A stretch of DNA of 64,000 nt, from the NCBI RefSeq assembly GCF_018613835.1, contig NZ_JAGGPM010000017.1, positions 124,655-188,654 of the forward strand, written 5' to 3'. This stretch comes from Arthrobacter sp. ISL-5 (GTDB taxonomy: Bacteria > Actinomycetota > Actinomycetes > Actinomycetales > Micrococcaceae). The notes beneath the pieces were generated by a model. That model searched no databases, was not told the DNA's origin, and saw nothing but the letters and a program-made list of their open reading frames with translations. Below, piece after piece: positions 1-64,000 of this stretch; the stretch's first letter is position 1, and each line of letters opens with the position of its first letter. The position numbers and the translations under genes are program-made.

Positions 1-213
1 TCGGTGCCGCTGGAAACGTATGAACTGCCACGGAAATGCGTTCTTGTCTTCGGCCAGGAAGGCCCGGGCCTGACCCCGGAGGTGCATGAAGCTGCGGAGG
101 CCACGTTGTCGATCGAACAGTTCGGTTCCACGCGTTCCATCAACGCAGGCTCTGCAGCGGCGATTGCCATGCACGCGTGGGTGCGCCGCCACGTCTTCGG
201 CCAGCACGTGTAG
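1..213 (+). CDS. TrmH/SpoU-family RNA 2'-O-methyltransferase, C-terminal fragment
   Basis: The 5' end lies outside the window, so only about the last 70 residues are visible. They contain two SpoU/TrmH signature blocks: VLVFGQEGPGL, and IEQFGSTRSINAGSAAA followed by a helix. In this family these segments form the trefoil knot that binds S-adenosylmethionine. The enzyme methylates the ribose of a nucleotide in tRNA or rRNA; the target cannot be told from this fragment. It ends with TAG and is followed by a 168-nt gap with the fba promoter, so it is probably a separate transcription unit. Confidence 0.85.
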   Translation, partial: SVPLETYELPRKCVLVFGQEGPGLTPEVHEAAEATLSIEQFGSTRSINAGSAAAIAMHAWVRRHVFGQHV

Positions 214-282
214 CGGATATCCGTCCGCCGGGCCGGAACAACCGGACCGGAACAAAGTGTTACCCGGCCGCGTGACCCGAAA

Positions 283-311
283 CACTGCCACGGCGCAGAA
301 CTGGCTAGGAT
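283..311 (+). promoter_or_regulatory. Putative promoter of fba (-10 TAGGAT)
   Basis: TAGGAT at 306-311 fits the actinobacterial TANNNT -10 consensus and sits about 70 nt before the aldolase start. The -35 region (283-288, CACTGC) is a poor match. The position implies an untranslated leader of roughly 65 nt. Confidence 0.4.
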
Positions 312-381
312 GGTTCGTAGCCGACGAGGTTCACTCCAGGGTCCACACAACCCGCAGACGAAATTCACTTTAGGAGTCAGC

Positions 382-1401
<1,020 letters not shown>

Positions 1402-1403
1402 GC

Positions 1404-1826
1404 ATGTCCGACGAGTTCCGCAGGAACCTGATGGGTCCCGAGCCGACGCTCCTGCCTGCCGAGACCGAGGTCTACGCGCAGCTGGACGCGGGCCAGGAAG
1501 CCCTGGACCTGGTGGAGAAGCACCCCACATCCTCACTGCTGTGGGCTGTGCTGGCCGAGGAAGCCTGGGCGGACGGACGCACCATCGACTCCTACGCCTA
1601 CGCCCGCGTGGGCTACCACCGCGGCCTGGACTCGCTCCGCCGCAACGGCTGGCGGGGCGTCGGGCCCATCCCGTGGGAGCACGAGCCTAACCGCGGTTTC
1701 CTACGTGCGCTCTACTCACTGGGACGTGCCTCGGCGGCCATCAATGAGGCCGAGGAACCGGAGCGGATTGAGAAGTTCCTCAATGACTCCGATCCCTCCG
1801 CCAAAGCGGCCATCGAAGCCAAGTAA
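1404..1826 (+). CDS. DUF3151 domain protein
   Basis: A 140-residue protein matching the actinobacterial DUF3151 family in length and in the segment SLLWAVLAEEAWADGR followed by YAYARVGYHRGLDSLR. The helical, alanine-rich middle looks TPR-like. No signal peptide or membrane segment is seen. It starts 2 nt after the aldolase stop and ends at a strong hairpin, so it forms a two-gene unit with fba. That pairing is common in actinobacteria but the function is unknown. Annotation to family level is secure; any role beyond that would be a guess. Confidence 0.9.
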   Translation: MSDEFRRNLMGPEPTLLPAETEVYAQLDAGQEALDLVEKHPTSSLLWAVLAEEAWADGRTIDSYAYARVGYHRGLDSLRRNGWRGVGPIPWEHEPNRGFLRALYSLGRASAAINEAEEPERIEKFLNDSDPSAKAAIEAK

Positions 1827-1835
1827 CCGCACCAC

Positions 1836-1884
1836 ATAACGACGTCGGCCCCTCACCAAAAAGGTGAGGGGCCGACGTCGTTAT
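1836..1884. terminator. Bidirectional terminator between DUF3151 gene and UDG-like gene
   Basis: A perfect 22-bp inverted repeat (1836-1857 and 1863-1884) with a 5-A loop lies between two convergent genes. Both ends are A/T-rich, so it can end transcription from either side. Confidence 0.9.
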
Positions 1885-1949
1885 TTGTGGTGGGCCCACG
1901 ACTGCCGGGTTCCCTGACCGAGCTTGCGAGGTTAGGGGGCAGGTGGGGA

Positions 1950-2585
1950 CTAGCTGGCGGCCTTCGCCAGGCCCGTGCGGGCCATGGCGTCCAGGTACAC
2001 AACGTGCATTTCGTCGAGGTACTGCTGCTGCCGCGCCGGGGTGCCGGCGAAGGCGCGGCCGCTGAGCGAGCGGACCTTGTAAGTCTTCAGGCCGCGGCGC
2101 CACAGCAGCGGGACCTCGGTCTTGAGCAGCAGGCCGGCCAGCCGGTTGGCCTCGGTGCCGTGGGCCACGATGACCGAGGCGCGCGGCACCAGGGCCAGGA
2201 ACTTCAGCAGCGGCTTGAGTCCGGCGGAGATCTGGTCAGGCGTGAACTTGCCGTTCGGTTCGCCGGGGGTGTGCCACGGGTGCACGTTCCAGGGCATGAT
2301 GTACTCCGGCCGGAGCCCGAGCTTCCACTGCACGCCGAGCATGCGGGTGGCGGCGTCGTCGTCGCCCGGAGTGATGAAGCCCGACGGCGAGGCAGTGCCG
2401 ATGTTGGAGTAGAGGCTGATGATGCGGCATTCGTCGACGTCGTGCATGGGGTCGACATACGGCACCTGGGTGCCCGGCTTGGTGCTCTGCAGTGAGTCGC
2501 ACAATTCATTAACAGCGGCGACATTGGGTTCGTAACGGCGGCTCAGGAGTTGTTCACGGAAAGATTCAGTAGCCAGGGCTGTCAT
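1950..2585 (-). CDS. Uracil-DNA glycosylase-like protein
   Basis: A 211-residue cytoplasmic protein. The segments YIMPWNVHPWHTPGE and VIVAHGTEANRL resemble the catalytic and DNA-intercalation motifs of the uracil-DNA glycosylase superfamily, and the length fits. Some family hallmarks are diverged, so substrate and activity are uncertain. The frame is open to 2618, but the ATG at 2585 (MTALATESF) has an AGGAG 13 nt upstream while the 2618 start has none. It is a single gene, convergent with the fba unit and divergent from purA. Alternative: a non-catalytic relative of the UDG fold. Confidence 0.65.
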   Translation of the reverse strand: MTALATESFREQLLSRRYEPNVAAVNELCDSLQSTKPGTQVPYVDPMHDVDECRIISLYSNIGTASPSGFITPGDDDAATRMLGVQWKLGLRPEYIMPWNVHPWHTPGEPNGKFTPDQISAGLKPLLKFLALVPRASVIVAHGTEANRLAGLLLKTEVPLLWRRGLKTYKVRSLSGRAFAGTPARQQQYLDEMHVVYLDAMARTGLAKAAS

Positions 2586-2983
2586 GTAAGTGCTGTGTCT
2601 CCTGCGGGGATCGGTCACGCTGCCGTACCGGAAACGGGCGCGCCAGGTCCGGGTCGGTTTGAAAATGTGGTGTGGATCGATTCCTGGTCGATCCTTATCA
2701 GTTTAGCAAGCCCCGCAAAATGTACCGCTCACTGCACCGCTCGCCTCCCGGCAGAACAGGCACCGCGGGGGATGGCCAAAGCAAGAAATCCGGTGGCCAT
2801 CGGCTAAACTTGGGTGGTAAGAGCCCCGGAACTCTTGCGTCTTTGTCCATCGGCCAACGCCGAGGGTGCGGTCGCTGACATTCGGGGCATTCTCATGAAC
2901 GGCGCTGCCTTCAGGCCAGACACTGCGGTGAAACCCCCGGTGACTGAAACGGAAGTCGGCCCGAACGAATGGGGGAGGATCCC
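2586..2983. promoter_or_regulatory. Divergent promoter region between UDG-like gene and purA
   Basis: About 400 nt without a convincing gene. A perfect inverted repeat GGATCGA-N7-TCGATCC lies at 2674-2694 and could be an operator. TAAACT at 2805-2810 is a good -10 candidate for purA and would give a leader of about 170 nt. TTGCTA-type sequence on the minus strand around 2695-2710 may serve the UDG-like gene. No recognised riboswitch was seen. Confidence 0.35.
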
Positions 2984-4273
2984 ATGCCAGCAATCGTTAT
3001 CGTCGGAGCCCAATGGGGCGACGAAGGAAAAGGTAAGGCCACTGACCTGCTCGGAGGCCGCGTCGACTACGTCGTGAAGCCGAACGGCGGCAACAACGCC
3101 GGGCACACCGTCGTCGTGGGCGGTGAGAAGTATGAGCTGAAGCTCCTTCCTGCCGGCATCCTCAGCCCCAACGCGGTTCCCATCATCGGCAACGGCTGCG
3201 TGGTGAACCTGGAGGCACTGTTCCAGGAGATTGACGGCCTGGAGGCCCGCGGTGCGGACACGTCCAAGCTGCGCGTCTCCGCAAACGCGCACCTCGTTGC
3301 GCCCTACCACCAGGTGCTGGACAAGGTCACCGAACGTTTCCTCGGCAGCCGCGCCATCGGCACCACCGGCCGCGGCATCGGCCCGGCTTACATGGACAAG
3401 GTGGCCCGCCTCGGCATCCGCGTGCAGGACGTCTTTGACGAATCCATCCTGCGCCAAAAGGTTGAAGGCTCGCTGCGCCAGAAGAACGAACTCCTGGTCA
3501 AGGTGTACAACCGGCGCAGCGTCGTGGTGGACGAGATCGTTGAATACTTCCTCTCCTTCGCGGAGCGCCTGCGCCCCCTGGTCATCGACAGCACCCTGGT
3601 GCTGAACACGGCCCTGGACGAAGGCAAGGTGGTGCTCATGGAGGGCGGCCAGGCCACGTTCCTGGACGTGGACCACGGCACGTACCCGTTCGTCACGTCC
3701 TCCAACCCGACCGCCGGCGGCGCCTCCGTGGGCTCCGGCATCGGCCCCACACGCATCTCGCGCTCGATCGGCATCATCAAGGCGTACACCACGCGTGTCG
3801 GCGCCGGCCCGTTCCCCACCGAGCTCTTCGATGAGATGGGCATGTACCTGCAGAAGACCGGCGGCGAGTTCGGGGTCAACACCGGCCGTCCGCGCCGCTG
3901 CGGCTGGTACGACGCCGTCCTGGCCCGCCACGCTTCCCGCGTCAACGGCTTCACGGACTACTTCGTCACCAAGCTGGACGTCCTCACCGGCATCGAGCAG
4001 ATCCCGGTGTGCGTCGCGTACGACGTCGACGGCGTCCGGCACGACGAAATGCCCATGACCCAGACCGAGTTCCACCACGCTAAGCCGATCTTCGAGTACT
4101 TCGAGGGCTGGACCGAGGACATCACCGGAGCACGCACGCTGGCCGATCTGCCCGAGAACGCCCGGAACTACGTCCTGGCCCTCGAGAAGCTCTCCGGCAC
4201 GCGTTTCTCCGCGATCGGCGTGGGCCCCGACCGGGACCAGACCATCGTTGTCAACGATCTGATCAACGACTGA
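2984..4273 (+). CDS. purA: Adenylosuccinate synthetase
   Basis: A 429-residue PurA, which joins IMP and aspartate with GTP to make adenylosuccinate, the first committed step to AMP. The N terminus has the GTP-binding, catalytic loop [15 protein letters not shown]. Also present are [11 protein letters not shown] (catalytic His), [10 protein letters not shown], the IMP-binding [12 protein letters not shown] region and the C-terminal GTP-binding residues. The ATG at 2984 has a GGGGGAGG Shine-Dalgarno directly upstream; the upstream in-frame ATG at 2969 overlaps that site and has no ribosome-binding site. It is monocistronic: its own promoter region precedes it and a strong terminator follows. 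Confidence 0.97.
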
Positions 4274-4300
4274 CGTTCCCGGCCATATCCTCAGCAGTTC

Positions 4301-4343
4301 CGACGGCGGCGGGTCACCTCTCAGAGGTGGCCCGCCGCCGTCG
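4301..4343 (+). terminator. Terminator of purA
   Basis: A 20-bp stem (4301-4320 with 4324-4343, one G-T wobble) with a 3-nt loop follows the purA stop by 27 nt. The T tail is weak, as is usual for high-GC actinobacteria. Confidence 0.8.
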
Positions 4344-4405
4344 TTGCCGGCAGCAGGCGGAGTGTCGGTCTTCGGCCGCGGGCGGTCTGCCCTAAGCTCA
4401 CTCAG

Positions 4406-4588
4406 GTGGGAAATCTCAGCACCGATGACAGCGAACGCCTAGCGGTGGTTCCGGTGCTGGACGGTCAGACGTGCATCGATGAGCTGCTCATGGACCTGGG
4501 TGATGTGCTTAGTGTGCACGCCCTCATCCAGATGCTGCCTGAGGCCGGCGTTGACGGCATTCCCGGCGGGCAGCTCCGCCTCTTCTGA
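4406..4588 (+). CDS. Small hypothetical protein, probably leaderless
   Basis: A 60-residue acidic protein starting at GTG. It is not recognised. It shows an amphipathic stretch (CIDELLMDLGDVLSVHALIQML) and ends in GGQLRLF. There is no signal peptide or membrane helix. A TANNNT -10 box (TAAGCT, 4393-4398) lies 7 nt before the GTG and no Shine-Dalgarno is present, the pattern of a leaderless mRNA seen at several other genes here. That promoter spacing is the main support for this being a real gene; otherwise it could be a chance ORF. Confidence 0.45.
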   Translation: MGNLSTDDSERLAVVPVLDGQTCIDELLMDLGDVLSVHALIQMLPEAGVDGIPGGQLRLF

Positions 4589-4662
4589 CCCGCCGGGAGC
4601 CTCCTGACCGAGGCGGGCCCTCCGTCGTTGCACATCCCGTCCCAAGGGAATTCCGGCCGGCG

Positions 4663-4745
4663 CGTAACCTGCGGCCCCCGCGCTTCGATTACCTCTGTGT
4701 AAGCGCCAGGCCGGGGGTTGTCCCCCATCAGCCTCCAGCCCGGCC
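4663..4745 (+). promoter_or_regulatory. ECF-type promoter and 5' UTR hairpin, copy 1 of a duplicated element
   Basis: CGTAAC (4663-4668) and CGATTA (4686-4691) are separated by 17 nt, like an ECF sigma -35/-10 pair. Downstream, GGCCGGG (4709-4715) pairs with CCCGGCC (4739-4745). The loop holds TGTCCCCCATCAG (4719-4731). An alternative stem GGGGG/CCCCC (4713-4717 with 4722-4726) excludes the first. The element ends 29 nt before the repeat-protein start. The same boxes, spacing, stem and loop motif recur at 6688-6770, downstream of the sigma operon. Autoregulation by the adjacent ECF factor is an inference. Confidence 0.6.
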
Positions 4746-4774
4746 TTCAACCAACCAAAGGATGTTTTTTTCTT

Positions 4775-5299
4775 ATGAAGAGTGTTAGCAAGACCACCAG
4801 GATTGCTGTCGGAGCCGCCATCATCGCTGTCGGAGGGTTCTCCGGCATCGGACTGGCCAACGCGGCCCAGGTCTCCGGCTCGCAGCACGCAGAGGTGACC
4901 CCCGCTACGCCCGCCGTCCCCGCTGCTCCCGAGCTCCCGGCTGTCCCCGCAGTTCCGGCTTCCCCCTCGGTCAAGACCCCGTCGGTCAAGGCTCCTGCAG
5001 TCAAGGGCGCCAAGGTTTCCGGTGAAGCCAAGGTTGCGGCCCGCAAGGGCTCCGCCGCCGCCAAGGTTGACGCGACCGCCGCCGTTCCGGCCACTCCCGC
5101 CGTCCCGGCAGTTCCGGGTGGCGCCGGCGTTCCGGCTACGCCTGCTGTCCCGGCGACCCCGGCTGTTCCGGCTGTACCGGCCACGCCTAATGTGCCGGCA
5201 ACCCCTGCCGTTCCGGCTGTTCCCGGCGCTGCAGACAACGTGGCAGCCCCGGCTGTGCCGGCCGTTCCGTCCGCAGACCTGCCGGAGCTCGGCAAGTAG
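4775..5299 (+). CDS. Secreted Ala/Pro/Val-rich repeat protein
   Basis: A 174-residue exported protein. Residues 1-31 are a signal peptide: KTTR, a hydrophobic core, then a cleavage site near LANAA. The mature part is built from imperfect VPATPAVPA-type repeats, densest at about residues 45-60 and 100-165, with a Lys-rich centre (VKTPSVKAPAVKGAK). Such low-complexity sequence suggests an extended, surface-exposed or wall-associated structural protein; no catalytic motif or LPXTG signal is present. The ATG at 4775 has AAAGGA about 13 nt upstream, and the upstream in-frame start at 4718 would place residues before the signal peptide. It follows the ECF-type promoter and hairpin and precedes the sigma operon, so it is probably a target of that sigma factor. 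Confidence 0.75.
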   Translation: MKSVSKTTRIAVGAAIIAVGGFSGIGLANAAQVSGSQHAEVTPATPAVPAAPELPAVPAVPASPSVKTPSVKAPAVKGAKVSGEAKVAARKGSAAAKVDATAAVPATPAVPAVPGGAGVPATPAVPATPAVPAVPATPNVPATPAVPAVPGAADNVAAPAVPAVPSADLPELGK

Positions 5300-5386
5300 G
5301 CACGGACTTTCCCGAATAGGGCCATACGGTGTGCGGCGGCTAGGCTTACTACCGCCGCACACCAGCCGTAAGGGAAGGACAGCTCC

Positions 5387-5935
5387 TTGGCAGTTCAGCT
5401 GACCGACGACGAATTGTCAGCCGCCTTAGCCGGCGATCCTTCCGGTTTTAGCGCCGTCTACAGCACTATTTCCCCCGCAGTGCTTGGCTATTTCCGGGCC
5501 CGTGGCGTTGATGACGCCGAAGCCCTCACGCAGGACGTCTTCGTTGATGTCCTGCCCAAACTCAGTGGCGTCAAAGGCGGTCACTCGGGCCTCCGGACCT
5601 TCATTTTCTCGGTGGCCCACGCCCGGCTCGTCGACTACCGGCGCCGACACGCTAGAACACCCCAGCTGACCGAATACGACCCCCTTGCTGACGAACGGTA
5701 TTCAAACTCCGCCGAGGACGAGGTCCTCGGCTCGCTGGGCGGCATCTCGTCCACTCTTGCCATGCTCAACGACGAGCAGCGTGAAGTCCTGATACTGCGG
5801 ATCGTCGCGGACCTCTCCGTCGAACAAGTGGCAGGCATCATGAACAAGACTCCGGGCGCGATCAAGCAGCTCCAGCGGCGCGGGCTCATTGCCCTGCGCG
5901 AACTCGTCAAGGAAAAGGACTACACACCATCATGA
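5387..5935 (+). CDS. ECF-type RNA polymerase sigma factor
   Basis: A 182-residue sigma-70 family protein with the two-domain ECF layout. Region 2 spans about residues 20-85 (YFRARGVDDAEALTQDVFVDVL, then TFIFSVAHARLVDYRRRHAR). Region 4 spans about 125-175 (LNDEQREVLILRIVADLS, then VEQVAGIMNKTPGAIKQLQRRG), a helix-turn-helix. The start is TTG at 5387 with a strong AAGGGAAGGA just upstream; no ATG/GTG fits as well. The stop overlaps the next start (ATGA, 5932-5935), so the sigma factor and the membrane protein are translationally coupled, as in sigma/anti-sigma pairs. The likely target promoters are the CGTAAC-N17-CGATTA elements on either side; this is inferred. Confidence 0.9.
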   Translation: MAVQLTDDELSAALAGDPSGFSAVYSTISPAVLGYFRARGVDDAEALTQDVFVDVLPKLSGVKGGHSGLRTFIFSVAHARLVDYRRRHARTPQLTEYDPLADERYSNSAEDEVLGSLGGISSTLAMLNDEQREVLILRIVADLSVEQVAGIMNKTPGAIKQLQRRGLIALRELVKEKDYTPS

Positions 5936-6612
5936 GTGTCTCGCCAATAGGCCGGGAAGAGGGGGATATCCAGGCGATCCTCCAGGATTCCGGGTTCGAA
6001 GAGGACACGGACCTTCGCAGGTCGCTGGAAGATTTGCGCGCGTTCGCTCTGGACGGACCACCTGAACCGCGCGCGGACCTCCAAGCCCTGCTGACGCCCG
6101 GCGTCACCAGGCTGGACCTGCGCCGCCGCAGCCGGAAGCGCCGGATGGGCGTCGTTCTTGGCGCGGCTGTGGTCGGTGCCATGGGCCTCGGCGCGGGCGC
6201 CGTGGCTGCCTCCGAGGACTTCCGCCTGAGCGTCAGCCATGCCGTGGTGAAGATCTTCGAGCCGACCAGCCAGACCCCTGCGCCGAACGCCGATGCTGCT
6301 CCGCCCGCGGCCCCTGGCGTGTCGGTCCCGTCCCCGGCGGCGGTGGCGCCGTTTCCCTCGGCAACTCCGTCAAGGTCAGTGACGGCGTCAAAGGCTGCCC
6401 GGCCGCAAGCGCCGGCGTCCGCCACACCGGCTCCGGGCAACGCCGCGGCTGAGCACGGAGGGAGCCAGGCCAAAGCTCCGGCGGTGCCGCTGCGGCCGAC
6501 GACCGTGCCGGCAACCCCCGTGCCGGCCCCGCCCGGCGCCGGCCCAAGGCCGTTTGCCAGCCTGCTTCCGTTGCTTCCCACCCTTCCGGGGACTGTTCCA
6601 GGGAAGCCCTGA
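5932..6612 (+). CDS. Probable membrane anti-sigma factor
   Basis: A 226-residue protein with a cytoplasmic N-terminal part (about 1-65), a basic patch RRRSRKRR, one hydrophobic segment (about 72-93, GVVLGAAVVGAMGLGAGAV) and a long Pro/Ala/Thr-rich tail predicted to lie outside. No zinc-binding HxxxCxxC anti-sigma motif is visible, so the assignment rests on topology and on the 4-nt overlap with the sigma gene. The tail composition resembles the secreted repeat protein 0.6 kb upstream. Alternative: a membrane protein of unknown role cotranscribed with the sigma factor. Confidence 0.65.
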   Translation: MSVSPIGREEGDIQAILQDSGFEEDTDLRRSLEDLRAFALDGPPEPRADLQALLTPGVTRLDLRRRSRKRRMGVVLGAAVVGAMGLGAGAVAASEDFRLSVSHAVVKIFEPTSQTPAPNADAAPPAAPGVSVPSPAAVAPFPSATPSRSVTASKAARPQAPASATPAPGNAAAEHGGSQAKAPAVPLRPTTVPATPVPAPPGAGPRPFASLLPLLPTLPGTVPGKP

Positions 6613-6663
6613 GCCCGACCCCTGGGCCCTACTTCCAGGCCCGGGAAACAGGGCAGAAAAAAG

Positions 6664-6775
6664 TTTTCAAATTTTTTTTGAAAATGGCGTAACCTCCGGG
6701 GCGGCCCCGTCGATTACGTAAGTGAAAGGCCGGGCTGGAATGTGTCCCCCATCAGGTTCCAGCCCGGCCCTTTTT
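6664..6775 (+). ncRNA. Putative small RNA unit, copy 2 of the duplicated ECF-promoter/hairpin element
   Basis: CGTAAC (6688-6693) and CGATTA (6711-6716) again have 17-nt spacing. They are followed by a 13-bp perfect stem (6728-6740 with 6757-6769) and TTTTT at 6771-6775. The 16-nt loop contains TGTCCCCCATCAG (6743-6755), identical to copy 1. No ORF follows on this strand, so a transcript starting near 6722 would be a roughly 55-nt stem-loop RNA. Just upstream is an all-A/T inverted repeat (6664-6671 with 6677-6684) that could be an UP-like element or part of a terminator. Alternative: a plain terminator of the sigma operon, though the shared promoter boxes and loop argue for more. Confidence 0.5.
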
Positions 6776-6842
6776 CTTGCCACCGGCGGCTTCAGCTGCC
6801 GTTGAGGCACACCACCCGCCGAGGCCCGCGTAAGCAGTCCGC

Positions 6843-7337
6843 CTAAGCCAGCACTTGCCGCCTCGAGGAAATGACGCCGGTGTCGAAGCCCGCCAGGTGC
6901 AGGCCGCCGTGGAAGCGCGCATGTTCGATCTTGACGCAACGGTCCATCACCACGTTCAGACCCGCCGCCTCCGCTCCAAGGGCCACGCCCTCATGCCACG
7001 AGCCCAGCTGCAGCCAGAGGGTCTGTGCCCCGGCGGCAACGGCCTCATCCAGGACTCCCGGCAGGTCATCGTGCTTTCGGAAGACGTCCACGATGTCAGG
7101 GCTCTCCGGCAGGTCAGCGAGGGAGGCGTACGTCGGCTGCCCTAGGATTTCCTTCACCACCGGGTTCACGAAGTACACCTTGTACCGGGTGGACGACTGC
7201 AGGTACGTGGCCACGAAGTAGCTGGCCCGGGACGGCTTGTCCGAGGCCCCCACGATCGCGATGGATTTAGCCTGCCGGAGCAGGTTCAGGCGTTCCGGCG
7301 CTGTCGGGCCCTCCCAGGCGCGGTCTGTGGTGCTCAT
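6843..7337 (-). CDS. CoA-binding domain protein (YccU type), paralogue 1
   Basis: A 164-residue single-domain protein with the Rossmann-like CoA-binding fold: AIVGASDKPSRASYFVATYL at the N terminus, VYFVNP, DIVDVFRKHDDLP, and LWLQLGSWHEG with NVVMDRCVKIEH towards the end. Its start at 7337 overlaps the metY stop in an ATGA, so it is the last gene of the acs-sfnG-metY operon behind the SAM riboswitch. Family members bind CoA or acyl-CoA, but their biological role is unclear. A homologue at 12438 lies at the other end of the operon, divergently transcribed. Role here unknown; coupling to acyl-CoA or sulfur metabolism is inferred from position only. Confidence 0.85.
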   Translation of the reverse strand: MSTTDRAWEGPTAPERLNLLRQAKSIAIVGASDKPSRASYFVATYLQSSTRYKVYFVNPVVKEILGQPTYASLADLPESPDIVDVFRKHDDLPGVLDEAVAAGAQTLWLQLGSWHEGVALGAEAAGLNVVMDRCVKIEHARFHGGLHLAGFDTGVISSRRQVLA

Positions 7338-8671
7338 GCCCGTGCTCCAATCGTGCAAGTGTCGGCCGACAAGTTGTCCGTCGCCACTTCCGCCGCCGCG
7401 TCCAGGGCCTGGTCCAAGTCCCAGAGGATGTCGTCAATGTCTTCCAGGCCCACGGAGATGCGGACCAGGTCTTCCGGGACGCCGGCGGACTCGAGCTGTT
7501 CCGGGCTGAGCTGCTGGTGCGTGGTCGAACCGGGGTGGATGACCAGGGTGCGCGAGTCGCCCACGTTGGCCAGGTGCGAGGCCAGCTGGAGTGCCTCGAT
7601 GAACTTCTGCCCGGCTGCGCGGCCGCCCTTCACGCCGAAGGAGAACACCGAACCGGGGCCCAAGGGCAGATACTTCTGCGCCCGCTCAAAGTGCGGGTGG
7701 GACGGCAGACCGGAGAAGTTCACGTAGGCAACGCGTTCGTCGGCCTCGAGCCATTCCGCCACGGCCTGGGCGTTCTTCAGGTGCTCGTCAAGGCGCTGCG
7801 GAAGCGTCTCCACGCCCTGCAGCAGCTGGAAAGCGGACTGCGGTGAGAGCGCCGGACCGATGTCCCGCAGCTGCTCGCAGCGCAGCTTGGTCAGGAAGCC
7901 GTACTCGCCGAAGTTCCCCCACCAGGAGACGTTGCCGTAGGAGGCCACGGGCTCGGTCATAGTGGGGAACTTGCCGTTGCCCCAGTTGAATCGGCCGCTC
8001 TCCACGATCACGCCGCCCAGGGTGGTGCCGTGGCCGCCGAGGAACTTGGTGGCGGAGTGGATCACGATGTCCGCGCCGTGCTCGATCGGCCGCACGAGGT
8101 ACGGCGTGCTCAAGGTGGCGTCCACGACGAGGGGGATACCGGCGTCGTTCGCTACCTTCGCCAGGGCCGCCAGGTCCTGGACCTCCGACGACGGGTTGGC
8201 CACCACCTCGACGAAGATCGCCTTGGTGTTCTCCTGTACGGCAGCCGCGTAATCCGCGGGGTCGGTGCCGGGAACGAACGTGGTGTCAACGCCGAACCGG
8301 CGCAGGGTGACATCCAGCTGGGTGACCGTTCCGCCGTACAGCTGGGAGGCCGCCACGATGTGGTCACCGGCCTGGGTGAGCGCGGCGAAGGTGATGAACT
8401 CCGCGGCCATGCCCGACGACGTCGCGACCGCGCCGATGCCGCCCTCGAGGGACGCTATGCGCTCCTCAAACGCCGCCACGGTCGGGTTGCCGATGCGCGA
8501 GTAGATGTTGCCGTACTTCTGCAGCGCGAAGAGGTTGGCGGCGTCCTGGGTGTCCTTGAACACGAAGGACGTGGTCTGGTAGATGGGCACGGCGCGGGCG
8601 CCGTGCTCGGCGTCGGGGGTGCCGCCGGCATGCAGGGCGCGGGTGCGGAAACCGAACTTGCGGTCAGCCAT
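7334..8671 (-). CDS. metY: O-acetylhomoserine sulfhydrylase / cystathionine gamma-synthase family PLP enzyme
   Basis: A 445-residue Cys/Met-metabolism PLP enzyme. Motifs include [30 protein letters not shown] (PLP phosphate), [18 protein letters not shown] and the Schiff-base lysine in [16 protein letters not shown] (Lys209). The length and the insert [12 protein letters not shown] fit the MetY type, which makes homocysteine from O-acetylhomoserine and sulfide. The ATG at 8671 shares one base with the sfnG stop (TAATG), and the stop overlaps the CoA-binding gene, so translation is tightly coupled. The SAM riboswitch about 3.5 kb upstream fits methionine feedback control. The usual DNTFATP motif reads DATLSTP here, a mild divergence. 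Confidence 0.93.
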
Positions 8672-9906
8672 TACGCGTTCACCAGCCCGGCGGTTGAGCC
8701 TGCCCCGGCGGTGCTGGCCGAAGCCACGGGCGTCCCGGACAGGTCCAGCTCCGTGCCGTTCCTGCGGGCGAGGTCCGCCTCGAGTTCGCGGACGATCGGC
8801 AGGATGTCCTGGCCGAACGCTGCCACTTCCTCCTGGAAGTGCAGGTAGCCGGTGAGGAACAGGTTCACGCCGATCTTCTTGTACTCCACGATCCGCTCAG
8901 CGATCCGTTCCGGCGTGCCGATCAGCTGGGTCTTGAAGCCGTCGTTGTACTGGACCAGGTCCTCGAAGGTGGAGTCGGCCCACATGCCCTTGCCGTCCTT
9001 GGTGGAGGCGCCGGCTTCCTGGACGGCGTCGCGGAAACCCTGGACTGCGGGCTTGTGCGCCTTCTCCACGATTTCGCGGAGGGTGTCGCGGGCTTCCTTC
9101 TCGGAGTCGCGGGCGATCACGAAGCCGTTGAGGCCGAAGCGGGGGGCCGCGAGCCGGCCTTCGGCGCCGCGCTGAGTCTCCCGCCCGCTTTCTCCTGCGG
9201 AGGCGACCACGCCTGCGATGTTCTCCTTGAACCCGTCCAGGTCCTTGCCGTTGGAGAAGTACCAGTCCGCCACGCGGCCGGCGGTGGCCTGGGCCGCGGT
9301 GGAGTTGCCGCCGAAGAAGATCTCCGGGTGCGCGCGGCCGGGAACGTCCACCGGGGCCGGGTTCAGGGTGAAGTCGGTGATGTTGTAGTACTTGCCGGAC
9401 TGGCTGTACTCCTGCTCGGTCCAGAGGCCACGCAGGACCTTGATGAACTCCTCGGTGCGGACATAGCGTTCGTCATGCTCGAGCCATTCGAGGCCAAAGT
9501 TGGTGAACTCGTTCTTGAGCCAGCCGGAGACGATGTTCACGGCGGCGCGGCCGTTGGAGATGTGGTCCGCGGTGATGATGTATTTGGCCAGCACGCCGGG
9601 GTGCCACATGCCGGGGTGGACGGCGGAGATGACCTTGAGCCGCTCCGTGGCCGCCAGCAGCGCCAGGCTGAACGACGTGGCCTCGTGCTGCTTGTCCGCG
9701 CCGTAGGAGGCGGCGTAGCGGGTCTGGGTCAGGGCGTATTCGAAGCCTGAGTTTTCCGCGATCCGGGCCAGCTTCTTGTTGTAGTCGAAGTCCCAGCCGG
9801 TGCGCTGTTCGATCGTTGAGACCACCAGGCCGCCGGAAACGTTCGGCACCCAGTAAGCGAACTTGAGGGGCTCGGAAAGACGGGCAACGTTGCTGATGTC
9901 GTTCAT
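8671..9906 (-). CDS. sfnG: FMNH2-dependent dimethylsulfone-type monooxygenase
   Basis: A 411-residue bacterial luciferase-like (TIM-barrel) flavin monooxygenase. Sequence features match the SfnG branch: AYWVPNVSGGLVVS at the N terminus, RYAASYGADKQHEATSFSLALL, HPGMWHPGVLAKYI, ISNGRAAVNIVSGWLKNEF and the C-terminal IGTPERIAERI block. SfnG turns dimethylsulfone into methanesulfinate, releasing sulfur for biosynthesis; a relative acting on another sulfone or sulfonate is possible. The start is ATG 9906 (MNDISNVARLS), 10 nt after the acs stop; the frame is open further upstream but inside acs. Position between acs and metY supports an organosulfur scavenging role feeding methionine synthesis. A reductase partner is not in the window. 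Confidence 0.85.
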   Translation of the reverse strand: MNDISNVARLSEPLKFAYWVPNVSGGLVVSTIEQRTGWDFDYNKKLARIAENSGFEYALTQTRYAASYGADKQHEATSFSLALLAATERLKVISAVHPGMWHPGVLAKYIITADHISNGRAAVNIVSGWLKNEFTNFGLEWLEHDERYVRTEEFIKVLRGLWTEQEYSQSGKYYNITDFTLNPAPVDVPGRAHPEIFFGGNSTAAQATAGRVADWYFSNGKDLDGFKENIAGVVASAGESGRETQRGAEGRLAAPRFGLNGFVIARDSEKEARDTLREIVEKAHKPAVQGFRDAVQEAGASTKDGKGMWADSTFEDLVQYNDGFKTQLIGTPERIAERIVEYKKIGVNLFLTGYLHFQEEVAAFGQDILPIVRELEADLARRNGTELDLSGTPVASASTAGAGSTAGLVNA

Positions 9907-9916
9907 GATTGTTCCT

Positions 9917-12151
<2,235 letters not shown>

Positions 12152-12172
12152 TGCAGGTACTCCATCGGTCCT

Positions 12173-12299
12173 GGCAGTAGCACCCTCGTGTTCCTCCTCA
12201 AGAGAAGAAACAGTTCCGTGGGAATGGTCGTCTCACGTCACCGGGGTTGCTGCGGCTTCATCGATCCAGGTCTCTCAGCCGCTCGGGATGGTCACTACC
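12173..12299 (-). promoter_or_regulatory. SAM-I (S-box) riboswitch
   Basis: On the minus strand the leader carries the S-box core: ATCCCGAGCGGCTGAGAGAC, then CCTGGATCGATGAAGCC, and GCAACC (plus-strand 12245-12250). The P1 helix can form between GGTAGTG (12293-12299) and TACTGCC (12173-12179), about 22 nt before the acs start. There is no clear intrinsic terminator after P1. A short stem (CAGG/CCUG) can place the GGAG ribosome-binding site in its loop, so control is probably at translation initiation. Methionine-pathway genes (metY) downstream fit repression by SAM. Confidence 0.85.
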
Positions 12300-12437
12300 C
12301 ACTAAAACCGAGGCGCACGGTTCCACAAAATTCGTCCATTTTCCTGCGTAATATTCGTTCACGGCGGAACGCCCCGGCACGTTTTCAGTCATTTCTTCGG
12401 CAACTGCGCCGAAACGCCGCAGGAGTACGCTTGATGT

Positions 12438-12863
12438 ATGGCCCACGTTAACGATCGAGCAGTCGTTGAACGCCTCATGCGAACCAAGGGGACGTGGGCG
12501 ATCGTCGGCCTCAGCACCAACGAGTGGCGCTCCGCGTACGACGTCGCCCTGTACGTCCGGGACCGCATGGGCATGGAGATCATCCCGGTGAACCTTCCCG
12601 GAGACGACGTCCACGGGGAGAAGGGGTACCGCTCCCTGGGCGAAATCCCGGCGGAGAAGCACCCCATCGACGTCGTGGAGTGCTTTGTGAATTCCCACAA
12701 GGTGGGCCCGGTGATTGATCAGGCCATCGCGGTGGGCGCCAAAGCAATTTGGCTGCAGCTGGGAGTCTTCGACGACGCTGCGGTGGAGCGCGCGAAGGCC
12801 GCGGGCCTGGACGTGGTGGTGGACTCGTGCCCGGCCCGCGAAGGCTGGCACTTCGGCCTCTGA
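12438..12863 (+). CDS. CoA-binding domain protein (YccU type), paralogue 2
   Basis: A 141-residue CoA-binding domain protein: WAIVGLSTNEWRSAYDVALY, MEIIPVNLPG, PIDVVECFVNSHKVGPVID, AIWLQLGVFDDAAVE and DVVVDSCPAREGWHF. It aligns along its whole length with the protein at 6843-7337, so the two are paralogues at opposite ends of the SAM-riboswitch operon. It is transcribed divergently from acs. TACGCT (12426-12431) lies exactly 6 nt before the ATG, suggesting a leaderless transcript; an AGGAG 12 nt upstream overlaps the same place. Function is unknown beyond the expected CoA or acyl-CoA binding. Confidence 0.85.
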   Translation: MAHVNDRAVVERLMRTKGTWAIVGLSTNEWRSAYDVALYVRDRMGMEIIPVNLPGDDVHGEKGYRSLGEIPAEKHPIDVVECFVNSHKVGPVIDQAIAVGAKAIWLQLGVFDDAAVERAKAAGLDVVVDSCPAREGWHFGL

Positions 12864-12883
12864 GCCGGCCGTTCGGGCTGTGT

Positions 12884-13912
12884 TCAGGGCTTCATGAGCT
12901 GCGGGTAGTGACGTTCCGTCACATCCGGATGGGCGCGCATCCGGCCCTTGAGCATGTTGAGGCCAAAGGAGGCGAGCATCGGGTTGGACGGGTCATCCGA
13001 GATGCCCCGGGCCTGCGCCTCCAGCTCCTCCGGGAGCGGGACCGGCTCGATCACCGCATCCAGCCGCGGTGACCAGAAGAACGGCACGGAGTAACGGTCC
13101 ACACCGGGCGGCGGCGCCTGCACCCGGTGGATGGTGGCGGCGAGATAGCCCTCGGTTGCCACTTCCAGCATCTCGCCAAGGTTCACCACCAGCGCTCCGG
13201 GAATGGGTTCCACGGGCGTCCACCCGCTGGCTCCCGGCGGGAGCACCTCCAGGCCGCCTACCGCGTCCTGAAGGAGGAGGGTGACAAAACCGTAGTCCGC
13301 ATGCGAGCCCACGCCCTGGTCGCCGGCAGCTTCCACCACTCCGCCGACGTAGTGGACAAGCTTGCCCATCCAGGCGGGTGAGTCCCGGAAGGGTTCGTCA
13401 AAGTAGTCCTCCGGCAGTTGGAGCGAAACTGCGATCGCTCGCAGAAGTTCGCCTCCCACCCTGGACATGAGCTCTGCCCAGGCCATCGCAGCCTGCTCCA
13501 GCTCCGGCAACGAGTCATCCGGCCACATGTTGTGGCCTTGGAGGAGCCAGTACGGCTGCTCGAGGGGATAATCCAGTACCGGTTCACGGTCGGGAGAGTA
13601 GTCGATCTGCTCCCGCGCGTCCGCCCTTCCCTGCGTGACCTCCGTGCCCATTCGGGTGTACCCACGGAAATGCGGGGAGAGCCGGTTGTCCAGCTTCATC
13701 CGTTCCTCGAGGGGCAGATCGAAGAAGCGCTTGATGGTTGCCAGGAGATCCTCCGCCTGGCCGGGCGCGGCCCCGTAGCCGACGAGCTGGAAGAAGCCAA
13801 CCCGGTGCGAGGCATCGCGGAGCTGCTCGATGAAGTCCGGACTAAACGACCCGTCGGCCTGACGCGCGGCGGCCAAGTCCAGAACAGGTATCGTCTCCTG
13901 ATCCTGTGGCAT
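12884..13912 (-). CDS. 2-oxoglutarate/Fe(II)-dependent oxygenase, isopenicillin N synthase family
   Basis: A 342-residue enzyme of the plant/fungal-type 2OG oxygenase family. The N-terminal domain starts IPVLDLAAAR. The jelly-roll core has the iron ligands His204 and Asp206 (GSHADYGF) and His262 (TIHRV), plus the 2-oxoglutarate-binding Arg273-x-Ser275 (DRYSVPFF). All key residues are present, so it should be active; the substrate is unknown. The ATG at 13912 lies 6 nt after TAGTCT, read on the minus strand, so the mRNA is probably leaderless. It is divergent from the YjbR gene and convergent with the CoA-binding gene. Confidence 0.88.
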   Translation of the reverse strand: MPQDQETIPVLDLAAARQADGSFSPDFIEQLRDASHRVGFFQLVGYGAAPGQAEDLLATIKRFFDLPLEERMKLDNRLSPHFRGYTRMGTEVTQGRADAREQIDYSPDREPVLDYPLEQPYWLLQGHNMWPDDSLPELEQAAMAWAELMSRVGGELLRAIAVSLQLPEDYFDEPFRDSPAWMGKLVHYVGGVVEAAGDQGVGSHADYGFVTLLLQDAVGGLEVLPPGASGWTPVEPIPGALVVNLGEMLEVATEGYLAATIHRVQAPPPGVDRYSVPFFWSPRLDAVIEPVPLPEELEAQARGISDDPSNPMLASFGLNMLKGRMRAHPDVTERHYPQLMKP

Positions 13913-13918
13913 AGTCGC

Positions 13919-13951
13919 AGACTAGCACCGGCGTGGAAGGCTTTATAGGCT
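13919..13951. promoter_or_regulatory. Back-to-back leaderless -10 boxes
   Basis: Two TANNNT boxes face away from each other: TAGTCT on the minus strand (13919-13924), 6 nt from the oxygenase ATG, and TAGGCT on the plus strand (13946-13951), 6 nt from the YjbR ATG. Neither gene has a Shine-Dalgarno, so both are probably transcribed from the start codon. The two promoters overlap over only about 45 nt. Confidence 0.6.
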
Positions 13952-13957
13952 CGCTGC

Positions 13958-14467
13958 ATGGATACAGCCGAACTCAGGGAGATCTGCCTCAGCTTTCCGG
14001 GTGCCTTCGAGGACTTTCCCTTCGGCCCCGAGACATCCGTCTTCAAGGTCCGGGCGGCTGTGGCCGGCGGCGCGCGGCACGGAGCAAAGATGTTCGCTGC
14101 TTCGACGATGGATCCGGCGGATTGGTCCGTGAGCCTCAAATGCGAACCGGCGTTGGCGGAACAGCTGCGTGCGGCGCACCCCGAAATTACCGGCGCCTGG
14201 CACATGAACAAGACGCACTGGAACGGCGTTCGGCTGGACGGGTCGTTGCCGGACGACATGATCCGCGACATGGTGGAGGATTCCTACGACCTCGTCGTGG
14301 CATCGCTGAGCCGGAAGCAGCAGGAGCAACTTGGCTGGGCGCGTCTGGCCGGCGCCCACGACACGACGTCCGACGACGGCTCTTCCGCCTCCGCCTCCGG
14401 CTCCGGGTCCGCCTCCGGCTCCGGCTCCGCTCCCGTCGATGCCGCCCGCACGGGACGGCAGCGTTGA
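13958..14467 (+). CDS. MmcQ/YjbR-like protein with Ser-Gly tail
   Basis: A 169-residue protein whose first about 130 residues match the MmcQ/YjbR (CyaY-like fold) family: LREICLSFPGAFEDFPFG, VFKVRA, SLKCEP, HMNKTHWNGVRLDGSLPDD and MVEDSYDLVVASLSRK. These proteins are described as DNA-binding-like, but a function is not established. The last about 30 residues are a (SA/GS)n low-complexity tail encoded by near-identical TCCGG repeats, absent from typical members. It is transcribed from a probable leaderless promoter (TAGGCT, N6, ATG). The stop overlaps the TTG start of the next gene. Confidence 0.82.
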   Translation: MDTAELREICLSFPGAFEDFPFGPETSVFKVRAAVAGGARHGAKMFAASTMDPADWSVSLKCEPALAEQLRAAHPEITGAWHMNKTHWNGVRLDGSLPDDMIRDMVEDSYDLVVASLSRKQQEQLGWARLAGAHDTTSDDGSSASASGSGSASGSGSAPVDAARTGRQR

Positions 14468-15012
14468 CTGGAAAGCGCCTGGCGCGCGGCGAGCTCAACT
14501 ATCCAGGCATCGGCTCCACCGAGCATGGCCAGCCCCCGGAGGGATTCCCCTGCCTCGTATCGCAGACCTACCTCGGCGAGGGCCTCGCCGTCTACCGCCG
14601 GGTGGCGCAGGGCCTGCTGACGTGGGAGCTGCAGCGGCGGTCCGGGCTGCGGGTCCGCACCGAGTCCGACGTCGTGGTCCCCGGCGCGCGCGTGGTGAGC
14701 GGATTCGGCGTCGGTCCCTTCCGCATCAACGCGCCCTGCGAGGTGGTGTGGGTCCACCCGCCCCTGCCGGGCGGCGCGCCGCAGCGTGCCGGCTTCGCGT
14801 ACGGCACGCTGCCGGGTCACCCCGAGCGGGGCGAGGAGGCGTTCGAGGTGGAGATCGATGCCCAGGGCAGCGTGTTTCTCAAGATCACCGCCTTCAGCAG
14901 GCACTCCAATTGGTTCTACAGGGCCGGCGGCGCACTGGCCAGGCGGGCGCAGAGCCTGATCACTTCCCGATACATTGAAGGTGCACGCCAACTCGCCGCA
15001 GGTGAAAGCTGA
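14464..15012 (+). CDS. DUF1990 family protein
   Basis: A 182-residue protein of the DUF1990 family: LNYPGIGSTEHG near the start, YLGEGLAVYRRVAQGLLTWELQ, RINAPCEVVWV, FAYGTLPGHPERGEEAFEV and SVFLKITAFSRHSNWFYRAGG. The family has a START/SRPBCC-like lipid-binding look, but no known reaction. The best start is TTG 14464, which overlaps the previous stop; the frame stays open upstream but would run antisense-like through the YjbR gene. It is translationally coupled to that gene and followed 14 nt later by the TPR gene, so the three are probably one operon. Confidence 0.82.
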   Translation: MTGKRLARGELNYPGIGSTEHGQPPEGFPCLVSQTYLGEGLAVYRRVAQGLLTWELQRRSGLRVRTESDVVVPGARVVSGFGVGPFRINAPCEVVWVHPPLPGGAPQRAGFAYGTLPGHPERGEEAFEVEIDAQGSVFLKITAFSRHSNWFYRAGGALARRAQSLITSRYIEGARQLAAGES

Positions 15013-15026
15013 TCAGGAGAAGGTAC

Positions 15027-15653
15027 ATGCTGGACCAAAAGACCCTTGACCGTTTATGGAATTTCGAGGATCCGGAGCTGTCCGAGCAGCGTTTCCGGGA
15101 CGCGATGGCCGACCAGAAGTACGACGCCGACGAAAGGGCCGAGCTCGCCACCCAGCTGGGGCGGGCGATCGGACTGCAGGGCCTCTTTGAAGAGGCGGAC
15201 GCACTGCTCGATTCAATCGACGGGGAGGACGAGCCAACCATCGGCGTCCGAATCCTGCTGGAGCGCGGACGGGTCCTGAATTCGAGCGGCCATGCCGCGA
15301 TGGCGGTGCCGCTGTTCGAGCAGGCAGCCGAGCTCGGTGACCATCTCGGCGAGGAGTTCCTCGCCGTGGACGCACTGCACATGCTGGCCATCGCGGACTC
15401 CGCCCATGCGGAAACCTGGACCCGGAGCGCGCTGGAGTACGCATCCACCGCCCACGACGCCTTCGCCAGGCGCTGGATGGTGGCGCTGCACAACAACCTC
15501 GGCTGGACACTCCACGGCGCGGGCCGGCTCACCGAAGCCCTGGTGGAATTCCAGCTGGCCGAACAGTGGGCGGAGCGGGTGGGGACCCCGGCCCAGCAGC
15601 AGCACGCCCGTGAGGCGATCGACGAATGCGAGCATGCCCTGGCCGGGGGCTGA
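15027..15653 (+). CDS. Tetratricopeptide-repeat protein
   Basis: A 208-residue all-helical protein with TPR-like repeats: ERAELATQLGRAIGLQGLFEEADALL, VRILLERGRVLNSSGH, and HNNLGWTLHGAGRLTEALVEF, covering about residues 35-195. No signal peptide or enzymatic domain. The ATG at 15027 follows AGGAGAAGG closely. It begins 14 nt after the DUF1990 gene and likely shares its transcript. TPR proteins mediate protein-protein contacts; the partner is unknown. Confidence 0.8.
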   Translation: MLDQKTLDRLWNFEDPELSEQRFRDAMADQKYDADERAELATQLGRAIGLQGLFEEADALLDSIDGEDEPTIGVRILLERGRVLNSSGHAAMAVPLFEQAAELGDHLGEEFLAVDALHMLAIADSAHAETWTRSALEYASTAHDAFARRWMVALHNNLGWTLHGAGRLTEALVEFQLAEQWAERVGTPAQQQHAREAIDECEHALAGG

Positions 15654-15757
15654 GTCTGGCGGCTGAGCACGCGGGCCGCGACGGCCGGTGAAAGAATTGA
15701 TCCTTTGAAGTGCACGAGCTGAACCCCAGCAGGGCCACGATTGGAAGGCGATCTCCC

Positions 15758-16075
15758 GTGATTTTCATTGTCGTTAAGTTTAAGGTCAAGCCCGACTGGT
15801 CTGAGAAGTGGCTCGACCTCGTGGCTGACTTCACCGAGGCCACCCGGCGGGAGCCCGGCAACCTGTGGTTCGACTGGTCCCGCAGCGTGGACGATCCCCA
15901 TGAGTTTGTGCTCGTGGAAGCGTTCAAGGACGACGCCGCCGGGGACCACGTCAACAGTGCCCACTTCAAGCGGGCCATGGCCGACATGCCGCAGGCACTC
16001 GCGGAGACACCCCGGATCATCAGCCGCCAGCTCGACGGCGAGGGCTGGGACCGGATGGGCGAACTCACCATCTGA
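15758..16075 (+). CDS. Antibiotic biosynthesis monooxygenase (ABM) domain protein
   Basis: A 105-residue single-domain dimeric alpha/beta barrel protein: IFIVVKFKVKPDWSEKWLDL at the start, REPGNLWFDWSRS, EFVLVEAFKDDAAGDHV and FKRAMADMP. This is the ABM/YgiN family, which includes cofactor-free quinol or aldehyde oxygenases. The GTG at 15758 has GGAAGG 9 nt upstream and begins exactly at the first beta strand; the upstream start at 15710 would add 16 unrelated residues. It stands alone between the TPR gene and the DUF503 gene. Confidence 0.85.
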   Translation: MIFIVVKFKVKPDWSEKWLDLVADFTEATRREPGNLWFDWSRSVDDPHEFVLVEAFKDDAAGDHVNSAHFKRAMADMPQALAETPRIISRQLDGEGWDRMGELTI

Positions 16076-16096
16076 CCGCGTCGATACGATTAAGCC

Positions 16097-16390
16097 ATGT
16101 GGATCGGATGGATTGAGTTCGACATCCTCCTCGGGGACGTCCAGAGCCTGAAGGAGAAGCGCGCCTTCGTCAGGCCGCTGCTGGCGGAGGTCAAGCGCCG
16201 CTTCGATGTCTCCGTTGCAGAGGTAGGGGACCACGAGCAGTACCGGCGCACGCAGGTGGGGGCCGGCCTCGTCGCCGCCGACCGGGCGCACCTCGTGGCG
16301 GTCCTCACCGCCGTCGAGCGCTTCGTGGCCGCCCGGCCGGAGATCGAGCTGCTCAGCGCGAGGCAGCGCGAACTCCACAGCGAGGACTAA
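16097..16390 (+). CDS. DUF503 family protein
   Basis: A 97-residue protein of the YlxP/DUF503 family: MWIGWIEFDILLGDVQSLKEKRAFVRPLL, KRRFDVSVAEVGDHEQYRRTQVG, and VERFVAARPEIELLSARQREL. Members often sit next to rbfA or infB; here it stands alone. TACGAT (16085-16090) lies 6 nt before the ATG and no Shine-Dalgarno is visible, so the mRNA is probably leaderless. Function unknown. Confidence 0.88.
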   Translation: MWIGWIEFDILLGDVQSLKEKRAFVRPLLAEVKRRFDVSVAEVGDHEQYRRTQVGAGLVAADRAHLVAVLTAVERFVAARPEIELLSARQRELHSED

Positions 16391-16396
16391 ACCAGA

Positions 16397-16460
16397 CCAT
16401 CGATTGCTCCGTAACGGCCCTTTTGAGCGTCCATAAGGGCCGCTACGGAGCAGTCGATGG
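16397..16460. repeat. Imperfect palindrome, left flank of nuclease-like gene
   Basis: A 64-nt inverted repeat: CCATCGA, TGCTCCGTA and CGGCCCTT pair with their complements around a 12-nt loop (TTGAGCGTCCAT), with only two mismatches in 26 positions. The right half, TACGGAGCAGTCGATGG, and the TGAGCG loop core recur in the same orientation at 17458-17517 on the other side of the gene. Confidence 0.9.
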
Positions 16461-16511
16461 AGGGTGTGGATAACTTCTGCACCGCGCATGGGGTTCTGAT
16501 CTGATGAATCC

Positions 16512-17453
16512 ATGAAAACCGCACGCCGGCTCCCGGAGGAGTTAGAAGGACGCCCGTTCACCGTCGCCGAGGCAGGCCGCGCCGGCGTCACCGCGAAGCG
16601 GTTGCGCCACGGGTCGCTGACGGCTTTGGGAAGAGGTATCCGATCGAAGGGCCCGACGTCGGAGCTCCCCTTAAGCGTCAGAGTGCGGCCATTCATCGAG
16701 GTCAATGACGGATGCGCCGCATCCCACCTCACCGCCGCGGAGCTCTCATCGCTGCCGCGTCGCCGGCAGAAGGAGGCACAGCAGATGTACCACGTGATCC
16801 GACCGGAGGGCGCCGCCCATCTCAACCGCCCCCACGTGATCGTCCACCGCATGAAGCTCTACGAGGACGAAGTCACCGTGCTGGACGGGATACCCATCAC
16901 CACTCCGGAGCGCACATGGCTGGACCTGGCCGAAATGCTAAGCGTCGACGAACTCGTGGTCGCCGGTGACAGCTGCGTCCGTGTTCCGCGTGCCGAGCTG
17001 GAGGGCAGAGATATGCCGCTGTGTAGTCTGGACGACCTCCAGCGGATGATCGACCGCCATAAGGGAAAGCGCGGCATCCGCAAAGCCAAGGAAGCCATCA
17101 AGCTCATCCGCGTAGGCTCCGACTCCCCGCAGGAGTCCCTGCTGCGGCTGGCCATGAAAAGGGCGGGGCTGCCAGAGCCGGAACTGAACGTTCCCATCAT
17201 CGACGACGACGGAACCAGGCACCATCAGCCGGACCTCTCGTACCGAAAATACAGGATCGGCATCGAATACGAGGGTGAGCACCATGGCGACGAAGGGCAG
17301 ATTGTCCGGGACATCGCCCGCTCCGAGAGATACGAATCCTTGGGCTGGACGGAGGTCCGCATCTCCAAGCGCCACATGGTCAACGACGCCAAGGCGGCTG
17401 TGGCCAAAGTCCGGACGGCCTTGGTCCGGGCCGGCTGGCGGCCTGGCCGTTAA
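16512..17453 (+). CDS. AbiEi-like N terminus plus PD-(D/E)XK nuclease-like C terminus, palindrome-flanked
   Basis: A 313-residue cytoplasmic protein. Residues 1-150 resemble the AbiEi/transcriptional-regulator-like region common in actinobacteria (FTVAEAGRAGVTAKRL; IPITTPERTWLDLAEML). Residues 205-305 look like a DUF559/Vsr-type endonuclease fold: SPQESLLRLAMKRAGLPEPELN, Asp241 in QPDLSY, Glu252 and Glu254 in IEYEGEHHGD, then RYESLGWTEVRIS. The acidic residues keep the order of a PD-(D/E)XK site, with a second-motif Glu in place of D/EXK. Two copies of a long palindrome frame the gene. No partner toxin is visible. Defence or self-mobility is speculative. Confidence 0.7.
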   Translation: MKTARRLPEELEGRPFTVAEAGRAGVTAKRLRHGSLTALGRGIRSKGPTSELPLSVRVRPFIEVNDGCAASHLTAAELSSLPRRRQKEAQQMYHVIRPEGAAHLNRPHVIVHRMKLYEDEVTVLDGIPITTPERTWLDLAEMLSVDELVVAGDSCVRVPRAELEGRDMPLCSLDDLQRMIDRHKGKRGIRKAKEAIKLIRVGSDSPQESLLRLAMKRAGLPEPELNVPIIDDDGTRHHQPDLSYRKYRIGIEYEGEHHGDEGQIVRDIARSERYESLGWTEVRISKRHMVNDAKAAVAKVRTALVRAGWRPGR

Positions 17454-17457
17454 CGAA

Positions 17458-17517
17458 CGAATGCTCCGTAACTGCCCTTCTGAGCGATCAAAAGGGCAGT
17501 TACGGAGCAGTCGATGG
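17458..17517. repeat. Imperfect palindrome, right flank of nuclease-like gene
   Basis: TGCTCCGTAACTGCCCTT (17462-17479) pairs perfectly with 17492-17509, around a loop containing TGAGCG. Outer bases CGA/TCG extend the stem past one mismatch. The sequence continues GTCGATGG as in the left copy. It lies between the convergent nuclease and purL stops, so it may also act as a terminator. Confidence 0.9.
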
Positions 17518-17524
17518 ATGGGGA

Positions 17525-19854
<2,330 letters not shown>

Positions 19855-19858
<4 letters not shown>

Positions 19859-20628
19859 TTGTTTGCTCCCACGATCTTGTTCAGGACAGAGGTGAAGAAA
19901 GCGAGGCCGTCGGTGTCCGATCCGCCGATTCCGTCCAGGGACTCGGGGCCGTAGCCGACCTCCACCGCGTGCTCGGGGTGGGGCATGAGGCCCACCACGT
20001 TGCCGGCGGCGTTGGAGATGCCGGCGATGTCGCGGCGGGAACCGTTCGGGTTGAAGCCCACGTAGCGGAACACCACGCGGCCTTCGGCCTCGAGGGCGTC
20101 CAGGGTTTTCTCGTCGGCGATGTACTGGCCGTCCTGGTTCTTCAGGGGCACCGTGATCTCCTGGCCTGCCTCGTAATCGAGGGTCCAGTCGGTGCTGTTG
20201 TTTTCAACCCGCAGCACCTGGTCGCGGCACATGAACTTCAGGTGGTCGTTCTTGATCATGGAACCGGGCAGCAGGTGAGACTCGGTGAGGATCTGGAAGC
20301 CGTTGCAGATGCCCAGCACGGGCAGCCTGGCGTCGGAGTTAGCGGCGTCGATGATCTTGGACATCAGCGGAGCAAAGCGCGCGATGGCGCCGGCACGGAG
20401 GTAGTCGCCGTAGGAAAACCCGCCGGGAATGACGACGGCGTCCACGTCACCCAGTGCGTTGTCCGCGTGCCAGAGCGGCACGGGGGTGCCGCCGGCGAGG
20501 CGGACCGCGCGGGCGGCGTCGCGGTCATCAAGTGTTCCTGGGAAGGTGACGACGCCGATGCGGGCGCCGGCCAGCCGCGGCTCGGCGGCGACGGCGACTG
20601 CCTCGCCGATCAGGGGAAGTTCAGTCAT
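19855..20628 (-). CDS. purQ: Phosphoribosylformylglycinamidine synthase, glutaminase subunit
   Basis: A 257-residue class I glutamine amidotransferase. The nucleophile Cys108 lies in [11 protein letters not shown]; the His/Glu pair lies in MPHPEHAVE near the C terminus; [16 protein letters not shown] forms the oxyanion region. It releases ammonia from glutamine for PurL. About 20 residues precede the usual KIGVVTFPG start; the ATG at 20628 is 1 nt after the purS stop, so this extension appears real. Overlaps purL by ATGA. Confidence 0.96.
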
Positions 20629-20629
20629 G

Positions 20630-20881
20630 TCAGGCCTCGACGACCTCGACGTTGACGACGTCCTCGATCACGGGGTTGGACAGCAGGGTCTCCGCGGCTT
20701 CCCGGGCCTGGGCCAGGATTGCGTCGGTCACCTCGCCGTCGACGGTCAGTTCGAAACGCTTGCCCTGGCGGACAGAGCTAAAGCTGGTGAAGCCCAAGCG
20801 GGGGAGTGCACCCACGATGGCCTTCCCCTGCGGGTCCAGAATCTCGGGCTTGGGCATGACGTCGACAACGATCCGGGGCAT
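20630..20881 (-). CDS. purS: Phosphoribosylformylglycinamidine synthase subunit PurS
   Basis: An 83-residue PurS, the small subunit that bridges PurQ and PurL. It reads [20 protein letters not shown], then [13 protein letters not shown] and [14 protein letters not shown]. The ATG at 20881 has AGGAG 7 nt upstream; an in-frame start at 20905 has none. The operon promoter probably lies in the 240-nt region to 21119, where TAGAAT on the minus strand (21010-21015) is a candidate -10; nothing else was recognised there. Confidence 0.93.
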
Positions 20882-21119
20882 CCGGTAACTCCTGTGCGTG
20901 AGCATTGGGTAAGGGCGCAGCGGAGTGATGCCGTCTCACGCCATTCCTCTGTGGCCTGGGCGGTACAAATGGCACAACATGGACGAGCGCTCCGCGAGCT
21001 TGCTAGCCCATTCTACCGGCCCCGGCGCTGCACGCCGTATTCGGGACCGCCGGCGCCGGAGCGCACGAAGGACGACGGCGGCTCTGGCCCGCCGTCCCCG
21101 CCGTCAGTAGGATTGCGGA

Positions 21120-21305
21120 ATGGGTGAGAAACCGAAATCCGTATTGTTGCCGTTGGTTGCTGCCGCCGTATTCGCGGGACTGGGCAAGATGGTCCTCCAT
21201 AAGATCAAGGCCGACCGAGCTGCCAGGCAGAACCACGTCGCAGGCCCGGTGGACGAGAAGACGCGCCAGTGGATCAGTGACGTAGTCCGCACGCCCCGGC
21301 AGTAG
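21120..21305 (+). CDS. Small single-pass membrane protein
   Basis: A 61-residue protein with one hydrophobic helix (about residues 7-28, VLLPLVAAAVFAGLGKMVL) followed by a basic, polar tail. TAGGAT (21108-21113) is 6 nt before the ATG, a leaderless arrangement; the same bases could be read as a weak Shine-Dalgarno. A strong terminator follows 34 nt after the stop, so it is a compact independent gene. Not recognised; function unknown. Confidence 0.7.
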   Translation: MGEKPKSVLLPLVAAAVFAGLGKMVLHKIKADRAARQNHVAGPVDEKTRQWISDVVRTPRQ

Positions 21306-21338
21306 CCGGTCCAGCAGCGCCAACACCGCATGCCGCAA

Positions 21339-21375
21339 CGGCGGGTGCCCCTCGCGGGCGCCCGCCGCGGCTTTT
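21339..21375 (+). terminator. Terminator of the small membrane protein gene
   Basis: A 12-bp stem (21339-21350 with 21356-21367, one T-G wobble) and a 5-nt loop, then CGGCTTTT ending at 21375. Confidence 0.8.
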
Positions 21376-21431
21376 AACGCAGCCCTTTCCGAGTGACAGA
21401 AAAATTTTGTCTTTGTGTCCTATGTCATAAC

Positions 21432-21447
21432 TACCTCCCGGTAGGTA
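21432..21447. promoter_or_regulatory. Inverted repeat TACCT-N6-AGGTA upstream of the first subtilase
   Basis: A compact inverted repeat 118 nt before the subtilase start, next to the A/T-rich stretch 21396-21430 that is the likely promoter. It could be an operator; the regulator is unknown. The remaining sequence between 21376 and 21564 shows nothing else recognisable. Confidence 0.35.
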
Positions 21448-21564
21448 CTGTGGGATCGGCTGCCGTTCGCATGGCCTGACAAGACCTGTCAACCAACGTG
21501 ACACGACACCAATGCGCCCGGCGACGCGGCCGGGGCCGTTCCTTATGAAAGGTTCAAATCACTC

Positions 21565-24500
21565 GTGAAATCAGCAGGAAAAAGCTTCTTCCGAAGCCGG
21601 GGGGCCCGGAAAGCAGCGGCACTGTGTGTCGGTTTGCCTTTGCTCCTTTCATCCTTCGCAGCCTTGCCGGCCACCGCCGCCCCGATCCAGGGCACGGCGC
21701 CGGCAGCCCAGCAAAAGAACATCGATCCGAACGACTACCAAGCAGGCCGCTACATTGTGGTCCTGACCGAAAAGCCCGCGGCCACATATGACGGCGGCAC
21801 ACCGGGGCTGCAGGCCACCAAGCCGCGCTCGGGCCGGAAACTCGACGCGGACCGCGCCGAGGTGCAGCGCTACCAGGCCCACCTCGAGGCGAAGCAGACC
21901 GAGGTGGCCCGGCAGCAAAACGTGCAGATCCGGCACCGCTACACCGCGGCGCTCAACGGCTTTAGCGCAACGCTCACCGCGGACCAGGCCGTGAGCCTCG
22001 CCAAGAACCCCGGCGTCCTCGCGGTCGCACCGGACACCCAGCGGGCACCGGACTACTCCACCACCGACTTCCTGAAGCTCAGCGGGGCCAATGGCACGTG
22101 GAACACCCAGTTCGGCGGCCAGGACGGCGCGGGCAAGGGTGTCGTGGTGGGCGTCATCGACTCCGGATACACGCCCTCCAGCGAGTTCTTCGCGGGCAGC
22201 GACGTGAAGTCCCTCACCGGCGAACCGCAGGTCGGCGTCCCGTACCGCACCGGCGACGGCAAAATCGCCATGCTGAAGTCCGACGGCAGCACCTTCGAGG
22301 GTGAATGCCAGGCCGGCGAAGGATTTGACGGCAGCGCCTGCAACTCCAAGGTCCTCGGCGCGCGCTACTTCTCCGACGGCTTTGAGGCAACAGTGGCCAA
22401 GAAGGACCGCGCACCGGAAGAGCTCATTTCCCCTGTTGACGTCGGCAGCCACGGAACCCACACCACCAGCACCGCCGCCGGCAACGCCAACGTGGAAACG
22501 TTCGTGGATGGCCGCAGCTTCGGCCTCACGAGCGGCGTTGCCCCGGCAGCCAAACTCTCCATCTACAAGATCTGCTGGGAAGACAACGACCCCGGCACAG
22601 GCGGCTGCTACACCTCCGCGTCCATCGATGCCATCAACCAGGCCGTGCTGGACGGCGTCGACGTCCTGAACTACTCCATCTCCGGAACCACGTCCACCAC
22701 GACGGATCCGGTGTCCCTGGCGTTCCTGTCCGCCGCCTCCGCCGGGATCTTCGTGGCGGCTTCGGCCGGCAACTCGGGCCCCGAAGCCAGCACCGTAAAC
22801 CACGGGGAACCGTGGGTCACCACCGTCGCAGCCAGCAGCTTCTCGCAAGAACTGCAGGGCACGGTGGAGTTCTCCGACGGCAGCAAGTTCCGGGGTGCCA
22901 GCATCATGAACCGCGAGGTTGCCGGGGCCGGCGTCGTCATTGCCGCCGACGCAGCTTCCGGGCAGGATCCCACCCCGCGGCTGTGCGGCCCGGGCTCACT
23001 GGATCCGGCGAAAATCGCCGGGAAAGTCGTGGTCTGTGACCGCGGCACCTATGACCGCGTGGCCAAGAGCGCCGAGGTGGCGCGCGGCGGCGGCGTCGGG
23101 ATGATCCTGGTGAACCTGACCGCATCGTCGCTCGACGCGGACAAGCACTCCGTCCCCACCGTCCACGTGAACCCGCCGGCCACCGAGACGATCAAGGCCA
23201 AGGTGGCGGCAAACCCGGCCATCACCGTCTCCCTCGTCAACAAGGACACCACGGGACTGCCCGCAGAGGCCCAGCCCCAGATCGCCGGTTTCTCGTCGCG
23301 CGGACCACTGATCGCCACAGACTCGGACGTGCTGAAGCCCGACGTCGCAGCGCCCGGCGTTGCTGTACTGGCCGGTGTTTCGCCGATTGGCGCAGGCGGT
23401 GACAAGTTCGGGTTCATGTCCGGCACGTCCATGGCCTCACCCCACGTGGCAGGTTTCGGCGCCCTCATCCTGGGCAAGAACCCGGTGTGGTCTCCGGCCG
23501 CGGTGAAGTCGGCCATGATGACCACCGCGGGCGACGTCAAGCTCGCCGACGGCACGAAGAACACCGATGTGCTGGCCACGGGTGCCGGGCAGGTGGATCC
23601 GGCCCGGGTACTGGATCCGGGACTGGTCTATGACGCCGACGGCGATGACTACCTCCGGTTCGTCCAGGGCACCGGCGTCGATCTGGGCATGCCCGGCCTC
23701 GGTGTCACCAGGCCCCGCGACATGAACGTCCCCTCCTTCTCGCTGGGCAATCTTGCCGGCAAGATCGAGGTCACCCGCACGGTGACCGCGCTGACGCCGG
23801 GCGTTTACCGCGCCAAGGCCAGCGTGCCGGGAGTGAAGGTCACGGTGACCCCGTCCATCCTGCAGTTCGGCGCGGCCGGAGAGAAGCGCACGTTCAAGGT
23901 GTCCTTCGAAAACCAGAGCGCAAAGCTGGGGCAGTTCGCCACGGGTTCGCTCAGCTGGCAAGGCGCCAACAAGAACGTGGCTTCGCCGATCGCCGTCCGT
24001 CCGCAGTCGGTCGTGGCGCCCAAGAACGTCGCGTTCACGTCAGCGGGAGGCAACGGGGCCGGGAACATCAGCATCGTCTCGGGTTCCAGCTCGCCCACGA
24101 ACGTGACGCTGGACGGCCTGTCCAAGGCGGACTCCTCCGCCATTGAACTGGTTCCCGGGCCGTTCAAGTACGCGGCCGACGCCTCGAATTTCGTCAAGAC
24201 CGTAGAGGTCCCCGCCAACGTTCCGCTGGCCAAGCTATCCGTGTTCTCCGCGGATGAACGCGCTGATTTCGACATGGTGGTCATCACGCCCAGCGGCCAG
24301 GCGATCGTTGTTGCCACGGCCGCGGCCAGCGAATCGGTTTCCATCCCTAACCCGGCCGCGGGCACGTACCGGATGTTCGTGAATCTCTACGACAGCCCCA
24401 ACGGCCAGGGCACCAAGGCTTCCGTGGATGCGGCGGTCCTTGGCGCAAACGAGGGCAACGCAACCGTTACCCCTGACCCCGTGCGGCTTGCCAACGGCAA

Positions 24501-24720
24501 GACCGGCCAGCTCGCCCTCGCTTGGAAAAACCTCGCCCCAGGTTCCTACATTGGCCGGGTTACGTTCGACGGTGCCAGTGCACCGACGTTCGTCAGCGTA
24601 GTGGTGACACCGGCAGGCATTGCAGGGGTCCCGCCGGCTTCGGATGATCCGAAGAAAAAGCAGGAAACCGGGAAGGTCGTCAATGACGACCTGACGCGGA
24701 CACCGGATAACTCCATCTAG
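21565..24720 (+). CDS. Secreted subtilisin-like serine protease (S8), PA domain type
   Basis: A 1051-residue exported subtilase. Residues 1-39 are a signal peptide ending at ATAA. An I9-type propeptide follows (about 60-160: RYIVVLTEKPAATYDGG, then YTAALNGFSATLTADQA). The catalytic domain has Asp199 (VIDSGY), His296 (GSHGTHT) and Ser622 (GTSMASPHVAG). A protease-associated insert sits between His and Ser (about 440-570). C-terminal beta domains include an Fn3-like block. The start is GTG with AAAGG 13 nt upstream. No sortase signal or TM anchor is seen, so it is probably released. It is about 240 residues longer than its paralogue at 27078. Two SSI-like inhibitor-domain genes lie between them. 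Confidence 0.95.
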   Translation: MKSAGKSFFRSRGARKAAALCVGLPLLLSSFAALPATAAPIQGTAPAAQQKNIDPNDYQAGRYIVVLTEKPAATYDGGTPGLQATKPRSGRKLDADRAEVQRYQAHLEAKQTEVARQQNVQIRHRYTAALNGFSATLTADQAVSLAKNPGVLAVAPDTQRAPDYSTTDFLKLSGANGTWNTQFGGQDGAGKGVVVGVIDSGYTPSSEFFAGSDVKSLTGEPQVGVPYRTGDGKIAMLKSDGSTFEGECQAGEGFDGSACNSKVLGARYFSDGFEATVAKKDRAPEELISPVDVGSHGTHTTSTAAGNANVETFVDGRSFGLTSGVAPAAKLSIYKICWEDNDPGTGGCYTSASIDAINQAVLDGVDVLNYSISGTTSTTTDPVSLAFLSAASAGIFVAASAGNSGPEASTVNHGEPWVTTVAASSFSQELQGTVEFSDGSKFRGASIMNREVAGAGVVIAADAASGQDPTPRLCGPGSLDPAKIAGKVVVCDRGTYDRVAKSAEVARGGGVGMILVNLTASSLDADKHSVPTVHVNPPATETIKAKVAANPAITVSLVNKDTTGLPAEAQPQIAGFSSRGPLIATDSDVLKPDVAAPGVAVLAGVSPIGAGGDKFGFMSGTSMASPHVAGFGALILGKNPVWSPAAVKSAMMTTAGDVKLADGTKNTDVLATGAGQVDPARVLDPGLVYDADGDDYLRFVQGTGVDLGMPGLGVTRPRDMNVPSFSLGNLAGKIEVTRTVTALTPGVYRAKASVPGVKVTVTPSILQFGAAGEKRTFKVSFENQSAKLGQFATGSLSWQGANKNVASPIAVRPQSVVAPKNVAFTSAGGNGAGNISIVSGSSSPTNVTLDGLSKADSSAIELVPGPFKYAADASNFVKTVEVPANVPLAKLSVFSADERADFDMVVITPSGQAIVVATAAASESVSIPNPAAGTYRMFVNLYDSPNGQGTKASVDAAVLGANEGNATVTPDPVRLANGKTGQLALAWKNLAPGSYIGRVTFDGASAPTFVSVVVTPAGIAGVPPASDDPKKKQETGKVVNDDLTRTPDNSI

Positions 24721-24757
24721 GAAGGTCCCGGATCCGGGTTCCCCAGGGTTTCCTGAC

Positions 24758-24793
24758 AGCAATGGCCGGCGGTTGGCACCGCCGGCCATTGCT
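24758..24793. terminator. Bidirectional terminator after the first subtilase
   Basis: A perfect 15-bp inverted repeat (24758-24772 with 24779-24793) and 6-nt loop between the subtilase and the convergent SSI-like gene. Confidence 0.8.
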
Positions 24794-24853
24794 GTTAAGC
24801 GGCAGTCCTGAGACGGCTACTCCCGCACGGCCGGCCTCTCAGCGGCGGCAAGT

Positions 24854-25222
24854 TCAGATGGCACCCGCAGATCCGGCAGTTCCGCCCAAGAGAGGGGACA
24901 GTGCGCGCCAGCGCGCAATCTCGCAGCCGTCCGTCAGGGAGAACCGCGACTGCACCGTGCGTCCGCCGTAGTGGCCCGTCACGACTGCCACCTGCGGACC
25001 GCCGTACTGCTGCGTGCAGAGTTTGGGCGGTCCAGGCGTGGGGAAAAAGATCCGCTCGCCGAAGCGTTCGACGGCGGCAACCGCCCCTGCCGGGTCCGGC
25101 AGCGTTGATTCGGTGAGTCGGCCGGAACGGCAGACCAGCGTAAAGACGTGGGCAGGACTTCCGGGTGCCTCGGTCAGGGTGACGGTCAGGTCGAAGTCGG
25201 GAGCCGGTTCCGTGCTGCTCAC
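24854..25222 (-). CDS. SSI-like protease-inhibitor domain protein without signal peptide
   Basis: A 122-residue protein that is one Streptomyces-subtilisin-inhibitor-like domain: LTVTLTEAPGSPAHVFTLVC, PKLCTQQYGGPQVAVVTGHYGG and LTDGCEIARW. It starts directly at the first strand (VSSTEPAPDFDL), with no signal peptide. Only three of the four usual cysteines remain: the helix Cys (AAAC in the lipoprotein homologue) is Val. That fits a cytoplasmic location without the first disulfide. The reactive loop reads CTQQY, so P1 would be Gln. The GTG start has GGAGG 7 nt upstream and overlaps the previous stop as GTGA. Inhibitory activity is not proven. Confidence 0.75.
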   Translation of the reverse strand: MSSTEPAPDFDLTVTLTEAPGSPAHVFTLVCRSGRLTESTLPDPAGAVAAVERFGERIFFPTPGPPKLCTQQYGGPQVAVVTGHYGGRTVQSRFSLTDGCEIARWRALSPLLGGTAGSAGAI

Positions 25223-26199
25223 TGCCGTTCCTCCGGGCCGAGTGCCTCGAACAGGGGCGCCAGCTCCGCCAACAGCCGGGTCCGCAACACCTGGGCCTCG
25301 GCTGAGAAAGCCCGCTGGTGCTCCACGTATGCTGCCTTGCCCTCCGCCGTCTCTATCGGAATCGGCGGGTAGCCCCAGTCCGTGAGGTCGTACGGGGAGG
25401 CCTGCATGTCCATGGCCCGTACCCGCCATGACAACTCGAAGCAGTCCATCACGAGTTCGCTGGGCAGGGCGGGCGAGAGCTTGTAAGCCCATTTATACAG
25501 ATCCATGTTCGCGTGCAGGCAGCCGGGCTGCTCCATGGTCCGCTGGTTCTCCCTGCTTGGCGAGAGTTCGTTCAGCGGCACGGCGTCCGGGGTGTAGAAC
25601 CGGAACGCGTCAAAATGCGAGCAGCGGATCCTGTTGTCCTCGACCACCTTGTCTGTGCCGGTGGCGCCCAGCCGCAGTGTCAGGTACTCGTGGCGGAGTT
25701 CGAACTTTTCCTGGCGGTAGACCATGGCCCACTCATGCAGGCCGAAGCACCCGAACTGGGCGGGGCGGGCGGCCGTGCCTGCCAGGATGACCTGGGCGAA
25801 GAGCAGCGCGTCCCGGCGCTCGGCCAGGAACGAGGCCCGGTCCAGGGTCACGGCAGCGCTGCCGGCCGGCAGGCCGGCGGCGGCAAGTTCGTCGGCGCCG
25901 AGCGCGCGGTAGTACTTCCAGTCCCTGCGCCCGGCTGCCTCCGCGCCGGAGAGCACAGTGCCGTCCCCTGGATGCCAGCGCATGAGCTGGCCGGGCTTTT
26001 GCGTGTAGTAGGTGAAGAGGAAATCCTCCACCGGATGCTTGCGGCCGGCTGATCGGCGCGCAAGGTAGGGATCGGCGTAACGGCGCACCCGCTCGGCATG
26101 GGCGGCTTCGCGCGCCCTCCAGTCGGCTGGAGGAAGCACGTGCGGGCGGGCGGGCGGCGTGGTCAGCGCCCGGCCCGGCAATGTCCTGGCATGCTCCAC
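25219..26199 (-). CDS. Conserved protein often labelled 3-methyladenine DNA glycosylase
   Basis: A 326-residue protein of an actinobacterial family usually labelled 3-methyladenine DNA glycosylase; I see no helix-hairpin-helix or AlkA/Tag motif to support that. Conserved-looking blocks are KHPVEDFLFTYYTQKPGQLMRWHPG, LRHEYLTLRLG, RCSHFDAFRFYTPDA, ENQRTMEQPGCLHANMDLYKWAYKL and YPPIPIETAEGKAAYVEHQ. Start is uncertain: GTG 26199 has no clear ribosome-binding site but follows the SSI lipoprotein stop by 22 nt, and the ORF reaches 26400 only inside that gene. It is coupled to the SSI-like gene by GTGA, so the three minus-strand genes form one operon. Confidence 0.6.
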   Translation of the reverse strand: MEHARTLPGRALTTPPARPHVLPPADWRAREAAHAERVRRYADPYLARRSAGRKHPVEDFLFTYYTQKPGQLMRWHPGDGTVLSGAEAAGRRDWKYYRALGADELAAAGLPAGSAAVTLDRASFLAERRDALLFAQVILAGTAARPAQFGCFGLHEWAMVYRQEKFELRHEYLTLRLGATGTDKVVEDNRIRCSHFDAFRFYTPDAVPLNELSPSRENQRTMEQPGCLHANMDLYKWAYKLSPALPSELVMDCFELSWRVRAMDMQASPYDLTDWGYPPIPIETAEGKAAYVEHQRAFSAEAQVLRTRLLAELAPLFEALGPEERQ

Positions 26200-26204
26200 G
26201 GTAT

Positions 26205-26235
26205 TAGACAGACCCACAGTCCTAGACAGACCCAC
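26205..26235. repeat. Tandem direct repeat at the 3' end of the SSI lipoprotein gene
   Basis: TAGACAGACCCAC occurs at 26205-26217 and 26223-26235, an 18-nt period. One copy encodes the last residues (GSV-stop) of the lipoprotein; the other lies in the short gap before the next start. It looks like a recent local duplication and may have moved the original stop or ribosome-binding site. Confidence 0.8.
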
Positions 26236-26833
26236 TGGAGGAACCCAGGACGTCCTGGGCGGCGTTCCAGGCGCCGATTTCGCAGCCGTCGCGCAGGGCG
26301 AACGTTGTCTCGACCGGCGTGCCGTCGACCACTCCCGTGACGGTCGCAACCTGCGGGCCGCCGTATTGCTGCGTGCAGGAGACGTCCTTGCTTGGCGCAA
26401 CGCGGTTCAGGATGGCGGCATTGTTCTTCAGGGCCGTGCAGGCCGCAGCGGCCTTGGGGTGCTGGCTTTCGGCCACGGGAGCCCCGCCCTTGCACACCAG
26501 CGTGTAGTTGACTGCCGTTCCGTCTTTGGAGGCCTTCACCGTGATGGAAAGCTCGGCGTCACCGGCACCGGGGCCCGACGGCAGCGGCGAAGCGGCCGGC
26601 GGCGCCGGGGCGGGAACGGTGGTCTCGGCGTCGGGCGGTGTGGTGCCCGGAGCCGGGCTGGCAGGGGAAGACGTTCCCGGCCCGGGCGTGGCCCCCGGTG
26701 ACTCCGTTCCGGTGCCGGGGGATTCGCTGGTGGGCGTCGCCGAAGGCTGGCCGGTTCCGGTGTCAGGGGTGCAGGCGGCAAGGCCGCCCACCGCTCCGAG
26801 GGCGAGCAGCACAGAAATCAGTAGCTTGCGCAT
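26222..26833 (-). CDS. SSI-like protease-inhibitor domain lipoprotein
   Basis: A 203-residue exported lipoprotein. The signal peptide ends in a lipobox with Cys21 (GLAAC). About 65 residues of Pro/Ser/Thr/Gly-rich linker follow. The C-terminal about 110 residues are an SSI-like domain: ELSITVKASKDG, YTLVCKGGAP, HPKAAAACTALKNN, VSCTQQYGGPQVATVTG and LRDGCEIGAW. The four domain cysteines needed for both SSI disulfides are present. The reactive-loop position reads CTQQY, identical to the neighbouring cytoplasmic copy. The ATG at 26833 has GAGGAG 7 nt upstream. It is transcribed away from the second subtilase, and may protect the cell or tune the two neighbouring proteases (inferred). Confidence 0.82.
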   Translation of the reverse strand: MRKLLISVLLALGAVGGLAACTPDTGTGQPSATPTSESPGTGTESPGATPGPGTSSPASPAPGTTPPDAETTVPAPAPPAASPLPSGPGAGDAELSITVKASKDGTAVNYTLVCKGGAPVAESQHPKAAAACTALKNNAAILNRVAPSKDVSCTQQYGGPQVATVTGVVDGTPVETTFALRDGCEIGAWNAAQDVLGSSSGSV

Positions 26834-27077
26834 GCCGGGTCTCCTCAAGTTTTTCCTATTCTACCGTCGGCGGCTTCCGGCCGCCGGAACGGGCCGGTAA
26901 CGGTATCCGGCGATTGCTAACGGAAGGGTATCGATTCTTTGCGGCGTCCGCGGTATCTTTCTGACATCAACGGGTGCGCGGCAACAACCAAAGAGTGATG
27001 ACGCCCATGGGGGGCAGAGCGTCCAGTTCGTGGGACCGAAGGTCTACAGGTCCAAGAACAAAGGAAGGCATCTCCCC

Positions 27078-29519
27078 ATGACCCCCCATCCAGAAACTTC
27101 CCGCCCCGGATTCTGCAGACGGCTACCCGCAGTACTGGCAGCCGGTCTCGCAATGGTCATCAGCCAGGGCCTCGCCGCACCGACGGCGGCAGCGCCAGGG
27201 CCGTCATCCGCACAGGCGGGCGCACCGGCGACCGTCCGCTCCGGCGACTCATCCTTTGATGACGGCCGCTACATTGTGATGCTCAAGGACAAGCCGCTGG
27301 CCACATATTCGGGCGGTGTGCCCGGCATTCCCGGCACGGCGGTCCCGAAGGGCAAGAAACTGAACCCCTCCGGCCCCAACTCGCGTAAGTACGACGCGCA
27401 CCTCAAGGCCAAGCAGCGGCAGGCGGCCGCTGCGAAGGGCGTGACGATCAACAGGAGCTACACCCTGGCCGTCAACGCCTTCAGCGCCGCACTCTCGGCG
27501 GCACAGGTCAAGGGGCTGGCCAGCGACAACAACGTGCTGGCCGTGGTCCCTGACAGCCTGCGCAAGCCCGACTACTCCACCAGCGATTTCCTCGGCCTTC
27601 CCGGCGGCGACGGCGTTTGGGAAAAGCACTTCGGCGGCGAAAGCGATGCCGGCAAGGGCGTGGTTGTGGGAATGCTGGACACCGGCTACTCGCCGGACAA
27701 CCCGTTCTTCGCCGGTGACGAGGTCTCGCCGCTCTCCGGCACTCCCGACGTGGGCGAGCCGTTCCGTCTGCAAGGCAACGTCATCGGCATGCAGAAGGCC
27801 AACGGCGGAACGTTCGTGGGTAACTGCGTGAGCGGTGACGGCTTCGACGGCACTGAGTGCAACAGCAAAGTGCTCGGGGCCCGCTTCTACGACCAGGCCT
27901 ACAAGGCCGCGGTTCCCCCTGAGTTCCGGTCGCCGCTGGAAAAGTTTTCCCCCCTGGATGTCAACGGCCACGGCTCGCACACGGGCAGCACTGCTGCCGG
28001 TAACAGCGACGTCACCCAGGTGGCGGGCGGACGGGACTTCGGAAAGAGCTCGGGCGTTGCGCCGGCGGCGAAGCTCGCCGTATACAAGGTCTGCTGGGAA
28101 GGCACGGTCCCTGAGGCAACGGGGTGCCTGGAATCCGACATCCTCAACGCCATCCAGGATGCCGTCCTGGACGGCGTCGACGTACTGAACTACTCCATCT
28201 CCGGCAACAATAATTCAACGGTCGACGCCGTATCCCTGGCCTTCCTCAATGCTGCAGCGGCAGGGGTGTTTGTGGCGACGTCGGCAGGCAATGCCGGGCC
28301 GGGTGCGGGCACTGTGAACCATGCGGGTCCCTGGCTGACCAGTGTTGCGGCCTCCACGTTCGACAACTCCCTCCGCGGAACCGCTGAGCTGTCCAACGGC
28401 GCGAAATTCGCCGGAGCCAGCGTGATGAGCACCGAGGTGGGCTCCAAGCCCATCGTCCTTGCGGTTACCGTGAAGGCGGCCGCTGCCGTGGACGCGAACG
28501 CGGCGCTCTGCGCTCCGGACACACTCGACCCGGCCAAGGCGGCCGGAAAGATCGTGGTCTGCGACCGGGGTGTGGTGCCGCGGGTCGCCAAGAGTGACGA
28601 GGTCAAACGGGCAGGCGGCGTGGGCATGGTGCTGGTCAACCTGGTCCCAGGGTCCATGGACGCGGACCTGCATGCTGTTCCCACTGTCCACGTCGACGAC
28701 CCCAAGGTGAAGGATGTGGTCACGGCCAATCCAGGGCTGACCGCAAGCCTCAAAGCCACTGACACCACGGGCGCGAAACTGCCGCCGGTGCCGCAGATCG
28801 CGGACTTCTCCTCCCGCGGGCCAACCCTTGCATCCGACGGCGACCTGCTGAAGCCGGACGTCACGGCTCCCGGCGTGGCGGTGCTCGCTGCCGTTTCGCC
28901 GATCGGTTTCAAGGGCGAGGAGTTCGGGTTCCTGTCCGGCACATCCATGGCGGCGCCGCACATTGCCGGCTCCGGTGCCCTGTTGCTCGGAAAGAACCCG
29001 CAGTGGTCACCGGCGGCGGTAAAGTCCGCCATCATGACCACCGCCTATGACCTGGTCAACGCTGACGGTGCCGCCGTGCATGACGTCTTCGCCCAGGGCG
29101 CCGGGCATGTGGATCCGGCCAAATTCTCCTCGCCGGGGCTCGTCTACGACGCTGGAATTGCCGACTGGATGGGCTTCCTCCAGGGGCAGGGATTCGCATT
29201 GGGTGTGGCGCCGATCGCCGCCAAGGATGTCAACGTGCCGTCGGTGGCGCTCGGTGCCTTGGCCGGCAGCCAGACCGTCACCCGCACCGTCACTGCACTG
29301 ACAGCGGGAACCTACCGGGCGGCCGTCACGCTTCCCGGCATCACCGCGACGGTAAGCCCTGCCGAGGTGACCCTGGCTAAGGGTGAACGCGCGACCTTCA
29401 CAGTCACCTTCACCACCGCCGGAGCTCCGCTGGACACCTATTCCATGGGCTCGCTGACATGGACCTCGTCCAAGAACAGCGTCCGCTCTCCGGTGGCGGT
29501 GCGGCCCGTAGCGCCATAG
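27078..29519 (+). CDS. Secreted subtilisin-like serine protease (S8), second paralogue
   Basis: An 813-residue exported subtilase, closely related to the one at 21565 over its whole length. It has a signal peptide (about 1-42, ending TAAAPG), an I9-like propeptide (RYIVMLKDKPLATYSGG), Asp201 (MLDTGY), His298 (NGHGSHTGS), a protease-associated insert, Ser623 (GTSMAAPHIAG) and one C-terminal Fn3-like domain. It lacks the roughly 240-residue extra C-terminal region of the paralogue. The ATG at 27078 has GGAAGG 9 nt upstream; the frame is open to 27030 without a site. It is divergent from the SSI lipoprotein gene across a 244-nt promoter region with three GGTATC copies. Confidence 0.95.
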   Translation: MTPHPETSRPGFCRRLPAVLAAGLAMVISQGLAAPTAAAPGPSSAQAGAPATVRSGDSSFDDGRYIVMLKDKPLATYSGGVPGIPGTAVPKGKKLNPSGPNSRKYDAHLKAKQRQAAAAKGVTINRSYTLAVNAFSAALSAAQVKGLASDNNVLAVVPDSLRKPDYSTSDFLGLPGGDGVWEKHFGGESDAGKGVVVGMLDTGYSPDNPFFAGDEVSPLSGTPDVGEPFRLQGNVIGMQKANGGTFVGNCVSGDGFDGTECNSKVLGARFYDQAYKAAVPPEFRSPLEKFSPLDVNGHGSHTGSTAAGNSDVTQVAGGRDFGKSSGVAPAAKLAVYKVCWEGTVPEATGCLESDILNAIQDAVLDGVDVLNYSISGNNNSTVDAVSLAFLNAAAAGVFVATSAGNAGPGAGTVNHAGPWLTSVAASTFDNSLRGTAELSNGAKFAGASVMSTEVGSKPIVLAVTVKAAAAVDANAALCAPDTLDPAKAAGKIVVCDRGVVPRVAKSDEVKRAGGVGMVLVNLVPGSMDADLHAVPTVHVDDPKVKDVVTANPGLTASLKATDTTGAKLPPVPQIADFSSRGPTLASDGDLLKPDVTAPGVAVLAAVSPIGFKGEEFGFLSGTSMAAPHIAGSGALLLGKNPQWSPAAVKSAIMTTAYDLVNADGAAVHDVFAQGAGHVDPAKFSSPGLVYDAGIADWMGFLQGQGFALGVAPIAAKDVNVPSVALGALAGSQTVTRTVTALTAGTYRAAVTLPGITATVSPAEVTLAKGERATFTVTFTTAGAPLDTYSMGSLTWTSSKNSVRSPVAVRPVAP

Positions 29520-29569
29520 CGCCTGGCGGCCGCCCGGACGGGGCGGCCAGGTGCTCCGGCAACAACATG

Positions 29570-29609
29570 CGACGCCGGCACTCACCTCACGTGGTGAGTG
29601 CCGGCGTCG
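29570..29609. terminator. Bidirectional terminator between subtilase and MarR gene
   Basis: A perfect 17-bp inverted repeat (29570-29586 with 29593-29609) and 6-nt loop between convergent genes. Confidence 0.85.
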
Positions 29610-29658
29610 TACGTGTGGAGCGTTCGCCGCTTGGCGCGCGCGGAGCGCTGGTGATGCG

Positions 29659-30162
29659 CTAGTTCCGGGCGGAACCGGTGGCGGCTATGAGGTCCATCAT
29701 GGCGCGGTGCAGGCTTTCCACCTGTTCCCGGGTCAGTCCCAGTTTGGCCATCATGGTGCCGGGAACCTCCGTTGCCCGCCGGCGCAGGGCGGCTCCGGCT
29801 GGGGTCAACTCGACAGCCAGGGCGCGTTCGTTTCCTTCAACGCGGCGCCTGGTGATGAGTCCGGCCGTTTCCAGGCGGCGGAGCAGAGGTGAAATGGTGG
29901 CGGGCTCCTGGGCCAGGGCGTCGCTGATGTCGCGGACCGAGCGAGGGCTTGATTCCCACAGGCACAGCATGACGAGATATTGGGGATGCGTCAGCCCCAG
30001 CTTGTCCAGCACCGGCTTGTACGCGCCAACAACGCTGCGGGAGGCGACGGTCAGGGCGAAGCACAGCTGGCGTTCCAGCAGGAGGTCGTCCTCGAGTACT
30101 TCGGGGCCAGCGGCTGGCCCGGTGGCTGAGGACGTGGCATGGGCTTCCGGTCGGCCGGTCAT
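29659..30162 (-). CDS. MarR-family transcriptional regulator
   Basis: A 167-residue winged-helix regulator. LTHPQYLVMLCLWESSPRSVRDISDALAQEP and ATISPLLRRLETAGLITRRR form the DNA-binding domain (recognition helix in ATISPLLRRLE); flanking helices give the dimer interface. The first 25 residues are polar and variable. The ATG at 30162 has AAGGG 7 nt upstream; the alternative ATG at 30168 is too close to it. A perfect palindrome lies 18 nt upstream in the divergent promoter, so it probably represses itself and the small gene at 30244. Ligand unknown; OhrR-like cysteine control is possible because LCFALTVASR contains an N-terminal Cys. Confidence 0.88.
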   Translation of the reverse strand: MTGRPEAHATSSATGPAAGPEVLEDDLLLERQLCFALTVASRSVVGAYKPVLDKLGLTHPQYLVMLCLWESSPRSVRDISDALAQEPATISPLLRRLETAGLITRRRVEGNERALAVELTPAGAALRRRATEVPGTMMAKLGLTREQVESLHRAMMDLIAATGSARN

Positions 30163-30179
30163 GAGCATCCCTTCGATAG

Positions 30180-30204
30180 TTAGTGCACTAATGATTAGTG
30201 TATC
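30180..30204. promoter_or_regulatory. Palindromic MarR operator
   Basis: TTAGTGCACTAA (30180-30191) is a perfect 12-bp palindrome and is followed by a second half-site, ATTAGTG (30193-30199). It lies in the 81-nt region between the MarR gene and the divergent small gene, where MarR operators are expected. Confidence 0.7.
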
Positions 30205-30243
30205 GTTGATTCCGGCAGTGGCCCTGGAAATGGAGTGGATACC

Positions 30244-30468
30244 GTGGCAAAAGAGAACGCAACACAGAGGTTCATGCGCGCAACCGGCAAGCTTAGGGCC
30301 ATCTTCGGCCCGGCAAACCGGAGTTCCCTGGGGCATGACATGACCGAGGAGAACCGCAGGTTGCTCGCCCAGCGCGAGGCCGAGACCCGGCAGTGGGAAA
30401 CAGTCAAGCGCCCCGACGGCAGCACCTACGTGGTGCCGCGCAACCCCGACGACAAGTCCCTGCGCTAG
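30244..30468 (+). CDS. Small conserved hypothetical protein (IFGPA type), copy 1
   Basis: A 74-residue charged protein: MRATGKLRAIFGPANRSS, then EENRRLLAQREAETRQWETVKRPDGSTYVVPR. The GTG at 30244 has GGAG 8 nt upstream; the GTG at 30235 overlaps that site. It shares L+xIFGPA near the N terminus, and a [DE]GSxY-V-R type ending, with the protein at 30621, so the two look paralogous. Transcribed from the MarR operator region. Function unknown. Confidence 0.65.
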   Translation: MAKENATQRFMRATGKLRAIFGPANRSSLGHDMTEENRRLLAQREAETRQWETVKRPDGSTYVVPRNPDDKSLR

Positions 30469-30501
30469 ATCCCAACGCCCTTCGTAAAACGCCCTTCGCC
30501 T

Positions 30502-30536
30502 GCCCCCGACCCTCACGCCCGGCCGGGGGCCATTTT
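30502..30536 (+). terminator. Terminator between the two small genes
   Basis: GCCCCCGACC (30502-30511) pairs with GGCCGGGGGC (30521-30530) with one mismatch, then CATTTT. Confidence 0.7.
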
Positions 30537-30548
30537 CGTGGTCCCGGC

Positions 30549-30554
30549 GTAAAA
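30549..30554 (+). promoter_or_regulatory. -10 box (TAAAAT) for the second small gene
   Basis: TAAAAT lies 66 nt before the GTG at 30621, just after the terminator, suggesting that the second small gene has its own promoter. Confidence 0.4.
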
Positions 30555-30620
30555 TAGGGGCACTGGCAGTATGGAAGAGCAGTTGCTCTCCGCCTTCGAT
30601 CAGGGAAGGGGGTGGGACTT

Positions 30621-30827
30621 GTGGCACATGTGCTTGCTGGCTTTATGGACATGACCGACAGGCTCCGGTTCATATTCGGCCCAGCCACCCAGGGCGATCA
30701 GACCGCACCGGTGGTTCACCTGCATGACGATTATGAGCACGCTTCAGAGGACGATCTGGCCCAGTTTGAAGTCGAGACTGACTCCGAGGGTCACCACTAT
30801 GCAGTCCGCAAGAGCGACCTCAAGTAG
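30621..30827 (+). CDS. Small conserved hypothetical protein (IFGPA type), copy 2
   Basis: A 68-residue acidic protein: AHVLAGFMDMTDRLRFIFGPATQG, then ASEDDLAQFEVETDSEGHHYAVRKSDLK. GTG 30621 has an AGGGAAGGGGG stretch about 8 nt upstream; an earlier in-frame GTG at 30612 overlaps it. The RLRFIFGPA motif and the C-terminal DSEGHHYAVRK align with KLRAIFGPA and PDGSTYVVPR of the upstream small protein. No membrane helix. Function unknown. Confidence 0.65.
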   Translation: MAHVLAGFMDMTDRLRFIFGPATQGDQTAPVVHLHDDYEHASEDDLAQFEVETDSEGHHYAVRKSDLK

Positions 30828-30871
30828 GTCGCGCCGACGGGACTGGCCGAGCGGGTAGGCGCAGCCGGTGC

Positions 30872-32230
30872 TTAGCGGCCGGTGCCGCCGTAGACGGTGG
30901 CTTCTGCTTCGCTGTCCAGATCGAAGGCCTTGTGGATGGCGCGGACCGCGTCATCCAGGAGGTCTGCGTGCGTCACAACCGAGATGCGGATCTCCGACGT
31001 GGAGATCATGTTGATGTTGATGCCGGCTGCGGACAGTGCCTTGAAGAACGTGGCCGAGACGCCCGGGTGCGAACGCATGCCGGCACCGATCAGGGACAGC
31101 TTTCCGATGTGCTCGTTGTACTCGATGCTCTCGAAGCCGATTTCCTGCTCGGCCGCGCGGAGGGCCGCCAGGGCATCCGCGCCCTCGACGATGGGAAGGG
31201 TGAACGAGATGTCCGTCCGCCCGGTGCCGTGCGTGGAGACGTTCTGGACGATCATGTCGATATTCGAGTGCGCGTCAGCGATCACCTGGAAAATCGCCGC
31301 AGCCTTGCCGGGAATGTCCGGTACACCCACAACGGTGACCTTCGCTTCCGAGCGGTCGTGTGCAACACCGGAGATGATTGGCTGCTCCAAGGCAACTCCC
31401 TCTTGAGTCGTGATCTTGTCATCGGCGCCGGGCAGGACCCAGGTGCCTTCGTGCTGGCTGAATGAGGAACGGACGTGCAGCGGCACGCCGAACCGCCGGG
31501 CGTATTCAACGCACCGCAGGTGAAGGATCTTGGCGCCGGAGGCGGCCAGTTCCAGCATTTCCTCGCTGGAGATCCGGTCGATCTTCTGCGCGGACGGCAC
31601 GACGCGGGGATCGGCCGTGTAGATGCCGTCCACGTCGGTGTAGATCTCGCAGACGTCGGCTTCGAGGGCGGCGGCGAGGGCCACCGCCGTCGTGTCCGAA
31701 CCTCCGCGGCCCAAGGTGGTGATCTCGTTCGTGGTGCGGCTCATGCCCTGGAAGCCGGCCACGATGGCGATGTGTCCCTTGTCCAGGGCTGTCCGGATGC
31801 GGTGCGGATCGACGTCGATGATCCGGGCCTTGCCATGGATGCCGTCGGTGATCATGCCGGCCTGGGAACCGGTGAAGGACTGCGCGGAGGCGCCGAACTT
31901 GTTGATTGCCATCGCCAGCAGCGCCATGGAGATGCGTTCGCCTGCGGAGAGGAGCATGTCCATCTCCCGCGCCGGGGCGGAGTCGGTGACCTGCGCGGCA
32001 AGGTCCAGGAGCTCGTCGGTCGTGTCGCCCATCGCGGAGACGACCACAACAACTTCGTTGCCGGCCTTCTGCGCATCGACCACGCGCTTCGCAACCCGCT
32101 TGATGCCCTCAGCGTCGGCCACCGAGGAGCCGCCGAACTTCTGCACAATGAGCTGCGTGGTGACGGTGTCACCAACGGCCAGCTCCTGCGGCTGAGGTTC
32201 GGTCTTCACATCGGTACTGGGCATACTCAT
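30872..32230 (-). CDS. lysC: Aspartokinase
   Basis: A 452-residue aspartate kinase, the first enzyme of the Lys/Met/Thr pathway. The kinase domain has [31 protein letters not shown] and [13 protein letters not shown]. Two C-terminal ACT domains follow ([18 protein letters not shown] and [18 protein letters not shown]), the Lys/Thr feedback site in related Corynebacterium LysC. About 25 residues precede the usual start; ATG 32230 has GAGGG 8 nt upstream, with another ATG two codons later. As in relatives, an internal start could yield a separate regulatory subunit. asd is not adjacent on either side. Confidence 0.95.
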
Positions 32231-32354
32231 GCGTGCACCCTCACTGGATCAATCGGAGTTTTGGAGGCCAGGCGGCCTTGCGGCGCGACGGCGTAACTAA
32301 TGCCAACAGTTTATCGCCGCCGTCCGCCTCGCGTTGAATTGTGACCCTGTGCGG

Positions 32355-32954
32355 TCAGCTCAGGGCGTTGCGGCGGCCTTCGAAGGCCCGGCCCAAGGTG
32401 ACCTCATCGGCGTATTCGAGGTCGCCGCCAACGGGCAGGCCGGAGGCGAGCCGGGTGACCGTGATGCCGATCGACTTGAGCATCCGCGCCAGGTAGGTTG
32501 CCGTCGCTTCCCCCTCCAGGTTCGGGTCGGTGGCAATGATGATTTCCTGGATGGCGCCGTCATTGAGCCGGGTGAGGAGCTCGCGGATCCGCAGCTGGTC
32601 CGGGCCGATGCCCGCAATCGGATTGATCGCACCGCCCAGCACGTGGTACCTGCCACGGAATGACCGGGTGCGCTCCACGGCCAGCACATCCTTGGATTCC
32701 TCGACAACACAGATGACCGACGGGTCCCGGCGCGGGTCCCGGCAGATGTTGCACAATTCCTGCTCTGTCACGTTGCCGCAGGCCGTGCAGAACTTGACGC
32801 GCTCCTTCACCGTGGTGATGGCCTCCACCAGGCGCTTCATGTCCTGGGGGTCGGCCTCCAGGATGTGGAAGGCCAGCCGCTGGGCCGACTTCGGCCCCAC
32901 GCCGGGGAGGCGTCCGAGCTCATCGATCAGCTCTTGAACTGCACCCTCGTACAC
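32355..32954 (-). CDS. recR: Recombination mediator RecR
   Basis: A 199-residue RecR: helix-hairpin-helix [21 protein letters not shown], a four-cysteine zinc motif (CTAC, CNIC), and a Toprim domain ([39 protein letters not shown]). With RecF and RecO it loads RecA on gapped DNA. It follows dnaX on the same strand with a 99-nt gap; the ybaB gene often found between them is absent. lysC follows 124 nt downstream. Confidence 0.96.
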
Positions 32955-33053
32955 AATGTCCTCGATTACTTGGTTGGAAGACCTCCGGCCGGCGTGGCCG
33001 GCGCGGCGGGGCCGGGCAGGGACGCCAGGCTGTCAGGCGGTGATCGGTTGGGC

Positions 33054-36000
33054 CTAGTAGCGGGGCACCAGCGGGCTTCCGTCCAGCGACCGTTCCTCAA
33101 TGAGCTTTCCGCCCAGAATACGCTCGACGGCGGCGCGGCCAAAGACGCCCGATTCCTCGATGGTTTCGTCGTCCGCACTGGGAATGTCCTGCACGTAAGG
33201 CGCCGCGGGCTCGGCCTGCCGGGCAGGCGCCTTGGCCCGTCCTGCCTCGGCCTCGGGGCTGTTGGACAGCCTCTGGTAAAGGCTCAACTTTCCGTTGCCG
33301 GGCACTGGAGGAGCTGCTGCAGTGGCTCCTGCCGAGTGGGCCGGAGCGGCCGCCGGGCCGGGCTGCGTAACCGGAGCGGCGCTCGGCGCGAAGACCGGAA
33401 CACGCATCTGTGTTTGTGCACTGACAGCTCGCGCAGCGGGCACCTGAATGCCGGGCGCCTGAGTGCCGTGTGCCTGCATGCCGGGTACAGAGACGCCGTA
33501 ATCATGGCTGCCCGATGCCTGGGCGGATGCCATCGCGTAGGCGGGGGCGAACTCCGGCACTCCCGACTCAGGCGTTCCGGCCGGCGGGGGAGTGCCGCCG
33601 TTGCCCAGCGGCTGAGCCGAGCCGGTCGCCGGAACTGGTGCACTCGCAGGAACAGGTGCACTCGCCGGGACGTTCGCTCCTGGGCGTTCGGACCGGGGAA
33701 TCTGCGCCGCTGCCGGCTCGTAGCGCGGGGCGGCCGGCTCCGTGGGGATCGTTTCCGGCGCGTCACCGGGCTCGCCCTGGGATCTGCCGACATTGGTCTC
33801 GGAACCGAGGAGCCACACGCCGGGAGCCTGCTCCACGGCACGCGACCACGGATCATCGGATGTGTCCTGTGCAGGGGTGCGGTCACCGGGGGCGGCGGAG
33901 GCCGGGGCGACGGCAGCCGGAGCTGCACGGGGCAGGTTGGGCGAAGACGTGGCAGGGCGTGCCGGAGCCTGGGGCGAAGGTTCCCAGTCCATGGGAGGTT
34001 CTTCATCCAGGGGCGGCGCGTCCTCGTCGAGGGGCGGCCCCCAATCGTCGTCCGGGTAGGAATAAGCGCCGGCCTGCGCGGCGTCAAACGCCTGCCCCGG
34101 CGAGGTCTGCCCGTCCGCGGGCGACGGCTGGCCGCCGCCGTCACCGCGGGTCCCAGCCGCAAGGGGCGCGGCCGCTTCAGCTCCGGCCACGTCGGCCGGG
34201 CGCGATACAGCCGCAGGATCCGCCGACGGGGCGGACTCAGCTGACGAGGACACAGCCGGCGTGGACATGGCCGACGATGACACGGCCGGCGTGGAAACGG
34301 CCGGGGCAGAAGCGGCCGGCCGCGCTGCAGGCGCCGGCCCCGCACCGGAGGGAACCCCGTCCGAAGGAACCCCGTCCGAGGGAACTCCGTCCGCGGGAAC
34401 TGCGTCCGAACGCCCCGCGGCAGAGGGGGCCGCAACGGAAGCGGCGCGACTCTGTGCAGCCGGCGCGGAAGCGGGCGTTGAATCGGGTGCGGCAGGGGCA
34501 AGCCCCCAGTCCGCATCCGTTGTGGTAGCCGGGACGTCCCGGCTAGTAGGAGCTTTTGGGTTTGGCTCAGAGCTCGCTGCGCTGCTGGATCCGGCCGCCA
34601 CCGCAGTGATCTGGCAGTCGATGCCGATCGTCTTATGGATGGCCTGCCGCAGGTTTTCGGAATGATCCGCGCGGCCGAAGGCCCCGGCCAGCCCGGACGT
34701 GGTGAAGACGAGGGTGAGCACCTGGCCGTCGAACTGGCCGACCTGGGCGTTCGGCTCCACGAGGGCCCAAGTGCTGCGCTTGATCTTGGTGAGGGTCTGC
34801 AGGATCTCCGGCCAGGCTCGGCGAAGAACCTCGACGTCGGCACCTGCGCCGGCCGGTGCGGATGCCGCACGCTGCGGCGGAGCAGACTGCGCCGCGGCCG
34901 GTTCCGGCCGTGACTCCGGACCCCGGGCAGCCGGCGTGCCAGGGGCGGGCCGTGAGTCGCTGACGGGCGGCGCGACAGGCGCCGGCTGGACAGGCGCTGA
35001 CTGGAAAGCCGGTGCGGCCTGCTCTCCGGGAGCGGCCCGGGGCGTCTGCACGGGCTCGGCGGGCCTGCCTTGCGCAGCAACTTCCCGCCCGGCTCCGGCC
35101 GGCGGTTCCGAAGCCGCCCGGCGGACGCCCGCAGGTGACTCATCAACCGGCCAGTCATTGGTGCTGATCCGGGGTGCAGCGAGGGGCTCCCGCTCGGCAG
35201 GAGCAGTGACGGGAGCGGCTGCCGGCTGTTGGGCTGCGGGAGGCTGGGCGGCCGGAACGGCTGGTGCAGAAGCGGCCGCTGCAGAAGGAGCCGGGGCAGC
35301 AGCGGCCGCGGCCGGCCGAACGGGAGCTGCAGCAGCGGGCGCGGCAGAAGCAGTCCCTGCGGGGGCTGCGGAAACGGCGGCGGGAGCGCCGACGTCGTTC
35401 CCGGCGTAGTTCAGCCGGCGCTCCACGCGGTCAATCCGGGCCGCGATCCCGCGTTCGGTCTGTTCGGAGCTGGGCAGCAGGATGCGGGCGCAGAGCAGTT
35501 CGAGGTGCAGCCGCGGTGACGTGGCGCCGGTCATTTCCGTGAGCGCGGTATTGGTGACGTCGGCTGCGCGGGACAGCTCGGCCGCACCGAGGTTGTGCGC
35601 CTGGTTCTGCATCCGGGCAATCTGGTCCGCGGGCATGCCGCGAAGGATGGACTGGGCGCTCTCCGGCATTGCCTGGACGATGATCAGATCCCGGAACCGC
35701 TCCAGGAGGTCTTCCACGAAGCGGCGGGGATCGTGTCCCGTCTGGATGACGCGGTCCACTGCCCGGAAGACGGTGGCGGCGTCCGAGGCTGCGATCGCCT
35801 CGACGACGTCGTCCAGGAGCGAAGCATGCGTATAGCCCAGGAGCGCGACGGCGAGCTCGTAGTCCAGGCCATCGGGGCCTGCGCCGGCCATCAGCTGGTC
35901 AAGGACGGAGAGGGAATCGCGGACGGACCCGGCTCCGGCGCGGATGACCAGCGACAGCACGCCGGGCGCCACAGGCACGTTTTCCTGCTTGCAGAGAAGC

Positions 36001-36572
36001 TCCAGATAGGCCATGAGCGGCTCTGGCGGCACCAGCCGGAAAGGATAGTGGTGGGTGCGGGACCGGATGGTTCCAATGACCTTGTCCGGTTCCGTGGTGG
36101 CAAAGATGAACTTGATGTGTTCCGGGGGTTCTTCGACGATCTTCAGCAGGGCGTTGAAGCCGGCCGAGGTGACCATGTGGGCTTCGTCGATGATGAAGAT
36201 CTTGTAGCGGTCCCGCACCGGAGCATACGTGGCGCGCTCGCGGAGGTCCCGGGCGTCATCCACACCGCCGTGGCTGGCGGCGTCGATCTCGATCACATCG
36301 AGGGACCCCGAGCCGCCGCGGGCCAGTTCCACGCAGCTGGGGCACACGCCGCAGGGGGTGTCCGTGGGGCCCTTGGCGCAGTTGAGGCAGCGGGCCAGAA
36401 TCCGGGCAGACGTGGTCTTGCCGCAGCCGCGCGGGCCCGAGAACAGGTAGGCGTGGTTCACCCGGTTTTTCCGCAGGGCCGTCATGAGCGGCTCCGTGAC
36501 ATGTTCCTGCCCGATAACGTCCGCGAACGAATCGGGGCGGTATCTACGGTAAAGGGCAGTAGTAACAGTCAC
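33054..36572 (-). CDS. dnaX: DNA polymerase III subunits gamma/tau, with very long low-complexity tail
   Basis: An 1172-residue clamp-loader ATPase. Near the N terminus, ALYRRYRPDSFADVIGQ is followed by Walker A GPRGCGKTTSA, a four-Cys zinc module (CLNCAKGPTDTPCGVCPSC), Walker B FIIDEAHM and sensor motifs. Domains I-III end near residue 400. A roughly 770-residue Pro/Ala/Ser-rich tail follows, interrupted by a folded block around EVLRRAWPEILQTLTKIKRSTWALV. It includes SDGVP repeats encoded by near-identical 15-nt units (about 34349-34410). The GTG at 36572 is chosen because the ATG at 36602 sits in the SRP RNA terminator. No gamma-producing frameshift site was looked for in detail. Confidence 0.92.
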   Translation of the reverse strand: MTVTTALYRRYRPDSFADVIGQEHVTEPLMTALRKNRVNHAYLFSGPRGCGKTTSARILARCLNCAKGPTDTPCGVCPSCVELARGGSGSLDVIEIDAASHGGVDDARDLRERATYAPVRDRYKIFIIDEAHMVTSAGFNALLKIVEEPPEHIKFIFATTEPDKVIGTIRSRTHHYPFRLVPPEPLMAYLELLCKQENVPVAPGVLSLVIRAGAGSVRDSLSVLDQLMAGAGPDGLDYELAVALLGYTHASLLDDVVEAIAASDAATVFRAVDRVIQTGHDPRRFVEDLLERFRDLIIVQAMPESAQSILRGMPADQIARMQNQAHNLGAAELSRAADVTNTALTEMTGATSPRLHLELLCARILLPSSEQTERGIAARIDRVERRLNYAGNDVGAPAAVSAAPAGTASAAPAAAAPVRPAAAAAAPAPSAAAASAPAVPAAQPPAAQQPAAAPVTAPAEREPLAAPRISTNDWPVDESPAGVRRAASEPPAGAGREVAAQGRPAEPVQTPRAAPGEQAAPAFQSAPVQPAPVAPPVSDSRPAPGTPAARGPESRPEPAAAQSAPPQRAASAPAGAGADVEVLRRAWPEILQTLTKIKRSTWALVEPNAQVGQFDGQVLTLVFTTSGLAGAFGRADHSENLRQAIHKTIGIDCQITAVAAGSSSAASSEPNPKAPTSRDVPATTTDADWGLAPAAPDSTPASAPAAQSRAASVAAPSAAGRSDAVPADGVPSDGVPSDGVPSGAGPAPAARPAASAPAVSTPAVSSSAMSTPAVSSSAESAPSADPAAVSRPADVAGAEAAAPLAAGTRGDGGGQPSPADGQTSPGQAFDAAQAGAYSYPDDDWGPPLDEDAPPLDEEPPMDWEPSPQAPARPATSSPNLPRAAPAAVAPASAAPGDRTPAQDTSDDPWSRAVEQAPGVWLLGSETNVGRSQGEPGDAPETIPTEPAAPRYEPAAAQIPRSERPGANVPASAPVPASAPVPATGSAQPLGNGGTPPPAGTPESGVPEFAPAYAMASAQASGSHDYGVSVPGMQAHGTQAPGIQVPAARAVSAQTQMRVPVFAPSAAPVTQPGPAAAPAHSAGATAAAPPVPGNGKLSLYQRLSNSPEAEAGRAKAPARQAEPAAPYVQDIPSADDETIEESGVFGRAAVERILGGKLIEERSLDGSPLVPRY

Positions 36573-36606
36573 AGAGAAAACCCTACCAATCGGGACTGAC
36601 ATAAAA

Positions 36607-36694
36607 GACCCCTCATGCACCCGCCAGAGCCCGTCTACCCTTGCTACCTTCCGGTCCTGGGGGAGTTCAACAGGATGACGCCACATGAGGGGCC
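36607..36694 (-). ncRNA. ffs: Signal recognition particle RNA (small bacterial type)
   Basis: Read on the minus strand, the universally conserved domain IV is present: CAGGACCGGAAGGUAGCA with its symmetric and asymmetric loops. The ends pair (GGCCCCTCATG with CATGAGGGGTC) and the RNA finishes in TTTT. A TAAACT -10 (plus-strand 36702-36707) lies 7 nt before the predicted 5' end. It sits directly upstream of dnaX, a common actinobacterial order. It binds Ffh to target membrane proteins. Confidence 0.93.
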
Positions 36695-36784
36695 GTCAGA
36701 CAGTTTACCCGAAGTTTTGGCGTGCCCCGAATCGGCTCCGAAGCGGCCGCCCGGGCACCGGTGAGGGGCCCGGTGCCGGGCCCC

Positions 36785-37108
36785 TCACCGGTGCCCGTTC
36801 ACGGGCCAGCTCATGAAGGCAGGCTCCTCATAAGGGTGCGCCGCCCGCAGTGCCCGGATGACGCCGTCGAGCCTTTCCTCCTCCACGACGCACTCGATCC
36901 GGACTTCCGCCACCTGCTCCGCCACGCCCCTGGCGCCGATGAAGGGCTCGGCTCCTGGGAGGGGCGTGAAGCGCCCCGTGCCCGGAGACGTAAACGCACA
37001 GTGCGAATAGTTGCCCAGCCAGCCGGCCCCGGCATCCCCGATGGCGGCGAGCACTTCTTCGGCGTGGGATTCCGGGACGTAGGCAACGAGCGCGTGGAGC
37101 TGGGACAT
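36785..37108 (-). CDS. YqfO/NIF3 insert-domain-like protein
   Basis: A 107-residue stand-alone version of the ferredoxin-like domain found inserted in YqfO/NIF3 proteins: LHALVAYVPESHAEEVLAAIGDAGAGWLGNY, FTSPGTGRFTPLPGAEPFIG, and LRAAHPYEEPAFMSW (the HPYEEPA motif is typical). The ATG at 37108 is 6 nt after a CAGGAT box, again compatible with a leaderless mRNA; the frame runs on to 37216 without a better start. Role unknown; the fold suggests a trimeric or metal-binding protein. Confidence 0.8.
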   Translation of the reverse strand: MSQLHALVAYVPESHAEEVLAAIGDAGAGWLGNYSHCAFTSPGTGRFTPLPGAEPFIGARGVAEQVAEVRIECVVEEERLDGVIRALRAAHPYEEPAFMSWPVNGHR

Positions 37109-37274
37109 GGCACCATCCTGCCAGCCGGGCACCCGCACGTCACCGGTCGTTGAGGGCACCAGGGCGGGCGCGGTGCCGCCTGTTCGTGGGCCGTCTGAAG
37201 CCCCCGAATGGCCCAATTGGGCGATGCTGAAAAGTTCAGGTATTCTAGTATCTGCTTTTGATTCAGAAGCTACT

Positions 37275-37362
37275 GGAGAATTCGCCTAGCGGCCTATGGC
37301 GCACGCCTGGAACGCGTGTTGGGTTAACGCCCTCGGGGGTTCAAATCCCCCATTCTCCGCCA
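37275..37362 (+). tRNA. tRNA-Ser (anticodon GGA)
   Basis: An 88-nt gene including an encoded CCA. The acceptor stem GGAGAAT (37275-37281) pairs with ATTCTCC (37352-37358). The anticodon stem CACGC/GCGTG encloses the loop CTGGAAC, giving anticodon GGA for serine UCC/UCU codons. It has a long variable arm and the T loop TTCAAAT. No integrase gene or duplicated 3' end nearby, so no sign of use as an attachment site. Confidence 0.95.
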
Positions 37363-37368
37363 TCGGGA

Positions 37369-37402
37369 AACCCGGTTCTGACATTGTCGGAACCGGGTTT
37401 TT
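37369..37402 (+). terminator. Terminator of tRNA-Ser
   Basis: AACCCGGTTC (37369-37378) pairs with GAACCGGGTT (37390-37399), followed by a T run. Confidence 0.85.
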
Positions 37403-37408
37403 CTGTTT

Positions 37409-38317
37409 CTAGGCAACGCCCAGCCGGCGGAGCCGCGCCCGGGCCGCGTGCTCACTCGGCCCTGTCCGGTCCAGCGCAAGGCGCACGACGGCGAGAGTCA
37501 CCTGGGCGGCGATGGTCACCGGGAACGGGAAGGGACCAAGCCGGGCTCTCCGCAGGCCGAGCATGGCGCGGTATCGGGGCTCCAGGCTGAGCACCGCGGC
37601 CTCGAACAGAACGCGGTAGCCGGGCTTCAGGAACGGATGCAGGGGCGGATTGCGGATGAAGGCCACGGTTTCCGCAACGCGCTCGTCGGCACGAAGCTCG
37701 CCTGATGCGAACCAGGCGTCCAGTTGCGGCTTCAGGTCGGACTCGCTCAGCGGAGGCGAGTCCACTCCCATCAGCCGGCCTGCCTGTGCCCATTCCCGGA
37801 CGTACGCATCGGGACCGCCCGGGATGCGCCCGCCCCACACCTTGTGAGCGCAGAGGAACGAGTCGGTGAAGGTGAGGTGCACCCACCCGAGCAACTCGGG
37901 ATCGTTCGCCGAGTAGTCCCGGACCCCGCCCTGTCCATCAATGTACTTTCCGTGCACCGACTCGTGGAGCCGCTGCACGCGCCTGCTCGCGGCAAGGGCG
38001 TCGGCCTGGGAACCGTAGGTGACGGCGTGAATCCAGCGGGTGGTGCTGACGAGCCGGCCCACGGGGTCCTCGCGGAAGTTCGAGTGGTCGTGGACACCCG
38101 CAAGGACGCCGGGGTGGAGCGTCTGCATAAGCAGGGACCGAATGCCTGCGATTAATGTCGGCATGCCCCCATGGACGGCCCAGACTGCAGAACCGGGCAG
38201 GTAGTAGCCCGGGTCATCGCCCTGGGCAAACGCCAGTGACCAGTCGGGCGGCACGTCCGGACTTCCGGTGAGCGTCCGCCTAACTTCCGCCCGCCATTCC
38301 CTAGGGAAATTCCGCAT
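37409..38317 (-). CDS. MpaB-like (DUF2236) oxygenase family protein
   Basis: A 302-residue helical protein of the DUF2236/MpaB family: LMQTLHPGVLAGVHDHSNFREDPVGRL, TTRWIHAVTYGS, VHGKYIDGQ and LLGWVHLTFTDSFL. The conserved His and Asp residues seen (HPGV, HDHS, VHLT) are those thought to bind haem or metal in the family. The start is uncertain: ATG 38317 is used, but GTG 38335 is equally possible and neither has a Shine-Dalgarno. It is convergent with the tRNA gene. Substrate unknown. Confidence 0.8.
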   Translation of the reverse strand: MRNFPREWRAEVRRTLTGSPDVPPDWSLAFAQGDDPGYYLPGSAVWAVHGGMPTLIAGIRSLLMQTLHPGVLAGVHDHSNFREDPVGRLVSTTRWIHAVTYGSQADALAASRRVQRLHESVHGKYIDGQGGVRDYSANDPELLGWVHLTFTDSFLCAHKVWGGRIPGGPDAYVREWAQAGRLMGVDSPPLSESDLKPQLDAWFASGELRADERVAETVAFIRNPPLHPFLKPGYRVLFEAAVLSLEPRYRAMLGLRRARLGPFPFPVTIAAQVTLAVVRLALDRTGPSEHAARARLRRLGVA

Positions 38318-38477
38318 GTTTATATTGTTGCCCACGGATGCTGGCGGCTTAAGCCTATGAAAAGCACCGCATTATCCCCCCAGTTTTAGGGGTTTCCCGC
38401 CGGCTTGGCCTGTGGCCACAATGGAGGACACGCTCGTCGAGAAAGGAAGTTGGCGGGTCCTAATTCAGGAGATTTCA

Positions 38478-39881
38478 GTGGCAACTCATGGGGGAAACGG
38501 ACGCGCATCGAGGGCAGTTGGACCTGGCCGGATTGCTTTGCGGAGTCTCTCCGCGGCTGTGGTTGTCGGGTTCTCCGTCTTCGCCTTTGGGTTCCAAGGA
38601 CCGGCCACTTCATTGCAGCAACCTGCCGGGGACGCCGTCCCGCTGGCAGCTCCCTCCGGAGTTGTGGGTCCGGCGCTCCTTGATCCGGACAGCACGCACC
38701 AAGGGCATGTGCTGGGCGAGGCGGCCGCTGACGCCCTGGCTAGGATCCGCTACGGCCGGACGGTCGTGGACACGTCGACGGTCGGGAACCGGACCAAGCC
38801 GCGAACGCCCGGCGTGGCTTCCACTGAATTACAGCGCCCCGGCGAAGGCTTCCTCATGGCGCCGCTTGAAGTGCTCAACCCGGTTTCCGGGTTCGGGCTG
38901 CGGCACAACCCGATTACGGGCGAAGATGGTGAATTCCACTGGGGCCAGGACTATGCCGCGGCCTGCGGAACCCGCGTCTACGCCGCCGACTCCGGAGTGG
39001 TCCGGGCAGCCGGATGGCACCCCTGGGGCGGAGGTAACCGGGTGGAGATCGACCACGGGAACGGGCTGATCACCACCTACAACCACCTGCAGGGCATAGC
39101 AGTCGAAAAGGGCGATGAGGTGCGGGTTGGCGAGGTCATCGCAGAAGTGGGCAGCACCGGATCCTCAACCGGGTGCCACCTGCATTTCGAAGTAGTTAAG
39201 GATGGCCAACACCAGGACCCGTCGAACTGGACCCTGCTGCCCATCCGGCAGATCGACGGGCTGACTCCGGCGGTCCTGACCAGCTTCGACCCCGGCGCCG
39301 CTGTCACCTCGGGCTGGGCCGTCCCCTATCTGACGGGGAACACCGACGACGGCCTGTCGCCCATTGCTGCCGCTCTGGCCGCCAACCCGCGGACCAGCTC
39401 CGCAGCCGGGACCACACTGGTGTCCAGCTCGTCGTCGACACAGGCGGCCTCGACGCCGACCACCACCGCAACGCCCAAGCCGACAGCCCCCGCGACAACC
39501 AAGCCGGCGCCGACGCCCACCCCGACGCCCACCCCCACACCTACGCCGACGCCGGTCGATCCGACTCCGCCTCCGGTTGAACCGGCGCCGGTGGAGCCGC
39601 CGCCCGTGACCACCGAGCCGGTGCCCGTTGACCCGGTCCCTCCCACGGAACCGGTCGTGACAGCGGAGCCGACACCAACCGAGTCCGCGCCGGTGACCGA
39701 TCCGGTTCCGACGCCGCCGCCCACGGAGGCCGTGGCTCCCGTCCAGGCTGAGCCGGTCCCCACAGCTGATCCGGCACCCGTGGTGTCGTCGACAGTCGTT
39801 TCAACTGAGGCCCCCGTGGCTGCCGCCACAGAGGCCGTGTCTGAAGGTGTAGTAACGGTGGAACCCGCCGCCGCGCCGTAA
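38478..39881 (+). CDS. Secreted/membrane-anchored M23 (LytM-type) peptidase with Pro/Thr tail
   Basis: A 467-residue protein. The N terminus has an uncleaved-looking signal or anchor (about 21-43, IALRSLSAAVVVGFSVFAFGF). The M23 domain (about 125-255) has FGLRHNP, HWGQDYA (metal His and Asp), YNHLQGIAV and GCHLHFEV (HxH zinc/catalytic motif). A long Pro/Thr/Val tail follows, including about six PT dipeptide repeats. It probably cleaves peptidoglycan cross-links. The GTG at 38478 has AGGAG 6-7 nt upstream; the ORF is open to 38412 without a site. The tail could span the cell wall. Confidence 0.88.
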   Translation: MATHGGNGRASRAVGPGRIALRSLSAAVVVGFSVFAFGFQGPATSLQQPAGDAVPLAAPSGVVGPALLDPDSTHQGHVLGEAAADALARIRYGRTVVDTSTVGNRTKPRTPGVASTELQRPGEGFLMAPLEVLNPVSGFGLRHNPITGEDGEFHWGQDYAAACGTRVYAADSGVVRAAGWHPWGGGNRVEIDHGNGLITTYNHLQGIAVEKGDEVRVGEVIAEVGSTGSSTGCHLHFEVVKDGQHQDPSNWTLLPIRQIDGLTPAVLTSFDPGAAVTSGWAVPYLTGNTDDGLSPIAAALAANPRTSSAAGTTLVSSSSSTQAASTPTTTATPKPTAPATTKPAPTPTPTPTPTPTPTPVDPTPPPVEPAPVEPPPVTTEPVPVDPVPPTEPVVTAEPTPTESAPVTDPVPTPPPTEAVAPVQAEPVPTADPAPVVSSTVVSTEAPVAAATEAVSEGVVTVEPAAAP

Positions 39882-39942
39882 GGTGCGGCGGGCGGTAGCC
39901 CGCCGTCCGGCTGTTCGCCAGCCGGGTTAGGAGGTCGAAGGA

Positions 39943-40491
39943 ATGCAGCGGCAGCTATTACCGTTGTCATTAATGACACCTATGCACCCGGCCAGAGAGC
40001 ACCATGTGACTTCCCTCCACACGATTCCGCTGACACTCAACGACGGAACCGCTACCGCTTTCGGACGATTCAAAGGGAACGCAGTGCTGGTGGTGAATGT
40101 AGCCTCCGAGTGCGGGTTCACGCGGCAGTACGCCGGTCTTGAAGAGCTCTACGCGGCCTACCGCGGCCGCGGACTCGAGATCCTGGGCGTCCCCTGCAAC
40201 CAGTTCGGCGGGCAGGAACCCGGCGACGACGCGGAGATCTCCGACTTTTGCGAGAAAAACTTCGGCGTAACCTTCCCCCTGACTGCCAAGGCCAATGTCC
40301 GCGGCAAAGAGCAGCACCCCCTGTACAGCGAGCTGACCAAGTTCAAGAAGAGCATTCTGCCGGGCACGGTCAAGTGGAACTTCGAGAAGTTCCTCGTCAA
40401 CCGTGTCGGTGAAGTTGTGGGGCGGTTCGCCTCCGCCGTGGATCCGGCGTCGCCGGAGCTAAGGCAAGCCATCGAGGAGGTCATCGCGTGA
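39943..40491 (+). CDS. Glutathione peroxidase family thiol peroxidase
   Basis: A 182-residue GPx-fold protein. Catalytic Cys in NVASECGFTRQYAGLEELY, Gln in CNQFGGQEPG, Trp/Asn in VKWNFEKFLV, with a second Cys in FCEKNFGV. Without selenocysteine and in an actinobacterium it probably uses thioredoxin or mycothiol. A strong AGGAGG 8 nt before ATG 39943 supports a roughly 20-residue N-terminal extension; the conserved domain starts near the GTG at 40006. Single gene after the M23 peptidase. Confidence 0.9.
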   Translation: MQRQLLPLSLMTPMHPAREHHVTSLHTIPLTLNDGTATAFGRFKGNAVLVVNVASECGFTRQYAGLEELYAAYRGRGLEILGVPCNQFGGQEPGDDAEISDFCEKNFGVTFPLTAKANVRGKEQHPLYSELTKFKKSILPGTVKWNFEKFLVNRVGEVVGRFASAVDPASPELRQAIEEVIA

Positions 40492-40665
40492 TGACCGCCG
40501 TCATTAAACGAAAGCGAGGAAGGTAGCCCGAAAGCGGCGGCGCAGCCGTAATTTTTCAACATGCCAACTCCAGTTTCCCCAAAGTTCGCTTTTTATCTGG
40601 TTGGATGGAGCGTACTGAGAGGGACACAGGAGGCGCCCCGCTTCCTAACTACCGCGAAGGCAGCA

Positions 40666-41577
40666 ATGGAGCTCATCGAGGCCGAGCACCCCCGGCCGCG
40701 TCATTTTCTACTCCACCTGAGTGACCCCCACCTGCTGGGCGGTCCGGACCCCCTTTATGGAGCCGTTGACAGCGAAGCCCGCCTGATCCAGCTTTTCGAC
40801 GAGGTACAAGCCTCCGGCGCGCGCCCGGAAGCCGTGATCTTCACCGGTGACCTGGCAGACAAAGGCGACCCCGAGGCCTACGCCAAGCTCCGCGCGATCG
40901 TTGAACCGGCGTGCAGGGACCTTGGTGCGATGGTCATCTGGGCCATGGGCAACCATGACAACCGTGCCAACTTCCGGGCCGGCTTATTGGACCAGCCGGG
41001 CAACGACGATCCTGTGGACCACAGCTACTACGTCAACGGCCTGCGGGTCATCACCATGGACACCTCCGTGCCGGGGTTCCACCACGGTGAGCTCAGCGAC
41101 GATCAGCTTGACTGGCTTGCAGCCCAGCTGGAGACCCCTGCCCCGGACGGCACCATCCTGGCGCTGCATCATCCTCCGGTGCCCTCGGTCCTGGACCTGT
41201 CCGTGCTCGTGGAGCTCCGTGACCAGGCTGCCCTGGCCGCGGTGGTCCGCAACTCTGATGTCCGCACTATCCTCGCCGGTCACCTGCACTATTCGACCAC
41301 CGGAACGTTCGCCGGCATCCCGGTGTCGGTGGCCTCGGCCACGTGTTACACCCAGGATCTGAACGTCCCGGTGGGAGGCACACGCGGCCGCGACGCCGGA
41401 CAAGCCTTCAACCTCGTGCACGTCTATGAGCACACGATCGTGCATTCGGTCGTTCCGCTCGGAGCCGCACCGACAGTAGGGGAGTACGTCAGCCCGGAGG
41501 AGACGGAACGTCGGCTGGCCGCCGCCGGGGTCCGCATCCCCGATCAGGTCAAGCGCCCGGTCCTGACCGCCAAATAG
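40666..41577 (+). CDS. Metallophosphoesterase, cyclic-nucleotide phosphodiesterase (CpdA) type
   Basis: A 303-residue calcineurin-like phosphoesterase with all the metal-binding motifs in order: HLSDPHLLG (DxH), FTGDLADKG (GDxxD), WAMGNHDNR (GNHD), LALHHPPVP and LAGHLHYS (GHxH). CpdA-like members hydrolyse cAMP, but other phosphodiesters are possible. The ATG at 40666 ([14 protein letters not shown]) has GAAGG 5 nt upstream; the frame is open to 40561 without a site, adding residues not typical of the family. Confidence 0.88.
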
Positions 41578-41598
41578 CGAACCGTCCTGACCGCGAGG

Positions 41599-41631
41599 TA
41601 GCCGGGGGCAACGGCCTGCGCTCCCCGGCTA
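41599..41631. terminator. Convergent terminator overlapping the Stealth gene stop
   Basis: TAGCCGGGG (41599-41607) pairs with CCCCGGCTA (41623-41631); the right arm includes the minus-strand stop codon of the Stealth gene. Confidence 0.7.
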
Positions 41632-43266
41632 CTTCTCCCAGGGCGCCTTGATGGGATAGTACTTTTCCAGGAAGTCGGTGACGAGTTCCGCCCGCTCCTG
41701 TGCCGGAACCTCCGGGAAGCTGCCGTCATTGAGGCAGAAGAAGTCCATGTTGCGCTTGGCCAGCAGCTTCGGGAGGTAGTTCAGGCCGGCGCGGGCCGTG
41801 GTGTCCACGTACCTGACCCTCGCCGCTGTCTGGGTGACTGCGCGTCCGGTGAGCAGGGCGTAGTAGTGGTAGAAGGAATTGGTCACGGAGATGTTGTCCG
41901 CGGCACGGAACGTGCTCGCCGCCGTCTTGGCGAACTCCGCGGGGAACTCCCGCTCCATCTTGGCCACCACACTGCGCCGCAGCGGCGCAGCCGTGTGCTC
42001 AAGGTGCCGGGTGGTGATCCGGCCAAAGCGGTTCCACAGCAGTTTGCGGTTCACCCGCGCTGCGTTTTCGAATCCGCTGCGCTCTGCGTCGTTGTCACCC
42101 AGGCCGATGCGTGTCTCGGCCTCGATGAACTTGGTGATCCCGCCCGGCGTGAAGAACATGTCCGGTCCGACCGGGCGCCCGAAGAACATGTCGTCATTGG
42201 AGTACAGGAAGTGCTCGGACAGGCCGTCGATATGGTGCAGCTGGCACTCGACGGCCTGGGAGTTGTGCGTCGGCAGCACGGAGGGGTCCGCGAAGAACTC
42301 CTCGCTCCGGACAATCGTCACCGACGGATGGTCCGCCAGCCATTCCGGCGCGGGGGAGTCCGTGGCGATGAAGATGCGGCGGATCCAGGGGGCGAACATG
42401 TACACGGACCGGAGCGCATACTTGAGTTCGTTGATCTGGCGGTAGCGCGCCTCGTGGTCGTCGCCTTCCCCCACGACGGCTCCGGCCATCCGCGCCCGCC
42501 GGGCTGCGATGTATTCGGGGGAACTACCGTCCACCCACGAGAAGACCAGGTCGATGTCGAAGCTGATGTCGCTCGCGTGGTCCGCGAACATGTTTTCGAT
42601 GGTGGGCCAGGTGTGGCCGTAGCGCTCAACGGTTCCGCGGACGGCGTCGTGGGCCATCATGGTGCGGCGGGTGAGCGAATTCTCGATCGGCAGGATCACT
42701 TCGTTGCCCTGGAAGCTCCACAGTTCCACCTGCACGCCGGCCGACGCACCGAATTCGAAGCCGCCGGCGGGCTCCACGCGGGGACGGTACAGCCGGAAGA
42801 TCCGTGCCTGCCGGTTGGTTGAGAGTTCACCGTCGGCCACCAGCACGGCCGTCTTCTTCTTGGCGTCCACGGTCATCGAGTAGAACGGTTCGCTCTGGCA
42901 GGCGTCCACGAGGGCGGCGCGCAGCTTCTTGCGGTTCTTCCAGTCCAGCGCGATCACCGGGCGGTCGTTGTTGCCCCGGACCAGCAGGTAGTCCAGCCCG
43001 GCCGCGGCCAGCACGTTGCGCAGGAACAGCAGATCCTCCACCATCGCCTGGTACGGCGTCCGGTTCTCGTTGATCAGCGCATACCGGCCCGAGCGGCGGA
43101 CGATGTCGGGGCGGTGCTTGAGGCGCGCAACAGCAGCCGGCGACGTTACTTCCGCATGCGCGGGTACGTCCTCGGATGCCTGGCCTCCGTAGTAAATGTC
43201 ATCCTGAACCGTTACGTCTGTAATGGTGTTTCTCCGTGCTGTTCGGGGGTGGGGTCTTACTTGCAT
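41629..43266 (-). CDS. Stealth-family sugar-phosphate transferase
   Basis: A 545-residue cytoplasmic protein with the Stealth conserved regions. CR1 is IDLVFSWVDGSSPEY, CR2 spans INELKYALRSVYMFAPWIRRIFIATD and later HNSQAVECQLHHIDGL with YSNDDMFFGR, CR3 is around LEHTAAPLRRSVVAKMEREFP, and CR4 follows. Stealth proteins transfer sugar-1-phosphates when building capsules or teichoic-acid-like cell-wall polymers. The ATG at 43266 has AGGA 6 nt upstream. The next upstream gene is a HAD phosphatase on the same strand, 62 nt away. No other capsule genes are in the window. Confidence 0.88.
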   Translation of the reverse strand: MQVRPHPRTARRNTITDVTVQDDIYYGGQASEDVPAHAEVTSPAAVARLKHRPDIVRRSGRYALINENRTPYQAMVEDLLFLRNVLAAAGLDYLLVRGNNDRPVIALDWKNRKKLRAALVDACQSEPFYSMTVDAKKKTAVLVADGELSTNRQARIFRLYRPRVEPAGGFEFGASAGVQVELWSFQGNEVILPIENSLTRRTMMAHDAVRGTVERYGHTWPTIENMFADHASDISFDIDLVFSWVDGSSPEYIAARRARMAGAVVGEGDDHEARYRQINELKYALRSVYMFAPWIRRIFIATDSPAPEWLADHPSVTIVRSEEFFADPSVLPTHNSQAVECQLHHIDGLSEHFLYSNDDMFFGRPVGPDMFFTPGGITKFIEAETRIGLGDNDAERSGFENAARVNRKLLWNRFGRITTRHLEHTAAPLRRSVVAKMEREFPAEFAKTAASTFRAADNISVTNSFYHYYALLTGRAVTQTAARVRYVDTTARAGLNYLPKLLAKRNMDFFCLNDGSFPEVPAQERAELVTDFLEKYYPIKAPWEK

Positions 43267-43328
43267 GATAGTCCTGCCGAAAAAACTGCAGGAAAAATTC
43301 CGGCGCTCCTGCAGCGGCGGCAGCGGGC

Positions 43329-44261
43329 TCAGCCAGCCAGCGCTTCCCGCCAGCTGCGGAGGAAGGCCCCTCCGGCGTCGTCGTGAATGACCGTTGCGTC
43401 CAGGCCCAGATCAGCGGCCGTGAGGATGTCGTAGGGCTTGACCGGCACGCCGTCTGCGGGACGGACGTCCACGTGCTTGACCTGGTGGTCGTTGTGGTGA
43501 AGCCAGTCTGCCATGGCGTAGTCCGTCCGGGAATCGCCCACTGTCCGCCAGGCCTGCGGCGTGATGCCCTGGGCCGCAAGCAACTCCACCGCCCGGCTCG
43601 CGCCGAGGTCCTTGCCGAGGCGGATGGACTCGATGTCCGTGGAGATGATGGTCGGGTCCACGCGGTAGTCGATCTCGTCATCGGAATTCGGCGCGTGGTG
43701 TTCCAGCCTGACCACGCCCAGCCCGTGGCGCTCCATCAGCTCCATCGCCTCTGCATCGAACAGCCGCTGCTCGGCGAGGTACTCGCTGTTGGGCACCTCG
43801 ATGTGCTGCTCCACGGACACCATGGCGCGCTTGGTTTCGTCAAAGAACATGTGCGAGGCGTAGTCTTCGGCCACCATCCGCCGGACGTCGTCCCCGAACG
43901 CTGCGGGGACGGCAAGCTCGTGGTCCACGTGAACCGGGCCGGGGCCGGAAGCGGTGTAGCTGAACCACACAGCGCCTTTTTCGCAGATGGCGTGGATCAG
44001 GGTCCCGGCCGGCATGCCTGCAGCGATCATCGGCTCCATGACCTGCTCGCGGATGAATGCGTCCGAGCGCCCGGTGTTGAAGATGACGGGGATACCTGCG
44101 GTGGCCAGGGCCACGAGATCGGAGATGATTTCCGGCTTCACGTCCCTCGTGACAGGGCTGGCGACCGGGCCGTCGACGTCCAGGAGCAGGGCAAGGGCAG
44201 GGGCCGACGGCGTGTGGGCGCCAAAGCCGGCGGCGGCAGCATTCGCAGGGGGTGCAGTCAT
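43329..44261 (-). CDS. HAD-superfamily phosphatase (HAD-IIB-like)
   Basis: A 310-residue HAD hydrolase: motif I ALLLDVDGPVAS (Asp nucleophile), motif II VIFNTGRSD, and motif IV around RTVGDSRTDYAMADWL. The cap insertion between motifs resembles the Cof/sucrose-phosphatase type. The ATG at 44261 is 6 nt from CAGAAT with no spaced Shine-Dalgarno, again compatible with a leaderless transcript; upstream in-frame residues look non-coding. Likely shares a promoter or is cotranscribed with the Stealth gene; it may process a sugar phosphate. Confidence 0.82.
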   Translation of the reverse strand: MTAPPANAAAAGFGAHTPSAPALALLLDVDGPVASPVTRDVKPEIISDLVALATAGIPVIFNTGRSDAFIREQVMEPMIAAGMPAGTLIHAICEKGAVWFSYTASGPGPVHVDHELAVPAAFGDDVRRMVAEDYASHMFFDETKRAMVSVEQHIEVPNSEYLAEQRLFDAEAMELMERHGLGVVRLEHHAPNSDDEIDYRVDPTIISTDIESIRLGKDLGASRAVELLAAQGITPQAWRTVGDSRTDYAMADWLHHNDHQVKHVDVRPADGVPVKPYDILTAADLGLDATVIHDDAGGAFLRSWREALAG

Positions 44262-44408
44262 GCCTCCATTCTGACAGCCGGCGCCGGCTGGCCGGCTGAG
44301 GCGGGCGCAAGTCGGCCAGATGTGACACATGGTTACTGTTTGGCTACAACCTCCGGACCGGGCCGGTTCCACATTCCCCTGAACGGGCAAGGTGCTTAGG
44401 CTTACAAG

Positions 44409-44708
44409 GTGATATTCAAAGCTGTGGGCGAGGGACGCCCTTACCCCGACCATGGTTTCAGCACGCCCAAGGACTGGGCCGCCCTTCCGCCGCGGCCTGT
44501 GCGCCTGGATGAACTCGTGACCACCAAGCGGACCCTCGACCTTGAAGCCCTCCTGGCCGAGGATTCAACCTTCTTTGGCGACCTCTTTCCGCATGTTGTG
44601 CAGTACAAAGGCACGCTCTACCTGGAGGACGGCCTGCACCGGGCGGTCCGCACGGCCCTTCACCAGCGCACCGCCATCCACGCCCGCGTGCTGGTGATCG
44701 ATGGCTAG
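44409..44708 (+). CDS. Conserved actinobacterial hypothetical protein (sometimes labelled VapB-like)
   Basis: A 99-residue protein: MIFKAVGEGRPYPDHGFSTP, DWAALPPRPVRLDELVTTKRTLDLEALL, DLFPHVVQYKGTLYLEDGLHRAVRTALHQRTAIHARVLVID. Homologues exist across actinobacteria and are sometimes named VapB antitoxins, but no VapC partner is next to it. The GTG start lies exactly 6 nt after TAGGCT (44397-44402) without a Shine-Dalgarno: a probable leaderless gene. It overlaps the next gene by 8 nt. Function unknown; the GLHRA segment recalls a ParB-like fold. Confidence 0.75.
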   Translation: MIFKAVGEGRPYPDHGFSTPKDWAALPPRPVRLDELVTTKRTLDLEALLAEDSTFFGDLFPHVVQYKGTLYLEDGLHRAVRTALHQRTAIHARVLVIDG

Positions 44709-45399
44709 AAAACCCAAGGATGCCACGGTCCTGCACGGGCACCGCGTCGTCACCGGCCCCGAGCTCCGGGCCACGTTCGAGGAACCGGACGACACGCTGG
44801 ACGACCCGGGCCGGCTGCGGCGACGCATCCTGCACGGCGTAGTGCTCGTCCTGCTCCTTGCCCTGACTGTCGCCGGCATCTTGGGCGCCGTGGGCGTCAT
44901 GAGCGGCCAGATCAAGTTCCCGACGGCGATACAGACCCAGGAGAGGGCGGCTCTCTGCCCTGGCACCACGTTCGACTACACGCCCAACGCCAAGGTCAAG
45001 GTCAACGTCTACAATTCGACGAGTCGGGCGGGCCTGGCCAAGTCCGCGGCCAACGAGTTCCGTGCCCGGAAATTTGTTGTTGGCGCCGTGGGAAACACCG
45101 AGACCGGCTACCGCGGCGTGGCAGCTGTCGTTTCCGGAGCGGCCGGACAGGCTGCGGCCTTCAGCGTCCAGCGCAACGTGCCGGGTTCCGACTACTTCCA
45201 GGACGGCCGCTCGGATGCCAGCGTGGACGTGATCCTGGCCGGCGACTACCGCGGCCTGATCAAGCCCGCGCTCGTCGACCAGACACCGGGCCAGCTCAGC
45301 TGCCCGCGGGAAAGCCGGCGCATTGCCGATGACTCCCCGTGGCCGGTCATTCCCACAGCCAGTCCCACAGCCAGTCCCACACGGGGCGCCAAGCCCTAA
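44701..45399 (+). CDS. Membrane-anchored LytR C-terminal domain protein
   Basis: A 232-residue protein with a cytoplasmic N terminus, one membrane helix (about 46-68, LHGVVLVLLLALTVAGILGAVGV), and an outside LytR_C-like domain (KVKVNVYNSTSRAGLAKSAANEF, VVGAVGN, VDVILAGDY). The C terminus ends in a repeated ASPT sequence. The domain is found beside LytR-CpsA-Psr wall-polymer ligases. The ATG at 44701 overlaps the previous gene's end, so they are cotranscribed. Confidence 0.85.
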   Translation: MARKPKDATVLHGHRVVTGPELRATFEEPDDTLDDPGRLRRRILHGVVLVLLLALTVAGILGAVGVMSGQIKFPTAIQTQERAALCPGTTFDYTPNAKVKVNVYNSTSRAGLAKSAANEFRARKFVVGAVGNTETGYRGVAAVVSGAAGQAAAFSVQRNVPGSDYFQDGRSDASVDVILAGDYRGLIKPALVDQTPGQLSCPRESRRIADDSPWPVIPTASPTASPTRGAKP

Positions 45400-45490
45400 G
45401 CCCCGGCCCGTTCCGTAACCGCCTGGCTCGAGCATGACCTGAACGGCACCAGCCGCCCAGGGCGCCGGACGCCCTGTTCCACTGCCCGGC

Positions 45491-46141
45491 TTAGCCCGCC
45501 GCGGCGGGCGGAGGGCTAAGACGCACCGGGCGGCCGCCGTCGTCAAACCTGGCGCCGGCTCCCAGCTGGATGAAGCGGACAGTCCGTGTAATACGCTCTT
45601 CCAGGTCCTCCGGCTCGTCGCTGCCGCGGGCGGCGCTGGATGACAGTGTTCCGTGGATCAGCTGCGCCTGCTGCCGGGCATCCGCCACCGGGAAGTAGCC
45701 CTCCTGCATGCCGTCGCGCAGAATGTCCTGGAGCAGGTCGCTGAGGCCGCCCACATGGTCGGCAAGCTTGGCGAAGGACGCGGGCGAGAGGACGGCGCCC
45801 ATGGCAGGCCCGGGCGGCAGGTGCCGGCGGCTGAGGTCCTCGACCTGCGCCCGCACATACAGGGCGAGCCGGTCCACCGGGTTGTCCAGGCGGTTCAGCG
45901 ATTCACGCAGTTCGGACAGGAACCGCTCGGTCTCGACCAGGGCGTAGGCGATCAGCAGCTCTTCGATGTCGGCGTAGTAGTTGTACACGGCAGTGCGGCC
46001 GATGCCTGCGTGCCGCGCCACGTCCGTCATGGTGAGTCCGGGCAGCCCGTGCGTGAAAAGGAGTTCGCCGAACGCCGTCAGGATGCGGCGCTGGGTCTCG
46101 GCGCGCTGCGCAGCATTGCTGGGGGCCGAAATCCTTGGCAT
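45491..46141 (-). CDS. TetR-family transcriptional regulator
   Basis: A 216-residue regulator. The helix-turn-helix is RRILTAFGELLFTHGLPGLTMTDVARHAGIGRTAVYNYYADIEELL; the C-terminal helices form the ligand domain. The ATG at 46141 has AAGG 7 nt upstream; GTG 46147 is less likely. It is divergent from the GGDEF-EAL gene across about 100 nt holding an inverted repeat. Ligand and targets unknown. Confidence 0.88.
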   Translation of the reverse strand: MPRISAPSNAAQRAETQRRILTAFGELLFTHGLPGLTMTDVARHAGIGRTAVYNYYADIEELLIAYALVETERFLSELRESLNRLDNPVDRLALYVRAQVEDLSRRHLPPGPAMGAVLSPASFAKLADHVGGLSDLLQDILRDGMQEGYFPVADARQQAQLIHGTLSSSAARGSDEPEDLEERITRTVRFIQLGAGARFDDGGRPVRLSPPPAAAG

Positions 46142-46162
46142 ACGCACACCTTACCGCGATCT

Positions 46163-46180
46163 GTCAGCAAACCATCTGAC
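46163..46180. promoter_or_regulatory. Candidate TetR operator GTCAG-N8-CTGAC
   Basis: A perfect 5-bp inverted repeat with an 8-nt spacer lies between the TetR gene and the divergent GGDEF-EAL gene. Confidence 0.4.
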
Positions 46181-46243
46181 CTCTCGCTGTCGGATGAAGG
46201 TGGCGCAGGTAGAGTGTGCCTATTCATTGCGACTGGGGGCGTT

Positions 46244-48259
46244 GTGGAACATCATGGGCATCACATTTGGGCGGATAGCGAACAAGAAAGCGGGTCCAAC
46301 CGTAGGCGGCCACGCCACGGCAGACGCGGTTTCAGTGCGCCGGGCCTGGCCTTCATGGTCCGCTGGGCGATCGCGGTGTCGGCCGCGTTGCTCGTTGCAG
46401 GACTGATTGAGTACGGCGTGGCCCGGCAGCAGATCCTCGACCGTGGGCTGGAAGACTACCGGCAGACCTACGAGGAGGTGGCCACAGAACTCGAGGAAAC
46501 CCTGGCCGCGGATTCGGACCCGGCCAAGCGTGAGGAAGCGGTTGCTGCCGAGATCCACCATCTGCAGCGCAGCGCGGGCACGGTCTACGTGGGCTTGTTC
46601 GACGCGGCCGGGACGCTGATCGCCAGTGGTGACACTGAGGCCGGCGGGGGCGAGTCGGACAATGCTGACGCATCACGTTTTTCCGAGGTGCTCTCGACGG
46701 GTGAAACAACCGTCGAAACCGAAACGGAAATCGGCGGCACCGGCGTGACCAGGTACGAATTCCTGGTGCCGGTGTCCGCGCCGGAAGGAACCCTGGTGCT
46801 GGAGATTGACCAGCGCGCCGACATGATCACCGGAATGGCCGGGGACCTTGGGTCCAACAAACTCCTCGGACTGCTGGCCGCGGTATTGGTCGCGACCCCC
46901 TTGTCCTATGTATTCGGGGGACGGTCCCTGCAACGCCGCCATTTGCAGGCGCAGCGGCAGGCCGACGCGGACCCGCTGACCGGGCTTTCGGGTCGCCGCC
47001 CGTTCCAGCCGTCACTTGAGGCTGCGCTGACGGACGCGAGGTACCCGGTGGTGACGCTGGCGCTGCTTGACCTTGATGGATTCAAACAGCTCAACGACCG
47101 GCTGGGGCACAGTCACGGCGACCGCGTCCTGGTGGCCCTTGCCGACGCACTGGAGGAACTCGCCGACTCCGATACGCCGTTCCGCCTGGGAGGCGACGAG
47201 TTCGCCGTCATCCTGCCCGGCAGCGACGAAGGACAGGCAGCCGAAGCGCTCGAACAGGTCCGTGCGGCCCTCGCCAAACGCTTCCCCGGAGTGACGTTCA
47301 GCGCAGGCATCGCCTCCAGCGACGCAGGTGAGCCGCTTGCTCTCAAGGAACTTTGGGAGCGCAGCGACGCGGCCCTCTACGAAGCCAAGCGGCTTGGGCG
47401 GCGACAGAGCGTGTCCTTCAAATCCATGGCGGAAGACCACACGGTCAGCGCCGAGAAAATCATCGAGCTGACAGCCTTTGCTTCAGGCAGTGAACCGCTC
47501 AGCGTAGCTTTCCAGCCGATCTGGGACCTGCGCCGTGGAGTGGTGCTTGCCCACGAGGCACTGATGCGCCTTCCGGAGGGTTCCCGGATCAACGGGCCCC
47601 AGGAGGCATTCGAGCTGGCCGAACGCCTCGGAGTCGCCGCGGCCCTGGACGCCCGCGCACGGTCTGCTGTGCTGGCAGAGGTGTGCAGCCGGCAGTGGGA
47701 AGGGTTGTTGTTCCTGAACGTGCATCCGGACGCGCTGCCCGGCTTCGACCTCGACAACCTCATTGCCGAATTGGCCGTGGCCGGCCTGGAACCGGGGGAC
47801 GTCGTGCTGGAGGTTACCGAGCAAGCCGCGCTGAACCACGCGGACCCGGTCCGCACGCTCAGGCAAGCCCACGACAAGGGCTTCCGGCTGGCCCTGGACG
47901 ACATGGGCAAGAGCAACGCTGGCCTGCATGCCCTCAGGCTCGTCCGGTTCGACATCCTGAAAATCGACCGGGAGGTCATTGCCCGTCTCGATGCGGACCC
48001 GTCCTCGATGGCCACCGTCGCGGCCGCCATTACGTTCATCCAAGAGTCCGGAGGCTGGGTCGTGGCCGAAGGCATCGAAGAACCCCATACGCTCGCCTGG
48101 CTCTTGCGGCCCGGCCTTACCGCTGCACCGCAGCAGCCCGTCATCGCCGGCAGGGCTACCTCCTCGGCCGGCCGGGTGAGCAGCCGGTGGGACTCGACAC
48201 CCATCTGGACGTCCTTGACCGGCTCGGCAGGGACGCGGCGCGCGACCGCGACGACTTGA
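46244..48259 (+). CDS. GGDEF-EAL cyclic-di-GMP signalling protein, frameshifted at the 3' end
   Basis: Two membrane helices (AFMVRWAIAVSAALLVAGLIEYG, and LLGLLAAVLVATPLSYVFGG) flank an outside sensor region. A GGDEF domain with intact RLGGDEFAV and an EAL domain with HEALMR follow. In this frame the EAL end is lost after GIEEPHTLAWLL. The +2 frame then reads QGYLLGRPGEQPVGLDTHLDVL to a stop at 48285. Adding one C after 48150 rejoins them as AGQGYLLGRPG. The N terminus is also unclear: GTG 46244 is used, but frame 3 from ATG 46254 reads a more natural MGITFGRIANKKAG and would need a second shift near 46341. Either a decaying gene or sequence error. Confidence 0.75.
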   Translation: MEHHGHHIWADSEQESGSNRRRPRHGRRGFSAPGLAFMVRWAIAVSAALLVAGLIEYGVARQQILDRGLEDYRQTYEEVATELEETLAADSDPAKREEAVAAEIHHLQRSAGTVYVGLFDAAGTLIASGDTEAGGGESDNADASRFSEVLSTGETTVETETEIGGTGVTRYEFLVPVSAPEGTLVLEIDQRADMITGMAGDLGSNKLLGLLAAVLVATPLSYVFGGRSLQRRHLQAQRQADADPLTGLSGRRPFQPSLEAALTDARYPVVTLALLDLDGFKQLNDRLGHSHGDRVLVALADALEELADSDTPFRLGGDEFAVILPGSDEGQAAEALEQVRAALAKRFPGVTFSAGIASSDAGEPLALKELWERSDAALYEAKRLGRRQSVSFKSMAEDHTVSAEKIIELTAFASGSEPLSVAFQPIWDLRRGVVLAHEALMRLPEGSRINGPQEAFELAERLGVAAALDARARSAVLAEVCSRQWEGLLFLNVHPDALPGFDLDNLIAELAVAGLEPGDVVLEVTEQAALNHADPVRTLRQAHDKGFRLALDDMGKSNAGLHALRLVRFDILKIDREVIARLDADPSSMATVAAAITFIQESGGWVVAEGIEEPHTLAWLLRPGLTAAPQQPVIAGRATSSAGRVSSRWDSTPIWTSLTGSAGTRRATATT

Positions 48260-48322
48260 ACGACCCCTTCTACGGGACCACCTAGCACCTGTTCATGCCG
48301 CGCCGAGCCGCGCCGCGCTGAC

Positions 48323-49042
48323 TTAGACGGTGCAGCCGTCCGGTCCGCAGGCGTCTCCCTCTGCGTCTCCCGTGGCTGAGCCGTCGGTGCCGACCATGAC
48401 CAGCGGATGCGCGTCCTGCCAGGCCTGTTCGAGTGCCATGCTGAACGTCGCTGCCGGCTGGGCCCCGGAGAGTCCGAACTTGCGGTCGATCACGAAGAAC
48501 GGCACGCCGGTGATGCCCAAAGCGCGTGCCTCGGCAAAATCGTGCCGGACGTCGTCGGCGTATTTGTCCGTGCTGAACAGTTCTGCGACGTCGGCGGCGC
48601 CAAGGCCCAGCTCTCCGCCGAGGGACGTGAGGTAGTTCCGGCTGCCGATGTCCTTGCCGTGCTCGAAGTGGTCGCTGAGCAGCCGTTCCTTGGCGGCGTC
48701 CTGCTTGCCGTGCGCGGCGGCGAGGTGGATGAGCCGGTGGGCCGTGAAGCTGTTGGCGACGACGACGGCGTCGAACCGGTAGTTGAGCCCCTCGCCTTTG
48801 GCCTGGGCTGCCACGTGCTCAAACATCTGCGCGACCTGTTCCGGGGCCATGCCCTTGCGCGTGCTGAGGTAGTCCAGCTCAGTGCCGTCGTAGTGCTCCG
48901 GCAGGGAGGGATCCAGCTGGTAGCTGCGCCAGTGCACCTCTACCTCGTCCCGGTGCGGGAATTCCGCCAGGGCGGCCTCGAACCGGCGCTTGCCGATGTA
49001 GCACCACGGGCACGCGACGTCTGACCAGATTTCAATCTTCAT
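48323..49042 (-). CDS. DsbA-family (FrnE-like) thiol oxidoreductase
   Basis: A 239-residue thioredoxin-fold protein. IEIWSDVACPWCYIGKRRFE has the redox CPWC (Cys11, Cys14); the cis-Pro loop is TGVPFFVI; a helical insert follows the motif. It has no signal peptide, so it is cytoplasmic, as for FrnE-type proteins. The C terminus ends GDACGPDGCTV, an added CX4C that may relay electrons or bind metal. ATG 49042 is the natural family start; the frame is open to 49117. Its 3' end faces the GGDEF-EAL gene. Confidence 0.88.
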   Translation of the reverse strand: MKIEIWSDVACPWCYIGKRRFEAALAEFPHRDEVEVHWRSYQLDPSLPEHYDGTELDYLSTRKGMAPEQVAQMFEHVAAQAKGEGLNYRFDAVVVANSFTAHRLIHLAAAHGKQDAAKERLLSDHFEHGKDIGSRNYLTSLGGELGLGAADVAELFSTDKYADDVRHDFAEARALGITGVPFFVIDRKFGLSGAQPAATFSMALEQAWQDAHPLVMVGTDGSATGDAEGDACGPDGCTV

Positions 49043-49289
49043 GCCTGCAACAACCCGATCCCACGCGATGGCATTCCTACCGAGCACTGTTGGCTTGGCC
49101 ACAGCGCGCAGCTCCATTTACCAGCCTTGCCCGGCGTCCCTGCGGACAATATCGTTTGACGTAGGTTATGAAGTCAGCCGTCGGATGCTCTTCATCCGAA
49201 CGCCATCGATTATTCTGCCCCGATGCGCCGGGGACGGCGCCACAGCCATTGTGCGGGGCCGTCTGCTCTGTCACCTGGGAGGCCAGGGA

Positions 49290-50378
49290 ATGCGGATAGG
49301 ACTTATTGCGGGACCCTGGATTCCCGTTCCTCCGCCCGCTTACGGCGGCACCGAGAGGGTGGTGGACAGCCTTGCCCGTGGTTTTGCGGCTGCGGGGCAT
49401 GAGGTTTTGCTGGCTGTTCCCTCTGACAGCGAATGCCCGGTCCCTCGTGTTTCGGGGATGAGGGTTTCGGAACCTGCTGAGCTGGGGTCCACCCTTTCGG
49501 AGCTCAGCCACGTGATACGGGCGTACCGGGGGATGCGGGGTGTGGACGTGATCCACGACCACACGATGGCCGGTCCGCTGTACGCCCATCGCCCGTCCGC
49601 TGTTCCGGTGGTGACGACGATCCATTGCCAGCTGACGCCGTCAGCGGTGGACATTTACCGGGCCATCGGCAAGACCGCCAGCATCATTGCCATTTCCCGC
49701 GACCAGGTCAGCCATGCGCCGGACGTTCCGGTCGCCCGCGTCATCCATCACGGGATGAATCTGGCAGCCGTCCCCACGGGCAACGGGCAGGGAGGCTACG
49801 CGTGCTTTGTGGGACGAATGTCCCCGGACAAGGGTCCCGCCGAAGCGATCGCCATCGCCCGGAAGGCCGGAATCCCGCTGCGCCTTGCGGCAAAAATCCG
49901 CGAACCCGACGAGCTGCGCTACTTCCGGGAGGTTGTTGAGCCGCTTCTGGGGCCCAACGAGGAATTTATGGGCGAGCTGGGGAACGCCGAAAAGTACGCG
50001 CTGATGGGCGAAGCCTGCGCCTTCCTGAACCCCATCCAGTGGTCTGAGCCTTTCGGGCTGGTGATGATTGAAGCCTTGGCCACGGGGACCCCGGTAATAG
50101 GCACCCCCGTCGGCGCCGCACCGGAGGTGGTGGACCACGGATCCACCGGCTACCTGGCCCCCCTGGAAGAGCTGCCGGCGCTGCTGCCCCGGGCCGCCGA
50201 GCTCAGCAGGTCAGCCTGCCGCGCCTCCGTCGAGGAACGGTTCAGCTCGGATCGGATGGTTGCGGACCACCTGGATCTGTTCACCCGGCTGCTTGAGCAG
50301 AAGTTGCCTTTCGGGGTTCCCGATCCGGCCACGGTGCATGAGAATCAGATACAGGATTCGCTGTCGCCGGGTGCCTGA
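49290..50378 (+). CDS. Glycosyltransferase family 4 protein
   Basis: A 362-residue GT-B glycosyltransferase. MRIGLIAGPWIPVPPPAYGGTERVVDSLARGF is the acceptor domain start. FVGRMSPDKGPAEAIAIARKAG and the donor-site EPFGLVMIEALATGTPVIG (EX7E-like) identify GT4. The ATG at 49290 has GGGAGG upstream; earlier residues in the frame are non-coding. It is followed 39 nt later by the glucosidase-like gene, so both may act on one alpha-glucan or glycoside. Donor and acceptor unknown. Confidence 0.87.
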   Translation: MRIGLIAGPWIPVPPPAYGGTERVVDSLARGFAAAGHEVLLAVPSDSECPVPRVSGMRVSEPAELGSTLSELSHVIRAYRGMRGVDVIHDHTMAGPLYAHRPSAVPVVTTIHCQLTPSAVDIYRAIGKTASIIAISRDQVSHAPDVPVARVIHHGMNLAAVPTGNGQGGYACFVGRMSPDKGPAEAIAIARKAGIPLRLAAKIREPDELRYFREVVEPLLGPNEEFMGELGNAEKYALMGEACAFLNPIQWSEPFGLVMIEALATGTPVIGTPVGAAPEVVDHGSTGYLAPLEELPALLPRAAELSRSACRASVEERFSSDRMVADHLDLFTRLLEQKLPFGVPDPATVHENQIQDSLSPGA

Positions 50379-50417
50379 CCCCAGCCGCGGCGCCTGCGCA
50401 AGGGAAGGGATCAGCCC

Positions 50418-52550
50418 ATGAATGCCTGGAATGCCGACACTGAAGCGGGTCCATCCGAAGCCGGCGCGGTCACCGTGGTCGAAGGATCCTCGTTCTGCAT
50501 CTCATCACACAACGGCGACATCATTCCTGGCGGATCACAAGGCGTCTTCTACCAGGACACACGGATTATTTCCCGCTGGATGCTCCGGGTCAACGGGTCC
50601 CTCCGCGAACCGCTGGGGGCTCAGACGCCTACGTCGTTCCAGGCCACTTTTGTCGGCAGGGCGCGCTGGTCGGACGGTAGATTCGACAGCCCCCTGGTGG
50701 TCCGGCACGAGCGGCATATTGGACCCGGGCTTAGGGATGACATCACCATCATCAACTACTCGTCTGAGCCGGCCGACTGTGACATCGAGCTTAGCGTCGA
50801 GGCCGATATGGCCGACCTCTTCGATGTCAAGGGCGGCAGGGCCGCAACCGATGCAGTTGCCCGCAGGTCGGTCCAAGGCGCGGAGCTCCATATCGAAGTC
50901 GAGCGCAACGGCCAGCGCCGGGCTGCGGCCATCCGCGCAGCAGGGGCGCTGGTACGCGAGGATGCACTGGCTTTCCGGGTGGAGATTCCGCCCAGGGGAC
51001 AATGGACCACCGCCGTCATCGTGGTTCCGCTGATCAATGGAGTGGGGCCGGATGAGCCCTTTTCCGAGGCATCGCCTCCGCACCACCGGATGGGCGTTCA
51101 GAGGCATCTGGCATGGGAGGAGCATGTACCGCGGGTGACCGTCATGGATCGGAACGTTCAAAATGTACTGAACCGCAGCCAGAACGATCTGGGTTCCCTC
51201 CGGATATTCGATGACGCTCACCCTGACCGGGCTGCAGTTGCCGCCGGCGCCCCCTGGTTCATGGCGCTCTTCGGCCGGGATTCCCTGCTGTCCGCCTACA
51301 TGGCGCTGTTGGTTGATCCGAACCTGGCGGCCGGGACGCTGCAAACCCTGGCCGGGCTCCAAGGGACAAAGGTGGACCCGGATTCGGAAGAAGAACCAGG
51401 CCGGATACCCCATGAGGTGAGGTTTGGCATCAACGCCGGCCTTGCATTGGGCGGTACCGCGTATTACGGCACTGCCGACGCGACCCCGCTGTTCGTGAGC
51501 CTGCTGGGTGAGCTAAGCCGTTGGGGCCTGGGCGAGGACATTATCGAGTCGCTGCTGCCGCATGCGGATCGCGCCCTGGAATGGATCGAGCACTTCGGGG
51601 ACCGCGACGGGGACGGCTTTGTGGAGTACCAGAGGCCCAACCCCCACGGATTGCTAAACCAGGGATGGAAGGACTCGTGGGACGGGATAAATTTTGCCGA
51701 CGGCAGGATGGCTGAGCCACCGATCGCGCTGTGCGAGGTCCAGGGGTACGTGTACGCCGCCTACGTGGCACGGTCGTTGCTGGCCCGCTGGACGGGTGAC
51801 CATTCCTTGGAGCGCCACTGGGCCGGGCGCGCTGCACGTCTAAGGGCCTCCTTCAACGAGCGGTTCTGGATGCCGGACAAGGGGTATTACGCCATCGCTT
51901 TGGACAAGGACAAGCAGCAGGTCGACTCGTGCGCATCAAACATGGGCCACTGTCTCTGGGTTGGACTCGTCGACGAGGATAAGGCTCCGATGGTCGCGGA
52001 GCGCCTCATGGCACCGGAGATGTTCACGGGCTGGGGAATCAGGACACTGGCCTCGGACATGGGCGCGTACAACCCCGTCAGCTACCACAACGGCTCGGTC
52101 TGGCCGCACGACAGCGCGCTCGTCGCCACCGGGCTCATGCGGTACGGCTTCGTGGACGAGGCCAGCCGGATCGCGAGCGGGCTCTTCGCGGCGGCGGCCC
52201 ACTTTGCCGGACAACTGCCGGAGTTGTTCTGCGGGTTTGACCGGAGCGACTTCCCGGAGCCGGTGCCGTACCCGACGGCGTGCTCTCCACAGGCGTGGGC
52301 GGCCGCTGCTCCCGTTCAGCTGGCCCGCATCCTTTTGCGCTTTGACCCCGACTTCACCCGGGGCGAGGTCCACCTGGCACCGATCCTTCCGGACCGGATG
52401 GGCGATTTCCGTGCAGATAACGTTCTTTTGGGCCGTTCCAGGATCACCATCCGCGCCCGGGGCAGGGAGGGAAGCGTGGAGGGCTTGCCGCCGGCACTGA
52501 AGCTCCGGAATGACCCCCGCCTGCCGCTTTACAAGGACCTTGGCGGTTAG
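50418..52550 (+). CDS. Glycogen-debranching (amylo-alpha-1,6-glucosidase)-like protein
   Basis: A 710-residue protein. The N-terminal domain (about 15-225) is the GDE N-terminal beta type (FCISSHNGDIIPGGSQGVFYQDTR). The C-terminal (alpha/alpha)6 barrel holds APWFMALFGRDSL, GWKDSWDGINFADG, CEVQGYVYAAY and YNPVSYHNGSVWPHDSALVA, with acidic residues typical of the catalytic site. Related proteins trim alpha-1,6 branches or act on glucosylglycerol-like compounds. ATG 50418 has AAGGGAAGGG upstream. It ends one base before the convergent GNAT gene. Confidence 0.85.
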   Translation: MNAWNADTEAGPSEAGAVTVVEGSSFCISSHNGDIIPGGSQGVFYQDTRIISRWMLRVNGSLREPLGAQTPTSFQATFVGRARWSDGRFDSPLVVRHERHIGPGLRDDITIINYSSEPADCDIELSVEADMADLFDVKGGRAATDAVARRSVQGAELHIEVERNGQRRAAAIRAAGALVREDALAFRVEIPPRGQWTTAVIVVPLINGVGPDEPFSEASPPHHRMGVQRHLAWEEHVPRVTVMDRNVQNVLNRSQNDLGSLRIFDDAHPDRAAVAAGAPWFMALFGRDSLLSAYMALLVDPNLAAGTLQTLAGLQGTKVDPDSEEEPGRIPHEVRFGINAGLALGGTAYYGTADATPLFVSLLGELSRWGLGEDIIESLLPHADRALEWIEHFGDRDGDGFVEYQRPNPHGLLNQGWKDSWDGINFADGRMAEPPIALCEVQGYVYAAYVARSLLARWTGDHSLERHWAGRAARLRASFNERFWMPDKGYYAIALDKDKQQVDSCASNMGHCLWVGLVDEDKAPMVAERLMAPEMFTGWGIRTLASDMGAYNPVSYHNGSVWPHDSALVATGLMRYGFVDEASRIASGLFAAAAHFAGQLPELFCGFDRSDFPEPVPYPTACSPQAWAAAAPVQLARILLRFDPDFTRGEVHLAPILPDRMGDFRADNVLLGRSRITIRARGREGSVEGLPPALKLRNDPRLPLYKDLGG

Positions 52551-53084
52551 CTATCCCAGCCCGCGCTCCATCACGAAGTCGTGTTCCACGGTGCTGCCAA
52601 GCTGAAACGACTTGGTTCCCACCTTCCGGAAACCGGACTTTTCGTAGAACCGGATCGCCTGGGCGTTCTCGCTGTTGACGCCAACCCACATTCCGGCAGC
52701 CCCCGTACCTGCGGCGGACTCGAGGCTGGCGAGCATGAGTTCGGCCGCGGCGCCGAGCCCGTGGTGGTCCGGGTGGACATAGCATTTGCTGAGCTCCACC
52801 GACGGCAGGGCGCTGAGCGCGGAGGCCACGTCCGGATCGGAGGCCGGCCGGTCCACCAGCAGGCTGTAGCCGCGGAGGTCTCCGTCCGCGTCAATGACAA
52901 GGACCGTCACGGCGGGATCGGCGAGGTACCCACGGAAGTGGCGCTCGCGGAGAGTGCTGGCGAGGTGGGCAGCGATGTCCTCCCGTGACGATCCCGGCGG
53001 GCATGCCAGCGGAAAGGTGACTGCAGCCAGCTCGGCCAGCCGCCCGGCGTCGTCCGCTGTTGCCTTGCGGATGGTGTGCGTCAT
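52551..53084 (-). CDS. GNAT-family N-acetyltransferase
   Basis: A 177-residue acetyltransferase: IRKATADDAGRLAELAAVTFPL, VTVLVIDADGDLRGYSLL, acetyl-CoA loop YVHPDHHGLGAAAELMLASLE (Q/RxxGxG/A type), MWVGVNSENAQAIRFYEKSGFRKVG. The ATG at 53084 has GGAGG upstream. Stop codons of this and the glucosidase gene adjoin without a gap. Substrate unknown. Confidence 0.9.
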   Translation of the reverse strand: MTHTIRKATADDAGRLAELAAVTFPLACPPGSSREDIAAHLASTLRERHFRGYLADPAVTVLVIDADGDLRGYSLLVDRPASDPDVASALSALPSVELSKCYVHPDHHGLGAAAELMLASLESAAGTGAAGMWVGVNSENAQAIRFYEKSGFRKVGTKSFQLGSTVEHDFVMERGLG

Positions 53085-53160
53085 GGATGCCTCCGGTGAG
53101 GGGTGGATATAGAAAGCCTAACCGGCGGGTATGGCCACCCGGGGATCGCGGTGCCCCGGA

Positions 53161-54282
53161 TCAGGACCCGCAGCCGCAGCTTTCCCGCACCACGAGCTTC
53201 ACAGGGAGTTCCTTCACGATCGGCACGGGACTGGGCTTGGAGACTTCGTCAATGAGGATTGAGGCTGCGGTGCTGCCCAGTTCCACCAGGGGCTGCCGGA
53301 TGGTAGTGAGGGTAGGACGGCTGACAAGCCCCGCCACCAGGCCATCGAAGCCGGTCACCGCGACCTGCCCGGGGACATTGATTCCGGCCCGGGCCAGGGC
53401 GTCCATGTAGAGCAGCGCCTCGGCGTCAACGGCGCAGACGAAGGCCTGCGGAAGCTGCTCCGCGGCCCGCAGTCTGTGGATGGTCCGGTCGACGTCGGAG
53501 GCTGGGTCCGTGGGGCCGGACCGGGGAAGCGTGCGGATGTCCAGCCCGGCGCGGCTCATCACCTCCGCATAACCACGGAACCGGCGCTCCCTGTCCGGTG
53601 ACCCCTCAGGTCCGACGAAAATGATGTGGCGCAGGCCGTGGTCCTGGAGCAGGTGTTCGGTCAGCAGAGTCATGCCGGCGCCATTTTCCACCGACACCCG
53701 GTGAAGCCCGTTGTCCTCAGCGGGGTTGGACAGTTCAACCACCGGAATCCGCTTGGAAATACGGCGCAGCACGTCGCCCGGGAGGGTGTTCGGGAAGACG
53801 GCCAGTCCGTCAACGCGGCCTGCGATCTCGGCGATGTCCGCTTCCGTGCTGGCGCCGTGGCCTTCGCCCATCATGAGCACGTAACCGCGCCGCCTGCACT
53901 CCATCTCCACGCCTCTCTGCACCTCGTCGTGGTACAGCGGAAACAGGCGGAAGTCCTTGTTGGCGTCGTCCGAGAACAGGGAGTCGCGGTCATGGCTGGC
54001 TTGACCGGGACCCCTGGCGGTCCGCACGGCTGCATTGCGCGCGGCCTCGGTGCTGGAACGCCCAAAGTAGTCGAACGAAAACAGCCCGATCGCCCCGGTC
54101 TTGCCCCGGGCCAGGCCGCGGGCGCTGGCGCTGGGCAGGTAGCCCAGCGCCCGGGCAGCGTCCAATACGGCTTCCTTGGTGGATTCGCGGACGCGATGCG
54201 GCTGCGTGAAGGTGAAGGACACGGTGGCGATGGAAACCCCGGCCCGCTCGGCCACGTCATAGACCGTGGGCTTCTTGGCCAT
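53161..54282 (-). CDS. LacI-family transcriptional regulator
   Basis: A 373-residue repressor. N-terminal HTH: PTVYDVAERAGVSIATVSFTFTQPHRVRESTKEAV; hinge LGYLPSASARGLARG; a periplasmic-binding-protein-like effector domain follows. The C terminus carries ESCGCGS. ATG 54282 has GAGGAG 4-5 nt upstream. It is the last gene of the minus-strand sugar arm, 53 nt after the isomerase-like gene. It may regulate this locus, but no typical LacI palindrome with central CG was found. Confidence 0.9.
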   Translation of the reverse strand: MAKKPTVYDVAERAGVSIATVSFTFTQPHRVRESTKEAVLDAARALGYLPSASARGLARGKTGAIGLFSFDYFGRSSTEAARNAAVRTARGPGQASHDRDSLFSDDANKDFRLFPLYHDEVQRGVEMECRRRGYVLMMGEGHGASTEADIAEIAGRVDGLAVFPNTLPGDVLRRISKRIPVVELSNPAEDNGLHRVSVENGAGMTLLTEHLLQDHGLRHIIFVGPEGSPDRERRFRGYAEVMSRAGLDIRTLPRSGPTDPASDVDRTIHRLRAAEQLPQAFVCAVDAEALLYMDALARAGINVPGQVAVTGFDGLVAGLVSRPTLTTIRQPLVELGSTAASILIDEVSKPSPVPIVKELPVKLVVRESCGCGS

Positions 54283-54335
54283 GGGTCTCCTCTCCGCAGG
54301 CAGTTCTATTCGAGTCGGAGCAGGCACTTCCCGTA

Positions 54336-55337
54336 TCAGTCCTTGCTGCTGAAGGCGGCGTCGAAGCTGGTCTGCGAGGCAGGGAAGTCGAACTTCTTCA
54401 GCGCGGCGAGTGCCTCCGGGGCGCCGTGGAGGCGGTCCATGCCCGCGTCTTCCCACTCGATGCTGATGGGACCCGTGTAACCGATGGCGGTGAGGGCGCG
54501 GAAGGAGGACTCCCAAGGGACGTCGCCGCGTCCGGCCGAGACGAAGTCCCAGCCGCGGCGGGGGTCGCCCCACGGCAGGTGCGAGCCCATGACGGTGTTC
54601 CGGCCGGTGGGGCGGAGCTTGGTGTCCTTGCAGTCCACGTGGTAGATCCGGTCCTTGAAGTCCCAGATGAAGGAGACCGGGTCGATGCCCTGCCACATGA
54701 AGTGGGACGGGTCCCAGTTCAGGCCGAACGCCGGACGGTGGCCGATCGCTTCGAGGGTGCGGACGGTGGTCCAGTAGTCGTAGGCGATCTCCGACGGGTG
54801 GACTTCGTGGGCGAACCGGACCCCGCATTCGTCGAAGACGTCCAGGATGGGGTTCCAGCGGTCGGCGAAGTCCTGGTAGCCGGCGTCGATGACTTTGGCC
54901 GGGACGGGCGGGAACATCGCGACGTACTGCCAGATGGAGGAGCCGGTGAACCCAACGACCGTGTCCACGCCGAGGGCCTTGGCGAGCCGGGCGGTGTGCT
55001 TCATTTCCTCGGCGGCGCGGGTGCGGACGCCTTCGGGGTCGCCGTCGCCCCAGACCTTGGAACCGACGATCGCTTCGTGGCGGAAGTCGATCGGGTCGTC
55101 GCAGACGGCCTGGCCCTTGAGGTGGTTGGAGATGGCCCAGACCTTCAGGTTGTACTTCTCCAGGACCGCGAGCTTGGACTCGACATAGCCGGGTTCGTCC
55201 CAGCGCCAGGCGTCCAGGTGGTCCCCGGACACGGCGATTTCGAGGCCGTCATAGCCCCAGCCCGAGGCGAGTTTGGCGACTTCCTCGAAGGGCAGGTCTG
55301 CCCACTGGCCGGTGAACAGGGTGTAAGGGCGTGCCAT
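54336..55337 (-). CDS. Sugar phosphate isomerase/epimerase (xylose-isomerase-like TIM barrel) family protein
   Basis: A 333-residue AP-endonuclease-2-fold protein: YTLFTGQWADLPFEEVAKLASGWGYDGLEI at the start, then metal-binding residues in FAHEVHPSEIAYDY, FGLNWDPSHFMWQG, IYHVDCKD and ISIEWEDAG. Related proteins isomerise keto sugars or cleave 3-keto-glycosides. The ATG is 1 nt after the dehydrogenase stop, so the two are coupled. Proximity to ThuA/Gfo genes makes a keto-glycoside step plausible. Confidence 0.85.
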   Translation of the reverse strand: MARPYTLFTGQWADLPFEEVAKLASGWGYDGLEIAVSGDHLDAWRWDEPGYVESKLAVLEKYNLKVWAISNHLKGQAVCDDPIDFRHEAIVGSKVWGDGDPEGVRTRAAEEMKHTARLAKALGVDTVVGFTGSSIWQYVAMFPPVPAKVIDAGYQDFADRWNPILDVFDECGVRFAHEVHPSEIAYDYWTTVRTLEAIGHRPAFGLNWDPSHFMWQGIDPVSFIWDFKDRIYHVDCKDTKLRPTGRNTVMGSHLPWGDPRRGWDFVSAGRGDVPWESSFRALTAIGYTGPISIEWEDAGMDRLHGAPEALAALKKFDFPASQTSFDAAFSSKD

Positions 55338-55338
55338 G

Positions 55339-56559
55339 TCAGGCTCCTTCGGCGGGGGAATCGGTCAGGGGATTGGTCAGCTGGATGGTGGAGCTTTTCG
55401 CTGCGGAACTTTCCTCCACGGCCGCGAGGATGCGCTGGACCGCCAGGCCGTCATCGAACGACGGCGACGGCGCGGTTCCGTTGCCGATGGCGGTCAGGAA
55501 GTCCCGGATCTCGTGGGTGAAGGTGTGCTCCCAGCCGATGATATGGCCCTGGGGCCACCAAGCGTCCAGGTAGGGGTGCTCGGGTTCGTTGACCAGGATG
55601 CGGCGGAAGCCCTGCTCCCGCACCGGAAGGGTGGCGTCCAGGAAGCCGAGCTCGTTCAGGGCCTCGAGGTCGAAGAGCAGGGAGCCTTTGTCGCCGTAGA
55701 CCTCGAGCCTGAGCGAATTCTTTTGCCCGGTGGCCACCCGCGACACCTCGACCGAGGCGACCGCCCCGGAGGCGAGGGACAGCGTGGCCCAGGCGGCGTC
55801 GTCGACCGTCACGTCCTCCGGGCCGTCCGCTCCCGGGCGGCTCGTGACGAAGGTGCGCAGGCGCCCGGACACTTCGGTGACGGCGTCGCCGAGGAGGAAC
55901 AGGACCTGGTCGATGGCGTGGGAGGCGATGTCGCCCAGGGCGCCGGAGCCGGCCGTTTCCTTTCGCAGCCGCCAGGTCATCGGGGCGTGGTCGTCCGCAA
56001 GCCAGTCCTGCAGGTAGGCGGCGCGGACGTGGCGGACGGTTCCGAGCCGGCCTTCCGCGATCAGCTCTTTGGCCAGCGCGAGGGCCGGGACCCGGCGGTA
56101 GTTGAACCCGATCATCGACTGCACCCCGCGTTCCCGGGCGTCACGGGCGGCGGAGGTCATGGCCTCGGCCTCGGCCAGGGTGTTGGCCAGCGGCTTTTCC
56201 ACGAGGACGTGCTTGCCCGCTTCCAAAGCGGCGATGGCGATCTCGGCGTGCATCCAGCCAGGGGCGCAGATGTCCACGACGTCGATATCGTCGCGCGCGA
56301 TTACCGCCCGCCAGTCGGTGGCGGACTCGGCCCAGCCGTACTTCGCCGCGGCGGCAGAGACCTTGTCCGCGTCACGGCCCACCAGGACCTTCTGTTCGAA
56401 GGCCGGGACGTCGAAGAAGCTGGCGACGTTCCGCCACGCGTTGGAGTGGGCCTTGCCCATGAACGCGTAACCGATCATCGCTACGCCCAGCGGACGGACG
56501 GACGCTGCGTCCGCAGGCGCGTCATCGCCCTGCCGCCGCGCGGATTCTGGAGTGGACAT
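55339..56559 (-). CDS. Gfo/Idh/MocA-family oxidoreductase, first of two
   Basis: A 406-residue NAD(P)-dependent sugar dehydrogenase. About 25 extra residues precede the Rossmann start GVAMIGYAFMGKAHSNAW; EKPLANTLAEAEAM holds the conserved catalytic Lys (EKP). C-terminal alpha/beta domain has GDIASHAIDQVLFLLGD. It likely oxidises a sugar hydroxyl, for example C-3 of a glucoside. Divergent from the ROK gene across a 129-nt region with the shared operator. Coupled to the isomerase-like gene downstream. Confidence 0.9.
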   Translation of the reverse strand: MSTPESARRQGDDAPADAASVRPLGVAMIGYAFMGKAHSNAWRNVASFFDVPAFEQKVLVGRDADKVSAAAAKYGWAESATDWRAVIARDDIDVVDICAPGWMHAEIAIAALEAGKHVLVEKPLANTLAEAEAMTSAARDARERGVQSMIGFNYRRVPALALAKELIAEGRLGTVRHVRAAYLQDWLADDHAPMTWRLRKETAGSGALGDIASHAIDQVLFLLGDAVTEVSGRLRTFVTSRPGADGPEDVTVDDAAWATLSLASGAVASVEVSRVATGQKNSLRLEVYGDKGSLLFDLEALNELGFLDATLPVREQGFRRILVNEPEHPYLDAWWPQGHIIGWEHTFTHEIRDFLTAIGNGTAPSPSFDDGLAVQRILAAVEESSAAKSSTIQLTNPLTDSPAEGA

Positions 56560-56604
56560 GTTGGTTCCTCAGGGACGGCTGCTGTTTCAATCGAACCTAC
56601 GGCG

Positions 56605-56630
56605 ACTTTTGTCGATAGTCAATCAAAAGT
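56605..56630. promoter_or_regulatory. Operator CTTTTG-N12-CAAAAG, site 1
   Basis: ACTTTTG (56605-56611) and CAAAAGT (56624-56630) form an inverted repeat with a 12-nt spacer in the intergenic region of the ROK gene and the divergent dehydrogenase gene. The same half-sites with the same spacing occur at 58153-58178 before the ABC transporter genes. Confidence 0.7.
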
Positions 56631-56688
56631 TATGAAAAGGCATGCGCTAAGCCCCTGGGTTCCGCGGATCGTGTGCTATTCCTTAACC

Positions 56689-57903
56689 ATGGAGACGACT
56701 TTCGAGCGGCAGGAACGGCCCGTCGACGCGGGCTTCCTGGCCCGCGCCGGTGATCTTTTTCAGCTGCTCCGCGACGGCAGGCCCCGGACGCGGGCCGAAC
56801 TGGCCGAGCAGACGGGCCTGGCACGGACCACTGTTGCCGCGCGGATCGATGCCCTGACCGCCCTTGGGCTGGTGGGTCCTGCCGGCGAGGCCGCCTCCTC
56901 CGGCGGCAGGCCGCCGTCGAAATTTGCCTTCAACGCCAAGGTCCGGCTGGTCCTGGCCGCCGACGTCGGCGCCAGCCATGCTGCGATCGCCCTGACTGAT
57001 CTCAACGGCAGCGTCCTAGCCCGGCACTCCGAACCGCTGGACGTGGCGCGGGGGCCTGAGACGGTGCTGGACTGGGTACTCCACAGCGGCCGGGAACTCC
57101 TGGCGCAGATAGGACGTACCGAGGCTGACATCGCCGGTATCGGCATTGGCCTCCCCGGGCCCGTGGAACACGGCAGCGGCAGGCCCGTGAAGCCTCCGAT
57201 CATGCCAGGCTGGGACGGGTTCGACGTCGTGGGTTACATCCGTAAGGAGATCGATGCTGAAGTCCTAGTGGACAACGACGTCAACATCATGGCGCTGGGG
57301 GAACGGCACGCCCATTGGGGCGAGTATGCCGACGTCCTCTTCATCAAGCTGGCCACCGGCGTGGGAGCGGGCATCATCAGCAGCGGCGAACTTCAGCGCG
57401 GCGCGGACGGCACGTCCGGCGACCTCGGCCACGTCCGGGTGCCGGGCGGCGAAGGCGTGCTGTGCCGGTGCGGGAACACGGGATGCCTGGAAGCACTTGC
57501 CTCCGGCCCTGCACTGGCCCGGAAACTGCAAAGCCTGGGGATCGACGCCAGCTCGGGGGCTGATGTTGTGGACCTGGCTGCCCAGGGGAACGTGCATGCC
57601 ATCCACGCCCTGCGGCAGGCCGGCCGCGACGTCGGCGAAGTCCTCGCCATCTGCGTCAACATGCTTAACCCGTCCGTGATTGTGGTGGGCGGAAGCCTGT
57701 CCCGGGCCGGCGACCAGCTGCTGGCCGGGATCCGGGAGGCTGTCTACGGGCGGTCCCTGCCGCTTGCGACGGCCCGGCTGCGGATCGAGCAGTCGCGCGC
57801 CAAGACGGACGCCGCCATCCTCGGCGCCAGCCGCATGGTCATCGAGCACGTGCTGTCGCCGGCCGTCGTCGAATCCGCCGTGGCGGCCGCAGCCCGCCCG
57901 TAG
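56689..57903 (+). CDS. ROK-family transcriptional regulator
   Basis: A 404-residue regulator. The N-terminal winged helix is LFQLLRDGRPRTRAELAEQTGLARTTVAARIDAL. The ROK sugar-kinase-like domain has VLAADVGASHAAIALTDL, GIGLPGPVEH, NDVNIMALGER and zinc-binding CRCGNTGCLEALASG. The kinase-type ATP motif is kept. ATG 56689 is natural for the family; TGCTAT 9 nt upstream may be the -10. It probably binds the CTTTTG-N12-CAAAAG sites and responds to the transported sugar or a derivative; this is inferred from position. Confidence 0.9.
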   Translation: METTFERQERPVDAGFLARAGDLFQLLRDGRPRTRAELAEQTGLARTTVAARIDALTALGLVGPAGEAASSGGRPPSKFAFNAKVRLVLAADVGASHAAIALTDLNGSVLARHSEPLDVARGPETVLDWVLHSGRELLAQIGRTEADIAGIGIGLPGPVEHGSGRPVKPPIMPGWDGFDVVGYIRKEIDAEVLVDNDVNIMALGERHAHWGEYADVLFIKLATGVGAGIISSGELQRGADGTSGDLGHVRVPGGEGVLCRCGNTGCLEALASGPALARKLQSLGIDASSGADVVDLAAQGNVHAIHALRQAGRDVGEVLAICVNMLNPSVIVVGGSLSRAGDQLLAGIREAVYGRSLPLATARLRIEQSRAKTDAAILGASRMVIEHVLSPAVVESAVAAAARP

Positions 57904-58279
57904 CTCCCGCTGCCGGCACGCCCGCGGCCGGGGCGCCACCTGCCGCGGCGCACCGCCGAAACTTCTGCGCTCCCGCTTGCCCGCACGCCCGCGAGAAAGT
58001 CCCCGGTGCTTTTGCCACCTTCCATCCAAAGCGGCGCCCAAGTGCATGTTCAGTGTCAGAAGACAGTTGATAAAAGCCGAAAATCAATGCGCTTAGCTCA
58101 TTGACACGCCCTGAGACGCATGAAAGCTTTACTTACAACCGAGGAATTGCAGGCTTTTGTAAAGCAAAAGTCAAAAGCTTGGCACTGAAAACTTCGTCAC
58201 CACGTCATATCAACGCGGCCGTCCCGGCCACCAGCGAAGGCTGCTGGCGGACCAGGGTAGGCAAATCGAAAGGAAACTC
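57904..58279 (+). promoter_or_regulatory. ABC operon promoter region with operator site 2
   Basis: A 376-nt non-coding region. The first about 110 nt are GC-rich without a clear terminator. TTGACA at 58101-58106 is a good -35. GCTTTTG (58153-58159) and CAAAAGC (58172-58178) form the second copy of the operator, again with a 12-nt spacer; an extra CAAAAG (58165-58170) lies inside. Placed between the -35 region and the gene, it could repress by blocking polymerase. Confidence 0.65.
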
Positions 58280-59575
58280 GTGAAGGCATCCATGCCAGCC
58301 GGACGACGTCGTCTGGCCAAGAGTGTTGTGGCTACCGTGGCCATGGGAGTTCTGCTCGCCGGCTGCGGCGGCAGCCCGGCGGCCACCCCGAATTCCACGG
58401 CTGCCGCCGTCGACCCCAAAAGTGCGGAGGGCGCCAAGGGCGACATCACCATCTGCGGCGGCAAGGACGCCAGCGGGATCCACAAGAACACCACCGCCGC
58501 CTTCCACAAGGCGAACCCGACCATGAACGCCAAGTACGTGGAGATCGGTTCGAGCACGGACCAGCAGCGCACCCAGACTGTGCAGCGCCTGGAAGGCAAG
58601 TCCACGGAATGCGACATCTTCATGATGGACGTCACCTGGGCTCCTGAGTTTGCCGCGCAGAACTGGCTGCTGGACCAGACCCCGGTGATGGAGAAAATCA
58701 AGGATCGCCTGATCCCGTCGACCGCGCAGACCGCCTTGTACGACGGCAAGTACTGGGCCACCCCGTTTTACACCAACGCCGGCCTCATCTACTCCGCCAA
58801 GGGCAAGGTGGCCAAGCCGGCCACGTGGCAGGAGCTCTACGCCGAGGCCGCGAAGGCCCCGGGCAACGGACTTGTGTACCAGGCACAGCAGTATGAGGGC
58901 CTGACCGTCAACTTCCTGGAACTCCTCTACAGCGCAGGCGGCGAGGCAGTGAACGACAAGGGCGAGGTGAAGATCGATTCCCCGGAGACCCGCGAAGTTC
59001 TCCGGTTCATGGCGGACGGCATCAAGAACGGCTCGGCCGACCGCGCGGTCATGACCTACAAGGAAGACGAGACACGGCTGGCATACGAATCCGGCAACTT
59101 CGGGTACGAGCGCAACTGGCCACACGTCTACCGGCTGCTGAACAAGACCAAGCTGGCAGGCAAGTTCGACGTGTCGCCGCTGCCGTCCTTCGACGGCAAG
59201 TCCGCTGCAAGCGGTGTGCTGGGCGGATGGAACTTTGCGATCTCCGCCTTCTCCCAGAACAGCGGAGCCGCACTGGCGTACATCAACTTCGCCACCACTC
59301 CCGAGTGGCAGAAGCACGTGGCCATGGACAACTCACAGGCTCCCGTCAACGAGGCAGCCTACTCCGACCCCGAGGTCCTGAAGGCCATGCCGTTCGCAAA
59401 GGAACTGCTGGCCTCCGTGAAGGGCGCCAAGCCCCGCCCGCAGTCCCCGGTCTACCCGCAGATCTCCCAGGCGATCTACAAGAACGTGCATTCGGTCCTG
59501 TCCGGATCGGCATCTGCCGATGAGGCCACGAAGAAGATGGCCGAGGACATCAAGACCGCACAGGACAGCTTCTAG
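58280..59575 (+). CDS. ABC transporter sugar-binding lipoprotein
   Basis: A 431-residue family 1 solute-binding protein. Signal peptide ends in a lipobox (GVLLAGCGG). The mature protein has ITICGGKDASGIH, FMMDVTWAPEFAAQNWLLD, YWATPFYTNAGLIY and VLGGWNFAISAFS, typical of sugar-binding proteins (ThuE/MalE-like). GTG 58280 has AAAGGA 5 nt upstream. First gene of the operon with two permeases, a dehydrogenase and a ThuA-like protein. Ligand probably a di- or oligosaccharide or glycoside. Confidence 0.93.
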   Translation: MKASMPAGRRRLAKSVVATVAMGVLLAGCGGSPAATPNSTAAAVDPKSAEGAKGDITICGGKDASGIHKNTTAAFHKANPTMNAKYVEIGSSTDQQRTQTVQRLEGKSTECDIFMMDVTWAPEFAAQNWLLDQTPVMEKIKDRLIPSTAQTALYDGKYWATPFYTNAGLIYSAKGKVAKPATWQELYAEAAKAPGNGLVYQAQQYEGLTVNFLELLYSAGGEAVNDKGEVKIDSPETREVLRFMADGIKNGSADRAVMTYKEDETRLAYESGNFGYERNWPHVYRLLNKTKLAGKFDVSPLPSFDGKSAASGVLGGWNFAISAFSQNSGAALAYINFATTPEWQKHVAMDNSQAPVNEAAYSDPEVLKAMPFAKELLASVKGAKPRPQSPVYPQISQAIYKNVHSVLSGSASADEATKKMAEDIKTAQDSF

Positions 59576-59577
59576 CC

Positions 59578-60513
59578 ATGACATCGGCACAGAAGCTGGC
59601 CGAACGGCCGAGGACTTTCGGGTACGACCGTGCGGAACGCCGGCTGGCGGTCCGGATGGTGGCACCCTCGTTGATCCTGATGTTCCTGGTGGCCGCCGTT
59701 CCCATCGGCTACGCCGTCTGGCTGTCGCTTCACCAATACAGCGTGCGGCAGGCGGGGCTGTCACGGTTCGTCGGACTGGACAACTACCTGGACGCGCTCA
59801 GCAGCGGCGCCTGGTGGTCGGCCTTCGGGCAGACGTTCACGTTCGCCGCGGCTTCCGTGTCGTTGGAACTCGTCCTCGGAACGGCCATGGCGCTGCTGCT
59901 GAACATGACGTTCCGGGGACGCGGGCTGCTGCGGACCCTCGTGCTGCTGCCCTACGCGATCCTGACCGTGGTTAGCGCCATCACGTGGCAGACGATGTTC
60001 GAGCCGACCCTGGGCCTCGTCACCACGGTGCTCAGGGGACTGGGCCTGCCGGGCGGCGACATCGTCTGGCTCGGCGAGTCCGGCTACGCCATGGCAGTGA
60101 TCGTGCTGGCGGATGTGTGGAAGACCGCCCCGTTCGTCGCACTGCTGGTGCTCGCCGGCCTCCAGGTGATCCCTGACGAGGTCTACGAGGCAGCCGAGCT
60201 GGACGGGTCCACCAAGTGGACCACATTCATCAACATCACGCTGCCGCTGCTGAAACCGGCGATCGTGCTGGCCGCCATCTTCCGCACCATGGATGCCCTC
60301 AGGGTCTTCGACCTGCCGTTCGTCCTCACGCGCGGCGCCAACGGAACGGAATCGATGTCCATGCTGGCTTACACCGAGTTGCGGGAAAACCGGCTGGTCG
60401 GGGAAGGGTCCGCGCTGTCCATCCTCACGTTCCTGACCGTCATGGCAGTATCCGTCATCTACATCCGGTTCGCCGGCGGGAACATCCGCGCAGCCGCCCA
60501 GGAGAAGCAATGA
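59578..60513 (+). CDS. ABC sugar transporter permease, MalF-like
   Basis: A 311-residue inner-membrane permease with six predicted helices. The EAA loop reads YEAAELDGSTKWTTFINITLPLLKPAI, which contacts the ATPase. ATG 59578 lies 2 nt after the binding-protein stop; its own stop overlaps the next start (ATGA, 60510). No ATPase gene follows, so it probably uses a shared MsiK-type ATPase encoded elsewhere, as is common in actinobacteria. Confidence 0.93.
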   Translation: MTSAQKLAERPRTFGYDRAERRLAVRMVAPSLILMFLVAAVPIGYAVWLSLHQYSVRQAGLSRFVGLDNYLDALSSGAWWSAFGQTFTFAAASVSLELVLGTAMALLLNMTFRGRGLLRTLVLLPYAILTVVSAITWQTMFEPTLGLVTTVLRGLGLPGGDIVWLGESGYAMAVIVLADVWKTAPFVALLVLAGLQVIPDEVYEAAELDGSTKWTTFINITLPLLKPAIVLAAIFRTMDALRVFDLPFVLTRGANGTESMSMLAYTELRENRLVGEGSALSILTFLTVMAVSVIYIRFAGGNIRAAAQEKQ

Positions 60514-61415
60514 GTACGGTCCTCGAAGAACGCCGCGCCGCGGCCAAGGCGGGCCCCCGCCCGCGGCCCACCAGGAAGCCGCTCCGCCGCGGGGAGTCCA
60601 GGCTCCACCCGCTGACCTGGATGTTCGTCCTGGCCGTGATGGCCTTCTCGCTGGTGCCCTTCTACTGGCTCATCAACACTTCCCTCAAGGCGGGGGAGAG
60701 CCTGGGCGCCGGGGAACTGTTCCCCAGCCAGCCCACACTGGACAACTACTTTGTGGTGTTCCGCAACCCGGACTTTTTCCTGGCCCTCCGGAACTCGGTC
60801 ATCATCGCCGTGGTGACCACCGCCGTCGCGCTTGTCTTCGCCTCCTTCGCCGCCTATGCCCTGGCCCGGCTGAAGATGAAGCGGAAGGCTCTGCTCCTGA
60901 CGCTGATCCTCTCGGTCACCACGTTCCCGGCCATCGCCATTGCGGCGCCGATGTTCTCCATCTGGCGGGAAATCGGCCTCTACGACACCCTGATCGGGCT
61001 CATCATCCCCAAACTCACCTTCGCCCTACCCCTGGCGATCTACACGCTGACCTCCTTCTTCCGGGAAATCCCCAAGGAGTTGGAAGAGTCGGCATACATC
61101 GACGGAGCGTCGCCGTTCCTGGCCTTCCGGAAGGTAATCCTCCCCCTGGCCGTTCCGGGGCTTGCCACAACGGCCATCCTGGTGTTCATTTCAGTGTGGA
61201 ATGAATTCCTGCTGGCCGTCACGCTGACGACGTCCCCGGAGTCCCGGCCGGTGCCGGTGGCGATCGCTTTCTTCAACGGCACCAGCGAATACGATCAGCC
61301 GATCGGCGCCATCAGCGCGGCGTCGGTCCTGATTACCATTCCGCTGGTGATCCTGGTGCTTGTCTGCCAGAAACGGATCGTCGCCGGGATGACCGCGGGT
61401 GCCGTCAAGGGCTGA
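60510..61415 (+). CDS. ABC sugar transporter permease, MalG-like
   Basis: A 301-residue permease. About 35 basic cytoplasmic residues (RPRPTRKPLRRGE) precede helix 1; the EAA loop is LEESAYIDGASPFLAFRKVILPLAVPGL. It starts inside the previous stop codon. With the MalF-like partner it forms the membrane channel of the sugar importer. Confidence 0.93.
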   Translation: MSTVLEERRAAAKAGPRPRPTRKPLRRGESRLHPLTWMFVLAVMAFSLVPFYWLINTSLKAGESLGAGELFPSQPTLDNYFVVFRNPDFFLALRNSVIIAVVTTAVALVFASFAAYALARLKMKRKALLLTLILSVTTFPAIAIAAPMFSIWREIGLYDTLIGLIIPKLTFALPLAIYTLTSFFREIPKELEESAYIDGASPFLAFRKVILPLAVPGLATTAILVFISVWNEFLLAVTLTTSPESRPVPVAIAFFNGTSEYDQPIGAISAASVLITIPLVILVLVCQKRIVAGMTAGAVKG

Positions 61416-61468
61416 CGCGGCCCTCATCAACCAAAGCTCAACAACCCAAAAAAGCAAAGGAATTTCCA

Positions 61469-62569
61469 GTGAGCAAGCAGCAGGCACAGCCCGCACCCCT
61501 GAAGATCGGGGTTGTAGGCATCGGATGGGCCGGTCAACAGCACATCAAGGCCTACAAGGATATTGAGGGCGTGGAACTCGTCGCCGTTGCCGCCATGGAG
61601 GCGGACCTCCTGAGCAGCCTCAAGGCCGAATACGGCATCCCCCACACGTTTGCCCGCTGGGAGGACCTGATCGAGTTGGAAGGACTCGATGCCGTCAGCG
61701 TCGCGGTGCCCACGTTCCTGCACGCGCCGATCGCCGTCGCGGCGCTCGAGCGCGGTCTGCACGTCCTGAGCGAAAAGCCGCTGGCCCGCAACGGCGAAGA
61801 GGGCCGGAAGATGGTCGAGGCCGCGCGCAAGGCAGGCCGCGTCCTGGACGTTGCCTTCAACCACCGCCGCCGGGGCGACATCCAGAAACTTAAAGGCATC
61901 ATCGACGACGGCGAACTCGGCCGTCCGTACTACGCCAAGGCATCCTGGCTCCGCCGCCAGGGCATCCCCATGCTGGGAAGCTGGTTCACGAACCCCGAAC
62001 TGGCAGGCGGCGGACCGCTGGCGGACATCGGCGTGCACGTCCTGGACTACTCGCTGCACCTCCTCGGCGAACCGAAGGTCCTTTCCGTCTCGGCCTCCAC
62101 CCACTCCGAGCTGGGCCCCCGCGGCCTCGGCGGCAACGCCCGGTACACCGCCATGAAATCGACCCACAAGTTCGAAGTTGAAGATTTCGCGTCGGCGTTC
62201 ATCCGCCTGGAGGGCGGCGGCACGCTGATCCTCGAGGCCGGCTGGGCGGCGTACAGGGAAGAAGACGACCTGATGGACTTCACCGTTTACGGAACCGACG
62301 GCGGCGCCGAACTGCGCGCCGTCGGCGCTTCCAACGCCCCCGTTGCGGACCTCCGCATCTTCAAGGAGAAGGACGGCGAAAACGCGGACTACGAAGTGGT
62401 GGCCGAACCCGGCCGCGCGCACCAGGCCGTCGTGGAAGACTTTGTTGACGCCGTCCGCGGGGGTGAGACTGTGTGGGGCGCCCACGACGGCTCCGTGGCA
62501 CTGAGCCGCGCACTGGTGCTCGATGCCTGCTACAAGTCCGCCGTAGAACAGCGCGAAGTGAGGCTCTGA
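61469..62569 (+). CDS. Gfo/Idh/MocA-family oxidoreductase, ThuB-like
   Basis: A 366-residue dehydrogenase: [21 protein letters not shown] (Rossmann), [17 protein letters not shown] (catalytic Lys), [38 protein letters not shown] (active-site Asp/His). Its place between transport genes and a ThuA-like gene matches ThuB, which with ThuA oxidises trehalose and related disaccharides at C-3 in rhizobia. GTG 61469 has AGGAA upstream. Only distantly similar to the dehydrogenase at 55339, so the two may act on different substrates or in opposite directions. Confidence 0.9.
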
Positions 62570-62570
62570 C

Positions 62571-63314
62571 ATGACTGACAAACTCAACATCCTGGTGTGG
62601 AACGAAGGCGTCCATGAGGCCCGCAACCAGCCGGAGACCATGGGGGAGATGTACCCCAAGGGCATTCACGGAGCCATCGCCGACGGGCTGAAGGGCTTCT
62701 ACCCGGATTCCGGCATCACCACGGCCACGCTGGCGGACCCCGAGCACGGGCTGTCGGAGGAAACCCTGGCCGCGACGGATGTCCTGCTGTGGTGGGGGCA
62801 CGTGGCCCACGCCGAGGTCAGCGACGAAGTGGTCGAGCGTGTGGAGCGGCACGTGCTGGGCGGCATGGGGCTGATCGTCCTTCACTCAGGGCACTTCGCC
62901 AAGATTTTCACCAAGCTCCTGGGCACCACCTGCTCGCTCAAGTGGCGCAACGACGGCGAACGCGAACTGGTGTGGACGGTCAAGCCCTCGCACCCGATCG
63001 CCGCCGGCGTGGAAAGCCCCATCGTGATCCCCAAGCAGGAGATGTATGGGGAGCTCTTCGACATCCCCGAACCTGACGACCTCATCTTCATCAGCTCCTT
63101 TGAAGGCGGCGAAGTTTTCCGCTCGGGTGTCACGTTCTCCCGCGGCAAGGGCCGGATCTTCTACTTCAGCCCGGGCGACCAGGAGTATCCCGTCTACCAC
63201 CAGCCCCAGATCCAACAGGTTATCGCCAACGGCGTCGGCTGGGTGGCACAGCCCAAGCAGTTCCGGGAGGCGCCCGGCGTGGCCAACGCCCAGCGGGACT
63301 GGTACCTGGCCTGA
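62571..63314 (+). CDS. ThuA-like protein
   Basis: A 247-residue protein of the ThuA (class I amidotransferase-like fold) family: [15 protein letters not shown]-type start, [76 protein letters not shown]. The family acts with ThuB in trehalose or glycoside oxidation. ATG is 1 nt after the ThuB-like stop. Last gene of the operon before a strong terminator. Confidence 0.9.
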
Positions 63315-63356
63315 GCGTGCCGCGTAACTGAATGCTGCGTAACTGAATAGCGTTTC

Positions 63357-63401
63357 CGGCGGGCAGGAGTGCAGCGATGCGCTCCTGCCCGCCGACTTTT
63401 T
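63357..63401 (+). terminator. Terminator of the sugar operon
   Basis: GGCGGGCAGGAG (63358-63369) pairs with CTCCTGCCCGCC (63382-63393), then GAC and TTTTT. Two 12-nt direct repeats GCGTAACTGAAT (63322, 63337) precede it. Confidence 0.9.
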
Positions 63402-63437
63402 CCATCGATTTGGCCGCGGCGTGATAGCAATGAAGTG

Positions 63438-63485
63438 ATGAGCCACGTAACCGTGCAACCGCCCGCCGCCCCGGCCGCCGTATGA
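63438..63485 (+). CDS. Putative 15-residue upstream peptide overlapping the MFS start
   Basis: ATG 63438 with GAAG just upstream opens 15 codons (MSHVTVQPPAAPAAV) whose TGA overlaps the ATG of the transporter gene (ATGA, 63482-63485). It may be a leader peptide that couples translation. Its Pro-rich content could cause ribosome pausing. Alternative: a chance ORF. Confidence 0.35.
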   Translation: MSHVTVQPPAAPAAV

Positions 63486-64000
63486 AGGGCCGCCCGGACT
63501 CCAGGGTCCCTGGCAGCTGGATTCTGCTCGCCTGCATCGGCCTGATCGCCCTGAACATGCGGGGTCCGTTCGTGGCGGTAGCTCCCGTGGCGGGGGCCAT
63601 GCAGCAGGACCTGGGGTTTTCGCCGGTGGAGCTGGGCCTGCTGACGGGAATTCCGGTGCTGTGCTTCTCCCTGGCCGCGCCCCTCGCCTCACTCGCCGGC
63701 CGCCGGCTGGGAGCGGAAGTGGCCATCACTCTGACCCTCCTGGGCGTCCTTGCCGGCGTCGTGGTCCGGTCCGCCGGGGGCGGCGCGCTGGTGATGATCG
63801 GCACGGTCATCCTGGGCCTGGCCATCACCATCGGAAACATCGCCGTGCCGCTGATCATCCGCCGGGACTTTTCCCCGCGCCGCCAGGGCACCGCGATGGG
63901 CATGTATACGGCTGCCCTGAATATCGGCTCGTTCGTCACGTCCGTGGTCACCGCACCCCTGGCCGAGGTTGCCGGCTGGCGTCCCGCCCTCGCGGCCAGC
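63482..64000 (+). CDS. MFS transporter, CynX/NimT-like, N-terminal part
   Basis: The first 173 residues of a membrane transporter; the rest lies beyond the window. At least five hydrophobic helices are visible: ILLACIGLIALNM, FVAVAPVAGAM, LGLLTGIPVLCFSLAAPLASLAGRRLG, ITLTLLGVLAGVVV, and MGMYTAALNIGSFVTSVVTAPLA. RGPFVAVAPV and the overall order resemble the CynX/NimT group. No good Shine-Dalgarno for ATG 63482; translation may depend on the overlapping upstream ORF. Confidence 0.85.
   Translation, partial: MKGRPDSRVPGSWILLACIGLIALNMRGPFVAVAPVAGAMQQDLGFSPVELGLLTGIPVLCFSLAAPLASLAGRRLGAEVAITLTLLGVLAGVVVRSAGGGALVMIGTVILGLAITIGNIAVPLIIRRDFSPRRQGTAMGMYTAALNIGSFVTSVVTAPLAEVAGWRPALAAS

Follow-up and report, generated by a model that had tools for sequence, protein, structure and literature searches.

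Organization of the locus

The window, i.e. the whole 64,000-nucleotide stretch of Arthrobacter sp. ISL-5 DNA analyzed here, carries a short gene cluster in which a gene that we take to be purA (named from its sequence, and used as a tblastn query) is followed by a promoter and hairpin (copy 1), a secreted-protein gene, an ECF sigma factor gene with a membrane protein gene, and a second promoter and hairpin (copy 2):

2969..4273, + strand: ORF, presumably purA, upstream neighbor
4663..4691, + strand: copy 1 promoter, CGTAAC-N17-CGATTA (-35 CGTAAC at 4663-4668, -10 CGATTA at 4686-4691)
4698..4749, + strand: copy 1 hairpin, 5' leader of the secreted-protein gene, without a T-run past the stem
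4719..4731, + strand: copy 1 loop motif, TGTCCCCCATCAG
4775..5299, + strand: ORF starting with the ATG at 4775, secreted protein rich in Pro, Ala and Val (signal peptide judged by eye)
5387..5935, + strand: ECF sigma factor, 182 aa (TIGR02937)
5932..6612, + strand: ORF overlapping the sigma gene, membrane protein and presumed anti-sigma factor (one hydrophobic stretch by eye)
6688..6716, + strand: copy 2 promoter, CGTAAC-N17-CGATTA (-35 CGTAAC at 6688-6693, -10 CGATTA at 6711-6716)
6724..6775, + strand: copy 2 stand-alone hairpin (stem to 6774) ending in the T-run TTTTT (6771-6775)
6743..6755, + strand: copy 2 loop motif, TGTCCCCCATCAG

Direct reading bore out the promoter boxes, their 17-nt spacing, the stems and the shared 13-nt loop described in the initial annotation; both hairpins are present, the stem of copy 1 being imperfect. 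The RNA starts that it had placed at 4698 and 6722 were shifted, on the basis of the spacing common to homologues, to about 4699 and 6724, where transcription would begin. The 13-mer TGTCCCCCATCAG occurs exactly twice in the whole 5.35 Mb genome, both times at this locus (reversed pattern, 0 matches), as does the extended promoter CGTAACCT-N9-18-CGATTAC (control, 0 matches). A third covariance-model match in the same genome corresponds to the opposite strand of the near-palindromic copy 2. Copy 1 folded with -27.4 kcal/mol (z -4.2) and copy 2 with -34.9 kcal/mol (z -6.7), each better than all of 200 dinucleotide shuffles. In the copy 2 fold, part of the U-run pairs with the 5' A-tract; a simple generic terminator scan of the window flagged neither hairpin.

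The sigma factor scored 64.2 bits against TIGR02937 (cut-off 42.9), placing it in the sigma70-ECF superfamily, with Pfam region 4 above its cut-off and region 2 slightly below. Its best NCBIfam model was TIGR02952 (BldN family), with a score of 79.7 bits that lies far below the equivalog cut-off of 206.45, and the protein was not assigned to that family. No Pfam family matched the secreted protein or the membrane protein, and the anti-sigma role of the latter is presumed from its position.

The promoter-hairpin unit accompanies the sigma factor across the genus

A covariance model of the hairpin (R1), the E-values of which are rough, detected the element in 197 of 206 genomes of the genus. Extended to 396 genomes of the order, R1 matched in 17: nine of the same genus, six from three other genera of the family and two distant ones. 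The six genomes from other genera displayed the same promoter followed by an ECF sigma gene; at least two further g2 genomes were without an R1 match. The order-level matches in G407 and G512, where the promoter pattern was absent, were set aside as probably due to chance. None of the Rfam 15 families reached its gathering score in the seven loci scanned, and we found no description of the element in titles and abstracts of a literature lying mainly outside subscription journals. In the vicinity of the locus, a SAM riboswitch-like match was seen on the minus strand of L035 (763-882) and L184 (345-464), at 39.4 bits against a gathering score of 44.4.

With the sigma factor counted as present when its best E-value was below 1e-40, hairpin and sigma were concordant in 203 of the 206 genomes (196 with both, seven with neither); two of the three discordant genomes carried the sigma only and one the hairpin only, as a weak match (E 0.0033). 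The corresponding Fisher p of 1e-10 is too strong because of physical linkage and the relatedness of the genomes. The surroundings of purA in four sigma-less genomes contained neither the promoter (two mismatches allowed) nor the loop (one mismatch). The initial annotation had held that its reading would fall if homologous loci kept the sigma operon without the elements, or if the stems failed to covary. It largely survived, with strong covariation (see below) and only two of 198 sigma-bearing genomes devoid of a model match. In one of these, G140, promoter and C-loop leader lie at another contig end, and the mismatch is thus explained by a contig break. The other, G175, whose sigma is 50% identical, seems genuinely exceptional. 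Its sigma gene is preceded, at a distance of about 945 nt (L252), by a CGTAAC-N17-CGAT box with a small, different hairpin after it, which has a GGGAAAAA-type stretch in place of the C-loop.

A protein scan for sigma loci retained 80 of 88 loci, 75 from Arthrobacter, Pseudarthrobacter and Paenarthrobacter and five from Bacteroidota; the 75 loci evidently share many genomes with the set of 206, and the two sets are not independent. R1 matched the sigma strand in 73 of the 75 loci; in the remaining two (L180 and L193), a contig end truncates the region ahead of sigma. The five Bacteroidota loci, whose sigmas are unrelated (27-33% identical), gave no match. The strict promoter pattern CGTAACYT-N15-CGATTAC was found in 63 of the 206 genomes (reversed control, 1). 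Promoter plus loop C-run occurred in 72 of the 75 loci, at 80 sites, with a box spacer of 17 nt at 79 of them and a C-run beginning 29-31 nt past the -10 box at all 80. In L191, the first hairpin lacks the C-run, yet a covariance-model match is present. The proposal that both units are promoters of the ECF factor between them thus gained partial support from the identity of the two promoters and from the genus-wide co-occurrence of hairpin and sigma; on this proposal, the neighboring sigma would read both promoters.

The promoter pattern was also observed without a hairpin. It precedes a protein kinase gene in L102 (Pkinase, 140 bits) and L104, with similar DNA in L056, L077 and L103, and this gene is possibly a further member of the regulon of the sigma factor. 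Another gene that it precedes, in L091 and L094, has a Tat-like start of the SRRSF type and a phosphoesterase domain (PF04185, 232 bits for L091); L090, L093 and L095 contain similar DNA. In L085, L086, L087 and L088, the promoter is present a second time in the genome, here with tandem C-loop hairpins and with other ORFs behind it; the ORF in L088 encodes a DUF4192 protein (62.6 bits).

Stems covary around a conserved C-rich loop

To compare the hairpins, we built a gap-free, loop-anchored alignment (A2) of 26 of the 37 distinct units, leaving out near-duplicates as well as L117 and L142, in which the register or loop context differs. The 16-pair helix was 92.1% paired compared with 81.8% in shuffled alignments and carried 39 double changes compared with 8.7, none of 500 shuffles being as good on either count; such comparisons with shuffles may be inflated by the relatedness of the sequences. 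Sliding the helix reduced pairing to 25-50%, and RNAalifold predicted 15 pairs, 11 of them with double changes. All 37 distinct units gave a similar picture (89.9% paired vs 80.6% shuffled; 48 double changes vs 10.7; 0/500). An earlier alignment (A1) had mixed stem registers: RNAalifold gave no pairs on it, and its double-changed pairs were not distinct from shuffles (73/500), its other covariation measures being so.

The loop reads CCCCCAUC in most of the genus and in g10, and CCCCCAAC in g2 and g9. CCCCCA was present in all 45 promoter loci of one set, drawn mostly from the top model matches. Each copy in the window is a single hairpin with five C in its loop; in the window's wider clade, with its tandem leaders, the C-run varies from four to eight and some loops lose the AU. 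With its conserved C-rich loop in a stable hairpin, the element shares a feature of C-rich-loop base-pairing sRNAs of the B11, GsrN and RepG kind. That a single-stranded C-run is kept while the stems change points to recognition through the loop.

Stand-alone and leader forms

In the relatives, the commonest layout was a single hairpin, usually with a T-rich tail, ahead of sigma. In the window's clade, the secreted-protein gene lies between the leader hairpin and sigma, the leader hairpin is devoid of a T-run and a T-tailed copy 2 is found behind the operon. The leaders of a sister group contain several hairpins. Two tandem hairpins precede sigma in G057, G182 and G069. In one set of 45 loci, 41 had sigma downstream of the promoter and the other four were copy-2 units; since 41 loci share this placement, the sigma of most of the genus (roughly 55% identical) appears to be the counterpart of that of the window. 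The secreted-protein gene was found between promoter and sigma in 29 of the 73 loci with an upstream promoter. It also occupied this position in the leaders read from 50 genomes whose sigma is 76-99% identical. Forty-seven of these leaders were readable whole and displayed, in minimum-energy folds, one C-loop hairpin (20 leaders), two to four (26) or none (one); the remaining three genomes had promoter and leader at another contig end. Copy 2 was present in 16 genomes of this group, in 15 of them with the promoter in the fetched locus; that of G020 is a model match about 3.5 kb beyond sigma. Judging from this distribution across genomes, the layout of the window, with copies on both sides, would be a local derivation. 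An order purA-hairpin-sigma in every locus was rejected, with purA upstream in 27 of 41 loci (1.5 kb flanks) and in 53 of 73, and in light of this recount only the order promoter-hairpin-sigma is claimed to be general.

The multiplied hairpins bear on one alternative, namely that the loop binds an RNA-binding protein and that single or tandem hairpins set its free amount, much as CsrB-type RNAs titrate CsrA. The occurrence of up to four C-loop hairpins per leader by folding and the retention of the loop while stems change are both consistent with titration of this kind, but the C-run varies in length among leaders, which suits pairing with G-tracts at least equally, and we regard a protein partner as improbable.

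The two forms of the hairpin differed in their tails. The mean number of T in the ten nucleotides past the GC stem was 5.9 for sigma-proximal hairpins (41 of 43 measured) and 5.8 for copy 2 (8/8), as opposed to 3.0 for the first leader hairpin (29/29); TTT within 8 nt of the stem was found in 25/41, 8/8 and 0/29, respectively. These counts replaced a count made by folding (T in 8 nt: sigma-proximal 4.5, leader 1.1, copy 2 3.0) that was distorted by tail pairing. The pattern would suit terminated small RNAs, some of them weak cases, at the sigma-proximal and copy 2 positions, and read-through leaders for the first leader hairpins. It also bears on whether the hairpins simply terminate purA and the sigma operon, with promoter-like boxes ahead of them by chance. 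Intergenic GC-rich stems with T-rich tails are what such terminators look like; their loop sequence, however, need not be kept, nor would a promoter-to-loop distance held to 29-31 nt be expected of them, the T-run is missing from all 29 leader hairpins, and purA is not upstream in 20 of 73 loci, some of which are cut by contig ends. We therefore disfavor this explanation as very unlikely.

A more serious competitor is a purely cis-acting element. The sigma operon would be autoregulated and the hairpin its leader or attenuator, controlling either the amount of sigma mRNA that gets past a weak terminator or the stability of that mRNA; copy 2 would be a relic or the operon terminator, and no RNA would act in trans. 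The promoter sits only 111-285 nt before sigma in 43 loci, the T-tails of sigma-proximal hairpins are often short, and in the leader group every first hairpin stays ahead of the sigma operon. The stretch separating hairpin and sigma shows no obvious vegetative -10 box, 3 of the 43 loci having -10-like boxes there compared with 0.14 per locus in shuffles, and no separate vegetative promoter for sigma is claimed. An attenuator, however, leaves unexplained both the conserved loop and copy 2, a promoter-hairpin-T-run unit without a gene of its own in 16 genomes, and we consider this explanation rather unlikely. Between hairpin and sigma, 24 of the 43 sigma-proximal loci (L212-L240) also contain a dyad, TTACYGNNGGGTAA, that looks like the operator of some regulator.

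Search for targets of the loop

The exact complement of the loop, GATGGGGGAC, occurred at eight non-self sites in its own genome, mostly mid-ORF, vs 14 for the reversed control, and was thus not enriched. A search of six genomes for GATGGGGGA followed by ATG within 2-11 nt returned 32 sites, 30 of which became loci; the reversed control returned eight but is unfair, since the reversed pattern contains a stop codon. The sole recurrent site, found in 6/6 genomes, lay where the end of ispG overlaps the start of the following ORF. Of 30 further genomes, 28 allowed this end to be read and two yielded fragments only. Its G-track was kept in all seven sigma-less genomes with a readable end, ATGGGGGA was also present in the hairpin-less G301, and in g2 and g9, where the loop is CCCCCAAC, the site was GATGGGTGA or absent, with no change matching that of the loop. 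Being equally conserved without sigma and not following the loop, the ispG end was dropped as a target, its conservation being explained by coding overlap together with ribosome binding. GATGGGGGAGGCCGATG, from the 3' terminus of ispG (L274 and homologues), hardly varies among the genus genomes read, even at wobble positions; the probable reason is that it contains the start of the next ORF. No conserved G-run was found in the sigma operon. With this search having failed, the model of G-tract pairing discussed below is founded on analogy.

Discussion

Conserved throughout Arthrobacter and in some relatives, the element has the look of a regulatory RNA that is so far undescribed and apparently under the control of the neighboring, stress-type sigma factor. 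Comparison among genomes shows the link between promoter, hairpin and sigma, the covariation of the stem, the conservation of the loop and the difference in T-tails. The explanation that we place first, while holding it a little short of probable, is a family of structured RNAs driven by the ECF sigma factor, in which a C-loop sRNA of ~50 nt that also serves as an mRNA leader would act by pairing with G-tracts. RNA polymerase carrying the neighboring sigma would start about 8 nt past CGATTA, and the transcribed GC-rich hairpin would expose its C-rich loop, typically UCCCCCAU. Where a T-run follows the hairpin, transcription would end to yield a predicted small RNA of ~50 nt, presumably sigma-dependent, whose terminator loop is the active site; where there is none, as in copy 1 of the window and in the tandem leaders, the hairpins would form the 5' leader of the operon mRNA. 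Most likely, the loop would pair with G-tracts near the ribosome binding sites of putative target mRNAs, as in B11 and GsrN, and the sigma factor would thereby gain an RNA arm beside its direct targets. Counted against this reading are 18 of the 41 measured sigma-proximal hairpins, which are without TTT within 8 nt of the stem, as well as the terminator scan that flagged nothing in the window, the varying loops of the tandem leaders, the failed target search and the exception G175.

A bolder version, to which we give limited credence, is that a single hairpin unit takes interchangeable forms, a terminator-loop sRNA and a multiplied sigma-operon leader, that address one shared partner through the same loop, with copy number tuning the balance between species. 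Sharing a partner in this manner would make the leader both a product and a sponge of the RNA arm of the sigma factor. Copy 2 might then compete with the leader for that partner, as the initial annotation had proposed.

If the sRNA reading is true, common soil bacteria possess a genus-wide regulatory RNA made under an ECF sigma factor and unmatched by Rfam in the scanned loci, and a small, clean system becomes available for the action of C-rich terminator loops in Actinobacteria. The natural series of one hairpin, two hairpins, tandem leaders and an extra stand-alone copy may further illustrate how an sRNA and an mRNA leader interconvert.

The element has relatives in kind among known RNAs. 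6C RNA is defined by two stem-loops with about six or more C in one RNA (PMC4046766); each copy of the window is a single hairpin with a shorter C-run and falls outside this definition, tandem-hairpin relatives existing elsewhere. The 6C model RF01066 was absent, even at E 10, from positions 4200-7000 of the window and from L035, L101 and L184, although it was also below cut-off in a Corynebacterium glutamicum control; weak sub-cut-off matches in the Arthrobacter genome fell on other contigs. As in 6C RNA and B11, where one of the C-rich hairpin loops is described as sitting in an intrinsic terminator (PMC12395582), the Arthrobacter hairpins present C-rich loops, but their stand-alone form has one hairpin per RNA, an ECF promoter and a loop, CCCCCAU, that is not a pure C-run. 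In mycobacterial B11, the closest case in Actinobacteria whose mechanism has been worked out, the C-rich terminator loop is reported to pair with G-tracks near ribosome binding sites (PMC12395582).

LhrC of Listeria, a multicopy sRNA induced by envelope stress, is described as having redundant CU-rich loop sites that include a terminator loop (PMC4132741). The likeness lies in the multiple copies and in the loop sites, the putative terminator loop among them; LhrC, as described there, is larger and under a two-component system. We know of no leader form of LhrC. RepG of Helicobacter, too, uses its terminator loop. This sRNA, from an unrelated organism and promoter, is described as targeting a G-repeat in an mRNA leader (PMC8295292).

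With regard to the promoter, the -35 box CGTAAC is identical to that reported for Streptomyces BldN promoters (-10 CGTTGA, spacer 16; PMC2375139), and BldN is the best NCBIfam family of the sigma; the Arthrobacter -10 box is CGATTA, the spacer 17 nt and the sigma far below the BldN cut-off. GsrN of Caulobacter is described as an sRNA that depends on an ECF-type sigma factor; its C-rich loop is most conserved and its gene usually lies near the sigma/anti-sigma locus in Caulobacteraceae, albeit not in C. crescentus (PMC5869019). The Arthrobacter element resembles it in its link to an ECF-type sigma, its conserved C-rich loop and its position near the sigma locus; GsrN belongs to a different phylum and, by the same account, pairs through its 5' loop, and no sequence relation is claimed. 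By analogy, a mode of action like that of 6C/B11 or GsrN is our best reading. The element would act like a known kind, the C-rich-loop sRNAs; what we regard as new is that an ECF promoter is coupled to a terminator-loop unit and to a leader form with multiplied hairpins.
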